From assembly GCA_943736015.1 (NCBI GenBank), contig OX031071.1, forward strand, positions 41,914,619-41,978,618: 64,000 bases of DNA, read 5' to 3'. Position numbers and translations under genes: made by a program. The notes beneath the pieces are model-generated. The model had not been told where the DNA came from and did no database searches. It saw nothing but the letters and a program-made list of their open reading frames with translations. Origin of the DNA: Tridacna crocea. Taxonomy: Eukaryota; Mollusca; Bivalvia; Cardiida; Cardiidae. This document shows positions 1 through 64,000 of this stretch, piece by piece; position 1 is the first letter of the stretch; each line of letters opens with the position of its first letter.

Positions 1-60
1 CGTGTCTGCAGTAAAAGTCTTTTGAAAACACTGTGGGAAAAGGAGAAATTGCTCGTAATG
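1..60 (+). mobile_element. TTAA MITE fragment at window edge
   Basis: CTTTTGAAAACACTGTGGG, AAGGAGAAATTGCTCG and then decay. Only the left hairpin arm is present. Confidence 0.6.
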
Positions 61-91
61 AGTTCATGGTAACGGTAAACATTTTTTGATG

Positions 92-513
92 GTATTCCCT
101 TAAAAGGCTACGTAGCCTCTTAAGCTATTTTTAGATTTCCCGCCAAAAATCAAAAAGGCATTGTGGGAATGTTATGTTCCTGACACGTGACTAATGACGC
201 TTAAATTCCATAACATAACAAACATGTAATTACTTTCTATAATGTCTTCTTCGGACGCTATGTTTGACGCTATGTCTGTCTATTTCCGGTATGTAAATGA
301 GCTAGCTGTTCATGTAAAAATAGACCGTGTTTCCCGTCGGTGTTGACCTTGGACGTAGTAAACCTCTAAATTCTCTAATTGTCTGATGGTTTTCAACCAC
401 TTGGGTTTATTGAATGAAAATTGAAGGCTTTGAGAGTATAATGATGATTTTTTTGTACGTTTGTAAAATGTTCGTCCCAAAATCTAAAGGGCCACCTTTA
501 AGGGAATACCATA
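92..513. repeat. Possible MITE with ATGGTATTCCCTTAAA inverted ends
   Basis: ATGGTATTCCCTTAAAAGGC at the left and its near inverse CCTTTAAGGGAATACCAT at 496-513. No clear TSD and no coding content. Confidence 0.4.
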
Positions 514-956
514 ATTTTATGATTCTCAATTATTGATGATTTGTATTGTTTTTTCATATAAATTTCAGTGATATATAGATCTATTTTTTTTAATTTGGTG
601 AAATATGAAAACTCTAAATACCCACCTTTAAAACTCGTAACTACAGCTTGTTTCAAACTGCAGGTAGTATGGTTTTAGAGGAAAACCAACCATCTAGATT
701 GATCGGCTTTTATAACATAATTTGTATAGATCTGTGTTTTACCACTTGGCATGTTCTACATCTAATCTAAGTAACTGTTGATTATTAATGAGGGTGTAGG
801 GTTTATGTACGCATGCGCAGTAAATCCAGATAAACTTCGACGTTTAAATGAATAAATGATCAAAATAAACCTGCGTTGGGTAGTTTATGGAAGATAGACG
901 GTCAAAAATTTTCAAATATGAGCGTTCTGATTGGATAGAAAAGTAAGACAAAGACT
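514..956. other. No recognisable feature
   Basis: AT-rich intergenic sequence; nothing identified on either strand. Confidence 0.4.
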
Positions 957-2036
957 AAGTTCATTTATAAGGGAGCGGATCGATGATGAAACAGCTGTTT
1001 ACCTAAGCGACGGATCTGGTTTGACTTGGGATCGAGACAATTGGCGATCGACACCGGTTCCGTTCACCGGCACTTGAAAAGTTGAAAGGCGTTCTACAAG
1101 TCGATTATTTTCTAGACGTATCCAGCATGAATTATAAACTCCAGTGCAGCCCGATGATCTCTAGTTCCATCACTCTTAACATTTAAAATCTCGCATTTGT
1201 TTTTTGAAGAATTTCATTTACCAAAGGATTATTTTTCATTCTTCAAAGTATATCAAGTCCGTTCGCCCTAAAACACGTTCGCCTTAATTAGGCCTAAGAA
1301 AAAAATCATTGTTAAGGGTTTCGGTCCGAGATGCCATAGGTAGGGTAGGTAGTGCATGTGTTTTTGTTTTTCTTTAAATTTCTTTTACATGGACCATGTA
1401 CTGAAATGCCACCTGAAAAAAAATATTCTTTCAACTGTAGGGTAAAAAGTTTAGGGTCGACAGCATTTTTTAGGTAGGGTTTGGAAACCCAAAACACAGA
1501 ACTTTGTTTTCTTAGGCCTTATTTTGGCAGCAATCAAACCAGCCTGTCATCAAATGATCCCCGGAGCGGTCAAACCGGCCCCAAATGTTTAGGTGGCATT
1601 TCAGTACATGGTCCATGTAAAAGAAATTTAGAGAAAAAAGAAAACCCTACCTACCCTACCTATGGCATCTCGGACTGATTTTTTTTTTTTTTTTTTTTTC
1701 TTAGGCCTAATAAGGCGAACGTGTTTTAGGGCGACCGGACTTGATATACTTTGAAGAATGAAAAATAATCCTTTGGTAAATGAAATCCTTTTAACAAATG
1801 CGAGATTTTAAATGTTAAGAGTGGTGGAACTAGAGATCATCGGGCTACACCGGAGTTTATAATTCATGCTGGATACGTCTAGAAAATAATCGACTTATAG
1901 ACCGCCTTGCAACTTTTCAAGTGTGAACGGAACCAGTGTCGATCGCCCATTGTCTCGATCCCAAGTCTGACCAGATCCCTGTCGCGTACGTAAACAGCTG
2001 TTTCATCATCGATCCGCTCCATTATAAATGAACTTA
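957..2036. repeat. Large inverted duplication with 450-bp arms
   Basis: The left arm 957-1413 and the right arm 1591-2036 are near-inverse copies around a 177-bp centre. Shared landmarks: TTCATTTATAA next to GGAGCGGATCGATGATG, AATTATAAACTCC, CATTTAAAATCTCGCATTTG and ACATGGTCCATGTA. The right arm carries a T-run at 1680-1701. Both arms include part of a SAM-like exon, intact only on the right. Confidence 0.88.
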
Positions 2037-2109
2037 TCAATGTTGGCAGTCCTAAATCTTGCAGGACTTTCTTTAAAATTGTCTGAGTATTTTCCTCGTT
2101 TCCCGCCAT
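1879..2109 (-). pseudogene. SAM-like domain exon, isolated
   Basis: The 76-codon frame starts MAGNEENTQTILKKVLQDLG and continues through a sterile-alpha-motif-like helix pattern: LGLPTLISSF, then ERIDDETA, DLVRLGIETMGDRHWFRSHLK. This style of N-terminal SAM-like domain is common in multi-copy mollusc proteins. No downstream exon was found in the window. A frameshifted partial copy (ERIDDETAVYLSDG) lies on the plus strand in the left arm near 975-1030. It may be a first exon of a gene extending elsewhere or, more likely, a duplicated orphan exon. Confidence 0.5.
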
Positions 2110-2219
2110 TTTTCGCCGGACGAGAGGAAAAGTTCGGGTTGCGGATTAAAACCGAGGTTTTCCAAATGAACATAAGTTTATTCAACATAATGTTACTTAA
2201 ACTTGATACAATGACAATC

Positions 2220-2707
2220 AACTGGACATAATGAGAAATAAACAGAACTGAACGTCCTCCCAATACTTCTAAATGGCTTGGCAACCGAACAAATTGATAG
2301 ATAGAGAAGACTTTAGTCCCAGCTGACTGATCATCATTTCAATTCAACCAATAGGATAAGAGTGAACTGAACATAATGTTAATCTAACTGAACATAATGA
2401 GAAATAAACAGAACAAAATGATCACCCAACACTTCTTAATGGCTTGATAACCGAACAAAATGATATCTAGAGAAGACTTTAATCCCATCTGACTGATTAT
2501 CATTTCAATTCAACCCAAGAAGATAAAAGTGAACTGAACAAAATGATAATCTAACTTGACATCATGAGAAATAGACAGAACAAAATGTCCAACCAATACT
2601 TCTTAATGGCTTGGCAACCGAACAAAATGATATTTAGAGAAGACTTTAATCCTGTCTGACTGATCATCATTTCAGTTCAACCCAACAAGTTAAAAGTGAA
2701 CTGAGCA
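2220..2707 (+). repeat. Tandem repeat, three units of about 168 bp
   Basis: Units begin AACTGAACATAATGAGAAAT (near 2219, 2387 and 2553) and share CTTCTTAATGGCTTGG, AGAGAAGACTTTAATCC and AAAAGTGAACTGA. Confidence 0.88.
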
Positions 2708-2888
2708 ACATAACTATTTTTAAGAAAAGACAGCTACGGCATTCCATAAGAAACTATTGCGATACGTAAATAGGAATTCAAGAATCTACCAGTGTGTACC
2801 CAAAATGAAATTGCTGAAATTCGGACAGTACGTATTTCGGATAAAAATGTACGGTGCTTCTGTACAAGTTGAATAGATGCGAGTTTGA

Positions 2889-3123
2889 TTAGCCCTTTAC
2901 CACACTATCCCGACTTTTAACACCTCTGTGAAAAAAGCCTTTAAAAAAACCTTGTGGGAAAAGGACTAAATGATGGTAACCAGCATTTTCTCCTTTTCCC
3001 ACAATGTTTTCTTTCCTTCCTAAAACAAATTTCAAATTTTTATTTTAGTCCCTTTTACTTTGTCGTCTGCAAATGCTTTCAATGTGGACCGATCTAAAAT
3101 GTTGTCGTTTGGTAAAGAGTTAA
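2889..3123 (+). mobile_element. TTAA MITE, complete, forward
   Basis: TTAGCCCTTTACCACAC to TTTGGTAAAGAGTTAA. The hairpin is CTAAATGATGGTAACCAGCA-like. It shares its right TTAA with the next element. Confidence 0.9.
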
Positions 3124-3356
3124 CCCTTTACTCCATAGATACTCATTTCTACACATTGCTTGCAGGAGCCTTTGGAAAACATTGTGGCTAATAGCCTAAA
3201 GGTGAAATTGCTCGTGACGAGCAATTTCACTTTTTGTCACAATATTTACTCTGCTATCAAAAGGTGTCATTTACAAGTAAGAAACGGCTTCATCCTGCCT
3301 GTTATTTATGGTCAATTATAGCTGCTATAGGAATGCCTTATGGGGTGAAGGGTTAA
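3120..3356 (+). mobile_element. TTAA MITE, second subfamily
   Basis: TTAACCCTTTACTCCATAG to CCTTATGGGGTGAAGGGTTAA-like ends. The core is GTGAAATTGCTCGTGACGAG-CAATTTCAC, with different flanking sequence from the main subfamily. A reverse copy is at 15237-15462. Confidence 0.88.
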
Positions 3357-3664
3357 TGTCTGATCTAGGATTTGAGAAGTGGGGGATTGTCCCACGTCAC
3401 TCTGAAAAGCATCAGTGATTTCTAAAAGGTATGTGGGAATCAAAGTTGACTGCAAAATGCTAAAAGAGAACGAATAATGGAATATCAGAGAATAGTATGT
3501 AGTCCCTCACTTTATTCAGTTACGCTCACCTCTGCAACCCACTTGATTGCATTTTTGGATTAATACCAGATTTTTCTGAGACTGGTTGTATATTGATTGA
3601 ATTTGTGTTTATTCATCATACCCACCTGTTTCCCAGATAGGCAACGCCCCCTGAAGGCTGTTAG

Positions 3665-4133
3665 TATTTATATAAGGGATAGTGCAGATACAGGACGAAA
3701 TCCATCCTCTGACGTGCTGGATGTATAGCACAGTCACACGCATCCTCGGATACCCCGGGGTCTCCCTATTTGCTACGCTACATCGACACCTGGGACAATT
3801 TATTGAATTTCCCTCGCTTTACCGCTGGCCGAATGCTTGCTTTTCATTGGTTCCATCATCATTTTGTGATGGGCGAGTGGACTGTACTCTATGACGTTTC
3901 GTATCGATTTTCGGCGGCTGATTCAAAGTTTTATTAGTCATTTCTCCCAGGGTCGATGTAGCGTAGCAAATAGGGAGACCCCGGGGTATCCGAGGATGAG
4001 TCACACGGGACCTTGGTTTAACTTCTCATCCAAAAGATTATTAGTATTAAATTTTGGATGGCCAGCCTTGTGGATCAAACCTATACCCTCATGATCACAA
4101 GTCATACGCTCTACCAACTGAGCTATACAGGCT
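3665..4133 (-). mobile_element. tRNA-derived SINE, interrupted by a 9-bp-TSD MITE
   Basis: Read on the minus strand, 4133-4061 is tRNA-like: box A TAGCTCAGTTGGTAGAGCG, a loop with anticodon TGT (threonine type) and box B GGTTTGATCC. The acceptor stem pairs only partly and the T stem poorly, so this is not a working tRNA. The body continues past GTTAAACCAAGGTCCCGTGTG and is split by the element at 3741-3998. Confidence 0.65.
3741..3998. mobile_element. 258-bp MITE with 9-bp TSD (copy 1)
   Basis: The ends are CATCCTCGGATACCCCGGGG and its inverse, with about 55-60 bp of terminal inverted repeat. It is flanked by the perfect duplication AGTCACACG (3732-3740 and 3999-4007). A 9-bp TSD with long TIRs points to Mutator-like mobilisation. 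Confidence 0.92.
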
Positions 4134-4175
4134 TTTTGTGGTTGCACATCTTTATTGCTACCCACTTTAAATGTC

Positions 4176-4379
4176 AGAGCTCCAAATAATAGGGAGTGAT
4201 GGTATTCTAGACTTGTTATTTCTCTACGAAACCGTAAGTTGTCAGAACAGCCACCTTACTCAGAATCGTTTCGATGAGATGATTTTATGAGTACCCACAG
4301 CATAGGATGTAGTGAGGATAATTGATATTTTAATTTTGAAATCAAAATCACTCCCTCTATCTGGAGCTGTGTATGTAAA
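4176..4379. mobile_element. MITE with AGAGCTCC termini (copy 1)
   Basis: Ends AGAGCTCCAAATAATAGGGA and CTCCCTCTATCTGGAGCT are inverted. It has an internal AGAATCGT-type palindrome. A second copy is at 39740-39930. Confidence 0.75.
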
Positions 4380-5245
4380 GAAATCCATAATTTGATGTTT
4401 TTTGCCGAGTTATCCATTCCAAAAAAATGGAGCTGTCAGTATTTGTTGTGGCTTACATGCAAAGAAAATATCAACTTTCAGAAATCAGTAGTAATCGAAA
4501 CAAGTAATGTTGAAATAAATTAATCTTGGCAGTTTTGGTATGTGCTTGGATGGAAAGGCAGTACTTACATGTAGCTCATATTTAATTTCATAAAAAGGTT
4601 TGGGGACCTGTAATACAATTTCAAATCAAGAAGAAAAAAATGGCAGGAATTTTCATTGCATAAAATGTAATCTTTTTTAAAAAAGTGAAGTTACTCTTGA
4701 TTCATAGGAATGATCTGATGCAGTTTACCGCCTGTCAAAGTGTTTGTACATCAACATTCGAGCCGAAACAAGTTACATTTTTAGTGAAATGAAGAGCGTA
4801 AGACCAGTGTTATAGGCCTTTGACTTATATTTGGTAATTTTTCACTAAATTTTGAGTTGTTTACACTGTAGCATCAACAAATATTTACCAAGTATTCATT
4901 TGGCTATAAGATCTTAGATGAGTTTGATTATTTACAAAATCAGACTAGTTTTGTCCCGAGTCTGCACTTAAAATAGAGAAATTGCTGTATTTGACTGCGT
5001 CAGGGCTTGACACTAACTTTTACATCAGGTGTACTAAACTCAGAATTTAGCAAAATACATGACACCTAACTCTCAAAAATGAAGAATTCTAGATGTCCCT
5101 TCTGAAATTTTGGTGTCCTCAGGACTGCAGGACACAGTTAATGTCAACCCCTGATGGAAACTTAGCAAATATTTTCTCACTGCCACAGTGGCCTTGTGAG
5201 CAATAGGTCATTGGTTCAGTCCATGACTAGTTTAGACCAAAGACT
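4380..5245. other. No recognisable feature
   Basis: AT-rich sequence without convincing coding potential or repeat structure. Confidence 0.4.
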
Positions 5246-5254
5246 TGAGAAATG

Positions 5255-5511
5255 CATCCTCAGATACCCCGGGGTCTCCCTATGTGCCCCTTACATCGAC
5301 CCTGGGACAATTGACTAATAAAACTTTGAATCAGCCGCCGAAAATCGATACAAAACGTCATAGCGTACATCGACTCGCCCATCACAAAATGATGATGGAA
5401 CCAATGAAAAGCCAGCATTCAGCCAGCGGTAAAGCGGGGGGAAATTCAATTAATCGTCCCAGGGGTTGATGTAGCGTAGCAAATGGGGAGACCCCGGGGT
5501 ATCCGAGGATG
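5255..5511. mobile_element. 257-bp MITE with 9-bp TSD (copy 2)
   Basis: Same family as 3741-3998 but in the opposite internal orientation. It is flanked by TGAGAAATG (5246-5254) and TAAGAAATG (5512-5520), a 9-bp TSD with one mismatch. Confidence 0.9.
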
Positions 5512-5750
5512 TAAGAAATGGTTATGGTGGCTTCCTCCTATGATGCTCAGGATTAAGGGCATAGCATTACGACTGGCACCCAGTGTCAAGATGATTTGAC
5601 CAGACAAGTACTGGTTAATGAACCTGAAAAACATAATTTATTTGAATCTGTGAATTGTTGCTGTGAAGTGAAATAACAGAAATAGATGAACTGTTCTATC
5701 TTAAAACATAACAGATTGGTGTTTTCATAATTGTATAATTTACATTTCAG

Positions 5751-5896
5751 GAGAGTCCATCCTCATCTTATGCCACTGTAAAAGCTTATAAGCAGAGAGA
5801 AGAGGGATGGTAGAAGAAGAGGAGCCTACAGAGGAAGGGGTCTTCAAAAGAGCCATGAAGAAAAGGATCCAAAGAGATAGGAAAGAGTGCCGGTAG
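5751..5896 (+). pseudogene. Possible orphan exon, frame-disrupted
   Basis: After a good acceptor (TTTACATTTCAG) the sequence reads ESPSSSYATVKAYKQREEG and hits a stop. From the same point a neighbouring frame reads MVEEEEPTEEGVFKRAMKKR and on to ...RDRKECR, then stops. The coding-like charge pattern across a one-base shift suggests a decayed or mis-sequenced terminal exon. The family is not recognised. Confidence 0.25.
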
Positions 5897-5962
5897 AGGG
5901 ACAAGAAAATGAAGTGCTGTGAAAGTTGTTCCATAGATTATTGGTAGAAATCTCACATTTCA

Positions 5963-6176
5963 ATAACCCTTTACCACACAATCAAGAAAAAGAAAACTTT
6001 TAGTAATTGTGGCAAAAGGAAAAATACTGGTAACCAGCATTTTCTCCATTCCCCACAATGATTTCTACCATTCTGTAGACAAGGTCCATTGTTGGGAGCC
6101 ATTCTCAATTTGGCGTCTGCACTATATTGCCTTTAATTTTGACCAGTCTAAATTTTGTCACTCAATAAATGATTAA
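5963..6176 (+). mobile_element. TTAA MITE, degenerate, forward
   Basis: ATAACCCTTTACCACACAATC, hairpin ATACTGGTAACCAGCATTTT, then GACCAGTCTAAATTTTGTC and a decayed right end GATTAA. Confidence 0.75.
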
Positions 6177-6284
6177 ACGGTATCTTACTTGTGCTTTATC
6201 ATACCCTTTTGTTGGGGACTGAGCTGAAAACATTCACAGATAATAAATTTTTAGGCATTTAGTTGTATAGTTTTCTGAAATAAT

Positions 6285-6362
6285 AAAATATATGATGGAG
6301 AAAGTTGAGAATGCTGGAAATAAGCATTTTAATAATTTTTCCACAATGTTTTTACAAGCCCT
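6285..6362 (+). mobile_element. TTAA MITE core fragment
   Basis: Only a decayed hairpin GAGAATGCTGGAAATAAGCA and CCACAATGTTTTTACAAGCC remain. Confidence 0.45.
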
Positions 6363-6780
6363 TGATCTTACTTAGGATTAGATATGTGTGAAGTAGTCAG
6401 ACTAGTGAGGAAACACATTACCTTATGAAAACAAGAGCACTTCATGAGGGTGCCAATGCTGGGTTGCAAGTGCTTGATTTTCAGTGAAAATTCAGTCAAA
6501 AAAGGGACATGAATATATTGGTTACCAACTCTTGATGTATAGGCTGACCTTTAGTAGTGGACAACTTGACCAAGTCTGAAGTATGAACCTTCAGTATTAA
6601 CAGAGATGTTGTGAAATAAGGAAGTTTTCACATGGCGTTACAGACACTATCACTATGACATAATCAATTTTTGTCGTTTTCTTTGAAAACAGCCAAACTT
6701 AAAATGCACGAGGAAAGTAAAAAAAGATGCTTGTAACATGATCGGTAAATCATTGACTAAAGTAAGTTATGTCTTAAAGT

Positions 6781-7016
6781 TTAACCCTTTTCCATGCCAC
6801 AAAATTTTACAACTGTCCAAATTGAAAGCATTTGCAGACAATTATTTTAATGTTGCTCAATGATCATTGATGTGATTTTTGTTCGATAGGATAGAAAATG
6901 CTTTGGGAAAAGGAGAAAATGCTTGTTACCAGCATTTTCTCTTTTTTCCAGAGTTTTGAAAAGGTCTCTTCTTATTCAGGGTTGTTAAAGTCAGCATGTC
7001 TTTCTGGTAAAGGGTT
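6781..7016 (-). mobile_element. TTAA MITE, reverse
   Basis: TTAACCCTTTTCCATGCC to TCTGGTAAAGGGTTA; hairpin GAAAATGCTTGTTACCAGCA. Confidence 0.88.
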
Positions 7017-7338
7017 ATAGAACATTGTGAAAAGAGAAAAAATAGCTGGTTACCAGTAATCTCATCTTTTCCCTAAACTCTGTCAAAAGATGTCTTATAT
7101 ATGTCATTTTTCCTTTTCTAAATGACAGATTTTTAGACTCTTTCAAATTCAAAACTTCTGGAGATGACAAATTAAAATGAGTCACAAAATTTAATGAGCT
7201 TGAGCCTTTTGATGGAGTCGAGAAAATTGTGGGAAAGGGAGAAAACTCTAATTACCAGCATTTTCGCCTTTTCTCACAAAGTTTTTAAAGCCTTCTTTCC
7301 CAGGACTTTGAAAATTTGGGATTGTTTGGTAAAAGATT
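7017..7338 (-). mobile_element. Two overlapping degenerate TTAA MITE pieces
   Basis: A core fragment lies at 7020-7090 (AATAGCTGGTTACCAGTAAT). A second at 7195-7338 has GTCGAGAAAATTGTGGGAAA and ends GTTTGGTAAAAGATTA. Confidence 0.6.
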
Positions 7339-7558
7339 ACATGAGAAATTTTGGTAAATGTTTAAATTGAAATGTGCATGTGTACTTTGTGATGACTAGA
7401 GAGATTCATTCTAGAAATTTATTTTGCCACTTTGTTATCAAAATTGCTTGTCCTCATAAGCCAGTGAAGCTATGATTTACTTTCTAAGGGTTTTGGCCTC
7501 CACTAGTTCTCTGTGTAGCCAAGTGTTTCATCTAAATGCTGTTAACTCTATCAACTTT

Positions 7559-7762
7559 CAATGACCCTGATAAATAGGGTTTTGAAAACATTGTGGAAAA
7601 AGGAGAAATAGCTGGTTATCAGCGTTTCTCTGTTCCCCTTTTCCCAAATTTTTTCTACCCTATCAAAGACAAAAATCATCATTTTAAGATCATTTAATTT
7701 GTCGTACTCCAATACTTTGATTTGTTCCAGACTGAAATTTTGTTATTTGGTAAACAGATAAG
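7559..7762 (+). mobile_element. TTAA MITE, degenerate, forward
   Basis: GGTTTTGAAAACATTGTGG with core AAATAGCTGGTTATCAGCGT and right end TTATTTGGTAAACAGATA. Confidence 0.7.
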
Positions 7763-8049
7763 GTACAAGTTAATCTTAGGACATTCAGCTCTACTTTATT
7801 ATTATTCGTACATAACACCATTAAAAAGGTACAAAAAACAATGTTTGACTGAATAGGTATGCAAGTGGTCAAAAAGTTAGTACAAAATATTGTTTAAAGT
7901 AACTGTATTTCTTCCTTTGATTCTTGGGTTTGACAGTCCAGTAATAAGCAGCTTTGAAATGGACTCTAATGTTACTGAAAATATATTCATACTGTTTTCT
8001 TAAATTTTTTATAGGAAAAAATTTCTATAGGTTGCACATGCTTTAGAAA

Positions 8050-8480
8050 CTGTATTAATTCCAGGTTAAGATGATTTTAAGCTCCACTGGCCGATGGCCA
8101 GAGGGCTTATGTGATGGCCCGGTGTCTGCCGTGTGTTAAATTCTATTTTAAACATCTTCTCTGAAACTACCTATCCAAATTAGATGAAACTTCACAGAAA
8201 TTATCCTGCGATGGTTCTCTTCAGAATTTCTTGAAAAAATTTGACTCAAAAAGTCTGGTTACCATGGCAACAAAACTGGGAAAAAAATAACATTTTTAAA
8301 AGTCTTCTTCTCTGAAACCACAAGGCCCAGGGCTACTGAATTTGGCATGTAGCCTTATCTAATGGATATTTTACAATTTTTTTCATATTATAGGCCTGGG
8401 TTTAAAGTTGGCCAAATTCCAGGGATCACAAGTTTAACATGGGCTCCCATATATAGTGACTTCAATTTAAACATAGATTA
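8050..8480. repeat. Low-copy mollusc-type repeat, unclassified
   Basis: GCTCCACTGGCCGATGGCC at 8080 and CCATCATGGCCCTCTAGTT at 9110 look like related ends. Between them are segments such as GGTTACCATGGCAACAAAAC. No coding frame. Confidence 0.35.
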
Positions 8481-8810
8481 AGGGAAATAACTCTTGTTAT
8501 AAAGGGTAAGATTTGTTATTATTTACCCCCCTTGATTATCAAACTGCAGTGATACATGATTGGTGCTAGATATTTAAGTTTTTTCATAGAAAATATTCTA
8601 TTTTCAAGGAGAGTGATTCATTTTGATGCTAATAGTTATGCTCACATGAGTGGAACATTAAATTCATAAGTAAGGTTTCTATCATTAATATAAGGTTTCT
8701 TTTTCCAAGAACTTTATCTTTCATGCCAATGAATAAACCTGTTTGTACTGCCTGACATTGTTTTAGAAAGCCCTCTTTTTCAGGGTCATGAACACTTCAA
8801 CTTTTGTGCC

Positions 8811-9065
8811 TGCACAGGTGGCTCAGCGGTGAGCGTGGCAGACTCATGACGTGGTGGTTGTGAGTTTGATACCCAGTTGAGGCAAACTATCTTTCCGACA
8901 TATTTTTGCCTCTCACCTCTGCTGAAGCATGTGAGAAAAGTAGTCGGTGTGTTATTACTGGTGTGAGAAAGGCAGGAAACATGTATGTGTCACAGACCGC
9001 CATGATATGACCTTAGCTATTAGAGTGGCGATAAACCGCAATACAACTAACCAACCGAATTCAAT
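8811..9065 (+). mobile_element. tRNA-derived SINE
   Basis: Head with box A GGTGGCTCAGCGGTGAGCG and box B GTGAGTTTGATACCC, a body through GACCTTAGCTATTAGAGTGG, and the tail CGCAATACAACTAACCAACC. No protein is expected. Confidence 0.8.
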
Positions 9066-9289
9066 TTGTGTGGTAAAGGAATAAAAGACCAGTGAGTGCA
9101 GCGATACAAGGCCATCATGGCCCTCTAGTTATCACAAAGCTATCCTAGTAAGGTAATTATTATTTTTTGTAACTGACCAAATTCTCCCTGTCTAGTTTTT
9201 TTTGTATGGTCTATTCACATGTTTAATGTAAGTTAAATGCAGCAAGCTAACATCTACGCTTATCCCCTGTATACCTGTATTTTTTCCCA

Positions 9290-10905
9290 CGCCGTAGGCG
9301 GATGGATGTAGTTTTAGTGTTGCCCGTCTTTCTGTTCGTCCCGGCAAATATCTCCAATACCTTTGGACGGAATTTCATGAAACTTTATTCACATGTACAA
9401 TGACCCATTCTCCCGAGACGCTGTTTTTTTTTTTTTGATTCGATGCAAAATGGCCCACTGAGAGCGATTTTAAGTTTCACTTCAGTTGCATTTAAGTACA
9501 CTTTTGATGTTTGGAGTCTTGTCTTCAAAACTATACAAAGTTTTTACATTGAACTTGTCACATCTGTCAATCTCCATTCAGAAATGCAGAAAAAAAATTC
9601 AACTACATTGACCGTGCAACACCACAGTTATTTGCCCGTTTTTGTAATAAGGTGTCATGGAAAAAGGGGGTTTCACGTTATATTTCATTCCATTTCTTGT
9701 GAAGGCAACTCCTTCCACATATCTTGAGGGAATTGAATAGAATTTTGACAGAATATTTCTTGTCATGTGACCTATTGCATATTGTCAACATTTTGCAATT
9801 TTTAGCTGCATCATGAAAAAAGGGGGCTTCATGTTTTATTTCATTTTATTTCTTGTGAATGTAATTCATCCCATATTTCTTGACAGAATTGAAAAAAAAA
9901 ATTCACAGAATATTTCTCATCATCTGACCTATCGCATATTTTCAAGGTTTTGCGATTTGTAGCTGCATCATGAAAAAAGGGGGCTTCATGTTTTATTTCA
10001 TTCTATTTCTTGTGAAGGCAACTCCTCCAACATTTCTTGGCAGATTTGAATGGAATTTTCACATTATCATGTGATCTAACACAACGCCTCCCACATTTCA
10101 TGGCAGATTTGGATGGAATTTTCACATGATGATGTGACCTATGGCATATTGTGAAGGTTTTGGGAATTGTAGCTGCATCATGGAATCAGGGGGCTTCATG
10201 TTATAATTTCATTTTTTTTCACCAGAATCTCTTCAATTACTGGACATATCTCAACAGATTTGGATGAGATTTTCACAGATCATGCAACCTAGTACATGTT
10301 GTCAGGGTTTTGCAATTTATCACTGTATCATGGAAAAAGGGGACTTCATGTCAAATTTAATTTTTTATCAGTGTATCTCCAACTTTTGCACATATTTTCA
10401 CAGAACTTCATATTTTTATTGCTTGATCAAAGCCAGTGACCAATGAGTCAATTGTGCATTCGCCTCTCCATGCATCAGTCTGTTCGTAAACCTTTTAGAT
10501 CACAAGTAATACCATATATCCATTCAGCTACCCAGGCAGGTGCTACAAATTTCAACACTTTAGTCTCTAGCTACCTGCTTGAAATGGCAGCAGTGTGGCG
10601 GCTTATATTGTGAGAGGGATATCTTCTAAAGTCCTTGACAAATATTAATGAAACTTCATGCATGTTTTCCATTGGATAGTCCTTTGATACTTTTTTTTTT
10701 CTACATATATGATATGACATGTCATGGAAAAAGGGGGTTTTATGTATATTTCCTTTATTTGTTTTCATTTTATGAAATGCCGAGTTTTGCAAAAAGGGTA
10801 CTTAATGTATAATCCTGTTATGAACCTCTTTCATATTTTTTTTGTAATGAAATCCTGTGCCATGGAACAAGGGAGCTTAATGTATAATTTCATCATGGAC
10901 AAATA
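9290..10905 (+). repeat. Degenerate tandem array of about 150-170-bp units
   Basis: Units are marked by CATGGAAAAAGGGGGCTTCATG-like sequence at about 9656, 9812, 9969, 10180, 10329, 10721 and 10860, and share TTTCATTCTATTTCTTGTGAAGG and ATTTTCACA motifs. Open frames here arise from the repeat and differ in frame between units. Confidence 0.7.
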
Positions 10906-11165
10906 ACAAAAAGGCCACATGTACATGCATAACACAATACCTTTTGTACGTATGTATCAAAAAAGGTCTTTTTCGGCGGGGATATCATTTCAACGAAATT
11001 GCTTGTTTTTATATTTGCTCTCATGTTTATGATAAACTTGTGGAAAATTTAATAAAAGTAGCAGAAAGTTTCATTTCTAGTATATGTATTTACTTCTCCC
11101 TGTCAAAACATAATGGATGGTATTGTAACTTGAGCAATCCATTGATTTAATGGTGTTTACACCAC

Positions 11166-11306
11166 TGTTAATATTATTAGGCGACAGCAGTTATGATGTT
11201 TCATCTGAGGCTCTGAAGTGTGTTGCTCAAGGGCACTGCCATGTAAGCGAAATGCCTGGCTCCAGATTAGGCATTCTGCACTTTACCACTGAGACACTTG
11301 AGCAAT
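11166..11306 (-). mobile_element. Degenerate tRNA-like SINE head
   Basis: On the minus strand TGTCTCAGTGGTAAAGTGC resembles box A. The rest is decayed. Confidence 0.4.
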
Positions 11307-11394
11307 TTATTTGACTCATGATTTGACTGCTAGTAGAAACATGGGTAACTTCCATAGGAAATTCCTTCAAATATTATCAAAAAGTTAATGTTTT

Positions 11395-11505
11395 AAGACA
11401 TGACAAAATTTTAGATTGGTCCAACTCGACAGCATTTGCAGATGAAAATTTAGATCAAACAATGATATCTGTCCTTGACAGGTAGATTGTGTGGTAAAGA
11501 GTTAA
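11395..11505 (-). mobile_element. TTAA MITE remnant without hairpin
   Basis: GACAAAATTTTAGATTGGTCC and GCATTTGCAGATGA, then GTGTGGTAAAGAGTTAA. The core is missing. Confidence 0.65.
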
Positions 11506-12000
11506 TTAAAGCAAAGCGACCCATCCAAAAAACTATTGTTGAAGATCCCGAGTTCTTGCTTATAAGCACTCTTTCTTTTGTTAGTTGGTGTCTCAAAGAT
11601 TGTAATTACAGGCATTTATGATAATTTAGCAGAAACAAAAATTTAAAGTCATACATAAATTAACAAACCTGGAGGTTTGCTTTAATTGAATGCTTTTAAA
11701 CATTGCTTTCAACATTATTTCATTCATATCATTGCAACAGCTCTTGTGGCCATTTATGCCCTGGGTTTCACTACTACAAAGCTAGGGCTCAATTTCATTT
11801 GTCGTTTGTCTTGTCAAAGTACAAAAAGAGCTGCATGGCATTTGTGAGGATTGAACTAAGGCCATAAGACCTCCTTAAAGAACCACCCACACAGGTAATA
11901 AAGGCAAATTTATTACTAAAGAATCCTACAAGGATACAAATTTGCATTCAGATATTAATAATATGTATTCTGTAACTGCACAGATTCTTTCTAGGTTCTT
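11506..12000. other. No recognisable feature
   Basis: AT-rich intergenic sequence. Confidence 0.4.
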
Positions 12001-12149
12001 TGCCCTGTATCAAATACTCCAGCTGTGTCAGATACTGTTAAAGTTTCTTCCTACAGACATGTTTACATTATAAGGGACACATTAGAATTATCAAAATGCC
12101 ATCGAAAAAAATTTAGATTTTGGCATCTGGCTCGGGTAGTGCCAACTTT

Positions 12150-12260
12150 AAAAAACCCCAAGGAGGGAGCCTTTGCAACACATTGTTGGAAAAGGAGAAA
12201 ATGCTTTTAACCAGCATTTTTGCCTTTTACCATCATGTTTTCTACACTATCAAAGAAACG
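12150..12260 (+). mobile_element. TTAA MITE core fragment
   Basis: GGAGCCTTTGCAACACATTG with hairpin GAAAATGCTTTTAACCAGCA. Confidence 0.65.
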
Positions 12261-12386
12261 TTGCACCATTACAACCATGTTGAAGTCACTATGCAGTCGC
12301 TACAGTCTAATCATATTTTCGTAAGTAGATCCGCAACAAAGGAAAAAAGACGGCTATGATGACCCTGGAACATATTCTGACCAACT

Positions 12387-12618
12387 GTAACCCTTTACCA
12401 CTCTATCCCAACTTGTAACAAAGCTGAAAAAGAATTTCTTTTTTAAAATGTTGTGAAAAAGGAGAAATGCCGGTAACCAGCATTTTCTTCTTTTCCTACA
12501 ATGTTTTCTACCCTCTAAAAAACCTACTTTCTACAGCTTTTGTCACATCAATTTAGTTGTCTGCAAAGTTTTTAAATTTAGTGAAGTCTAACATTTTTCT
12601 CTTTTGGTAAAGAGTTAA
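12387..12618 (+). mobile_element. TTAA MITE, forward, in duplication unit 1
   Basis: TGTAACCCTTTACCACTC to TTTTGGTAAAGAGTTAA; core AAATGCCGGTAACCAGCATTT. Confidence 0.85.
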
Positions 12619-12643
12619 TGAACTCTATTCAATAACCAAACTT

Positions 12644-12720
12644 TTAACTCTTTACCACACATTCCCATGCCTACTGATCCTTCAGAACAAGCCTTTTGAA
12701 AACAACGTGGGAATACAACA
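12644..12720 (+). mobile_element. TTAA MITE, truncated after left hairpin arm
   Basis: TTAACTCTTTACCACACATTC and GCCTTTTGAAAACAACGTGGG, then a break at the duplication junction. Confidence 0.7.
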
Positions 12721-12761
12721 AAAGACGGCCAAGATGACCCTGGAACATATTCTGACCAAGT

Positions 12762-13005
12762 TTAACCCTTTACTACTCTATCCCAACTTGTAACATTGAA
12801 CTGCAAAAGAGAGTTTATTTTAAAAATGTGGAAAAGGAGAAAATGCCGGTAACCATAGCATTTGATTTTTAATCAATTTTTCCTACAATGTTTTCTACCC
12901 TCGAAAAAAGCCTACTTTCTTGAGTTTTTGTCAATTTATTTAGTTGTCAGCAAAGTCTTTAAATTTAGTCAAGGCTAGCATTTTTTTCGTTTGGTAAAGG
13001 GTTAA
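12762..13005 (+). mobile_element. TTAA MITE, forward, in duplication unit 2
   Basis: TTAACCCTTTACTACTC to GTTTGGTAAAGGGTTAA. The hairpin is disturbed by a short insertion (CCGGTAACCATAGCATTTG). Confidence 0.82.
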
Positions 13006-13100
13006 TAAAATGTATTCAATGACCAAATTTTAAATCTTTACCACACATTCCCATGACAAAACAAGCCTTTTGAAAGCAATGTGGCAGAAGGACAAAATGC

Positions 13101-14100
13101 CGGTTACCGTAATCTTCCTCTAGACCGCTATATGTGTATTGCCTGCCATTTCAGAGAACACTTTTTGATAAATTGTCTGAATTTCAAGTTTTTCATCTAC
13201 GGATGTTTTCCACTGTGAAGCAATGACCTATATTTATCTCAAACAACGGACATTTATTTGCCGACATCCCGCAGATACCGGCGAAATTATACGATGTGGT
13301 ACTTTCTACCCGGTAATTTTTTGCCTGTCACCGTCTCGCCACGGAAACTCTCGAACTTATGAATGCGCCTGTCAAGAGTGATCTCCCGTCTATATGAATT
13401 TGCGCTAGAATTTCAATTTTTTGATCTGGTTCCCTCAAAAAGTATGAATAGTGCTTAGTGCATAGTGCCTTCTTAGTTGTTGAACTTACAAATCAATATT
13501 TACAAAGCAAGAGCGCACAACCATGGATGATATTTAAGCAACTCTATGCATACACAATTTAACTATGATAACATAGTACTCATCTAGTATTTGATACTTA
13601 GCAGTAGCCACATAACGATCTGCATGTAATAAAAGTATAAATAGGCATGCACGCAATGTTGATGCAATATTCATTTAGCATAATACCAATTCCATTTGAA
13701 TGCAAGAATTAATCACTTATATGAATGGATTTTTTACCTAAATCCCCTTCCATAGTTTTTGGCCGCTATTGGGCCTTTAACATTTGTTGTTAATAAAATA
13801 CAAAATATTGGTTAACACATTTTAATTAAATACAAAATATTGAATGATACATGCACGATCAATCTTCCAATGTGGAACCATTGTGTCTTATTTGAAAATA
13901 GAAAGTTTAGCAACGATGGCTCCAGGACGATTCTAAATAGTATCTCCTTGCAAGTTGTTCTAGTATATATAACAAGTTGTTTATCTCTCTCTCGTTCAAT
14001 GTAAGATACGAAAGCATAATTAGTACAACTTTCTTTTTTGCTTGTTTGTTTATTATTTTAAGTTCAAAACAGATTGATCGAAGCTAGACAAATCAAAATT
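13101..14100. other. No gene; one element terminus-like motif
   Basis: TTTGGCCGCTATTGGGCCTTT at 13759-13779 matches motifs at 21230-21665 and 33090. Otherwise unremarkable AT-rich sequence. Confidence 0.4.
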
Positions 14101-14110
14101 TTAAAATTCC

Positions 14111-14735
14111 ACTTTTGTGAAAAAGTTTCAAGTTCTACAAGACCTGCAACACGCTATAAATGACATTCAAACATTTACGTAAAGTGTCATCCCGGATCAA
14201 CTTGTGCAGTCTGCGTAGGCTAATCTCAGTCGACACTTTTGTGAAAAAGTTTCAAGTTCTTTAAGACCTGCAACACGCTAAAAATAACATTCAAACATTT
14301 ACGTAAAGTGTCGTATCGGATCTGCTTGTGCAGTCCGCGTAGGCTAATCTCAGTCGACACTTTTGTGAAAAAGTTTCAAATTCTGTAAGACCTGCAACAC
14401 GCTAAAAATGGCATTCAAACATTTACGTAAAGTGTCATCCCGGATCAGCTTGTGCAGTCCGCGAAGGCTAATCTCAGTCGACACTTTCCGTTCTTATGCA
14501 ATTTTCTCTTTCTCGCACTTCTACTGTAGTATAAAATGGGTTGTAGCTATAAAGTGTCGTATCGGATCAGCTTGTGCAATCCGCGAAGGCTGATCTCAGT
14601 CGACACTCTCCGTTCTTATGCAATTTTCTCTTTCTCGCACTTCTACTATAGTATAAAACATATTCTAGTCATAAAGTGTGGTATCGGATCAGCTGGAACT
14701 GCGCAGTCTGATCCGACACGACACTTTACGCAACC
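14111..14735 (+). repeat. Tandem foldback units of 122-124 bp (five)
   Basis: Three 124-bp units start at 14111, 14235 and 14359, then two related units of about 122 bp start at 14483 and 14605. Each has TAAAGTGTCRTNNCGGATCA, a CTTGTGCAGTCCGCG hairpin and CTCAGTCGACAC. They derive from the ends of the foldback element complete at 21979-22240. Open frames are artefacts. Confidence 0.85.
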
Positions 14736-14909
14736 TGATAAATTTTTCGTATTTTTCCATGCTCTAGCAAAAGGAGGCTTCATACATCTACGTGATGTAC
14801 AAAACTTTTCAAGTCATCACTTAATTATGGTTCCTTAAAATCCACATGGTCCTTCCACCGAGTGGATCTTGAGGTAGTATGGTCCATTGACATACAGAAG
14901 ATTGACGCA

Positions 14910-15015
14910 TGGCGAAAAGTTTCGGCCCAGGTCAGCCTGCGCGGATTGTACAGGCTGTCCTGGGTTGATACTTTACACAGATACATTAAGCCCCCTTTTT
15001 CACAGAGCACGACTC
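14910..15015. repeat. Foldback element fragment
   Basis: AGGTCAGCCTGCGCGGATTG, TACAGGCTGTCCTGGG, then CATTAAGCCCCCTTTTTCAC. Same general family as 14111-14735. Confidence 0.6.
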
Positions 15016-15236
15016 AATTATATAACAGAAATGTTGTGTGAAAAGGCAGTTTAATGTACTCGTATCTACAAAGCAGTGTAGGTAGACTGACCTGGGAAGA
15101 AAAGTTTTTACTTTTGGCTAATGTTCTGCATGTTCAAGACACCATTCTACCCAAGTATTGAGCTGGTTGCAAGATGAAAGGAATGGATTCATAATGATGT
15201 GGTAACATGCCTGGTACATACAATATGGAGATTCAT

Positions 15237-15462
15237 TGACCCTTTACCCCATAAGGCATTTCTATAGCATCTCTAACTGACCCTAAATAGAAGCAAGGAT
15301 GAAGTCATTTCTTATGTGTATAATTATGACACATTTTGATAGTGTAGAAAACATTGTGGCAAAAAGGTGAAATTTCTCATCACGAGCAATTTCACCTTTG
15401 GCCACATTATTTTCCAAAGGCTCATGCATAGAAATGAGTATCTATGGAGTAAAGGATTAAAC
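15237..15462 (-). mobile_element. TTAA MITE, second subfamily, reverse
   Basis: TTGACCCTTTACCCCATAAGG to ATGGAGTAAAGGATTAA, with core GTGAAATTTCTCATCACGAG-CAATTTCAC. Confidence 0.85.
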
Positions 15463-15584
15463 CCCCCTGTTGATAGAGTACGGCATAAATTAAATTTATC
15501 ATTCTTTGAAAAAAAAAGCGTTCGGAAACCTTGCGGGGATGGGAGAAAATACTTGGTGAAGATTCACCATCAGATGATATAGAG

Positions 15585-16036
15585 GATATTTGTTTTTTTC
15601 GGTGAAAGATCAAAATTCATTTCAACGAGTGAACACCATCGGTAATATTTTCACGAGTGGCGCAGCCACGAGTGAAAATATTACCGATGGTGTTCACGAG
15701 ATGAAATAAATTTCGATCTTTCACCGAAAAAAACAAATATTCTATTTATTTCATACTTTTAACCCTTTCTGGGAGGAGCTTTATAAAAATCCAGTACAGG
15801 TCTTTTCTGTTACTCCCTTTGGCGTACCCTGCCCTCATAGCAACGCATAACAATATTACGTCAAGCGTGAGAAATGTAAGGTATATTAAGGTCATATTTC
15901 CTATTTGGTATTGAGGCACGCGCAATTTACCCAGGCAACAACAACGTGAAAATCGATATTTTCACTGGTGGTACCAGTGTAAGATCGAAAAATATTTTCA
16001 CTGCTATTTCTCGATATCCTACCGGAAAGCATGAAA
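15585..16036. mobile_element. Palindromic element, copy 1
   Basis: A palindrome of about 150 bp is centred on GTGGCGCAGCCAC near 15663: arms TTTCACCGAAAAAAACAAAT, CACCATCGGTAATATTTTCAC. It is followed by a shared 3' segment with TATTTTCACTGGTGGTACC and TACCGGAAAGCATGAAAT. A second copy is at 22955-23315. Confidence 0.82.
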
Positions 16037-16124
16037 TATTTCAAAATTAATTGTTTTCTGTTGTAAGTGAATTGTGGTTGGCATGGGTCAAATCTCTCTC
16101 AGCTGGTATTGTGGTATAAAACAG

Positions 16125-16600
16125 CATTCATTCATTCATTCATTCATTCACTCTGTCTGTCTGTCTCTTCTCTCTCTCTCTCTTTCTCTGCTAATGATAT
16201 GACTTAAACAATATTCATTCATTCACTCATTCGTTTGTTCATTAATTAATTAATTCATTCATTCATTCATTCATTCACTCTGTCTTTATGTATGTCTACC
16301 TCTCTTTCTCTCTCTATCTCAGCTGATGATGTGCCATAAACAAAATTCATTAATTTGTCCATTCATTCATTCTATCTGTCTGTCTGTCTGGCTGTATCCT
16401 TCTCTGTGTTTTTCCCTCTCTATTTCTCTCCAAGTCTCTTTCTCTCTCTGTTTCTGTCTTTGTTTATCTCTGTCTGACTTCCTATGTGTCTGTCTATCTG
16501 TCTCTGTCTTGCTCTCTATGTTTCTTTCTGTATCTGCCTTTCTCTTTCTCTCCGACTCTCTCTCTCTCTCTCTTTCTCTCTGTCTCTCTTTTCATTAGGC
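16125..16600 (+). repeat. (CATT)n then pyrimidine-rich low complexity
   Basis: CATTCATT runs grade into CTGTCTGTCTCT tracts. The leucine/serine-rich open frames are compositional artefacts. Confidence 0.9.
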
Positions 16601-16839
16601 TTATTTGTTATTTGCTATCCATTGGTTAAAAAATGATCATCCAATAATGTAGGAAAGGAGCTCGTGCTGTATTTATTAGCTGCTCCAATCAAAAGTATTG
16701 AGGGAGGTTTTTGTTATTTTGATTTACCACTACATAAAAGAATGACTAGGGTATAATCAACAGGTAGTTGTAAACATGACATGTATTTTGGGCCAGTGGC
16801 CTATATTTAATATAGTAAAATGTTCTGAGTTCTGAGGTC

Positions 16840-17500
16840 TCTGTCTGTAAGTGTGTTTGTATGTCGCTCTTTCTTCTTCTCTTTGTGTTCCGTTCACTCT
16901 CTGTCCCTCTCTGCCCCTCTCTCTGTTTCACTCTGTCTCTCTCTGTCTCTCCGACTCTCTGTACATGCCTCTGTCTCTGCCTAACTCTCCGTTCCTGTCT
17001 CTGTCTAACTCTCTGTCCATGTCTCTGTCTCTGTCTCTGTCCATGTCTCTGTCCATGTCCCTGTCTCTGTCTAACTCTCTGTCCATGTCTCTGTCTCTGT
17101 ACATGTCTCTGTCTAACTCTCTGTCCATGTCTCTGTCTCTGTCCCTGTCTCTGTTTAACTCTCTGTCCCTGTCTCTGTCTAACTCTCTGTCCATGTCTCT
17201 GTCTGTCTCTCTCTGTCTCTCCGACTCCCTGTCCATGTCTCTGTCTCTGCCTAACTCTCTGTTCCTGTCTATGTCTGTCTCTGTCGCCCTCTGTCTCTCC
17301 GACTCTCTGTCCATGTCTCTGTCTCTGTCTAACTCTCTGTCCCCGACTCCGTTTGTCTCTGTCTGTCTCTCTCTCTCTGTCTCTCCGACTCTCTGTTCCT
17401 GTCTCTCTCTGTCTCTGTCTAACTCTCTGTCTCTGTCTCTGTCTGTCTCTGTCTATGTTTCTCGCTGTTTCTGTTATGTCTCTGTCTGTCTGTCTCCTGC
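16840..17500 (+). repeat. (CTGTCT)n-type low complexity
   Basis: Almost pure pyrimidine on the plus strand with CTCTGTCTAACTCTCTGTCC sub-units. It gives long frames on both strands (Ser/Leu-rich plus, Arg/Asp-rich minus); neither is credible protein. Confidence 0.92.
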
Positions 17501-17963
17501 AAACCACCGGCAATGCTACTCTCTCACTATAATTGCGTATTAACGGCGTTTACAACAAAGTTACTTTACATGGATCAATCGACGAGAACTGAGGCGTGTT
17601 TTATTCAAAATTAAAGACATGGCGTTTCTGTATCGTATCTATGTTCGTATGGTGTTCAAGGGACATAAGGTACTACAAACTGATGTATAAGCGTGGTGTA
17701 CGACTCGTTGCCATGTCGTAACCGCTTCGTAAGCAAGACGTTCCTTTCTTATGTGCAGCCTTGAAATTGCGTAAGTAGGGCGGTCATCGACGGAAAACGG
17801 TTATGCTCACTTCATGGCTGTCATTCATTCAAAAGAAGTCAAACCTACATGTATCATGTTAACGAATACGTTTGCGTGAAGTAGAAAAAAGTCGCTTCAA
17901 TTTTAGCTCATTAAATGTCTATATAGCCTTTTAGGATACTTTAGATTATGCGCCCGAATTTCG

Positions 17964-18303
17964 CAAATGTTTGTGGGAATATCATATGATCTGCAACACT
18001 ATCGATTACATAAAATCGTGTTGTAACACGTATCGATGACATAAAATCGTATTGTAACAAATGTTTGAGGGGATATCATATGATCATATGATCTGCAACA
18101 CGTATTGATTACATAAAATCGTATTGTAACATATGATCTGCAACACTATCGATTACATAAAATCGTATTGTAACAAATGTTTGTGGGAATATCATATGAT
18201 CTGCAACACGTATTGATTACATAAAATCGTATTGTAACAAATGTTTGTGGGAATATCATATGATCTGCAACACGTATTGATTACATAAAATCGTATTGTA
18301 ACG
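17964..18303 (+). repeat. Tandem repeat, 64-bp units with truncated variants
   Basis: The last two units (18176-18303) are 64 bp and identical: AAATGTTTGTGGGAATATCA to AAAATCGTATTGTAAC. Earlier units are shortened or lengthened. Confidence 0.9.
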
Positions 18304-18708
18304 TATGATGACGTTGTATTTTATCACGTAAGTGTAGACAGAGATGCGGATTGCACAGATAAACCTTTAATTTGAAGATCAAAATCAAATTTCTGAATTG
18401 AAGATAACAACCTATATTATTCATGTTTAAGAGAAAAATATAATTTGCACTATTCCTACTTTTACATGTTTAAGATAAATTTTCAATCTACAGCAAGAAA
18501 GATATATGTAGTAGTGTTTATAAGTGTTTTACAAGAAGCTTTGAACTGTGATATAAAAATCTAAACTTGCCCCTTTAAAGGGGCGTATTAAGTTTTCATT
18601 TCTTAAATCTATTTCTATTTGAGGTTGGCAAACTTTCTTTCCAACTTTTTTTCGCTTCTCACTTCTGATGCATGTAAGAAAAGCAGTCCTTAACTTGGAA
18701 AGAAACCT

Positions 18709-18858
18709 GTGTAAGGATTGGTCTGAGAGAGCTGTGTAAGGACTGGTCTGAGAGACCTGTGTAAGGAGTGGTCTGAGAAAGCTGTGTAAGGACTGGTCTG
18801 AGAGACCTGTGTAAGGACTGGTCTGAGAAAGCTGTGTAAGGACTGGTCTGAGAGAGCT
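18709..18858 (+). repeat. Minisatellite, six 25-bp units
   Basis: Exactly six units of GTGTAAGGACTGGTCTGAGA+5, with alternating endings GAGCT, GACCT and AAGCT. Confidence 0.95.
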
Positions 18859-18959
18859 AGGAAACACATGCTTGGATGCACTGGACGCTGTGTATGACAT
18901 AAGATTTTAGGACGGCTTAAAACTCCAATACAAACAAATCTGAACACCAATCCTCGTAA

Positions 18960-20960
18960 TCATCATGAGCTGTTGATCATGTGACTTTCTCAAGAGTTTT
19001 TACAAAAAAAAAATGGCACGATATCTAAAAATAAATTCAGAGTCCACAATCGAAATATTTTTTTCTCTTTGTTATTTCTCTCTTTACCTTTGTTTACTAG
19101 CTAGACCGCCTTACTTAATGTAATAGAAGTTTTGTAAGACTATGAAAATCAGAGAGTCTCTCTTTAAACACTCTAAGTTTGGCCTTGATGATAAGAGAGC
19201 AGTCTGTTTAACGCGTTCTACTGACTTAACCGACTTCCCCAATAAATACATATACTGATCACGCGCTCCAGGTTTGAAGGTTGAACCACTTGGTTTTCAA
19301 GATTAAGCTACGGATAGTTGATCGGTGTTTGCGCATGTCGTATTTTTCGAAGATTCGACCTGTCTTATATGACGCATCACTCTCCCCGATATCGGGGAAA
19401 CTGAAATAATACGTTCTATAAAATAGCAATGGAGAAAATGGCTTTTATCAATACTTTTGAGGAAAATTCAGGCCTGTTTTAGCTCCAGAGTTCGCTAAAC
19501 TGCTGAGTGAATCACATCAGGTGGCGTACTTTTGAGTATATGTTTATTTTAGTTTGAAATTCAAAGTAACGGTTGTCGCGTAGAAACGTGGTCCGGTCCT
19601 GTGTAGCCAGTATGCCCAAATTAAATAGATAAGTATTTGTAGAATGCCATCTAGTGGAGATAATGATAGTTGATTCGTGTTACAACCGTCAATGACATAA
19701 CAAAAATGTACTCTCACAAATTCATTGAACCTTTCTGTAGTTACTAAGTCTTACTGGGGTTACTTGGGGCGTTCCCGGGTCTTGTTTCGCTGACAATGTC
19801 GAACTCAAGATTACATATTATGCTCATGAAATGTTCTAGATCCAGTTCGATTTTTACCCAGCTTCAAGTAAAAAAAAATCATTTCTGAACGAAGCAAGGT
19901 AATAGGTGGCAAACTAACAGTACTGAACACCGGACATTTTTGTAAGTGAAATATTAGGACATATAATTTCCTACGTTTGAGGAAACGAATTAGAAGGAAA
20001 TTATTTTTCTGATCAGTAAAGAAGCTCAAAAAAAATAGTTCCATTGTATATAGGTAAATTCATCAGTTTAAATGCATCTATAATGTATCCAGAGTTAATA
20101 TTTCCTTTGTCTGCCTTATGATGTTAAACATGAAACAGTTAAACGTTAACAGAACATGTTTTCCTCGGTTTGACAAGATTTTTGTCATTTAGCCCATTGC
20201 AGAGATGTATGGTGAGAGTAACGAACGACAACTCTGCACGGAGATTACTTCGATATGCACCTGTAGGGTATGAAGCGCGGGATTAATGATAGGCAGATTG
20301 TACATGTAGTTGGTACAAGGTTCATTCAGCTTTGAGAGGGCAACGCGTACAGACGTTTTTATTTTTTCTTTTTTTCTCACTGTAAGTAAGCGTACCTATC
20401 GGTACATGGTTTAGTACTGGAGTTCTTAAGCATGGTCGCTAATCCCTTTGCAAGAATACCGTCGATCAATTAACGCCATTTACTAAGAAATCACTTGATT
20501 TTTACAGGTGTTGTTATTGTCGTTAATATTTCATTGAAGTTTTTTCGGTAGCTTAAAATGCAATTCATTGAATGAGGCCCACCATTCCATGGCACTAGGT
20601 GTTGACAGATGGACTCAGGTTTCCAGAGGTTTTTCTACATGTAGTTTTTACCTCTGGTTTTTCCTGGGCGAGTCGGCCATAGAATAAGCGATAAATGCAA
20701 TGATGTAATGACGTTTATACGGTACAAAATACTGTTGAAAGAGACATAGATCACTATTTTCATCACTAATACTTTGTGGTATTACATATATTCATGTATT
20801 GTACATACTGGTTTAAATAAGGTTTAAATTAAACAATGCCCATGTGTCGTATGTATTGATAACTATATTTCTTTCACTGCTTATATCAGCATGTCTGTCT
20901 GTGCAACAAAGATTTCGTTGTTACATGATTGTTGTTGTTGTAGACAACATCTAGGAGGAC
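18960..20960. other. About 2 kb without recognisable feature
   Basis: No coding frame, known repeat or RNA gene could be supported on either strand; probably single-copy intergenic DNA. Confidence 0.4.
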
Positions 20961-20984
20961 AGAACTGGTGTAGTTCTTATATAT

Positions 20985-21055
20985 ATATGCGTGTGTGTGG
21001 GGGGTGTGGGTGTGGGGGTGGATGTGTGTGGGTGTGTGAGTGTGTGTGTGTTTAT
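20985..21055 (+). repeat. GT/GGGT-rich microsatellite
   Basis: Alternating TGTG and GGGTGTGGG runs. The His/Thr-rich minus-strand frame over it is an artefact. Confidence 0.9.
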
Positions 21056-21229
21056 GGTTACTTGTGACGTATGTAATGTATTTGTAGGTACATGTATATC
21101 CAGTTGCTCTCTCAAGTGCTCTTACCACCTTACCATTTGAAATAAAAATACTATATTTATGTTGACTTTTTGTGTTGTGCTATGAGAAGGTCTTAGGATT
21201 GAGGGAAATGTATATATGCATTTACCTAA

Positions 21230-21665
21230 ACGGCCCAAGAGCGGTCAAAAGGAAAGATTATGAGCTTACAGATCCATTTGGATTTGCATAAACCATTTAA
21301 AGGCCCAATAGCGGCTAAATTAAACAATACAGTGACAATATCCATTTGTATTTAAATTCGATACCATTTAAAAGTATGGAAATTATTGTGAAGATGACAT
21401 TTTGCAATTGCACAGAATGTTAAATATTGAATATTAGTCGTAAAGCAGGTAAAAAAGTTGCCGGGTTGCTCGATCTTTTGTTTATTTTTTATCCAGCTTT
21501 AAATTAAAAATTTCTGCCAAAGCCTAATAAATACTTTGACCGACCATACGATAATCGTGTATCATTTTCACAATGCTTGCCATACTTTAAAGGGCATGAA
21601 TTAAATTCAAACTCATTTTAACACCAGCATTGTTTACTTTCGGCCACTCGTGGGCCTTTAATGGG
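21230..21665. repeat. Possible MITE with GGCCCA-GAGCGG ends
   Basis: GGCCCAAGAGCGGTCAAAAG at 21232, AGGCCCAATAGCGGC at 21301 and the inverse GGCCACTCGTGGGCCTTTAA at 21643. A related end lies at 33090. No clear TSD. Confidence 0.45.
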
Positions 21666-21978
21666 CTACCTTGCCTCAAACTTACTTTAGATTTCATGTC
21701 AGAAATTTGTAAAAACTTCTTAGAATGTCTCATTATCAATACCACATGTCCATTGCGTGGTTTTGTATTTAAATCTGTGCAGTGTAATCCTATCTGATTT
21801 GATTGATATAGAAAGAGTTACCAAGTGCAGAACGACTGTCCCGTTTTAAATATCACTCTTCCCCCAAAAAACCCACATGTTACATTAGCATTGCAAAAAT
21901 TTATATTTGAGCTGCACGCTGACAAAAGGGTGCTTAATGTACCTCCGTTATTTACGACACCAAACAAGAACATTATAT

Positions 21979-22240
21979 GGCTTGCAACACACGAAAAGGG
22001 GCAATTCGGACATTTGCGTAAAGTGTCTCCTCGGATCAGCCTGTGCAGTCCGCCCAGGCTAATCCGAGACGACACTGTCTGTCTTTATGAAATTTTCTGT
22101 TTTGCGCAAGTTTACTGTGGAACAAAATCTAATGATATCGTAAAGTGTCGTCTCGGATTAACCTGCGCGGACTGCGCAGGCTGATCCGAGAAGACACTTT
22201 ACGCAAAAGTCCGAATGCCCCTTTTCGCGTGTTGCAAGCC
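21979..22240. mobile_element. Foldback MITE, complete, nested hairpins
   Basis: It starts GGCTTGCAACACACGAAAAG and ends with the inverse (CTTTTCGCGTGTTGCAAGCC). About 75-bp arms run through TTTGCGTAAAGTGTC. Each arm contains its own smaller palindrome GGATCAGCCTGTGCAGTCCG / CAGGCTAATCC. Parent family of the tandem units at 14111-14735. Confidence 0.88.
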
Positions 22241-22329
22241 AATTATGATTATGGGTACATCAAATCGAGTTTCTTGTTAAACAGACTGAATCGTGGGTAG
22301 AACGGTATTTGGACATACAGAACATTTGT

Positions 22330-22440
22330 CTGAAGGAAAAACTCTTGGCCCCGGTCAGCCTGTGCGGATTGTGCATACTTACCTTGATCGGTCCTTTTTT
22401 CCAGACGCATTAAGCACACTTTTAAAAAACGACGAGAAGA
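22330..22440. repeat. Foldback element fragment
   Basis: CTCTTGGCCCCGGTCAGCCTG and CAGACGCATTAAGCACAC match the family at 14910-15015. Confidence 0.5.
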
Positions 22441-22490
22441 ATTCAATTCGATTTAAGGTGAACTGTAGTAACTTTTAAAGTCTAATTCTG

Positions 22491-22720
22491 CATCGCCTTT
22501 TACCAAACAATCCCAACTTATTTTGGCTTTGAGAAAGGAAGCTTTTTGAAATCATTGTACGAAAAGGAGAAAACATGTTTGTAACCAGCGTTTTCTCCTT
22601 TTCCCACAGTTTTTCCGCCCAACCAGAAATAAATTTCAATTTATGAAATATTTCTATCTTGTCGTCTGCAAATGCTGCCTATTAGGACAATGCTAAAATT
22701 TTGTTGTTTGGTTTAGAGGC
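22491..22720 (+). mobile_element. TTAA MITE, forward, ends decayed
   Basis: CCTTTTACCAAACAATCCC to TTGTTGTTTGGTTTAGAGG. Core AACATGTTTGTAACCAGCGTTTT has several mismatches. Confidence 0.8.
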
Positions 22721-22869
22721 AGATGAAAAGACAACAGCCACTTTTTGTAAAAGTCTAGTAGATCTAAATCAAATGATATGCATATATTAAGAAATTCAAG
22801 CCAAAATAGAAACTGGTCGTTTATGTTTGACTTTTGACGATGCAACTCAGACTTTTAATTACCATTTGC

Positions 22870-22950
22870 AAGAAACTTTTTAAAAAAACACTGCGGGAAA
22901 AAAAGAGAAGTGGCTGTTACCAGCATTATATTTTCTACCCCTCCAAAAGT
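22870..22950 (+). mobile_element. TTAA MITE core fragment
   Basis: ACACTGCGGGAAAAAAAGAG, GTGGCTGTTACCAGCATTA, with the right arm partly deleted. Confidence 0.55.
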
Positions 22951-22954
22951 ATAG

Positions 22955-23315
22955 TTCATAGAGGATATTTGTTTTTTTTTCTGTGAAAGATCGAAATTTA
23001 TTTCATCGAGTGGACACCATCGGTAATATTTTCACGAGTGGTGCAGCCACAAGTGAAAATATTACCGATGGTGTTCACGAGATAAAATAAATTTCGATCG
23101 TTCACCGAAAAAAAAAACAACAAATATTCTATTTATTTCATGCTTTTTTCCCTTTCTAGGAGGAGCTTTATCAAAATTCAGTACAGTTCTTTTCCCTTAT
23201 TTCGCAATTTACCTAGGCAACAAGAACGTGAAAATCGGTATTTTCACTGGTGGTACCAGTGTAAGATCGAAAAACATTTTCACTGCTATTTCTCGATATC
23301 ATACCGGAAAGCATG
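22955..23315. mobile_element. Palindromic element, copy 2
   Basis: Same palindrome and shared 3' segment as 15585-16036, with about 90 bp fewer in the 3' part. Centre at GTGGTGCAGCCAC. Confidence 0.82.
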
Positions 23316-23429
23316 AAATAGTATTAAAGAGACTCATACATTATGTCGAACACAATAGTTTTCAAATTGGGCAAGTCTTGATATTTTGTCGTTTGGAAAA
23401 GGGTCAACCAGTTTGGTGCCATGTCGTAA

Positions 23430-23895
23430 CTATGGACAGGAATTATGCTGTCTTTTAACCCGGACCACACAGACCCTAGTTTGCAAGTCTATGGACAGGA
23501 ATTATGCTGTCTTTTAACTTGGACCACACAGACCCTAGTTGGCAAGACTGGACAGGAATTATGCAGTCTTTTAACCCGGACCACACAGACCCTAGTTGGC
23601 AAGTCTATGGACAGGAATTTTGCAGTCTTTTAACCCGGACCACACAGACCCTAGTTTGCAAGACTGGACAGGAATTATGCTGTCTTTTAACTTGGACCAC
23701 ACAGACCCTAGTTTGCAAGACTGGACAGGAATTATGCTGTCTTTTAACCCGGACCACACAGACCCTCGTTTGCCAGACTGGACAGGAATTATGCTGTCTT
23801 TTAACCCGGACCACACAGACCCTAGTTTGCAAGTCTATGGACAGGAATTTTGCTGTCTTTTAACCCGGACCACACAGACCCTGGTTTGCAAGACT
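23430..23895 (+). repeat. Minisatellite, eight units of 56-59 bp
   Basis: Units: GGACAGGAATTATGCTGTCT, TTTAACCCGGACCACACAG, ACCCTAGTTTGCAAG, then either TCTAT or ACT, which causes the length difference. Several frames stay open across it on both strands; all are repeat artefacts. Confidence 0.93.
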
Positions 23896-24169
23896 TCGAG
23901 GAAAGAAAGCTTTTGATAACATTAAGAAATAAGATGAAACTACTGGTTAATAACTTTACTTTTTAGCCGACAATTTTTTGTAACGTTTCATGAAAAATTT
24001 CGATTATTTGAGCCACAGTGTGTTGATTTGAATTGATATTTTGTCTGCAAATATTTTAATTTGGGACAGGTTGAAAAATGTTTCCCTGCAGGTAAAGGGT
24101 TGCGATCTTTGTAGGCTTCAGAAAATCGTAGTTAAAAACAGATTATGCAAAGTTATGTTTTTCTATGAC

Positions 24170-24397
24170 TTAACCCTTTCCCAAACGACAAATTTTTGGA
24201 CTAGACCAAATTGAAAGCATTTGCAGACTACAATTTAACTCTTGTTGAAAAGGTGATTTCTGTCTATGATAGGGTAGAAAATTTTGTGGGAAAGGGAGAA
24301 AATGCTGGTTACCAGCATTTTCTCCTTTTCCCACAATGTTTTCAAAAGGCTACTATTCCAGACCCGTAAAAACCAGGGATTGTTTGGGAAAGGGTTA
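24170..24397 (-). mobile_element. TTAA MITE, complete, reverse
   Basis: TTAACCCTTTCCCAAACGAC to TTTGGGAAAGGGTTAA. The hairpin AATGCTGGTTACCAGCATT is perfect over about 25 bp per arm. Confidence 0.95.
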
Positions 24398-24907
24398 AAG
24401 ACAAATGTGACCGACAATTTCCATCCCTCAAAGTAAACATAAAATGAGTTGATAACCTTATTTTTATCACCACACCTCAGAAAAGTTTACGCACTGATTT
24501 GCCTAGAAGAAGGTTAAATATATTTTTTGATCTGGTAAAAGTTCTGCCTATTCAAGGACCATTCTACGTCAGAACAGCCAAATTGGACACATTGGATATA
24601 AGGGTTAGTAAAATGCATTGGTACATTGCTTAAAATAGCATACATTGTACGGGAACCTAGGAAGGTCATTAAAACATACTAATCTGTCTGATGGTAATCC
24701 CACCACACAATCATCTGTAAAATATAACAAAGGTCACATGATTCGTTCCTCGCAGGAAATTTACTTAACCCGATGTATCGATCAATCGGTATCACTAACC
24801 ACTCGAAAGGGCATTCTCGATTCATACCAAAATTTAACTACATTCTCTGGTGGGCCAAACCATTTGATTTTCTTTTCAGCACGATTAAGTCACCTACATG
24901 CATCCAT

Positions 24908-25136
24908 TTAACCCATTACCACACAATCTTTACTTTTGACGCCCTTAAGAAAGAAGCCTTTAGAAAACACTGTGGGAAAAAGGAGAAAATGCTGGTAACC
25001 AGCATTTTCTCCTTTTCCCACAATATTTTCAACCCTTCACAAAACAAATTTCAAATTTCAGTCACTTTTATTTTGTAGTCTGCAAATGCTTTCAATTTGG
25101 ACCAGTCTAAAGTATTGCCGTTTGGTAATGAGTTAA
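24908..25136 (+). mobile_element. TTAA MITE, complete, forward
   Basis: TTAACCCATTACCACAC to TTTGGTAATGAGTTAA. Hairpin from GAAAACACTGTGGG to CCCACAATATTTTC with few mismatches. Confidence 0.95.
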
Positions 25137-26153
25137 AAGAAAGACTTGATTTATTCTGGAACCTTTGCTACAACCCTCGTAAAGTAGACGCAATCAAGTT
25201 AGAATAGTTAATCAATGGATATGATCCAGGGCCGTACGTTACACACTATATATACCTAGACCCTTGTTACAGGTTCTGCTTTTTGACATTAGAATGGCAA
25301 GTATCCATTTTACTGGAGGAATTTTATAATAGATTCTAAAATTTTGCATATACACATAGAAGCAGAAACGTAAAATTCAAAACTATCAAAGATACATATA
25401 CACGGCCGCTTATCTCCTAAATCACAACATTCGGTTGTGTATAAAAATATGTTGAGGGGATGTCCGGTTGCAGTTGAGGGGAAGCGACAATTCAGCGGGT
25501 GAAAGATGAGTGTCATTGTTAAATCGAGATTTTTTTGTTTCTAGCCCAAAAATCAAAAATCGGAGAATGTGCTGCAACCCTTTATTCATTTTCACTTATA
25601 TGTGAGCCCCATCCAAAGCCGGATTCCCAGAGATTGGACGGAAATCTAATTTCTCCCTGAGCAAGGGTAGCCAAGATAATGACATCTCGACTATTCTGAT
25701 GTGCGTTTGTGGAGTTTCTGTGTGCGAATGGTCCTAAATCTTTGTGTATTATAAAAGAATTGTATGTAAATTACAACTTACAAACAATATTTTGTTAACT
25801 TACTGTCGATCTTCGAAGAAAATGAATATTTACGGTCAGTTTGTGCTTGAGGAGATAGGTTGTGATTAAAGGGATAAGTTGCGATTTAGGGGACAGAATG
25901 TACTCATTGCATTTAATGCCACTTGTCATTTTAAAGGCGGATTCAGCTTAACAAAATCACTCTCAGTGATCTGACCACAGGAATTTGGCATTCTATTACC
26001 AAAATAAATGATCAAATATGAAAAAAAAAATCTCCCCTATATAATATAAACAAAAGGAATGCAACGTCTCGATTGCCGGCGCTAGCACAAGACAGCCTTT
26101 CCCACCCAAAATCACCCACGAAACAAACATTGATCATAATTTCGTTTAGCCTA

Positions 26154-26448
26154 GCGATAGACAACAGAAAAATGTACCTGCGGCACCCGGCGATTCCTCA
26201 GTAGACACCTTTTAACCGGAGATATCCGTCATGTTTTATAATTTTTTTGACAATTTCATTCCATCGAGGAGGCCATTCGCTAGTCAACGTCACGGGAAGA
26301 GCCAGGAAGCGTATTTTCGGATTACGTATTACTCCTCGATGGATAGAAATTTTCAAAAAATTGTAAAACATGACGGATATCTCCGGTTAAAAGGTGTCTA
26401 CTGAGGACTCGCCGAATGTTTCAGGTACATTTTTCTGTTGTCTATCGC
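26154..26448. mobile_element. 295-bp MITE with TA target duplication
   Basis: The ends GCGATAGACAACAGAAAAAT and inverse are flanked by TA on both sides. Arms of about 110 bp include CCTCAGTAGACACC and CCGGAGATATCCGTCATG. TA duplication suggests Tc1/mariner-type mobilisation. Confidence 0.85.
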
Positions 26449-26459
26449 TAATAATATCT

Positions 26460-27500
26460 TTAATAATAACTTTGCACTAAGAGCGGTTATAGTTTCATGT
26501 ATTCATTTCTCTCGTTTGCAACTTTTATTCAAATGGTTGGAAAATATTGTTACATCTTTACAGTTGTTTTTGGTCGAAAGTTCCATGTTCAACCCCATGA
26601 TAAGACTGATGTGTCTAGGTCACTTCCATTTACCAAGTCATTTTCATGTAACCAAAGGATTTAACCTTCATAAAATGTTTAAATAATGTTTGGGGGCTCT
26701 CACTTGTTTTGTAAATGATATTTCAGAGTACAGAGGGAACTATTTTGCCCTTCTCTGGCCAATGCGAATGGATTCTCCGACATGTTGATACACAAACAGA
26801 ATCATACAATGAAGATGCAGATTAGCCTTGGTTTCTGACTCTTTCATGATACCATTCCAAGTAGACACAGAATTTGGCCATCTACTTTCAGGTAACTGAA
26901 TTAGGTAAAACAGATTTTATTTCAACAGCTATATTCTTATTTACACAACTGTTTAGTGAAAATTTAATGCATGTATTACTGTTTCAGTGGTTCACCTCTA
27001 CCCAACCTTATAGCCCACTTACCCAGAGAATCATTTTAGATATAAGATTACTGGTATACTGTAAGAAGATTTTGCTGTCTCATCTTGATCTTGAATGAAC
27101 CAATCATTATAGGCTGGGTTAGAAATGGAGCAGAATTCTTGAAAATGTTCTGTAGGACAAGATAGACAGTTGCTGTTCTTGTGCGACTGAATTTGGTATT
27201 GTCACTTAGGGCTTTAAAGTCCTTCTATACCATTTATGACATTAAGTAATGTCCTGGTTTTTATTCAGCTGAACAGCTAGAAAGGGCTTCAGGATTACTT
27301 CATGACTCAGTGGTTAATTTAATGCATAATACAAGTAATCCATTAGTCGGATTCAGTTCTCTCTGAGTTTTGTTGGGATGTCCATGTGCATGTTACTTCA
27401 GATTTCGGTAAAAAGTAAAAAAATCCAGAAATTAAGAATAAATAGTTTATGAAAATGGTATGGCTGATATCATGTTGACAGTTACACAAATGCATCACTC
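26460..27500. other. No recognisable feature
   Basis: Two open frames of 74-82 codons lack domain features or splice support. Confidence 0.4.
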
Positions 27501-27509
27501 ATTCAATTA

Positions 27510-27652
27510 AAGCTGGGCTTCATTTGCAAAAGTGTCATTTTCTCCTTTTCCCACAGGCTGCATTTGACCAACATTTTGTCTTTATCCCACAATGTTTGCA
27601 AAGAGGGTCTTTCTCGGGGTTGTTAAAACTTATATTGTTTTAAAAAGGGTTA
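27510..27652 (-). mobile_element. TTAA MITE fragment
   Basis: GTCATTTTCTCCTTTTCCCAC and CCCACAATGTTTGCAAAG, ending AAAAAGGGTTAA. Confidence 0.6.
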
Positions 27653-27659
27653 AAATGAT

Positions 27660-28400
27660 AATGTGTCTTTTACCTCTGTTTCGTTTACTAGTATCCTAAG
27701 CAAAGTCTTTAAAATTTACAGGCTGTTTCCACCCTCCCCAACCTCCGCATGAGCAAAATCCGAATTATGTTAAGAGTTACAGAGGGTTGGTTCCTTTTGT
27801 AATGACACTTATATGTACATTGGCAGTAAATTGAAATAACCGAGGATGTGAAGGTGCGTGTACATCCACCATAGTCTTTTGGTTAATTAATATGATTTGT
27901 TAAATATTATTCTAAATATTCAACTGTAGCTGGAGCTAAAGAGGTACATGTAGTTTCAATAAATAAGTAACCTCCTCTAGCTCTTTTGCCAGTAATATCT
28001 GTAACTGACCAAGTAAACATGAGTAAGTGTTCTGCTCCTCCTATACAGTTGAAATACTGTTGAGAAAATAGAGTTATTGATTTGCACCACATATCAATTG
28101 AATATATTTACTTGTTTCTGTTTTCTTTCTACCTTAGGTACTCTATGATGGAAAGTTCAAAGTCCATAGACAACAAGGCTGAACATTGAATTAAGGATAT
28201 TTAGAAGATATGACAATGAAGTTTTACATTTCTGTGACTATGTGTGATACAAAAGTGACAATTATTCAAGTATACTTAACTCTACCCCAGTTTAAAGTTC
28301 ACGAATTTGGCAACAAAACCATGTCTTACAAAAAGTTCACGGCCAATAAAAAGTATTTTTGAGCAAACTGCAGTTATTTTCAGTAATACACATTTTCAAG
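27660..28400. other. No recognisable feature
   Basis: AT-rich sequence; nothing supported. Confidence 0.4.
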
Positions 28401-28411
28401 CATTTTATAGC

Positions 28412-28640
28412 CCTGTAGCAAACAATCCTGTGTTTTAATGACCCTGAAGAAGGAAGCTCTAGAAGCTTTGTGGGAGGAGTAGAAAATATTGGTAACCAGC
28501 ATTTTTTTCTCTTCCCTGAATGCTTTCTATCATTTCATACACAAATCCAAAATCTGTCATCTGTTATTCAACCTATTTCTGTATATATGGTTTATAAACT
28601 CTTTACATACAACAACATTTTAGACTTGAAAGTATTTATA
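28412..28640 (+). mobile_element. TTAA MITE, degenerate, forward
   Basis: CAAACAATCCTGTGTTTTAA, GGAAGCTCTAGAAGCTTTGTG, core AATATTGGTAACCAGCATTTT; right end unclear. Confidence 0.6.
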
Positions 28641-28789
28641 GATGAAAAATAGTACATGTGTAGTATGGAAATTTGTTTTTGAAAGTTGAAATTTTGTAGC
28701 CTGTAAAGAGTTCAATGTTGGTATATGGTACAAGCTACTTAAGGATTGGACTGTATGGTATTGTAACACCATTTTTTCAGTTATATTGT

Positions 28790-29135
28790 TTTTCGTGAGG
28801 GTGTCTTTGGGCATGACACAGTCACACTTCAGAGCCTAGTACTGGTAAAACCCAGAAAACACATGAATGTGTGGGCTTTTGCTGTGATACGACTGTTGAA
28901 AATGTTGAAAGCATCTTAAAACACCAACCATACAATCAATTAATCATCACTGTGGCCAATGCACCTATCCATGCTTTGCTGGAGTTCCTTTTACCAGTAC
29001 TTTTACCAATATTCTTTCCAAGCCACTGGCTGCTCATTGTTGAAGAAATGGTCAGCAGTGAGAGAGAAATGAATCCTATCACAATGACTATCATCAATCC
29101 TTGGACAAAAATTAGTCTAGCTCGGGATAAACCAG
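28790..29135. mobile_element. Two SINE pieces, tail to tail
   Basis: A plus-strand body fragment (28790-28940: GCCTAGTACTGGTAAAACCC) meets a minus-strand SINE body (28945-29135: GCACCTATCCATGCTTTGCTG). Two open frames here resemble frames in the SINEs at 31126 and 35208, which shows they are repeat-derived. Confidence 0.65.
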
Positions 29136-29479
29136 TGATCTTCTGTATACTCTAGACATTTATGTTTTTCAAACTGATTCAAGCTATTGAATACCATAAA
29201 GTATGCCAATAAACCATACAAATTCTTTCTGTAGACTGATGATAGCCACTGAAACGAAATTCATTTTTCTCCCTTCCCAAACATGGTTTGAACTTATTGG
29301 GCTTAAAAATAATGTGTATGGAACACTGATCAAACAAGCTCTGACAGCTGGGATGGTTGCAATGGGCAGTGTGATATACTAGTAATTCAAATAATATTAT
29401 TAAACACAAAAAATGATAAAGAATGCATGTCTCAGAATATCAATTTACCCTTCAAAAACAAATTCGACCATTTGATTCT

Positions 29480-29700
29480 TACGGAATGAAAATTTTTTTG
29501 ACTGGACCCAATTCAAAGCATTTGCAGATAACAAAATAAAAGTGACTGAGAATTTGAAATTTGTTTTTGGAAGGACAGAAAACTATTGTTGGAAAAGCAA
29601 AGATGGCTGGTTACCAGCATTTTTTCCTTTTCCCACAATGTTTTCAAAAGGCTCCTTTTTCAGGGTCGTGAAAAGTCAGGATTGTGTGATAAAGGGTTAA
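29480..29700 (-). mobile_element. TTAA MITE, reverse, left end decayed
   Basis: GACTGGACCCAATTCAAAGC, core AGATGGCTGGTTACCAGCATT, end GTGTGATAAAGGGTTAA. Confidence 0.82.
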
Positions 29701-29709
29701 AAATCAACT

Positions 29710-30560
29710 GTAAATGCTTTAAATTTTGTCTGCATTTTTGTCTTATGGTAAAGAGTGAATAATAAGATTTTCTTTTCAATATACTATATTGATACTGTTT
29801 GCCTTTAAAATGGTTCTCATTTAAAGCTACCTACATTGTTCTAATTAAATTACAATTTTTTCAAAAAGTCTCTTTTTTTTATAACTGAGTCTGTTTTAAT
29901 TCTGATTTTGTTATCACAGTACCACTTCCCAATTTTGTGCCCATCATGACTTCCACTGTTGATGGGCCATAAAACGCGAATCATTGATGTCCTTGTAAAC
30001 TTTGCTTTACTGGGCCAGCTTTGTGCAAAATGAGACACTGAAATGACAAGATTATAAGTTTCTTACTAAATACTGTACTGTAATATGAGACATGCTCTGT
30101 CAAAAGGCTGACATGGGATGACAATTTTTGCAATTTACAAATTTTCGGCATGCCAAAGGACCATTTTACCAGCGGTTCAAGTCCACTGTTATACAAAGTG
30201 GATTTTATGGATCCATAATAAGGTGCTTAGTATAATACATCACTGAAATGTATTAAGTCCATTTTTGCTAGGGCATGGCTCATAGATCTTTACAAATAAG
30301 GTTTGTGACAAAAATGTATGATCACAAAATGCACACAAGGTTTATGCAGATTAAATGGCTTCAGACAGTTTGAAAGTTCTTCCATACTTTATGATGGGGA
30401 GATGTCTGGCGTGTATACACTACAGACTTTGTCGGGAGTCTTTTAACAATATCCTAGGAAGGCCATTTAAAAATTATGTGCTTGTTTCTAACACAGCCAT
30501 TGAGACTGCATTTCATATTTTCAGTCTGAAATACAAGTTTAAATTGGGTCTATCCAGCTG
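29710..30560. other. No recognisable feature
   Basis: AT-rich; no supported gene or repeat. Confidence 0.35.
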
Positions 30561-30569
30561 CTTTGAGCC

Positions 30570-30740
30570 TCAATGAAAGCACTGGGTTTTCCATGGGAGT
30601 GTCCTTGGGCAAGATACTTCAGAGCCATTGCCTAGTACTGGTAAAGGACAAGAAACACATAAATAAGCAACCTGTCCTAGTGGAGTGACTGATATAATGT
30701 TGAAAACCATGTTAAGTACCATTCAAACTGCTATTTAATG
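30570..30740 (+). mobile_element. SINE body and tail fragment
   Basis: GTCCTTGGGCAAGATACTTC, CCTAGTACTGGTAAAGGAC and GATATAATGTTGAAAACCATG match other SINE bodies in the window. Confidence 0.6.
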
Positions 30741-31125
30741 AGATTGAAGATCACTTGTACTTTTAAGTTGGAAAATTTCAGAAAACGTGCTTTTTTTAAT
30801 GAGAGTCTTGAATTGTATTCCTAGACCTATTTTACAAGATATTCTCATTCCTTTATACTGTAAACACGGCCCTAGCTGCCACCTGAATATTAATTGTATT
30901 CCAGACAACATTTTTTTTTTACTCATCCATATTAAAAGCATTTGAAGACAACAAGTTGAACGTTGCTCAAATGATGGAATTCGTCTAAAGGGTTTTTTTT
31001 ACCTCTCTCCACTAGTTTTCAAAAGTCGTTTTTTTTTAATATAGAAAAAGAAAAACCCAGATCAACAAGAAAGGGGTTCATCAAGCATTCTTTTGTATAG
31101 AGCAGAGTACATTACTTTTACCAAA

Positions 31126-31480
31126 TACTCATGCCAAACCCAAATGGTACAGCCATTCGTATACAGGACTTGAGAACAGGGAGTTGCTGGTTCAAATCCC
31201 AAGCTGGGCAAAATTCTTTCCCAGGATCAGAGATAGTCATTGCAACAGGATTCATTCCTTTCTTACTGCTGATAATTGATTTGAAAATGGTTACAAGGGA
31301 AATCAGCCATTGGAATATTGTGCAAAGTAAAGGTAATAGAAACTCTAGAAAAGCATGGATAGGCGCACTGGCTGTAAGAAAGGAACAGTTGCTTGTTTCA
31401 AACAATTGCTTCTTTCCTAAACTTGCTTCTTTCCAAAATTCAATTATTGCACATGCAGTCTATGGTATGGATGTACAAAG
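31126..31480 (+). mobile_element. tRNA-derived SINE
   Basis: Box B GCTGGTTCAAATCCC near 31187, then the body CAGAGATAGTCATTGCAACAGG, CTTACTGCTGATAATTG, GGATAGGCGCACTGG. Box A is decayed. Confidence 0.7.
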
Positions 31481-32599
31481 CTGAACCTTTGTCTGGTCAA
31501 GTATTTAAGCTCTGAATAAAAAAGACACGGAATTCCAACATTAACGTATTTTAGATCCAGACATAAATATCATTGAAATACCTGTTGACATGTTGTTAAA
31601 ATCTGTAAAAAAAGAAATCCTTTCAGACAGGATATAACACCAGACTGGGGTATCTAATCATCAGTTTACAAACATCTTGGTCTCTCTGTCTGCCTAAAAA
31701 GATACATTGTTGTTACATTAGAAAGGAACGTGATCAGTAAAAAAGACATGAAAAACAATATTCTCAATTACCTGCATTTAGATTTGTAGTTGTGAACAGG
31801 TCCAAATACAAATTTTATAAGGACTTTACCGTATTCGGTTTCAACTTGTTGAAACGGATTTTTTGTTTGTTTGGTTGTATTTCCCCCCTCCCCCCCAATC
31901 CTGTAATGTTTCATACTTCTTCTATAAACCATAATCTTCGACGGAGTATTGTCTCAAATTAAGAAACGACCTCTGTCTGTCGATAAACAGACACAACCTT
32001 TTTCTCAAAGTGGGTCAGATCACTGAGAGTGATTTTCGTTAGGCTGAATCCGCCTTTAAAATTACAAGTGGCATTAAATGCAATGAGTACATTCTGTCCC
32101 CTAAATAGCAACCTATCCCTTTAATCACAACCTATCTCCTCAAGCACAAACTGACCGTAAATATTCATTTTCTTCGAAGATCGACAGTAAGTTAACAAAA
32201 TATTGTTTGTAAGTTGTAATTTACATACAATTCTTTTATAATACACAAAGATTTAGGACCATTCGCACACAGAAACTCCACAAACGCACATCAGAATAGT
32301 CGAGATGTCATTATTTTGGCTACCCTTGCTCAGGGGGAAATTAGATTTCCGTCCAATCTCTGGGAATCCGGCTTTGGATGGGGCTCACATATAAGTGAAA
32401 ATGAATAAAGGGTTGCAGCACATTCTCCGATTTTTGATTTATGGGCTAGAAACAAAAAAATCTCGATTTAACGATGACACTCACCTTTCACCCGCCGAAT
32501 TGTCGCTTCCCCTCAACTGCAACCGGACATCCCCTCAACATATTTTTATACACAACCGAATGTTGTGATTTAGGAGATGAGCGGCCGTGATATATTATT

Positions 32600-33295
32600 A
32601 TCTAGACGTATTGATGACTTGAGAGGTTCACACATAATAGGTCTACTATTAGGTTCACAGTTTGTGTGATATCTTAAACTGTTGTACGTAAAGTCAATAT
32701 GACTGAACCCTAATATGGTATGATTGATGATACCTCAAGGTCGGACAAAGGACAACATTTTAGACCTGCTAATATTGAATAAATTTGCAAACAACAAAAA
32801 TTACTTAAGGAATGTCGAAAATAAAACCATTATGAGAGAAAGGAAACATTTTGCGAATTTTCTCAATGTCCTACGATCTTCTTAAAGTGTCCTATCAAGG
32901 TCGCAATACTATAGGATGGCTTACCTGTTTATTTTTGTTTATCAACAGACATTATCAGAAACGGAATACTAACACTTGAAAATCTTGTCAGAGCCATTGG
33001 CTCAGAATATGAAGTTTCCTACCCGTGACCATGAATATACGTTTGCTTACCAGATTTGGGTAAACACATCTAATTCCTTCGACCTTTCTGAAAGGCCCAG
33101 AAGCGGTCAAAAGTCAAACATTGTAGATGTTCAAATGCATTAAACATTAGTTATATAACGTTTAAAAGAGTGGAAATTACTGTAAGGATGACAAGCTGTT
33201 ATCGGACGATCGTTTTAAGAGTTAGTCACTGGTAGAGAAGTGAATTTTAATATTGGGTAATAAGATTGGAAGTCACTGTATCACTTTCAATCTAC
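32600..33295. other. No gene; one GGCCCAGAAGCGGTC motif
   Basis: AGGCCCAGAAGCGGTCAAAAG at 33092 matches an end-like motif at 21232. Confidence 0.4.
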
Positions 33296-33299
33296 TTTT

Positions 33300-33769
33300 A
33301 AACGCATTTTTCTGCCATTAACTTACACTTAGACGGTGATATAATATAATGCCATCTTCATAATTATTTCAATAATGTTACTTGGTATGATTTAAATACA
33401 TTTTTCTGCCATTAACTTACACTTAGACCGTGATATAATATAATGTCATCTTCATAATTATTTCAATACTGTTACTTGGTATGATTTAAATACATTTTTC
33501 TGCCATTAACTTACACTTAGACGGTGATATAATATAATGCCATCTTCATAATTATTTCAATAATGTTACTTGGTATGATTTAAATACATTTTTCTGCCAT
33601 TAACTTACACTTAGACCGTGATATAATATAATGTCATCTTCATAATTATTTCAATACTGTTACTTGGTATGATTTAAATACATTTTTCTGCCATTAACTT
33701 ACACTTAGACGGTGATATAATATAATGCCATCTTCATAATTATTTCAATAATGTTACTTGGTATGATTT
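33300..33769 (+). repeat. Tandem repeat, exactly five 94-bp units, alternating A-B-A-B-A
   Basis: Units start AAATACATTTTTCTGCC. Type A has AGACGGTG, TGCCATC and AATAATG. Type B has AGACCGTG, TGTCATC and AATACTG. The strict alternation indicates growth by 188-bp dimers. Confidence 0.95.
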
Positions 33770-33849
33770 AAATACATTAAGGTACAAGTTTATCATATAT
33801 GAAGTCTCTCTTGTTTAACTGTTTATCAAAATATATTCTAACAAAACTG

Positions 33850-34120
33850 GCCTTGTGGAAAAAGGCTTTTGAAAACCTTTACAATCTTTTCTACTTTTTC
33901 AAACATTCGTCAAGCTCAGTACTCAGTTGGTAACGTGCAACGTCTTGTCAACACTGAGGCAAAAAGCTTATGGAAGCATCCTGGTAGTCGTTATTTTCTG
34001 CTTTTCACAATGTTTTCTACCCTTCAAAATATATCAATATTCAGGTAAATCAATTTTGTTGCCTGCAAATATTTTCAATTTTGGACATGTCTAAAATTTT
34101 GTGGTTTGGTAAAGGGTTAA
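33850..34120 (+). mobile_element. TTAA MITE, degenerate, forward
   Basis: GGCTTTTGAAAACC near 33866 and, from 33985, TTTTCACAATGTTTTCTACCC to GGTTTGGTAAAGGGTTAA. The hairpin left arm is replaced by unrelated sequence. Confidence 0.7.
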
Positions 34121-34297
34121 ATACCCTATGATTATGTGTATTTCAATTTGGACAAGTCAGTACATTACCCAAACCCAGGACTGATAAAACCCAGATAAAG
34201 ACAAAGTCATGTGCATGTACTCAAAACCCCATCCTAGCACTGATAAATCCCAGATAACGAAATACGAGCGCGTACTCGTAAATAAGTGAATGGCTGT

Positions 34298-35215
34298 AGC
34301 AAGTGTATAAACACTATAACCCGGGCCATTCCTCTACGACAAGCCGAGCTGTCACTGCAATGACTGAAACACTGGCAAGTGTATAAACACCATAACCCAT
34401 TCCTCTACGACATGCCGAGCTGTCACTGCAATGACTGAAACACTGACAATTGTTCTAACAAATTTTTGTAGACTTATAACCCATTCCTTTACAACATGCC
34501 GAGCTGTCACTGCAATGACTGAAACACTGGCAAGTGTATAAACACTATAACCCATTCCTCTACGACATGCCGAGCAGTCACTGCAATGACTGAAACACTG
34601 GCAAGTGTATAAACACTATAACACATTCCTCTACGACATGCCGAGCTGTCACTGCTATGACTGAAACACTGGCAAGTGTATAACACTATAACACATTCCT
34701 CTACGACATGCCGAGCAGTCACTGCAATGACTGAAACACTGGCAAGTGTATAAACACTATAACACATTCCTCTACGATTTGCCTAGCTGTCATTGCTATG
34801 AATAAAAAACTGCCAATTGTTTTAACAATTTTTTGTAGACTTATAACCCATTCCTCCACTGCATGCTAATCTGTCATTGCTATGACTGAATCACTGGCAA
34901 GTGTTTTAACAAAATTTTGTAGCCCTATAACTCATTCCTCTAGTGCATACCGAGCTGTCATTGCTATGACTGAAACAGTGGCAAGTGTTTTAACAATTGT
35001 TTGTAGACATATAAGTCTTTCCTCTACCACATGCTGAACCATTACTGTGATTTGACGAAAATACTGTGACAAATGTGTAAATAATTTCTGAAGACCTGTA
35101 ATTTATTTCTCTACTGCATGCCTAGCTGTTACTGTGTAATAACTGAAACAATGTGGCAAGTGTATTTACAATTTTAGTAGGCTAATAACACATTACTCAA
35201 TTATATGCCGAGTCC
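34298..35215 (+). repeat. Tandem array of about 71-84-bp units
   Basis: Around eleven units marked by ACCCATTCCTCTACGACATGC and CTGTCACTGCAATGACTGAA. Some carry a longer AATTTTTTGTAGACTTATAA segment. The units decay towards the right. Confidence 0.92.
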
Positions 35216-35460
35216 GATAGCTCAGTTGTAAAGGATTGGAGGCAAGGGGCCACTGGTTTGGAGTCCTCGGCTTTCTTTCCAAGGGTAGATGATGGTCACT
35301 GCGACGGGATTTGTTTCTCTTTCACTGCTGATAATTGGTTCTACAATGTTTACGTCGGGAAGCATCCAGTGGCTTAGTCGGGAAGAGATGTTGATGTCCA
35401 GAGGGTGTAGGTACTTCCGGTTGAAATCTTTCATGATATTCGCTAGGATTATTTTGGTAA
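35208..35460 (+). mobile_element. tRNA-derived SINE
   Basis: Box A CCGATAGCTCAGTTGTAAAGG, box B ACTGGTTTGGAGTCC, body GATGATGGTCACTGCGACGGG and CACTGCTGATAATTGG. Confidence 0.78.
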
Positions 35461-35746
35461 AATAGGTGTGAATGTTTGTGAAATTGTTGTGTGGGTTTTC
35501 ACATTTTTTAAGCTATTGGCTTGTTTTGAAACCGATGGATGTAGATGTGTATGGGGGTGTTTGCATTTGTTTAACTTTTGTGAAAGAATTAATGTCCGAC
35601 TATTGACTATAGCAAGCATTTATTTACGCAAATGAACTCGCCCAATCACGTGATTTTAGGATCCAATAGAAATGCAAAGCCTCACCTTAACCACGAAACT
35701 CAACATCACCGATCGTAGGAGGTTTTCTTTGTTTATGAGTTCATGT

Positions 35747-35972
35747 TTAACTCTTTCCCGAACGATAAAATTTTGGCCTTGACCAAATTGAAAGCATTTG
35801 CAGACGGCAAATTTAATATTGCTTAAATGATGATTTGTCTTAGATAGGTAAGAAAATAATGTGGAAAAAGGAGAAAATGCTGTTTACGCCTTTTCTCCTT
35901 TTCCTGAAATGTTTTCAAAAGCCTTGTTCTGTAGGGCCGTGAAAACCAGGGATTGTTTGGGAAAGGGTTTAA
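35747..35972 (-). mobile_element. TTAA MITE, reverse
   Basis: TTAACTCTTTCCCGAACGA to GTTTGGGAAAGGGTTTAA; core AAATGCTGTTTACGCCTTTTC. Confidence 0.88.
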
Positions 35973-36059
35973 ACTGACAGCTTGTTATCATCTTCGTATC
36001 AATCGGACGGTTACGGGAGATACAACGGGTACGAGTTTACATCATTGTTAGCGTCTCTT

Positions 36060-36284
36060 CTAACTCTTTTTCACACAACCCCGACTTTTAATAACCTTGA
36101 AAAAGAGGTATTTAGAAAACATTGTAGGAAAAGGAAAAAAAATACTGGTAACCCGCATTTTCTCCTTTTCCCACAATGTTTTCTACCCATCCCAAAACAA
36201 ATTTCAGTTTTCCTATCATATTAATTTTGTCGTCTGCAAACACTTTGGGCCAATTAAAAAAAAATGTCGTTTGGTAAAGAGTTA
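36060..36284 (+). mobile_element. TTAA MITE, forward
   Basis: CTAACTCTTTTTCACACAAC to GTCGTTTGGTAAAGAGTTA; core AATACTGGTAACCCGCATTTT. Confidence 0.88.
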
Positions 36285-36289
36285 GAGAT

Positions 36290-37100
36290 AGGAATCGTGT
36301 TTCGCAAAACCAGTATTTACAAACATCAGTTTTGGAGAGATTTTCTTTTGTCGTCCCAAACACTTTCTATTTGGTCTACTTTAAAATTTTGTTGAGTTAA
36401 GTCATTACTTCAGAACAAAATTATAAGATGGTTCAAATGAAAAGAAGGTTCAGATGTCGATTCAAAGTAGGTTTTAAAATGGAATAAAAGATACATGTAT
36501 AATTCCTCATGACAGTGAAAACCTGTGATTGTTTAGGAAAGGGTTAATGGTAAAATGTCACTAGTATGTCATTTCGTCGATGAATCGGACAGCGTAGATC
36601 CAAGATCAATGTGCTTTTTTCGCATGCACATGATCTGAAAACTTTATCACATCATTAGTGTCTATTGTCTTGCAGAGTTAAAGTTCATTGTATGACATCA
36701 TTCAAGGCAAGAAAAGATGTAGCCAAAACAGGGAATTATCTCGCTTACTCACCGAAAAGGAGTAAAGAATGTATCATTTCATTTCAATCTCATTTCAAAA
36801 CATTGAAGATTAACCTTCCAAAGAAACATTTGTTGAGCAATTTTCAACGTTTTTGTGCTGCTGTTATATTTCACTTTTCTTTTGTCTTTGTTTTTGTACC
36901 CATATAAACACATAATAATCATGTTTTCTAATTGAGATGGTTTCTTATATATACATATTTGTGCACTTACTCGTACTCTGCATGTTCTTGAATTCGCTAT
37001 GAAAGATTGACCTTGCATAAGGTTTTCAGCACCTATCTTGACATAAAGAACGATAGTGGTTGTATACATATATATAAAAAAGGATCGGATGACACATGTT
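36290..37100. other. Little recognisable sequence
   Basis: MITE end-like bits near 36340-36400 and 36505-36546 (AGGAAAGGGTTAA). The rest is unannotated; open frames of 80-96 codons are not convincing. Confidence 0.35.
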
Positions 37101-37122
37101 TAATTCCAAGAAAAAGTGTTCT

Positions 37123-37350
37123 TTAACCCTTTACCAAACAATCCCTGGTTTTTACGACCCTGAGAAAGAAGCCTTTTGAAAACATTATGGGAAAAGGAGA
37201 AAATGCTGGCAACCAGCCTTTTCTCCTTTTCCCACAATGTTTTCTTCCCTGCTTGAAACAAATTTCGATTTTTAAGTTATGTTTAATTTATCGTCTGCAA
37301 GTGCTTTCAATTTGGACCAGTCTAAAATTGTGTCGTTTCGTAAAGAGTTC
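37123..37350 (+). mobile_element. TTAA MITE, forward
   Basis: TTAACCCTTTACCAAACAATC to TTTCGTAAAGAGTTCA. Hairpin AATGCTGGCAACCAGCCTT with strong outer arms. Confidence 0.92.
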
Positions 37351-37784
37351 AGATAGAAAACAGTATAGGATAAGAGAAATTGCTTGTTGCTGACAGTTTC
37401 TCTTTATTCTACCGTGTTTTCGCAAATAATAAATATCTGGTTGTGAAAATAAAGGATAGTCTTTGAATCGAATCAAGCCTGTAAGTCCTAATTGAATGAT
37501 AGTGGTAAGTCAACATGTGGCATAAAATGTAAATCGTGCATTTGGACGTTTTGCAGTCCGAAACCCCATACCTTATTTTGACAATTGGTCATATGGAAAA
37601 TACATGATCTTGTGGGTCACTATATTATCATGTCTATTTTATTGGAAAACAATATCTAATTCTTCACAAAAGAAAAATATTCATGAACAAAATTATGTTG
37701 TCTAGATCTACATATTTGTCTGTTTAATAATGGAAAAGGAAGTCATTTTCGGGCGACCCTGACGCCCCTGCGTCTTCTTTTTCT

Positions 37785-37998
37785 CTTGTATTCCATAATA
37801 TAGCAAACATGTTCCTCTCTCATTGCTAATCATCTGTCCGATAGTGGCCGTGTAGGAAAGCGCAGCCGGTGGTTTACAAAAGAATATTGTCCTGAGCACT
37901 CGTGAAAGAATGGATAGGTGCACTGGAACCTGCAAAATAACTGAGATAATGTTGAAAACAGTGATAAACACTGTGCAATCATTTAATCAATCAATCAA
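37785..37998 (+). mobile_element. SINE, head decayed
   Basis: Body TCTCATTGCTAATCATCTG, GGATAGGTGCACTGGAACC and the tail AATCAATCAATCAAAG. Confidence 0.65.
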
Positions 37999-38060
37999 AG
38001 TGTTTTTCTGGATACAAAGATTTTAGGTTGAGTGTGAGAGTATAAAAATTGATTCAAGAG

Positions 38061-38170
38061 TTAACCCTTTATAAACCCCCGACGAAAATGCCCTTTGAAA
38101 ACATTGTGGAAAAAGAAGAAAAAGCTGGTAAACAGCATTTTCTTCTTTTTCCACTATGTTTTTTACCATA
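38061..38170 (+). mobile_element. TTAA MITE, right part missing
   Basis: TTAACCCTTTATAAACCCC, hairpin AAAGCTGGTAAACAGCATTTT, ends after CTATGTTTTTTACC. Confidence 0.8.
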
Positions 38171-38511
38171 TAGCAGAAACATATGTAAGCAGGTGAAAAA
38201 GAACAGAAAGGCGCAGACCTGTGCCGTGCCAGGAATGAAATAAAGATGAAGCTCAAGTTTTTGTAAGCTTTCCTCCGATTTTTCCCTTCTTTCATCGTGC
38301 ATTTTGCAGCAAAACAGGTGTTTGCACTTTCATATCCCAAGCACAACTTTGTGAAATTTTGGACAGCGTAAATCGTGATGAGGATGCTGTTTTCAGACGA
38401 TAAAGAACTTGAAGTCTGATCTCTGATCTGCACTGTTGGCCATCAGGTTTTTATTTTCTGGAAAAGGCAATTTTGAAATTGAAATGATTTGGTCCCTTCC
38501 TGATTAGTTGA

Positions 38512-38732
38512 TTAACCATTTCCCAAACAATCCCTGGTTTTCATGACCTGATAGAGAATTCTTAAGAAAACATTGTGGGAAAAGGAGAAAATGCTGGTAA
38601 TCAGCATTTTCCCCGACAATGTTTTCTATCCTTCCCAAAACAAATTTCAGTTTATGAGTCACATTAAATTTGTCGTCTGCAAATGCTTTGAATTTGGACG
38701 AGTCTAAGATGTTGTTGTTTGGTAAAGACTTG
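38512..38732 (+). mobile_element. TTAA MITE at the N6AMT1 5' end
   Basis: TTAACCATTTCCCAAACAATC to TTTGGTAAAGACTTGA. Core AAATGCTGGTAATCAGCATTT with the right arm shortened (CCCCGACAATG). It ends 47 bp before the start codon. Confidence 0.88.
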
Positions 38733-38779
38733 AAAATCTTTCCTAGCTCCCATAGGTACTTTGATTGGAATTGGAATAA

Positions 38780-38919
38780 ATGGAGACTACTAAAATGATA
38801 ACGCCGAATATCTCTCATCTGACGTCGAAAGATTATCAGTTTATTTACGAGCCAGCAGAAGACACATTTTTATTGATAGATGCAATTGAAAAGGACTTAG
38901 AGCTAATCAGAAACCTCAG
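38780..38919 (+). CDS. N6AMT1: N6AMT1 exon 1 (start codon to residue 46 + 2 nt)
   Basis: The exon encodes 46 residues plus two bases of an Arg codon. The start is the first ATG after an immediately preceding in-frame TAA; a second in-frame ATG is codon 6. The diagnostic N-terminal block YEPAEDTFLL lies at residues 23-32, as in HemK2 orthologs. I chose the donor GTTTGT at 38920 over GTAAAG at 38924 because only the former keeps the frame into exon 2, giving R-PTLCVEIG across the junction. A TTAA MITE ends only about 47 bp before the start codon, so the 5' UTR or promoter is at least partly transposon-derived. Confidence 0.9.
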
Positions 38920-39739
38920 GTTTGTAAAGGGGTTTGATTCCAATTAAAGTGTCGAGTAAGTAATGTCATGGGTATCCGCGCTTTTATATTTTCGTCCCTT
39001 ATTTAATTCGAACGCGGCGAGGTTTTGATGAAATTAGTATAAGTAAATCCCTCTGTATATTTCGTTCATTCGGATTCATTTCTTTTTCTTTTGTTGGAAA
39101 ACTATTGATCTAAGAGTATATATCTATTTTTATCATATAAAATAACAATTTTGAAAGAAAAGTCATGTGTAAAACATGTGTTTCAAAGAACGTATCAGTC
39201 AAACCTCTAAGTTATGGTGCTCTGGATTAGGCATTCAGAGTTCCTGGCAGACTAGTATGATGTTCACAATGTCAACCTTGTGGGGATATATGCTATTACA
39301 GGTCTGTACAATTTGTGTATTATGAAGTGTGCTGAACCACGTTCACACGCAGGCCTAGGTTAGCGCCTCTGCATGCCCGGGATGGGCAATTTGATATGCT
39401 ACTTAAAACATTTGTATGACTTTGGAAAATTCTAGAATTCAAAGTACTTCCGGAAAACAGCAGTGCTACACATGCACATGTATGCATTTAATCTTAATCA
39501 GACCAGAAATTCCAATCAGGTTTTTTTGCAAAAACTCTGGAGGATGGCAACATTCTTTTGATATAGATGAATACATGAAGATCCCTGGATTTGGGCACAT
39601 GTCATAATTGCATCTCAACAGGAATTAGAAGTGACATGCAGACAAATAAATATTATTGCTTGAAAAGATTCTCTGAATTCTCGGAACCGATTGGATGCCC
39701 TGTAGAATCAGTTCTCTTACCCATGAGGTTACTTAACCC

Positions 39740-39930
39740 AGAGCTCCGGATAGAGGGAATGATTTTGATTTTAAAATGGAAAATATTGTTTATGCTCCAC
39801 TAAACTCTATGTTGTGGGTACTCATTAGAATCGTCTCATAGAGACGATTCTAATGAGTAATCCACAATATAGGGTTTTAAAGAGAAATAATGGATTTAGA
39901 ATACCATTACTCCCTCTTATCTGGAGCTCT
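39740..39930. mobile_element. MITE with AGAGCTCC termini (copy 2)
   Basis: AGAGCTCCGGATAGAGGGA and inverse CTCCCTCTTATCTGGAGCTCT; central palindrome ATTAGAATCGTCT / AGACGATTCTAAT. Directly abuts the next TTAA MITE. Confidence 0.85.
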
Positions 39931-39931
39931 G

Positions 39932-40160
39932 TTAACCTATTACCACACAATCCCTACTTTTGATGAACCCGAGAAAGAAACCTTTATAAAACATTGTGGA
40001 AAAAGGAGAAAATGCTGGTAACCCGCATTTTCTCCTTTTCCCACAGTGTTTTCTACCCTTCCTTGAATAAATTTCAATTTTTCAGTCACCTTTATTTTGT
40101 CATCTGCAAATGCTTTCAATTTGAACCAGTCTAAATTTTTGTCATTTGGTAATGAGTTAA
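39932..40160 (+). mobile_element. TTAA MITE, forward
   Basis: TTAACCTATTACCACAC to TTTGGTAATGAGTTAA; hairpin AATGCTGGTAACCCGCATTTT. Its right TTAA is shared with the MITE split by the hAT-like element. Confidence 0.93.
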
Positions 40161-42170
40161 CCTATTAGTAGTGTTGGGCAATCGGTTTAAAATCTCAATC
40201 GATTATCGCTTTGTAATCGGAAGAGCAAACCAACTAGCTATCGATAGTACAATCGGTTTAGACTCCATTTAACTGAGAATGTCTTTTCGCTTAAAATACT
40301 GTGACATTATTGTAAACATGATAGTCTCATGTTTTAAGTTTATAAAGATGTTGTATTCTGCACTTTAATGAGTTGAAATACATTACAATTAAGTTTTCAA
40401 AAAGAGTTAAAAAAAGAATCAGATATATACCTAATAGTTCAAACATTTGCAGACGACTCTTCTTTCCCACCCACTTTATTTTCATTTCTTAAAACAACGT
40501 AATTTCCACCCATGAACAGAATTTGAACTTACTGCTTAATTCAGAATTTTTTGTGAAGTCAGTTTTAAAATTCATTATTAAAGGTGAGAAGATAGTTTGA
40601 AGTCCTTCTGATCGGACAACGCCACGCTGCTCATTGTAGTGTCATGGGTTTTCGCACTTTTTTGGCGATCTAATTTTTCTTGACAGTTAGTTTCTGGAGA
40701 AGTATTACTACATGATTTGACATCATTTAGTCAGTTTAAATGGCAAGTAACTTAAAAAGCTGTCACTTTACACTAGATAAGAGGAATAACACCTTTGTTA
40801 CTCTGTCATAAATGACTCACCACCTTCATTCGGTCCTACTAAAACACGCCGTACCAGAAAAATACGCCGTACCATACGCCGTACGGATTAAAACACGCCG
40901 TACCAAAATGTGCAATATATTGAATGCTTTTTTTGATATTTTTATATTGAAAAAACATATAATCTAACGTACCCAGCGATATTACTTGCCAATTTTTCAT
41001 ATTTGTCAAGTTATTTGCCAATTTTAGACATTTTTGATCGGGACCAACAGGTGCCCGTTACGCCGTACCAATTACATGAGCGCCGTATGAATTTTGAGGC
41101 ACAAAACAACCAAATTAATAAGAATGTATGGTACATTATGCAATTATCTATTATTAACCTTATTTTTCAGCATCAGAAAAGAAGAGAAACGATCATAAGC
41201 ACTTTCTTATTTTTCCACAAGGTTTCATTAAAGTGATGAAACGTAAAGTTCTCTGTATAAATTTCAGTAGTACCACAGAGTTATTTCCCTTCTGTAAACA
41301 TCTGCTTGATGCTTCACACGTACCTGCAACCTCTGTAAGACATGAAATAGAACAGCATAAACTCGTATATAAGTAGATAATTGCATAATGTACCATACAT
41401 TCTTATTAATTTGGTTGTTATGTGCCTCAAAATTCGTACGGCGCTCATGTAATTGGTACGGCGTAACAGGCACCTGTTGGTCCCGTACAAGAATGTCTAT
41501 AATTGCCAATAACTTGACAAATATGAAAAATTGGGCAGTAATATCGCTAGGTAGGTTAGATTATATGTTTTTCAATATAAGAATACCAAAAAAAGCATTC
41601 AATATATTGCACATTTTGGTACGGCGTGTTTTAATCCGTACGGCGTATGGTACGGCGTATTTTTCTGGTTTACAGTCAAAACGTACCCAAACCAAAACGT
41701 ACCCAAGTCAAAACGTACCCAAGTGAAGTCAAAACGTACCCAAGTGAAGTCAAAACGTACCCAATGTGAAGTCAAAATGTACCCATGTTTTTTATAGTGT
41801 TTTTATCTTCCATCTTTCCACAAATTAATAGAAATATTGTTTTCGCCATCTTGATGATGATAATTTTTAATTACACTTTATTTCAAATTTGCCTTACATG
41901 ATTAAAACAAATAATGAACCATATCACAGAACATATAGCTAAGTCTATCAAACGCTTCATGATAAAATTACAGTGTGTGTATCTCTCTTTTTTAGGCAAA
42001 TACAATTAACTTTAGGGAAAAAGCATCAGATACTTTGATAACCTTATCCATCATTATTAATATATATTTTATCAATAAAAAAAAAATCGGAAAAAAATCT
42101 TCATAAGAATAAAGCACTTTTATAAAAATGAGATACGTTAATTACATTGTTTGGATAACAAAAGGTGCAA

Positions 42171-42870
42171 TAGACCATCTGCCAAATTCCATTACTGACG
42201 CGTCACCACGAGTTACTTCCCTTGCAAGTACTCTCCACCGGACAATCTTTCCCAATCTTTAATATACCGAATAGTGAAAAGGTCATATTTTTAAATGGAA
42301 TTCACCCTAAACGTGATAAATAAGACAACAAAAACCCTAAATCGGCCTTGCCAGTAGTTTTATCAATTATCTTTTTCGAAGACAAACACAAAAAAAGAAC
42401 TCGTTTTGTCAATCTTTCGATAAACTTCAAAGATCATAAGCAGCGCTGTCTCCTGTCGGGCGTGTTGATAGAACTTTTTGTATGCAGACTGCATTTACCC
42501 TTATGCTGCGAAGCGCGACTCAACGATTTTTTGCAGATTATTTAGATCAAGATCAGACTACGAAAAACGTGCAGTCTGATCCTATATCTACACTGTCCGA
42601 AACGGAGATATTATACCTGGAGATATTCCTTTGAAATAATATTTTGGATTTTACCATCGACTTTAAAATTTGTGTCATATTATTATTTAGTAGGATAAGG
42701 TTTAATAACTTGAAAATCCAATCCCCCTCCCATTCCGAAAGAAATGAGTGCAAATATACGGTTAAACTGAGACCAGTTAAATCAGGTTACATAATAATGC
42801 ATTTGAAAACAAAAAATTGAAGGGGCTAATTATGATTAGAACAGACTTACCCCCTATAACAGATTTAAAC
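42171..42870. other. B1-specific block, no gene recognised
   Basis: Part of the 2.26-kb block absent from B2. A 65-codon open frame at 42348-42545 shows no recognisable domain. Confidence 0.5.
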
Positions 42871-43025
42871 AATTCCAAACCTTTACATGTGTTCAACGTC
42901 AGACTGAACGTAATAAACAATTATGACACGTGTGTGTTAGTCGGTGCCTAAGAAGAGTATAACAGCTTTTCAAATAGATGCACCCACTTTGACGGTGAAA
43001 TACCGAGATCGAAAAAACACCCAGA

Positions 43026-43252
43026 TAACCCTTTACTAGCTTTTCAATGAAAACAAGTATAGCACGTATTTGCCCACTGAAAATGAATCCCGTAAATTCA
43101 AACTGTATAATGTCTCAGTTTTTGGTAAATAGACTGTGTCTGTCTATTTGCAGATACTGGAACGAATGTCAATTTTTGAGTAACGTATTTTGTCATCTGC
43201 AAGTGCTTCAATTTTGTCCAGTCTAAAATTTTGTCGTCTGGTAAAAGGTTAA
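43026..43252 (+). mobile_element. TTAA MITE, degenerate, forward
   Basis: It begins TAACCCTTTAC and ends GTCTGGTAAAAGGTTAA. The central hairpin is lost; the TTTTGTCATCTGCAAGTGCTTC block is kept. Confidence 0.6.
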
Positions 43253-43904
43253 ATTGTTACCGTGAATGTTTTCACCCGACGTCAACACCTTGGACTCGTC
43301 CAGATACTTAGCCTATGGAGACGATCGAATAAAAAAAAGGCCAAATGGTTGTAATTGTCCTTGAAAAAGTAAAAGAATATTGTAGGGACAGGAGAAAGTG
43401 CTTGTTGCAATCCCTTCCTTTTACAATATTTTGTCTCACACTTTGAAAATTCATTTTTCACAGATGTCTATGAACTGTATATTGATTACTTTTTTTTGAG
43501 GGGGGGGGGGTGGGGGTGTGTTAAGGTTGAGAAAGTGAGACAAATAACATAAAATGAGCAAAATCAGCACGTCTGCCCCCCTTTTTTTTTCCGGATCCCC
43601 ATAACTCGGAATACTTTGGTAAAAGGTTAAATAGCTGTCCAGTGTCTTCAGAAAGACAGGGGCAGTCCACTTACTGATATTATTGCACTATTATCAAACG
43701 TTTTTGTTGCACTTTCAGGCATGGTCAGGGACTATTGACGAATAACTTCATATTATAGATCATAACGCAAGAAACGTGGCTTCAAATTTCAAGCCTTCCA
43801 CACCTTCTGCACAAAATAATTATTCAAGCTTCATTTTGAGTATATGTATTTAAAAATATGCGTCTAATGAAGTTTTATACAAAAAAAAAAATGGGTGAAG
43901 GGTT

Positions 43905-44130
43905 AACTCGGTGTTCCTTTGATCTCGGTATCGCACTGTGCTGGACAGGGCGGAAGACCTTTAGAACAGCTGTAATGTACTTAGTTCTTACAGATTAACA
44001 CACACGTGTCACATTGAATTGACCCTTCTTATCTTTTGTTTCATATTTATTTACCCGTTTGGTGATCATTAGTGGACGGGATTATGATTTTCATACATGT
44101 TACAGAGGGTAAGTTCATTCTTATTTTCTA
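43905..44130 (+). repeat. ACACGTGT module, copy in B1 (plus); partner at 42880-43015 (minus)
   Basis: The order is GTTCCTTTGATCTCGGTAT, then AACACACACGTGTCA, then GAGGGTAAGTTCATTC. The inverted partner at 42880-43015 has GACACGTGTGTGTTAG and ATACCGAGATCG. Four copies in the window are arranged as two inverted pairs. Confidence 0.6.
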
Positions 44131-44762
44131 CATGCTCTTTATTTCAAACCGATCTCATAAAATGCGTACTTTGTCTATTCCTAATTATTTTTTTCAAAAG
44201 CAATGTCATGAAATATAAATAAATTGTGTTAGAATTGATTGCATATAGATTTCTTACTATGTCACTTTTTTTCAGTGATGAATTTGTCCAAATTTAAAGG
44301 ATTTGTGAACGGGAAATACGGTATTTGTTATTGAAATAATGATTTGACTGTCCGGTGTCACGTGATACTTCCGGCGCGCCGCTTACGATAAAATGGAAAT
44401 ATCGCTTATATCAAATTTAATTGGCAAATCGTCTATTTTCACACCCAAAAAGAGTGTAATAAACTATAATTATGTGGTGAATAAATCAATTAGGAATCCT
44501 TGAAACAGCAAATACTATAACCATAATTTCTGTCTCATGTGCCTAAATTTCAGTCCCATTAGCTTGAAATACCTTATGTCACTTGTGTTATTGTTTTTTT
44601 GTCATACACTTATATAGTTTATTTTGTGTTTGTTTTCCCATTCAGAAATATCTTTGCTTATCCAGTCTAACATGTGTCTGTATTGTATTTTTCATATCAG
44701 TCTTTGCCATACCTTTTTTTGTAAATGGTCAAAGGCAACATGTATTGCCGATAACCAATAAA

Positions 44763-44789
44763 ATGTATGTATGTATGTATGTATGTATT
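44763..44789 (+). repeat. (ATGT)n microsatellite
   Basis: About six ATGT units sit at one breakpoint of the second B2 deletion. Confidence 0.9.
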
Positions 44790-45180
44790 CACAGTGGTAT
44801 TAAAGCTGCTGTATATTACCTGATTATATATTTGAATGCTTTGTAAATATTGATGATTTGAGAGACAGTTTGCTTTAGATGAAAAAACTGAAGGGTAGAT
44901 TTTTTTCTTAAATTTATTCAATGCTCTGATGGAAATTAATTTTTCTCTTATTTGCCTTTTCTTCCCTTTGAAAGTTCTTCTTTGTAACATTTTTATCATC
45001 AGGAAATTCTCCAAACACGGATAAGTAAACCATTTTGTTGTCTATGAGTGGTGACTAGGTTATACATTCTTATCATTACAAGTATAAATATTTACACAAT
45101 TTTTCAGTTAATTAAAATATTAACTTTTAGAGGACGAATATTATAAGATATGTTCTGCACTGAAAATATTGTATGTAAAC

Positions 45181-45370
45181 TTAACTCTTTACCAATCAAT
45201 AAAATCTTGGACTCTTCCAGACTGAAAACATTTGCAAACAATAGTTATAACATAAGGCTTCGAAGGGTAAAAAACATTGTGAGAAACGGAAGGAAGTTGT
45301 TACAATGTTGTAAAAAACTATTTTTCAGAAGGATTGTAGATACTACAGATTGTGTAATTAAAGGTAACCT
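45181..45370 (-). mobile_element. TTAA MITE fragment fixed in family B (copy in B1)
   Basis: TTAACTCTTTACCAATC and a GAAAACATTTGCAAACAA block are visible, but the central palindrome is degraded. The same fragment is at 54491-54680 in B2, so it predates the B duplication. Confidence 0.65.
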
Positions 45371-45741
45371 GTGTTTTTTGTGGGTGAAAAAAAAAAGTTC
45401 AACTAAATATCATTGAACATGTTCATTTTAAACTTAAATTGACTAGATCTAACTTATTTTTTGTTAAGTTTGAAAAGGGGCTTGGTGGTGAATATAATTA
45501 ATACTATACATGTAGCATTGTGTACAAATGTTTGTAAACATCTTTTATGAGAATAAAACTGTTAGTGACAGCTAGTTTGTTACACCTGATTAGTCCTGAC
45601 ATAAACACAACACCCATAATTGAACGTAATGTAGGATTGAAACCATGCATCATTTTTAAAGAATTAAAAGGATATAAAGTGAATCTGGAGTTAAAACATC
45701 CTTAAAAGGTAAGATGCATGAAGTTTTTAATCTATAACTAA

Positions 45742-46485
45742 GGGTCCTACTAAAACACGCCGTACCAGAAAAATACGCCGTACCATACGCCGTACGGAAA
45801 AAAACACGCCGTACCAAAATCTGCAACTTATTGCTTGCTTTTTTTTGTTTCGTTACGTTGAAAACCATATTATCTCTCTTACCTAGCAATATTAATGCCC
45901 AATTTTTCGTATTTGTCAAGTTATTTGCCAATTTCAGTCATTCTTTCACGGGACCAACAGGTGCCCGTTACGCCGTACCAATTAACTTAGCGCCGTACGA
46001 ATATTGAGGCACAAACAACCAAATTAATAACATTGTTTGATACAATATGCAATTATCTACTTATTTACGAGTTTATGTTGATGTATTTTTATTTCTTACA
46101 GAGTTTGCAAGTACATGTCAAGCATCAAGCAGATATTTACAGAAGGGAAATTACTCTGTTGTACTATTGAAGTTTATACAGAGTTACGCTTCATCACTTT
46201 AACTCCTTCCCAAACGACAAATTTAAGACCCTTCCAAACTCGTTTGCAGACGACAATTTCAAATTTGATAAAAATGGCAGAAAGTTCTGTAGACGGGTAG
46301 ATAATATTGTGGGAAAAGGAGAAATTGCTCGTCACGAGCAATTTCTCCTTTTTCACAGTTTTTTCAATAGACTTATACTGCAGACATGTAAAAACAAGGG
46401 CTTGTTTGGGAAAGGGTTAATGAAGCCGTGTGGAAAAACGTGAAATTGCTTATGGCCATTTCTCTTCTTTTCCGATACTGAAAAA
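45742..46485 (+). repeat. Family A left terminal inverted repeat
   Basis: This arm pairs with 50410-51156. Subterminal sequence has GTACGG / CCGTAC clusters, then a TTAA MITE at 46199-46420, then a stretch matching GGCCATTTCTCTTC in the other arm. Confidence 0.85.
46199..46420 (-). mobile_element. TTAA MITE, CTCGTGACGAG centre, in A left arm
   Basis: TTAACTCCTTCCC and GGAAAGGGTTAA are the ends. The hairpin centre is GAAATTGCTCGTCACGAGC. The empty target TTAA is preserved at 41228-41231 in the short A element. Confidence 0.9.
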
Positions 46486-46557
46486 TAATGTTATTGAAAA
46501 CATTTGGAGAAAAGAAGAAAATTATGGTAACCCTCCTGTAACAAATTGCATTGTTGT

Positions 46558-46713
46558 TTTACCCTTTACCAAACGACTAAAATGTAGCATTGTCCAAATT
46601 GAAAGCATTTGCATGACAATTTCAGTGCAGCTCAAATTGAGAAAGTTTTCCTTGAAAGAGTAGAAAACATTGGGGGAATGCAAAAATCGGGATTATGTGG
46701 TGAAGTGTAAATG
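46558..46713 (-). mobile_element. TTAA MITE with hairpin deleted
   Basis: ACCCTTTACCAAACGAC and CCAAATTGAAAGCATTTGC are followed by GTAGAAAACATTGGGGGAAT and a decayed far end. The palindromic core has been excised. Confidence 0.65.
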
Positions 46714-46879
46714 GTTGTAGAACTCTTAGCCATAAAAATGTTTCCAGACTCAACGACGTGGACGTGGTTCTACCATGAGTCCTTTTTTTTTTTTTTACTT
46801 TTTTTATTTTAAACTAAATTTTATGAACATTAAAACTTTTGTTTTTTCATTTATTAATCTATTTTTACATTTCTTGTGT

Positions 46880-47585
46880 TTTACTATATATTTGTTATCT
46901 GTTTATTTTTTGCCTGGCATCAAAGCTCATTACCACCCTATATTAAAAGGGCACCAAACAAGGACTCGCGGCGTATGAGCTTATAATGACCATGATTATT
47001 AATTTAAACTAATTTATGAATTTGTAATTTTAAAACTCATTAATCAATTTTTACATTTCTGGTGTTTTACTATCTATTCATTGTCTGTTTATTTTTTGCC
47101 TGGCAATAAAGCTCATTACCACCCTATATTAATAGGGCACCAAACAAGGACTCGCGGCGTATGAGCTTATAATGACCATGGTTTTTAATTGAAACTATTT
47201 TATGAATTTGTAATATTAAAACTCAGTTATATTTTTTCATTCATTAACTCATTACCAAACAATATTTTAGGCTTGTCCAAATCGAAAGCATTTGCAGGCA
47301 ACAAAATAAGTGACTGAACATTTGAAATTTGTTTTGTGAAGGATAGAAGACATTGTCACCAGCATTTTCTCCTTTTCCAACAATGTTTTCTAAAGGCTTC
47401 TTTTTCAGGGGAGTCAAAAGTAGGGATTGTGTGGTAATGGGTTAATCTATTCTTATACTTCTGGTGTTTTACTATTTATTTTCTGTTTATTTTTTGCCTG
47501 GCATCATAGCTCATTACCACCCTATATCAATAGGGCACCAAACAAGGACTCGCGGCGTATGAGCTTATAATGACCATGAAACCTT
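46880..47585 (+). repeat. Tandem units of about 180 bp with GGACTCGCGGCGTATGAGC
   Basis: Three full units share GTTTATTTTTTGCCTGGCAT, CCACCCTATATTAA and CGCGGCGTATGAGCTTATAA. A fourth partial unit is at 47838-47870. The third interval is enlarged by a TTAA MITE (47244-47445). The array lies inside the full-length A element. Confidence 0.8.
47244..47445 (-). mobile_element. TTAA MITE with one hairpin arm lost
   Basis: It starts TTAACTCATTACCAAAC and ends GTGGTAATGGGTTAA. The core reads GACATTGTCACCAGCATTTT, so the left arm was deleted up to the palindrome centre. Confidence 0.8.
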
Positions 47586-47705
47586 TTGTTTTAGTTTATT
47601 TTACTGTTATTAATTCTATACCTATTTCATGAATTTGTAACATATTTTTTTTCATTCATTAATCCATTTTTACATGACTAGTTTTGGTATTTCACTATCT
47701 ATTTA

Positions 47706-47842
47706 TTATGAACCAAATTGAAAGCACTTACCTTCGACAAAATTAACGTAACCCAAAAATTGGTAGAAGGCATTGTCGGAAAAGGGGAACATGATGGTTT
47801 CTAGCATTTTTTCCTTTTTCCCTCAATGTTTTCGATAGGACT
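47706..47842 (-). mobile_element. TTAA MITE fragment
   Basis: CCAAATTGAAAGCACTT and a decayed hairpin GGGGAACATGATGGTTTCTAGC are visible; the far end is replaced by the GGACTCGCGGCG tandem unit. Confidence 0.6.
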
Positions 47843-47856
47843 CGCGGCGTATGAGC

Positions 47857-48381
47857 TTATATTGACCATTAAACTTTTTTTAGTTTATTTTTTTCCATAC
47901 ATGGCATGTTATTAACCCTTTTCCGAAGGACAATTTCTCTTTCTTCTGTTCCCACCGTGTTTTCAAACGACAAGTAAAACAATTTTCGATTTGCTAGAGC
48001 GTGGTTACACCAAGAGAAAGCGGAGCAGTCCCCATATTTGCGCTCTAAGAAATGTTTTACTCATTATTCAACTGTATGTTTTCTGTTTTGAATACTCGTT
48101 GTTTTAGCAGATCTAACTCGCTTATAATGACCATTAAACTTTTTTTAGTTTATTTTTTTTCCATACATGACATGTTATTAACCCTTTTCCAAAGGACAAT
48201 TTCTTCTGTTCCCACCGTGTTTTCAAAAGACAAGTAAAACATTGTTTGATTTGCTAGAGCGTGGTTACACCAAGAGAAAGCGGAGCAGTCCCCATATTTG
48301 CGCTCTATAATGCTTTACTCATTATTCAACTTATGTTTTTTGTTTTGAATACTGGTTGTTTTAGCAGATATAACTCGCTTA
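47857..48381 (+). repeat. Direct duplication of about 263 bp
   Basis: The units 47857-48120 and 48121-48381 share GACCATTAAACTTTTTTTAG, AGAGCGTGGTTACACC, GCGGAGCAGTCCCC and TTTTAGCAGAT-TAACTCGC. The second overlaps the 3' end of the MULE frame on the minus strand, so transposase tail sequence was probably duplicated. Confidence 0.8.
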
Positions 48382-49093
48382 ACCTGGCCGGGTTTTTTGG
48401 CTATTTTTGAGGTTACGGGAATAGTTAGCATCATATCGGTTGAACTCACCAATTTATCACAGTCTTTGTGCACGAATCTAAAGAATCTGTCGACCATTTT
48501 CTGTCGACTTTTTTCATTCATATCTAACCAGGAAGAATGACTTGATTTTAGTACATTTGCATTTGCTGATAATTGCAGATTACCCCTGCCATGTAGGGCC
48601 CCGCGAATGTCCAACATCTGAGATATTTCAATGTCTTGTAATCGAGCGATCAGATCATGGAGTTTCGATATATGCCAGTTACCCAGTAATTTAATTTTAT
48701 GGTTCATACTCTCGCAATTATTGTTCTTCCAAAAAAGGGGTATACTTGGATTTTCAAGTCTTGGTATAAATGCATATTGAAAAAGAATGGGTATTAATTT
48801 TTCACTCAAATAACCGTTATCAATGTTGGCGAATTGCTCTACGATTTCTTGTTTTCTTTCAATAAAAGCAAGTCTGCTAGGTAGAGTGAGTATCCCATTA
48901 ATGCCAAATAACTGATTTGTTAAAATTCTCTGAATTTGTTCTGAAACCTGAGCTTTATTTAAGTGCCTTTTCATGTTTTCCTCCAAATGTCGCGTGCATA
49001 AAACCTGGGTGGAGTCAGGGAATGCAGATTTCATTATTGTATGACTTTATAGCTTTAATTAAAGCTTTTATTCCGTCGGTGTAGTTTGTAAAA
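48315..49093 (-). pseudogene. MULE transposase remnant, 5'-truncated and frameshifted
   Basis: The open frame from 49034 to 48315 gives 239 residues matching the C-terminal half of animal Mutator-like transposases. It shows VLCTRHLEENM with the CxxH motif (C13, H16), and NNNCESMNHKIK with the likely catalytic Glu at residue 108. Immediately upstream on the same strand a different frame (49093 to about 49035) reads FTNYTDGIKALIKAIKSYNNE, which carries the TDG motif with the second catalytic Asp. The two frames differ by one step around 49035, so the gene is broken. A possible splice acceptor ATAACAG lies just before this segment; the N-terminal part with the first Asp was not found. The C-terminal end overlaps a local 263-bp duplication. 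The remnant is divergent from the phosphotransferase, with about 320 bp between them. Confidence 0.82.
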
Positions 49094-49415
49094 CTGTTAT
49101 AACATACGCATTAATTGAAATCAGACTTAATTATGTTACTGGTCAAAAGTGTCCGACCGAAATTCTAATTAGCAGGTAAAACAGTAATAATGAAATTTGC
49201 CAAGTGTGACAAACATCAACTGCATATCTTTTCAAAGAAATGCCGACAGCGAAAAACTACAAACGAACTTCCTAAAAAATACATTAAACAAGACTCGATT
49301 GTTTTTTGTTATGCGTTGAGCAGACGGTGCCAAGCGCATCAACAACAGCCATTTAGTGAGAATCCAATACATAAAATGTATATGTAGAGTGTATCACATC
49401 ACAATTATCATTAAA
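49094..49415. promoter_or_regulatory. Divergent intergenic region between MULE remnant and phosphotransferase
   Basis: About 320 bp separate the two divergent reading frames and presumably hold the phosphotransferase promoter. TACATAAAATGTATATG near 49370-49386 is the only TATA-like stretch, but it is close to the start codon. No firm core promoter can be assigned by eye. Confidence 0.3.
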
Positions 49416-49961
49416 ATGGAAGATTTGTCTAGAAGTATCGTTCGTTATCTAAGACATAACCCAGCCGCTGCAGTCAATTGTAATGCCTGCGTTCCAGTCA
49501 CACACATTCTACAGCAATTTCAAATAGATTTCCACAACCTCGAATCTGCGATACAGCAGCCAACAGACAAACAACGCCTCGTCCTGTCCGACTGTAAACA
49601 TTACATATGGGCAGCAGCCGGTCACTCAATACCGGTTGATTTAGACTGCATCGGAACTAGAATTGAGGATCCAGCCTCCATTGAATACTGCTGTCATGGC
49701 ACTACAGTACAAGCCTACGAATACATAAAAGAAGAAGGTTTGAAGAAAATGAATCGCCAGTACATTCACTTTGCCGGTTCCAAGACCCTACTGAAGAAGG
49801 GCTCGCAAGTCATCATCACACTTAATGTTAAGAAATACCTCAAAGAAGGGATGAAGTTGTTCCGCTTAGCAGATGGAAACATCGCTGCATGTGGAAACAG
49901 ATCGGGTATAATAAAGCCATGTTTCTTTAAATGTGTGACTGTGAAAAAACGGCCCTTTTAA
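49416..49961 (+). CDS. TRPT1: tRNA 2'-phosphotransferase (Tpt1/KptA family), transposon-borne, intronless
   Basis: This open frame of 181 residues matches the RNA 2'-phosphotransferase family, which uses NAD+ to remove the 2'-phosphate left at a tRNA splice junction. Visible family blocks: LSRSIVRYLRH at residues 4-14, with the catalytic Arg-His pair at R13-H14; a winged-helix part with VPVTHILQQF and DKQRLVLS at 51-58; IWAAAGHS at 64-71; CHGT at 93-96; GLKKMNRQYIHFA at 108-120 with R114; and a C-terminal GMKLFRLADGNI...GN block. The family motif IRANQGHS has its Arg replaced by Trp65 (TGG, one C-to-T step from CGG) and Asn-Gln by Ala-Ala. That Arg is one of four essential residues in yeast Tpt1, so activity is doubtful or altered. 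I chose the ATG at 49416 because family homology begins right there; an in-frame ATG at 49356 would add 20 unmatched residues. The stop codon lies inside the first downstream hairpin. The gene sits inside a 5.4-kb transposon, divergent from a MULE remnant, and in sense orientation within N6AMT1 intron 1. Confidence 0.92.
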   Translation: MEDLSRSIVRYLRHNPAAAVNCNACVPVTHILQQFQIDFHNLESAIQQPTDKQRLVLSDCKHYIWAAAGHSIPVDLDCIGTRIEDPASIEYCCHGTTVQAYEYIKEEGLKKMNRQYIHFAGSKTLLKKGSQVIITLNVKKYLKEGMKLFRLADGNIAACGNRSGIIKPCFFKCVTVKKRPF

Positions 49962-50035
49962 GGGCCAACCAACAACGGCCCTTGTAAGGGCCAAATACCA
50001 ACGGCCCTTGTTAGGGCCACCAATTTCAAAGAAAT
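49951..50035 (+). terminator. Three tandem histone-mRNA-like 3' stem-loops plus downstream-element-like purine tract
   Basis: Three 16-nt hairpins start at 49951, 49977 and 50003, an exact 26-bp period. Each has six base pairs (GGCCCT / AGGGCC) and a four-base loop: TTTA, TGTA and TGTT. This matches the known histone 3' stem-loop (GGYYYU, four-base loop with U at positions 1 and 3, ARRRCC). Flanks also fit: AAAAAC before the first, AACCA or ACCA after the first and third. CAAAGAAAT at 50027-50035 resembles the purine-rich histone downstream element paired by U7 snRNA. The phosphotransferase stop codon TAA occupies 49959-49961 in the first loop/stem. Function as a processing signal is inference; a bare 26-bp inverted tandem repeat is the alternative. 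Confidence 0.72.
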
Positions 50036-50139
50036 CTATCTATGCGAAAAATTGTCATAAAATTGTTCCCCTTCTTAGTGCCAACACATTGAAGTCAACC
50101 GAAAAAGACGTCTTACCATTACCCTCACCATCCCCAATA

Positions 50140-50252
50140 ATTAAAAAAGGACACGAAAACGGGTTCTTTCGCACATATTTTCTGGGGCAAGAAAATTCAG
50201 GGCCCTGGGCTAGTGCTGGTAAATACAGGAATTAAATGAATATGTGAGCTTC
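50140..50252 (+). mobile_element. SINE body fragment inside the A element
   Basis: CTAGTGCTGGTAAATACAGG and ATGAATATGTGAGCTT match the body of the SINE at 28790-28940. It lies just downstream of the phosphotransferase hairpins. Confidence 0.5.
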
Positions 50253-50257
50253 AGCAA

Positions 50258-50410
50258 ACCAAACAACAAAATTTTAGGCTGTTCTACATTTACAGACGAC
50301 AAAAATGAAATTTCTTCTGGGGGTTAAGAAAACAGAATATGAAAATGAGAAAATACTACTTACTAGTATTTTATCCTTTTCCCAAGATAATTTCAAAAGC
50401 CTTATTTTTC
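50258..50410 (-). mobile_element. TTAA MITE fragment
   Basis: It has TTTACAGACGACAAAAATG and the hairpin GAAAATACTACTTACTAGTATTTT-like core, and abuts the inner edge of the A right arm. Confidence 0.6.
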
Positions 50411-51156
50411 AATATCAGAAAAGAAGAGAAATGGCCGTAAGCAATTTCTCGTTTTACCACATGGTTTCATTAAAGTGAAACCCAAACAAGCCCTTGTTTT
50501 TACATGTCTGCACTCTGCAGTACAAGTCTATTGAAAACACTGTGAAAAAGGAGAAATTGCTCGTGACGAGCAATTTCTCCTTTTCCCACAATATTATCTA
50601 CCCATCTACAGAACTTTCTGCCATTTTTATCAAATTTGAAATTGTCGTCTGCAAACGAGTTTGGAAAGGTCTTAAATTTGTCGTTTGGGAAGGAGTTAAA
50701 GTGATGAAGCGTAACTCTGTATAAACTTCAATAGTACAACAGAGTAATTTCCCTTCTGTAAATATCTGCTTGATGCTTGAAATGTACTTGCAAACTCTGT
50801 AAGAAATAAAAATACATCAACATAAACTCGTAAATAAGTAGATAATTGCATATTGTATCAAACAATGTCATTAATTTGGTTGTTTGTGCCTCAAAATTCG
50901 TACGGCGCTAAGTTAATTGGTACGGCGTAACGGGCACCTGTTGGTCCCGTGAAAGAATGACTGAAATTGGCAAATAACTTGACAAATACGAAAAATTGGG
51001 CATTAATATTGCTAGGTAAGATAGATAATATGGTTTTCAACATAACGAAACAAAAAAAAGCAAGCAATAAGTTGCAGATTTTGGTACGGCGTGTTTTTTT
51101 CCGTACGGCGTATGGTACGGCGTATTTTTCTGGTACGGCGTGTTTTAGTGGGACCG
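50410..51156 (-). repeat. Family A right terminal inverted repeat
   Basis: This is the inverse of the left arm, including the MITE copy at 50470-50699. The MITE end nearest 50470 has diverged (TTAAAGTGAAACCC instead of TTAACCCTTTCCC). Confidence 0.85.
50470..50699 (+). mobile_element. TTAA MITE, same insertion in A right arm
   Basis: Inverse of 46199-46420; hairpin GAAATTGCTCGTGACGAGC, ending GGGAAGGAGTTAA. Confidence 0.88.
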
Positions 51157-51808
51157 ATAACTAACACTGAAATTATTTCAATAAAAATTTTACTTTGGGT
51201 ACGTTTTGACTTAAATTTTGGGTACGTTTTGACTTAACTTTTGGGTACGTTTTGACTTATTTTTTGGGTACGTTTTGGTTTGGGTACGTTTTGACCGCAT
51301 ACCTATATGTTGGATTGAAGAATGAACTTACCCTCTGTAACCTGCGAAAAATTCCAAATTTTAAACACAAATGGTCACCATAAGGGTGAATGAAAATCAG
51401 TAGCAGACATAAACAGTCGGTGTAATGTGACACGTGTGCGTTATTATTTTTATTTCCACCAAGCAAATACGTTACAACTCTTGGGTCGTCCACACTGCAG
51501 TGCGATACCGAGATCAAAGGCACAAGGAAACCCTTCACCCTTTTTGTGAAAATTCATATGACACGTACAAAGTATTTCTTAAAAACTTTTGAGAACTGGA
51601 TTATAAATATTTTGTGGATGGGGATGGAAAATTAAAAATTTGAACTGAAGCTATATGTTTTGGAACATGACTAAGTTATGCACAACATAAAAAGTTCGGG
51701 TTTTTTTTTTAAGGATCGTAATTTTCTTAATATTCAAAAGTATGCTTTAAGTGCTGTAATTTTAGTAAATGGACTGTCCCTGTTTCTTTCAAGACACCGG
51801 AAAGATTC

Positions 51809-52025
51809 TTAACCCTCTACCAAACGATACCGAGTTTTAACAACCCTGGAAACGTAGGGTGTTTCAAACAAAACAATGTGAAATGCTTTGAACCAGCATT
51901 TTCTCCTTTTCCCATGATATTTTCTACTTTTTCAAAAGCCATTTCAACAATTTGACCCACGTCTAAACTGTCGCCTTCAAATGCTATGGATTTTGATAGG
52001 TCCCAAGTTTTGCAGTTTACCAGGA
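51809..52025 (+). mobile_element. TTAA MITE, degenerate, forward
   Basis: TTAACCCTCTACCAAACGA, half hairpin ACCAGCATTTTCTCCTTTTC, right part decayed. Confidence 0.65.
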
Positions 52026-52040
52026 TTTTTAGTCAAATAA

Positions 52041-52268
52041 GCCATTACTCTCATTGTTCAAACCCGACTTTTGGAGACCCCGAGAAAAAATCCTTTAGAA
52101 AACGTCGTGGGAAAAGGAGAACATTCTAGTTACAAACATTGTCTCCTGTTACAATATCTTCTACCCCTTTTTAAACGAAATTCCAGTTTTGAGCCACACT
52201 TTTTTTTGTTATCTTCACATGCATTTAACTTGGGCAAGTCAAAATTTTGTCGTTCTGTAAAGGATAAA
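52041..52268 (+). mobile_element. TTAA MITE, degenerate, forward
   Basis: CCATTACTCTCATTGTTC, CCTTTAGAAAACGTCGTGGG and GTCGTTCTGTAAAGGATAA. Confidence 0.65.
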
Positions 52269-52386
52269 TTAATCTTATAAAAATTGCCATAGATAGTCTG
52301 ATTGTTCAGCACATGTCAGACATTGCTAAGTTGGAAAAGTACAGGGCTTGCAACCCAGGGATAATTGGTTAGATATATTTTAACTA

Positions 52387-52511
52387 TTAACCTTTTTCCA
52401 CACAATCCCCAGTTTAAAAAGAAAGAAATCATTGTAGGAAGGATAGAGAGTGCTCGTGACCAGCATTTTCGCCTTTTCCTACGATATTTTCCATTTAGTT
52501 TCATTAGTTAA
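52387..52511 (+). mobile_element. TTAA MITE, internally shortened
   Basis: TTAACCTTTTTCCACACAATC, core GAGTGCTCGTGACCAGCATTT, ends after TTCCATTTAGTTTCATTAGTTAA. Confidence 0.65.
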
Positions 52512-53540
52512 GCCATATGAAATTGAAGGGTGTCAATATTTACAATTTGGAAAAGTCTTTTTTTTTTTAATCTTTGAAAATGTTTAGTGTGGTGATAAAT
52601 TTCTGTAATAAGAAAAAAGGGTTTAATTGTGTGCAAAGTTTGAAAGTTGAAACACGATAAAGTTTGAGTTTCTTGATCAAATTCTTGCCGAAGAAGATAT
52701 CGTATCTTCTTAGTTGCATTTTTATTTTTCATCACTCTTAATCGATGACTATCATAACGACGAAGGTCTATTCAAATTTTAAACCTCTCTTTCCATCTAA
52801 AAATTATGGTGTATGTTTTATTTTTAGCGAGAAATATGTGCTAAAGCTGTTTTAGTTTTAAAGCTGGTAAAGGGTTAGCCGGGTGTTCCTTTGATCTCGG
52901 TATATCACTGCAGTAATGGGTGACACATAGTCTTTTGCTAAACACTAACACACACGTGTCATAAAAATGTGTCTGCCCTGTTTAATTTTCTCTTAATCAT
53001 TCATAAATACGGTAAACAGGATTTGGAATAATCATCTTTTTTTAAACGTAGGGTAAGTTCATTCTCATTTTTGAGTTCCGAAAACTTTTTTTGTTTTCAA
53101 ATGCATTTTTATTGCTTCCCGATTTAACTACAGTTTGCTTTTCATTTTCTTTTTTAAATTCTTGTCTTGTAAGTCAAAGGCAGTTTGCTAGAAATAATGA
53201 TTTCTTTCTCGGTGTTAATAATGTAGTCTGCACACGAAAGTTTCGATGAAAACCAAAAGGAGACAGCTCTTGAGCTATAACTCCTTTTTCTGTAGGATAC
53301 CGGAAAATTGATAACTTGACAGTTTTTGCCTCTTCGAAAGTGATAATGGATACAACTACCGACACGGTCAATTTCTGGCATTTTTATCGTTTTTACGGTG
53401 AATTTCATTTCTAAAATGTCATGAATTACTATACGGGTATATTCAAGTTGGCGTTTGCTTTCACCTCCGCCGTTTTTGCTATCACGTGATCAACGAAAAT
53501 GCCCGGATGTCCGACGCTATCAATAAGCTATGTAGATCGG

Positions 53541-55168
53541 TTTACAGTCAAAACGTACCCAAACCAAAACGTACCCAAGTCAAAACGTACCCAAGTATAG
53601 TCAAAACGTACCCAAGTGAAGTCAAAACGTACCAAAGTGGAGTCAAAATGTACCCATGTTTTTTATAGTGTTTTTATCTTCCATCTTTCCACAAATTAAT
53701 AGAAATATTGTTTTCGCCATCTTGATGATGATAATTTTTAATTACACTTTATTTCAAATTTGCCTTACATGATAAAAACAAATAATGAACCATATCACAG
53801 AACATATAGCTAAGTCTATCAAACGCTTCATGATAAAATTACAGTGTGTGTATCTCTCTTTTTTAGGCAAATACAATTAACTTTAGGGAAAAAGCATCAG
53901 ATACCTTGATAACCTTATCCATCATTATTAATATATATTTTATCAATAAAAAAAAATCGGAAAAAAATCTTCATAAGAATAAAGCACTTTTATAAAAATG
54001 AGATACGTTAATTACATTGTTTGGATAACAAAAGGTGCAATTTTCACACCAAAAAAGAGTGTAATAAACTATAATTATGTGGTGAATAAATCAATTATTC
54101 ACAGTGGTATTAAAGCTGCTGTATATTACCTGATTATATATTTGAATGCTTTGTAAATATTGATGATTTGAGAGACAGTTTGCTTTAGATGAAAAAACTG
54201 AAGGGTAGATTTTTTTCTTAAATTTATTCAATGCTCTGATGGAAATTAATTTTTCTCTTATTTGCCTTTTCTTCCCTTTGAAAGTTCTTCTTTGTAACAT
54301 TTTTATCATCAGGAAATTCTCCAAACACGGATAAGTAAACCATTTTGTTGTCTATGAGTGGTGACTAGGTTATACATTCTTATCATTACAAGTATAAATA
54401 TTTACACAATTTTTCAGTTAATTAAAATATTAACTTTTAGAGGACGAATATTATAAGATATGTTCTGCACTGAAAATATTGTATGTAAACTTAACTCTTT
54501 ACCAATCAATAAAATCTTGGACTCTTCCAGACTGAAAACATTTGCAAACAACAGTTATAATATAAGGCTTCGAAGGGTAAAAAACATTGTGAGAAACGGA
54601 AGGAAGTTGTTACAATGTTGTAAAAAACTATTTTTCAGAAGGATTGTAGATACTACAGATTGTGTAATTAAAGGTAACCTGTGTTTTTTGTGGGTGAAAA
54701 AAAAAAAGTTCAACTAAATATCATTGAACATGTTCATTTTAAACTTAAATTGACTAGATCTAACTTATTTTTTTGTTAAGTTTGAAAAGGGGCTTGGTGG
54801 TGAATATAATTAATACTATACATGTAGCATTATGTACAAATGTTTGTAAACATCTTTTATGAGAATAAAACTGTTAATGACAACTAGTTTGTTACACCTG
54901 ATTAGTCCTGACATAAACACAACACCCATAATTGAATGTAATGTAGGATTGAAACCACGCATCATTTTTAAAGAATTAAAAGGATATAAAGTGAATCTGG
55001 AGTTAAAACATCCTTAAAAGGTAAGATGCATGAAGTTTTTAATCTATAACTAACACTGAAATTATTTCAATAAAAATTTTACTTTGGGTACGTTTTGACT
55101 TAACTTTTGGGTACGTTTTGACTTATTTTTGGGTACGTTTTGGCTTGGGTACGTTTTGACCGCATTCC
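53541..55168. mobile_element. Family B copy 2, internally deleted, with empty site for A
   Basis: This 1,628-bp copy is nearly identical to copy 1 in 53541-54041, 54041-54096 and 54097-55053. It lacks two internal blocks of copy 1, and both deletion joins fall at 2-bp microhomologies (AT and TA). The sequence CTATAACTAACACTG at 55044-55058 is the uninterrupted target of the A insertion in copy 1. Confidence 0.85.
54491..54680 (-). mobile_element. TTAA MITE fragment fixed in family B (copy in B2)
   Basis: Twin of 45181-45370, with only a few substitutions (for example AACAATAG versus AACAACAG). Confidence 0.65.
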
Positions 55169-55209
55169 ATTTTTCTGGTACGGCGTGTTTTAGTAGGACC
55201 CGCTTCATT

Positions 55210-56390
55210 ATCATCCGGGTGTCCTTCGCATTTTATACTAATTGTGTTTAACCCATATCTATCGTCCTCGTCGTTGGATTTGTTTACCCTCGCCATGCGG
55301 CATTTCACCATGCGGCGAGCAGCTATTGGTTCTTTACTAAGAATAACAGTCTATTTGTATGGTATCTATATGACAGACAGGAACACCTCACGGTTTAAGA
55401 GAAAAAAAAAGAAAATATTTACGTAAAAGCCAAAGGGGCTTAGGTCAAAAACAACCCTTTTTCAGGTACACAATAGAAATTAAATAAAATAGTTATAATG
55501 TAAGAAAGATATTTACATAAAAATATACAGGGCCGTGTGGCATTACATGCCCGAACACAAAATTTAGTGCTTGTCTTGAAAATTGCTATTTGGTACGCTC
55601 GACAGTGTTAATATTCTAATTATTTAAATACTAATTATTATTATTTATTACCACAGGTTAAAAGCATATAAATTGTCTTGTCTATGTTTTATTTTCTTTA
55701 GATTTTATCTATCATGGAAGTTTATAACTAAGCAAAGCGTCAAAGCCGACTAGAGAGCTCTTCAAAAAAGAAAAAAAGGAGATGGAGAAAAAATATACAC
55801 ATAAAAATTGAGGGACAGTGTCAGTCCTGCCTGCTGTGCGGGGCGATCAGGACGACACCTCGCAGTAGGGGCATTAAGTCAAAACTAGTGGGGTGCCCGT
55901 TTTTTCCCTACCGCCCCTCTACAGCAGGTCCCAAAATGGGTAAAAACTGAATTAAAGATGGAGAAAGGTAAAACCCATATCTATGCCATATGCATGCAAG
56001 CTAGGTTATATGAAGTTCTAGACGATAATTTCATGCCTCAGATTGTCATTTAGACAGATATCTTTCACCGTCAAAGACAGGTCATTTCAAATTTCCAAAT
56101 GTCAAAACCCGGTCTCAGGGAAGCTTGCCGAGTTGTCAACATTTGTCAAGATATTCATGGACAAAGATTTGTTTCTCATTTTTATGCCAATTTTCGTGTT
56201 TGTTATCCACTATGTTCAATCCAAGATAGTGATTTTTAATACTCACGAAACCAAGCGCTAAAGACAAGAATTCAAGTTTTGGCACCAAGCCAGCTTAGCA
56301 ACCGACTTCAATCAATTCCGAGATTTCTCAATCGATTATCGGAATCGGAAGCCAAAACCAACTGACTTTCGACTATAATCGATCATCGGC
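55210..56390. other. Right interior of the hAT-like element, no gene
   Basis: Short frames at 55123-55311 (minus) and 56043-56261 (plus) show no recognisable domain. CGATTATCGG-type motifs appear near 56330. Confidence 0.4.
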
Positions 56391-56609
56391 CCACCACTAC
56401 CTATTACCAAGTAACAAAATTTCACTTTTGTCTGAATTGAAAGTATTTGCAGATGACAAATTAAAGGTAACTGAAAACATGTATAGAAAGTGTACAAAGC
56501 ACTGTGACAGAAGGAGAAAAGGCTGTTTACCAGCATTTTCTCCTTTTCTCACTATGGTTTCAGAAGGCCTCTCTTCAGGGTTGTCAGGGATTGTGTGGTA
56601 AAGGATTTA

Positions 56610-57085
56610 TGATGCTACTACATAAACAACTAAAACTATAAAACAAGAGTTTAGTACTGATTATAGCTCATTGACCTTTTCACATCATTTGCTGTAGAGC
56701 TTATAACATTGTGGGAAAAGGAGCATTTAGCACTTGAACCAATAAGAGCTGTATCTGTATCTATGTACATAAGCAGTGTAAAAAATTCTGTGTGAAAAAG
56801 AACAACTGCTGGCAACAAATAAATCAAACTGAGATTTTAAGACTAGAAATAAGAGACACAAGATTGTAGAACAAGATTGCAAAGTTGCTGTATCTCAGAA
56901 AAACAGATAGTGCAGAGTTCAGACTGCACATTTATGCAGTCTAATCTTGATCTACAAATGCTGCAAAGGCAACTATATTTATGGAAGGGACTATTTAAAG
57001 GCTTATAAGCATGTTAGATCCAGGACATGAATAGATATATATTATACAGGCATTAATAGCCAAATAAAGAGTTTATTTATTTCAG
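56610..57085. other. End of N6AMT1 intron 1
   Basis: A polypyrimidine-poor intron end; the acceptor TTATTTATTTCAG is adequate. A decayed MITE core (AACATTGTGGGAAAAGGAGC) lies at 56705. Confidence 0.4.
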
Positions 57086-57172
57086 ACCTACACTGTGTGT
57101 TGAAATTGGATCAGGTTCTGGTATTTGTTCAACGTTTTTAGCTCAAGAACTTGGATCTACAGCGTTTACAAT
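57086..57172 (+). CDS. N6AMT1: N6AMT1 exon 2, SAM-binding motif I
   Basis: The acceptor is TTATTTATTTCAG and the donor is GTGAGT. The exon completes the Arg codon, then encodes 28 residues with the Rossmann-fold S-adenosylmethionine loop VEIGSGSG (residues 52-59), followed by the hydrophobic helix ICSTFLAQELG. It ends after two bases (AT) of an Ile codon. Its 87 bp lie 18.2 kb from exon 1. Confidence 0.93.
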
Positions 57173-57202
57173 GTGAGTTATTAATTAATTTGCTTTGTTA
57201 AA

Positions 57203-57292
57203 ATGTTTCATTTTGACATAATACAATTACATGTAGGAATATTCTTGATTGAAAGAATACAATTACATGTAGGAATATTCTTGATTGAAAAG
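57203..57292 (+). repeat. Direct duplication of about 40 bp
   Basis: ACAATTACATGTAGGAATAT then TCTTGATTGAAA occurs twice in intron 2. Confidence 0.92.
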
Positions 57293-57696
57293 ACTGAATT
57301 TTTTACTAACTTTGTATTTTCGCCTGTTTTTGGAAAATGTTTCTTGTGCATGTATATGGTTGGGAATTTGCTTTTAAGCTGATAAGTATAAGGCCTGTTA
57401 TGCTTGCAAGCAAACTTTACCTCAGCAGCTATTTTAGTGTTCTGAGATTATTATGATAAATTAGGAAATTGCCCTATTGCCATGATCTCTCATTTGTGTC
57501 CACATTAAAATTTTTGTAAGAATCTGATCTTCCTTTGTACAGACTAGAAGAAAAGATTTTTGAAAACATTGTGGTAAAATTTAGGCTTCATGACTTTTGA
57601 TACATTTTTACATCTAGACCATTTTTTAAACATGTATTATTCCTACTGTAATATTTTCTTAAAAATATTCTTGTGGAAAAAGTGTTTCAAAACTCT

Positions 57697-57929
57697 GTAA
57701 CTCTTTACCACACAGTCCCGACTTTAAACAACCCTAGGAAGGAAGCCTTTTGAAAACATTGTGGGATAAAGGAGAAAATGTAAGTAAGAAGAATTTTCTC
57801 CTTTTTTCCCCCACAATGTTTTCTACCCTTCCAAAAACAAATTTCAATTTTTAACCACATTTATATTGTCATCTGCGAATGCTTTCAACTTGGACAGTTC
57901 TACTATTTTGTTGTTTGGTAAAGAGTTAA
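57697..57929 (+). mobile_element. TTAA MITE, forward (intron 2)
   Basis: TGTAACTCTTTACCACAC to GTTTGGTAAAGAGTTAA. The core is changed to AAAATGTAAGTAAGAAGAATT while the outer arms are kept. Confidence 0.9.
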
Positions 57930-58108
57930 ATAGGTAATAGCCAAGATAGTGAACATTAGAGGTTTTTTTCATAGCGCATAAAAAGCAAAATAATTCCAAT
58001 CATGTAAGCCTGCACAGGCAGACCTGTGTCGATATATTTTGCAGCTGCAATAAATACCCTGTTCACAGACCATAGGTCATAACTTTGTATTTCCAACTTT
58101 TCTTGTAG

Positions 58109-58199
58109 ATGTACAGATATCAATGTAAGAGCAGCAGAAACTTCAAGGAAAACAGCTGAGGTGAATGAAATAGTGTCTGATCAAGTTGTAACTGATCTT
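58109..58199 (+). CDS. N6AMT1: N6AMT1 exon 3, motif II CTDIN
   Basis: The acceptor is CTTTTCTTGTAG and the donor is GTAAGT. The first base completes Ile76, followed by CTDIN at residues 77-81, where the acidic residue ends strand beta-2 and contacts the SAM ribose in this fold. The exon then encodes RAAETSRKTAEVN and ends VVTDL on a codon boundary. A TTAA MITE begins only 37 bp after the donor site. Confidence 0.93.
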
Positions 58200-58236
58200 G
58201 TAAGTATAAATAAGTCTTTATCTGGGAAAACAGCGT

Positions 58237-58465
58237 TTAACCCATTACCACACAATCCCTACTTTTCACAACCCTGAGAAAGAAGCTTTTACAAAACACT
58301 GTGGAAAAAGGAGAAAAATGCTGGTAACCAGCATTTCCTCCTTTTCCCACAATCTTTTCTACTCTTCTCATAACAACTTTCAAATTTTTAGTCACCTTAA
58401 AATGTCGTCTGCAAAATCTATCGTTTTAGAGAAGCCTAGAGTATTCTTGTGTGGTAAAGGGTTAA
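58237..58465 (+). mobile_element. TTAA MITE, forward (intron 3, 37 bp from donor)
   Basis: TTAACCCATTACCACAC to GTGTGGTAAAGGGTTAA; hairpin AATGCTGGTAACCAGCATT. Confidence 0.93.
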
Positions 58466-58499
58466 TGGATAAGTGCAAAAAGTATCAACCTAAATCAGC

Positions 58500-58880
58500 C
58501 TGCACAGACAGACAGGGTTAGTTATTGGTCAATGTTCTGTATGTGATGGGATCAGTTTACCTCATGACTTTGTCAGATCTATGTTGGACAAAATGCACAG
58601 ACTGACAGGGTTAGTTATTGGTCAATGTTCTGTATGTGATGAGATCAGTTTACGTAATGACTTTGTCAGATCTATGTTGGAGAAAATGGATTTTATGAAA
58701 CTAGCTTAGTATACTACATCACAGAAACACTGAGACGAGGTGGCAACATTATTTATTTTGATGGATCCATTACTAAGTGAACACATTAGCTCTATAGCTT
58801 GGTATACTACATCACAGAAACATTGAGACGAGGTGGTGACATTATTTTTTTTATGAATCCATTACTAAGTGAAGATATTA
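58500..58880 (+). repeat. Two successive direct duplications of about 93 bp
   Basis: The unit with GACAGGGTTAGTTATTGGTC is doubled (58505-58685). The next unit with TATACTACATCACAGAAACA is also doubled (58708-58880). Confidence 0.88.
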
Positions 58881-59061
58881 GCTCTTTACCAAATGACAAA
58901 ATTACAGACTAGTCCAAATTGGGAGCATTTTGCAGATGACAAAATTATAGACTAGTCCAAATTGGGAGCATTTGCAAACGACAAAATGAATGAGACTAAG
59001 AGACTGAAATTTGTTTTGGGAAGGGAAGAAAACAGTGTGGGAAAAGGAGAAAATGCTGGTT
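58879..59061 (-). mobile_element. TTAA MITE cut at the hairpin centre
   Basis: TTAGCTCTTTACCAAATGAC, a duplicated GACTAGTCCAAATTGGGAGC block, and the left arm up to AAATGCTGGTTGCCA, then unrelated sequence. Confidence 0.8.
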
Positions 59062-59270
59062 GCCACAGCCATTAACAAGTTTCCAAGTCCCAAGCCCCCT
59101 GACTGTAGAACAGATTTACCATTTCAATATGTTTTCATTAAAATTTCCCAGTTTATGTACTCACAAATTGATTACGCTGACGACAAAGAATTTCCTTTCT
59201 GAGTGCCCCAATTCAATAATGTCACTGAGAATTAACATTGCTGGTAAAACGTGCACTTTAGTGGATTAAC
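59062..59270. repeat. Repeat shared with 62290-62660
   Basis: AACAAGTTTCCAAGTCCCAAG, CTGACGACAAAGAATTTCC and GTGCCCCAATTCAAT match the element at 62290-62660. Another piece, CCGCCATTTTGGATGTTGTG, is at 60046. Confidence 0.6.
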
Positions 59271-59284
59271 TTTAAGGTGTCACT

Positions 59285-59495
59285 TGATAGAAATTTGGAC
59301 TTGTCCAAATTAAAAGCACTTGCAGACAACAAAACAAACTTGACTCAAAAGGTAAAACTTGACTTTAGAAGAGTAGAAAACATTGTGGGAAACGGAGAAA
59401 ATGCTAGTTACCAACATTTTCTCCTTTTCCCACAATGTTTTCAGAAGGCCTCTTCCTCTGGGTCGTAAAACCAGGAATGTTTGGTAAAGGGTTAA
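59285..59495 (-). mobile_element. TTAA MITE, reverse, left end missing
   Basis: GACTTGTCCAAATTAAAAGC; core AAATGCTAGTTACCAACATTT; end GTTTGGTAAAGGGTTAA. Confidence 0.85.
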
Positions 59496-59686
59496 ACATG
59501 GATTTAAACAACTTGGAGGTAAGTAACTATGCATTTAAATGATTTTTTGTAAAAAAATAAAAGACCGTTAGGTACAACAAAGGACAATTTGGTCATCCTT
59601 TTAAACTTATATTGAATCAGTTTCGACTTCGCAATATATATACCTGACAAATTACAGGAACGCCTCGTTTTAATTGCTTTATTTGT

Positions 59687-59886
59687 TTAACTCTTTACCA
59701 TATGAAAAAAGTTTTTGAATTGTTCCAATGCAAAGCATTTGCAGACGATAAAATAAATGTGACTGAAAAATTGAAAATTGGTTTGGAAAGGGTAGAAAAC
59801 ATGGTGGGGAAAAAGAGAAAATGCTGGTTAAATTTGCTTTCTTTCGTGGGGTTGTCAAAAGTCGGGATTGTGTGGTAAAGGGTTAA
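59687..59886 (-). mobile_element. TTAA MITE, reverse, right hairpin arm lost
   Basis: TTAACTCTTTACCATATG to GTGTGGTAAAGGGTTAA. The hairpin stops at AAATGCTGGTTAAATTTGC. Confidence 0.88.
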
Positions 59887-59889
59887 TAA

Positions 59890-60670
59890 AGACAACAAAC
59901 GATAATTTAGTAACTATATTCCTTTATTTTCATAAACAATCCTTTCCCTCCTCTTTAATGACAACCATCAAGGGAAACTTGAAATAATATTGTGCAAGCT
60001 ACTCATTATGTTTGTCTTGTGGAAGCCTTATATCAGTTGACACCGCCATTTTGGATGTTGTGTTGAAAGTTGTTATGTACATACCCAGTTATTCCTAGCT
60101 TTGTTCATGTGTGTGTTTATTTTGAATGGTTTTCCCCTGTGGCTATTTTTAGAACTGGATTATCTTTTGTGGAATATTGTTCTGGAAGTTTCCGGGACTT
60201 TTTACAATCTGATTACTAGAAATTATGCAACTAGTTTTAACATGAATTTTCTGGAAGTTTCTCTGCTATTATAAAAGGAAAAGCTCTTTACATCTTGGCA
60301 TTCACTAGTTAATACATGATTGCCAGACTACAGTGGGGATTATTTTGTGTTTGTGTCATATAATAAGTGCTTGGATTACATTCAGTTTGGATTAGGATCA
60401 GACTAGCTAAAGTGTGGATTATTTCGTGTGCTTGAATTACATTCAGTTAGGATCAGGATCAGACTGGAATTAAAACTGGATTACTTTGTCTTTTGTATTC
60501 AACGTCTAATGTATTGTTTTTGTACTATTGTAATATTGTCACTGTTTTTTTTGATATTATTGTTAATAAATTTTGTTAATTGTTATTGTTTGTTGCTGGC
60601 TTCTACTTTCTAGTTACGCCTGGCTCGTAACACTTGCTTTAATTCTGGCTTGTAACAAAGTGTAGTCATG
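59890..60670. other. No recognisable feature
   Basis: Contains a direct duplication of GTGTGGATTATTTCGTGTG-like text near 60340-60460. No coding support. Confidence 0.4.
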
Positions 60671-60681
60671 TATATAGGCCT

Positions 60682-60908
60682 TTAACTCTTTCCCAAATGG
60701 CAACTTCGTAGACTGGTCCAAATTGGAAGCATTTGCAGACGACAAAATAAACGTGACTGAAGAATCGAAATTTGATATGGGAAGGGTAGAAAACGTTGTG
60801 GAAAAGGAGAAAATACTGGTTACCAGCATTTTCTCCTTTTCAAACAATGTTTTCAAAAGGGTTCTTTTTCAGGGTCGTTAAAAGTAGGGATCGTGTGGTA
60901 ATGGGTTA
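60682..60908 (-). mobile_element. TTAA MITE, reverse
   Basis: TTAACTCTTTCCCAAATGGC to GTGTGGTAATGGGTTA; hairpin AATACTGGTTACCAGCATT. Confidence 0.92.
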
Positions 60909-60984
60909 TCATGGCCCTGTGTGTGTGTCCTATGGATTAACTTTTCATCAAGCATCTTCCTCTCTAAAACAGCTGGACTGAGAT

Positions 60985-61110
60985 GATGGTACTTTTCCCC
61001 TTTTCCCACAATGTTTTCTACTGTTCCCAAAACCAATTCTTATTTTGTGTTTGATTTTTTTCTTTGCAGAAATTTCAATTTAGGCAAGTCTTAAATGTTC
61101 TGGTTTAAGA
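60985..61110 (+). mobile_element. TTAA MITE right half
   Basis: CCCCTTTTCCCACAATGTTTTC, then GGCAAGTCTTAAATGTTCTGG. Confidence 0.65.
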
Positions 61111-61166
61111 TCCCAAACCTTGTAATGGCAAAACTCAGAAAATACATGAATATGTGAACTGTTATT

Positions 61167-61445
61167 TTAACCCTTTCCCAAACAATTCCTGGTTTTGAAC
61201 TTTTCACGGTCCTGAGAAAGAATCCTTCTGAAAAAAGCCTTCTGAAAAAATTGTAGGAAAAGGAGAAAATGCTGGTAACCAGTATTTTCTCCTTTTCTAA
61301 CAAAGTTTTCCACCCTGCTGGAAACAAATTTCAATTTTTCATTTATGTTTATTTTGTCCTCTGCAAGTGCTTTCAATTTATTTTGTCCACTGCAAGTGCT
61401 TTCAATTTGGACAAGTCTTAAACTTGGTCGTTTGGTAAAGATTTA
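61167..61445 (+). mobile_element. TTAA MITE, forward, with internal duplications
   Basis: TTAACCCTTTCCCAAAC to GTCGTTTGGTAAAGATTTAA. AAAGCCTTCTGAAAAAA and TGCAAGTGCTTTCAATTT are each doubled, which makes it about 50 bp longer than usual. Confidence 0.9.
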
Positions 61446-61602
61446 ATATGACCAAAATGATATTGAAAGCTGCATAAAACACCTTTTAATCAATCTAATC
61501 AACCAGTCCATCAAATTTGGTATTAACAAATATAAAGTATTTGTCAATTGGTGAAAAAATAAGCTCTTTATGAGTAGCTTTTATAGATATTTTCTTTTTC
61601 AG

Positions 61603-61686
61603 GTGAGTGGTCTATCAGAAAGACTTACAGATCAGGTGGATGTTTCGTTGTTTAATGCACCCTATGTCGTAACACCAAGTGACGAT
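61603..61686 (+). CDS. N6AMT1: N6AMT1 exon 4 with catalytic motif read as NAPY
   Basis: The acceptor is TTTCTTTTTCAG and the donor is GTATGT; 28 codons, both boundaries in phase 0. It contains the catalytic motif region FNAPYVVTP. The motif is NPPY in glutamine and adenine N-methyltransferases of this class, including human N6AMT1 (residues 122-125). Here residues 124-127 read N-A-P-Y because the second codon is GCA instead of a CCN proline codon. Asn and Tyr are kept. All other exons are intact, so the change could be a real variant, a polymorphism or a sequencing error rather than sign of a dead gene. Confidence 0.9.
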
Positions 61687-61737
61687 GTATGTTAAGGTTG
61701 CTGTCTTCTCTTATTGTAACAAATTTCACAAATAGCC

Positions 61738-61830
61738 GTCCCTAGTGATGTTTGAACCCTAGACCTCTTGGTCTCGAGGCAAACACTCTACCACATGGCT
61801 ACAAAAGCTAGCTCTATAGCAAGGCAGTAT
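61738..61830 (-). mobile_element. tRNA-derived SINE head (1)
   Basis: On the minus strand box A TAGCCATGTGGTAGAGTG and box B GGGTTCAAACATCAC. It is followed on the plus side by body AGCTAGCTCTATAGCAAGGC. Confidence 0.7.
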
Positions 61831-61974
61831 AAGCTATACCTGTACATCTATCTGTGGGATAGAACAATATATTATATACTCCCCCCCCCACCGACACATG
61901 AGGATTCATCCACAAATTTTTCAATCACTGACATTACTTTATCTGTCTAATAAGTGTTTTTTTACGTTGGGCGC

Positions 61975-62110
61975 GAATGTAACAGATCTCACAAATAGCC
62001 GTCCCTGGCGGGGTTTGAACCCTGGATCTCCACCACGTCGGTAAAAAAGCTAACTCTATAGCAAGGCAGTATGAGTGTCCCCTTATACTAACACAAGCTA
62101 CATGTATATA
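61975..62110 (-). mobile_element. tRNA-derived SINE head (2), tandem to the first
   Basis: Minus-strand box B GGGTTCAAACCCCGCCAGG with a deleted middle. The plus side has AGCTAACTCTATAGCAAGGC as in the first. Confidence 0.68.
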
Positions 62111-62224
62111 CCTTTACATGTATCTGCGGGATAGAACAGTTTAACTATATTATATCTGGTATAGTACTTGTTTTCTTTCTGTCCATAAATCGTGTGGGCT
62201 TTATAAACACAAACTCCTGAATTT

Positions 62225-62290
62225 GAATGACCCTTAGAGAGACAGAAATGTTGAAAACATACCTGGAAAAGGAGATAAAGACTAGTAACC
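62225..62290 (+). mobile_element. TTAA MITE left half
   Basis: GAATGACCCTTAGAGAGAC, TTGAAAACATACCTGGAAAAGG, AGACTAGTAACCAGTCACAG. Confidence 0.55.
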
Positions 62291-62660
62291 AGTCACAGAA
62301 GTGACATTGCTAGTTGTACTGTCAGGTGGCAGAGGTCTTGGAAACTTGTTCACACTCGGGGCGTCATGATTCACCACAGCGGTGAACAAGTTTCTGAGTC
62401 CCCTGCCACCTGACCGTACAACAAATTTATTATACTCCAAAGTTTAACCTTTTTAAAGCTTGTTATATGAAATTTTCATGTATTATGATCTTACGAATCA
62501 AGAATGCTGACGAAATAGGAATTCCCTTCCCAAGTGCCCCAAATCAATGAAAACTGACGTCACTAAAACATGTAGTTTGGTACATAAATGTAGTCTGGTG
62601 ATTGATCAACGCCGCCATTTTGGATGTTCTGTTGTACATGTAGTGATGTTTACGGGGCAC
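62290..62660. repeat. Element with internal inverted repeat
   Basis: GTACTGTCAGGTGGCAGAGG and the inverse CCCTGCCACCTGACCGTAC bracket GAAACTTGTTCAC / GTGAACAAGTTTC. It shares sequence with 59062-59270 and 60040-60080. Confidence 0.65.
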
Positions 62661-62820
62661 TCAAAAGGGAAACTAGCTTTAAGTGGTTTTTGCCAGGGTA
62701 CATGATATATAATTATGTTCCTGGCATGTTAACCAATCAGATCACGAGAAATTTCTTTGCAGTATAATAATGTCATCTATTGTATTTACCATTTGGTTTT
62801 CCCATAAAATATGTAGGCTT

Positions 62821-63048
62821 TGATCCTTTACTACACAATACCAACTTTTAACGACCCTGAGAAATAGGCTGTTTGAAAACATTGTGGGAAAAGGAGAAAG
62901 TGCTGGTAACCAGCATTTTCTCCTTTTCCCACAAAGTTTTCTGCTCTGATGGAAACAAATTTCAATTTTTGAATTGCGTTTATTTTGTCGCCTGCAGGTG
63001 TTTTCTGTTTGGACCAATCTAAAGTTTTGTCATTTGGTAAAGAGTTAA
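62821..63048 (+). mobile_element. TTAA MITE, forward (intron 4)
   Basis: TGATCCTTTACTACAC to CATTTGGTAAAGAGTTAA. Hairpin from GAAAACATTGTGGG to CCCACAAAGTTTTC, near perfect. Confidence 0.93.
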
Positions 63049-63079
63049 TCTTGAGTTTTAACCACATTGAAAAAAAAAA

Positions 63080-63180
63080 AAAACAGCATTTGAAAGCATG
63101 GTTGAAAAAGGAGAAAATGCTGGTAACCAGCATTTCTTCTTTTCCAACCATGTTTGCCAAGTTGAATCTAGTGGGATTGG
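63080..63180 (+). mobile_element. TTAA MITE core with variant outer arms
   Basis: GCATGGTTGAAAAAGGAG, AATGCTGGTAACCAGCATT, CTTTTCCAACCATG: outer arms differ from the consensus yet still pair. Confidence 0.8.
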
Positions 63181-63289
63181 TAGAATTAAGCTTTTAGTAA
63201 GCAATTGGTACAAATGATTTAATAAAAACAAACAGTGTAGGCCATATCTCAAACATAACTTTAATTTGTGGCTCAAAACCGAAATTCCC

Positions 63290-63520
63290 GCCGAGTACCA
63301 GCAGCACAATTGATAGCTTTGGGACTTGGAAACAGAGGGTTGTTGTTTTGACTTGCAAGCTTGGCCAATTTCTCTCCAAGAGTTGATGATAACCGTTTTT
63401 TAATTGTTCACAGCTTATTATTCTTTTGACAATGGTTATGTGTGTAAGCAGCCAGATATAAAATTGAAATAATGTTGAGTAGGGTGTGAAATGCTATATT
63501 GAAAATTACCAGAATTCTGA
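63290..63520 (+). mobile_element. SINE, head decayed
   Basis: Body CTCTCCAAGAGTTGATGATAA, AAGCAGCCAGATATAAAATTG, AATAATGTTGAGTAGGG. Confidence 0.6.
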
Positions 63521-63691
63521 AGCTTACAGAGTCAGCGGGTGACAGCTCGTGGCCAGAATAAAAGTAATATAAATATGTGCCCTTAAAAGGATACTAATAT
63601 CAGATATTTCCAAACTTTGTATATTTTTATGAGTCTATTATTTTTTTAATTAAAATTATATGATTTAAACTTAACTTTCCATTGTTTCTAG

Positions 63692-63833
63692 GTGGGCACT
63701 CATGGTATCGAGGCTTCTTGGGCTGGTGGGGAAAGAGGCAGGGAAGTAATAGACAAAGTACTCCCTATAATACCCAAACTGTTGTCAAAACATGGGCTGT
63801 TTTACCTGGTTATTATAAAAGAAAATGATCCGG
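63692..63833 (+). CDS. N6AMT1: N6AMT1 exon 5 (partial gene; continues past window)
   Basis: The acceptor is CATTGTTTCTAG and the donor is GTAGGG at 63834. It encodes 47 residues and one base of the next codon. It carries the HemK2-specific block VGTHGIEASWAGGERGREV followed by the helix and strand ending GLFYLVIIKENDP, matching the family up to the last exon. The final exon or exons are not in the window. A TTAA MITE starts within about 15 bp of the donor. Confidence 0.92.
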
Positions 63834-63845
63834 GTAGGGTTACTA

Positions 63846-64000
63846 TTTATCCCTTTTCCCCACACAGCAAAATTTTAGACCTATCCATATTGGAATCATT
63901 TGCAGAAGACAATTTCATGGCGGCTCAAATGATGCAAATCTTCTTTGATAGAGCATAAAACTTTGTGAGAAAAGGAGAGAATGCTGGTTACCAGCATTTT
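63846..64000 (-). mobile_element. TTAA MITE cut by the window end (intron 5)
   Basis: ATTTATCCCTTTTCCCCACAC, CATATTGGAATCATTTGCAG, hairpin AATGCTGGTTACCAGCATT. It begins within about 15 bp of the exon 5 donor. Confidence 0.88.

Follow-up and report, generated by a model that had tools for sequence, protein, structure and literature searches.

The window, which is the whole stretch of 64,000 nucleotides of Tridacna crocea DNA that was analysed, contains a MULE-type element of 5,415 bp (45742-51156). Within it, a remnant of a transposase gene and a frame of the Tpt1/KptA family are arranged divergently, and the latter is followed by a series of stem-loops. The features are as follows:

45734..45741, no strand: left target-site duplication, ATAACTAA
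45742..46530, + strand: left terminal inverted repeat (TIR), main arm 45743-46384
48315..49034, - strand: MULE transposase remnant, 239 aa, C-terminal part including CTRH and NNNCESMNH
49416..49961, + strand: Tpt1/KptA family frame, 181 aa, PF01885
49951..49966, + strand: histone-type stem-loop 1, GGCCCTTTTAAGGGCC, an exact match to GGYYYTTHTHARRRCC, which we take to be the histone-type stem-loop pattern
49977..49992, + strand: histone-type stem-loop 2, one departure from the GGYYYTTHTHARRRCC pattern
50003..50018, + strand: histone-type stem-loop 3, one departure from the pattern, then ACCAATTTCAAAGAAATC
50360..51156, - strand: right TIR, main arm 50514-51155
51157..51164, no strand: right target-site duplication, ATAACTAA

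Element ends and target sites

The left TIR tip of the element is GGGTCCTACTAAAACACGCC, and the two main arms, each of 642 nt, show 98% complementarity. Further arm pieces are found at 46379-46410 and 50481-50512 (32 nt, 100%) and at 46417-46530 and 50360-50473 (114 nt, 82%); the extension of the left TIR beyond its main arm, to about 46530, is weaker. In a folding analysis, nucleotides 1-369 of the left arm gave no special structure (z 0.01).

Duplications of at least 8 nt flank 15 of the 15 elements checked (14 at 8-10 nt, and one that reads as 12), compared with 0 of 210 mismatched flank pairs, and are therefore not due to chance. The 12-nt reading falls in G-rich flanks. A sequence-only reading of this DNA had described a MULE-type element of 5,415 bp with long inverted arms and an 8-bp duplication, and all of this has been borne out. 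TIRs and target-site duplications are traits of the MULE superfamily, for which the part of PMC6446971 available to us gives a duplication range of about 8-11 bp.

KptA elements across the genome

Our genome search scored 150 KptA matches out of 212 candidates. These merge into 132 places on C1-C18, which sets the genome total at 132 or more. Among the copies listed, most are truncated (mainly aa 85-181). Many of the places fall within TIR elements, of which there are at least two families with the tip GGTCC in common; beyond this tip, the TIRs of A, B and L036 are hardly alike. KptA is located inward of the TIR at 7/12 A1 places, 15/18 A2-type places, 38/41 A2 places and 14/23 B places, where about 0.0006 per window would be expected by chance. 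It is not shown at 9 of the 23 B places and 5 of the 12 A1 places. The question of whether full-length copies carry the phosphotransferase has a mixed answer: many keep KptA, but some lack it.

L036 and L042 have little in common with the window element beyond the KptA (ORF) cassette, and the cassette may therefore move between element types. Some KptA places, C9:39243523 and C18:19047199 for example, were not linked to any pair of TIRs in our analysis.

The KptA frame and its selection

The KptA frame of the window matches PF01885 with 82.8 bits, well above the cut-off of 26. According to the accessible part of PMC6333775, the catalytic tetrad of Tpt1/KptA enzymes is Arg-His-Arg-Arg. The window copy has R13, H14, W65 and R114, with Trp65 replacing the second Arg; the frame, previously called complete, is complete only in the sense of being open. 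Trp is also found at this position in L040, and the last tetrad Arg is gone from L036. The full tetrad is kept in six of nine B copies (L029, L030, L031, L032, L033 and L037), and the other three (L034, L035 and L038) have lost one or two of its residues. Among the tetrad-intact B copies, L031 has stops and L037 a frameshift.

Old KptA lineages are under purifying selection, and recent copies drift near-neutrally. Across the A and B lineages omega is 0.228 (2dlnL 103), and among the window copy, L036, L042 and L040 it is 0.295 (2dlnL 43). For recent copies it is 1.29 in B and 0.66 in A, neither of which differs from 1. When the window copy or L036 is compared with the B full copies, synonymous sites are saturated (pS about 0.83-0.89) and pN is about 0.32-0.36. 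The proposed dN/dS check on the cargo therefore found constraint on the old branches but not among recent copies. A cargo that evolves neutrally, as is expected of Pack-MULEs, does not fit the deep omega values, although the recent copies look neutral.

The transposase remnant

The 5' part of the catalytic domain is gone from the window transposase, and a Pfam search with the remnant itself gave nothing at E<=1. Its earlier assignment to MULE transposases is upheld by a 64% identical relative on C2 (L055), in which PF10551 is matched just upstream with 30.1 bits (cut-off 27.6). Since only a C-terminal remnant of 239 aa is present, the window element would depend on a transposase acting in trans. 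Among copies that have a long open transposase frame, the closest one (C2:66265849, 1041 aa) has no KptA within 5 Mb among the 150 matches listed. None of 44 transposase matches judged by eye was in a B element.

A histone-type stem-loop at the KptA 3' end

Three tandem histone-type stem-loops are found at the stop of the window KptA (49951-50018). The first overlaps the stop codon, and the ACCAATTTCAAAGAAATC that follows the third resembles a histone downstream element. The Rfam model RF00032 matches at 49998-50043 with 30.8 bits (E 6.7e-6), which is below its gathering score of 34. That score is reached at 9 of the 14 KptA loci scanned; L036 (33.5 bits), L042 (32.8), L046 (32.6) and L045 (30.2) fall below it, and in L043 the stem-loop is absent.

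In 140 kb, all nine gathering-level RF00032 matches are at KptA ends. The exact pattern GGYYYTTHTHARRRCC occurs 18 times in 264 kb (the window and L029-L048), always at a KptA end, compared with 0 or 1 occurrence in each of 20 block shuffles. Genome-wide, 12 of 13 above-cut-off RF00032 stem-loops are at a KptA end, on the same strand and -6 to +81 nt from the end of the KptA match, if we set aside a tandem array of histone-type stem-loops at C13:7.05-7.47 Mb, which is a candidate histone gene array; the strongest of the 13, C13:14040566, is the one away from a KptA. At the 3' end of the transposase, 730 nt were scanned and no histone-type stem-loop was found.

In the A, B and L036/L042 lineages alike, the 3' end of KptA has the stem-loop and, downstream of it, a purine-rich element that may be a U7 site, and the stem-loop core of window loop 3 is identical to that of B at 14 of 16 positions. 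Of 11 aligned copies, many of them near-identical B copies, 10 have AGAA 10-11 nt past the stem-loop, and L046 departs from it by one base. The spacing is similar to the canonical spacing of the histone purine-rich element.

The sequence-only reading had missed the three stem-loops. Matches of the hairpins to miRNA families were far below gathering scores and were taken as chance matches on palindromes.

Origin of the KptA gene

The five element KptAs placed in a tree form one clade (100/100). The single host TRPT1 that we looked at has its coding sequence divided among exons, and solved TRPT1 chains match this host gene far better than they match the element genes. An animal host is consistent with both the TRPT1 match and the histone-type stem-loop array on C13. 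The RF00032 scan reported no stem-loop near this host gene. Gene capture had been one of two origins suggested for the cargo; a recent capture of TRPT1 is unlikely on the grounds of similarity, but a tree test leaves a host origin unrejected (p-AU 0.44). An old host origin is compatible with the tree, and a simple capture of TRPT1 is neither shown nor rejected. In viral contigs and genome contigs we found 59 and 66 pattern stretches, respectively, for which no tblastn relative was confirmed.

Interpretation

These elements are likely to represent a MULE-type group, mostly non-autonomous in the copies found, in which an intronless Tpt1/KptA unit with a histone-type stem-loop at its end is the standing gene. 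The other suggested origin, a lineage with an RNA-processing enzyme as a standing component, is supported because KptA recurs in separate TIR families, the five copies put in the tree form a single clade and the deep branches are under purifying selection. Relatives, the long-frame copy on C2 for example, would provide the transposase in trans. The histone-style KptA unit probably relies on SLBP/U7 for its expression: this pathway would cut its mRNA, which would then be non-polyadenylated and restricted to S phase. Selection would have acted on element lineages making the enzyme.

The least certain part is what the enzyme would do, presumably acting on phosphorylated RNA ends with NAD+. It might remove 2'-phosphates from RNA that has been cleaved and religated, or it might cap 5'-monophosphate ends with ADP-ribose, allowing element RNA to escape decay. 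We tentatively raise a broader idea, which we consider possible but doubtful: a DNA transposon lineage took over the host machinery for the 3' ends of replication-dependent histone mRNAs, by which an RNA-repair enzyme is made during S phase from a message that lacks poly(A), and with this enzyme it counters or exploits the handling of transposons at the RNA level, for example through end-healing in SOS splicing or ADP-ribose-capping of its own RNA. By SOS splicing we mean the excision of an element from mRNAs; the enzyme would heal the ends afterwards.

It seems unlikely to us that KptA is a passive hitchhiker, captured once by a MULE and spread in Pack-MULE style while useless to the element. 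Such a history would agree with the near-neutral omega of recent A and B copies, the truncation of most listed copies, the catalytic Arg missing from the window copy and the closest long-frame transposase copy having no KptA among the matches listed. It is difficult to reconcile with the constraint on the old lineages, with synonymous sites saturated far beyond pN between the window or L036 and the B full copies, or with the conserved stem-loop core. Less probable again is that the selected lineage is a separate host or viral KptA with a histone-type end, whose cassette was taken by MULE families more than once. The TIRs of A, B and L036 that diverge past GGTCC, the mainly ORF cassette that L036/L042 have in common with the window and the places without a TIR pair, C9:39243523 and C18:19047199 among them, would all be accommodated, but the donor was not found, the host TRPT1 examined being exon-split, clearly different and with no stem-loop reported nearby, and the element KptAs tested are one clade. 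As for an assembly artefact or a chance inverted repeat, we give it practically no weight: independent copies on different contigs have different perfect duplications and the same inner order, and duplications flank every one of the 15 elements.

Literature searches found no precedent for a KptA-carrying transposon with a histone-type 3' end. No DNA transposon of animals is known to us in which an RNA-repair enzyme is maintained by selection, nor one with a histone-type 3' end, and the combination of KptA and a histone-type RNA hairpin on a mobile DNA element looks new. It may show how a transposon uses the S-phase machinery of the cell. If our preferred reading is true, transposition would be linked to S phase through mRNA processing, the elements would allow the use of SLBP/U7 by non-histone genes to be tested in a natural setting, and a biological role would be offered for a Tpt1 enzyme in animals. 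According to a review (PMC13247085), no evidence has yet been obtained that animals run the full yeast-like ligation pathway.

Likeness to known systems

TIRs and duplications of ~8-10 bp are shared with Mutator-like elements, including Phantom and the molluscan MULE groups, as is the PF10551 domain of the C2 relative (PMC6446971, in the sections available to us). The extra features given in those sections are OTU, SET and FAR1, KptA together with a histone stem-loop is absent there, and the word 'phosphotransferase' occurs 0 times in the main text. Pack-MULEs and Pack-TIR elements, as presented in the available part of PMC8277862, are likewise non-autonomous TIR elements with a non-transposase gene; unlike them, the elements described here have KptA in at least two TIR families, deep purifying selection and a 3'-end signal of their own. 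With the Tpt1/KptA/TRPT1 RNA 2'-phosphotransferases (PMC6333775, accessible part) they share PF01885 and, in most B copies, the tetrad, but here the enzyme is transposon-encoded and the window copy is without one Arg.

The 3' ends of replication-dependent histone mRNAs (RF00032) resemble those of the element KptAs in stem-loop consensus and in having a similarly spaced purine-rich element downstream. In our case, the putative signal belongs to a transposon-borne enzyme gene and is sub-gathering in the window copy.

Two further systems resemble these elements in carrying an enzyme. KolobokP transposons, which are abundant in bivalves, are also animal DNA transposons with a standing extra enzyme, but they belong to another superfamily and carry a His-Me nuclease acting on DNA, in contrast to an RNA-repair enzyme (PMC9587614, in the portion available). 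Animal RNA viruses and phages with KptA are selfish elements that carry the same enzyme (PMC9503650, likewise in part); 'transpos' has 0 occurrences in the main text of that paper. Among the matches listed in our own searches, plasmid and phage records (27 and 67, respectively) hold KptAs that are ~25-33% identical.

The window element and its class

The sequence-only reading had proposed a 5,415-bp element with long inverted arms and a perfect 8-bp duplication, containing a transposase remnant and, divergently, a Tpt1/KptA-family frame (KptA below). Both parts of this description were borne out:

45742-51156: element, 5,415 bp, with a perfect 8-bp duplication
minus strand: transposase remnant, 239 aa, divergent to KptA
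49416-49961, plus strand: KptA frame, 181 aa, divergent to the transposase remnant

The long arms show 98% complementarity across 642 nt, and the KptA frame matches PF01885 at 82.8 bits (cut-off 26). In the stretch separating the left arm from the transposase remnant, a 186-bp direct repeat occurs three times (46842-47611, 69-100% to the reference), and further copies of its inner motif, AGGACTCGCGGCGTATGAGCTTATA, are found up to 47894.

Searched alone, the transposase remnant gave no Pfam match at E<=1. The best-matching relative of the remnant in this genome (C2:66265849-66266553, 64% identical) lies within a 1041-aa open frame. A stretch of 451 bases that overlaps the start of this match and runs upstream (L055) encodes GIDRTF...GSDEEQAL...CTRHL, and its translation matches PF10551 MULE at 30.1 bits (cut-off 27.6). 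Duplications of at least 8 nt flank 15 of 15 elements (14 of 8-10 nt, and one that reads 12 in G-rich flanks), compared with 0 of 210 mismatched flank pairs, a slack of up to 2 nt per end being allowed for elements and control alike. Because of the PF10551 match and these duplications, the MULE assignment made in the earlier reading holds at group level.

Element families and gene content

The elements fall into families defined by their TIRs. Family A, with the window's own type (A1) and an 86% type (A2), has the end sequence GGTCCTACTAAAACACGCC, and family B (L029-L035 and L037, stretches fetched from the same genome) has GGTCCCCCTAAACACAGAACC. The fetched stretch L036 has a distinct start (GGTCCATAGAAGTACTGAAACG) and a decayed right end, which makes a third family likely, though with less certainty than A and B. 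Both TIR arms of the window element (46307-46357 and 50541-50591) hold a near-perfect palindrome, AAAAGGAGAAATTGCTCGT(C/G)ACGAGCAATTTCTCCTTTT; B elements too hold a related repeat of ~230 bp at ~70-75% identity, and the repeat may be an older insertion within them.

A PF01885 profile search of the genome gave matches at 77 places, host exons among them. The window KptA protein gave at least 150 matches (the best 150 of 212 candidates), which, merged within 1 kb, correspond to at least 132 places; of the 31 contigs, C1-C18 hold them. TIR searches scored the best 40 candidates per query, and the A1 and A2 places come from 40 of the 72 rows of the window-TIR search, with 32 partial or inner matches left out. 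Among the matches listed, 7 of 12 A1 places and 15 of 18 A2 places have KptA inward of the TIR; for family B the figure is 14 of 23, or 11 of 17 where both ends are present. With the A2 TIR as query, the figure among the matches listed is 38 of 41, one 29-base match being excluded. The B count may be an underestimate, since it is based on matches to the window protein.

The check for the same two genes in other copies came out mixed: KptA is present at many TIR places, but L047 and L048 retain the transposase tail only and L044 has neither gene. In six A1 copies, the transposase from residue 88 is fused to KptA from residue 127-128, the footprint of a single internal deletion in an ancestor with both genes arranged as in the window. 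No B element coincided with a transposase match among the matches listed, as judged by eye. A distant transposase match (C10:39444799-39445275, 35% identity) lies ~4.4 kb from the KptA match C10:39449639-39449914, and the two could mark a further type of element that carries both genes. On C13, near 5.445-5.455 Mb, a comparable pair is ~10 kb apart.

Origin of KptA and selection

For comparison of the cargo with the host TRPT1 gene, five element KptAs were placed in a tree, where they group as a single clade (100/100) with a long stem. Constraining this clade to group with the host gene was not rejected (p-AU 0.443). Host TRPT1, on C3, has separate exons (splice sites assigned by eye, gene end beyond the fetched stretch) and matches chain 7yw2 (tRNA 2'-phosphotransferase 1, presumably mammalian) at 5e-29. 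The element KptA profile finds 7yw2 at 3e-6 only and 7kw8 at 1e-11. A C-terminal block near GN..G..P.FK aligns with 7yw2; the other four alignments shown stop short of it.

Near-neutral dN/dS, which the sequence-only reading had named, together with absence of the gene from other full-length copies, as counting against its proposal, was found for recent copies, whereas deep lineages are constrained. IQ-TREE codon models, with a single omega per tree tested against omega 1 and stop codons masked, gave 0.228 for the window copy, L036, L029 and L041 (2dlnL 103) and 0.295 for the window copy, L036, L042 and L040 (2dlnL 43.2). Eight B copies gave 1.29 (2dlnL 0.3), and recent A copies (window, L043, L046b and L040) gave 0.66 (2dlnL 1.8). 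For six A copies 2dlnL was 20.7, and for the first 45 codons of nine B copies it was 3.8, at the edge of significance. By NG86, the window copy or L036 against B copies showed pS of ~0.83-0.89 and pN of ~0.32-0.36; omega was 0.18 between the window copy and L036 (dS 0.97) and 0.73 between the window copy and L046b. Such a pattern fits element genes that stay under constraint in their source lineages and drift once inserted, although the omega pattern alone is also compatible with a selected donor outside the elements as the source of the constraint.

The catalytic residues bear on the enzyme itself. An Arg-His-Arg-Arg tetrad is reported as essential in Tpt1 (PMC6333775). The window copy reads R13, H14, W65 and R114 at these positions, and L040 has the same Trp for the second Arg. 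The last Arg is His in L036. The full tetrad is present in six of nine B copies (L029, L030, L031, L032, L033 and L037); in L034 and L035 the first Arg is replaced by Gly, and L038 is without the second and last Arg. Because of W65 on the one hand and the intact B tetrads on the other, the window copy is probably inactive as a phosphotransferase, whereas its lineage does not appear to have been. By eye, TATA-like stretches (CATATATATATAC, CCTTTAAATAG) lie ~30-55 nt 5' of the KptA start (L029 4700-4758, L036 5266-5340).

A histone-type stem-loop at the KptA 3' end

In 140 kb with 14 KptA loci, nine hits to RF00032, the Rfam histone-type 3' stem-loop, reach gathering score, and every one of them is at the 3' end of a KptA. 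Since several come from B copies that are nearly identical, the independent evidence is not the single hits but the lineages (B, L041, L036/L042 and A). Matches below gathering score lie at the KptA 3' end in the window (30.8 and 23.6 bits), L036 (33.5), L042 (32.8), L046 (32.6) and L045 (30.2); a third weak window match (23.0 bits, 49026-49071, minus strand) is not at the KptA end. In the window, the stem-loop stands in three tandem copies, the first across the stop codon. Across 11 aligned copies the core GGCCCTTNTNAGGGCCAC is nearly fixed, and AGAA follows 10-11 nt 3' of the stem-loop in 10. The A and B cores are identical at 14 of 16 positions; for a core that drifts like saturated sites, with a neutral identity of 0.25-0.45, such agreement has a probability of 3e-7 to 6e-4.

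The window and L029-L048 (264 kb) contain 18 exact matches to the 16-nt pattern, always at KptA ends, two of them being the opposite strand of palindromic copies; each of 20 block-shuffled controls contained 0 or 1. When up to two mismatches were allowed, 16 of 17 KptA ends were positive (L043 was negative), against 7 of 850 regions in the shuffled control.

Genome-wide, the best 75 of 323,229 first-look candidates were scored, and at least 47 of the 70 places reported reached gathering score. Among the matches listed, 34 of the 47 form one periodic array (C13:7.05-7.47 Mb), taken to be putative histone genes, and 12 of the 13 others lie on the same strand as a KptA match, -6 to +81 nt from its end. 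The strongest stem-loop listed (C13:14040566-14040610, 41.3 bits) lies outside the array, with no listed KptA match there.

Novelty and a possible role

Among the papers listed by searches of the open-licence PMC literature, no title or abstract opening describes an element of this kind. The original finding is confirmed and is larger than first reported, with the histone-type 3' stem-loop as a previously unreported, putatively regulatory feature; the combination is novel, and the class (MULE) is known.

In SOS splicing, excision is guided by an inverted-repeat hairpin. RNA of an element with long inverted arms would form hairpins and may be cut, and such an element could gain from an enzyme made in S phase that treats RNA ends. 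SOS splicing is reported to remove DNA transposons from the mRNAs of animals, RTCB acting as the ligase (PMC13247085). Metazoan histone mRNAs are described as having a stem-loop, made with SLBP, in place of poly(A) (PMC2781718). Human TRPT1 is reported to cap 5'-monophosphate RNA with ADP-ribose, and RNA so capped to be XRN1-resistant in vitro and untranslated in vitro or after transfection (PMC9458441).

Outside the elements, a short tandem repeat (period 23 bp, TTTGGGTACGTTTTGACTTAA, window 51194-51277) begins ~30 bp beyond the right duplication, and tRNA family matches are found at 710-783 and 999-1072 of L037 and at 4078-4132 of the window.
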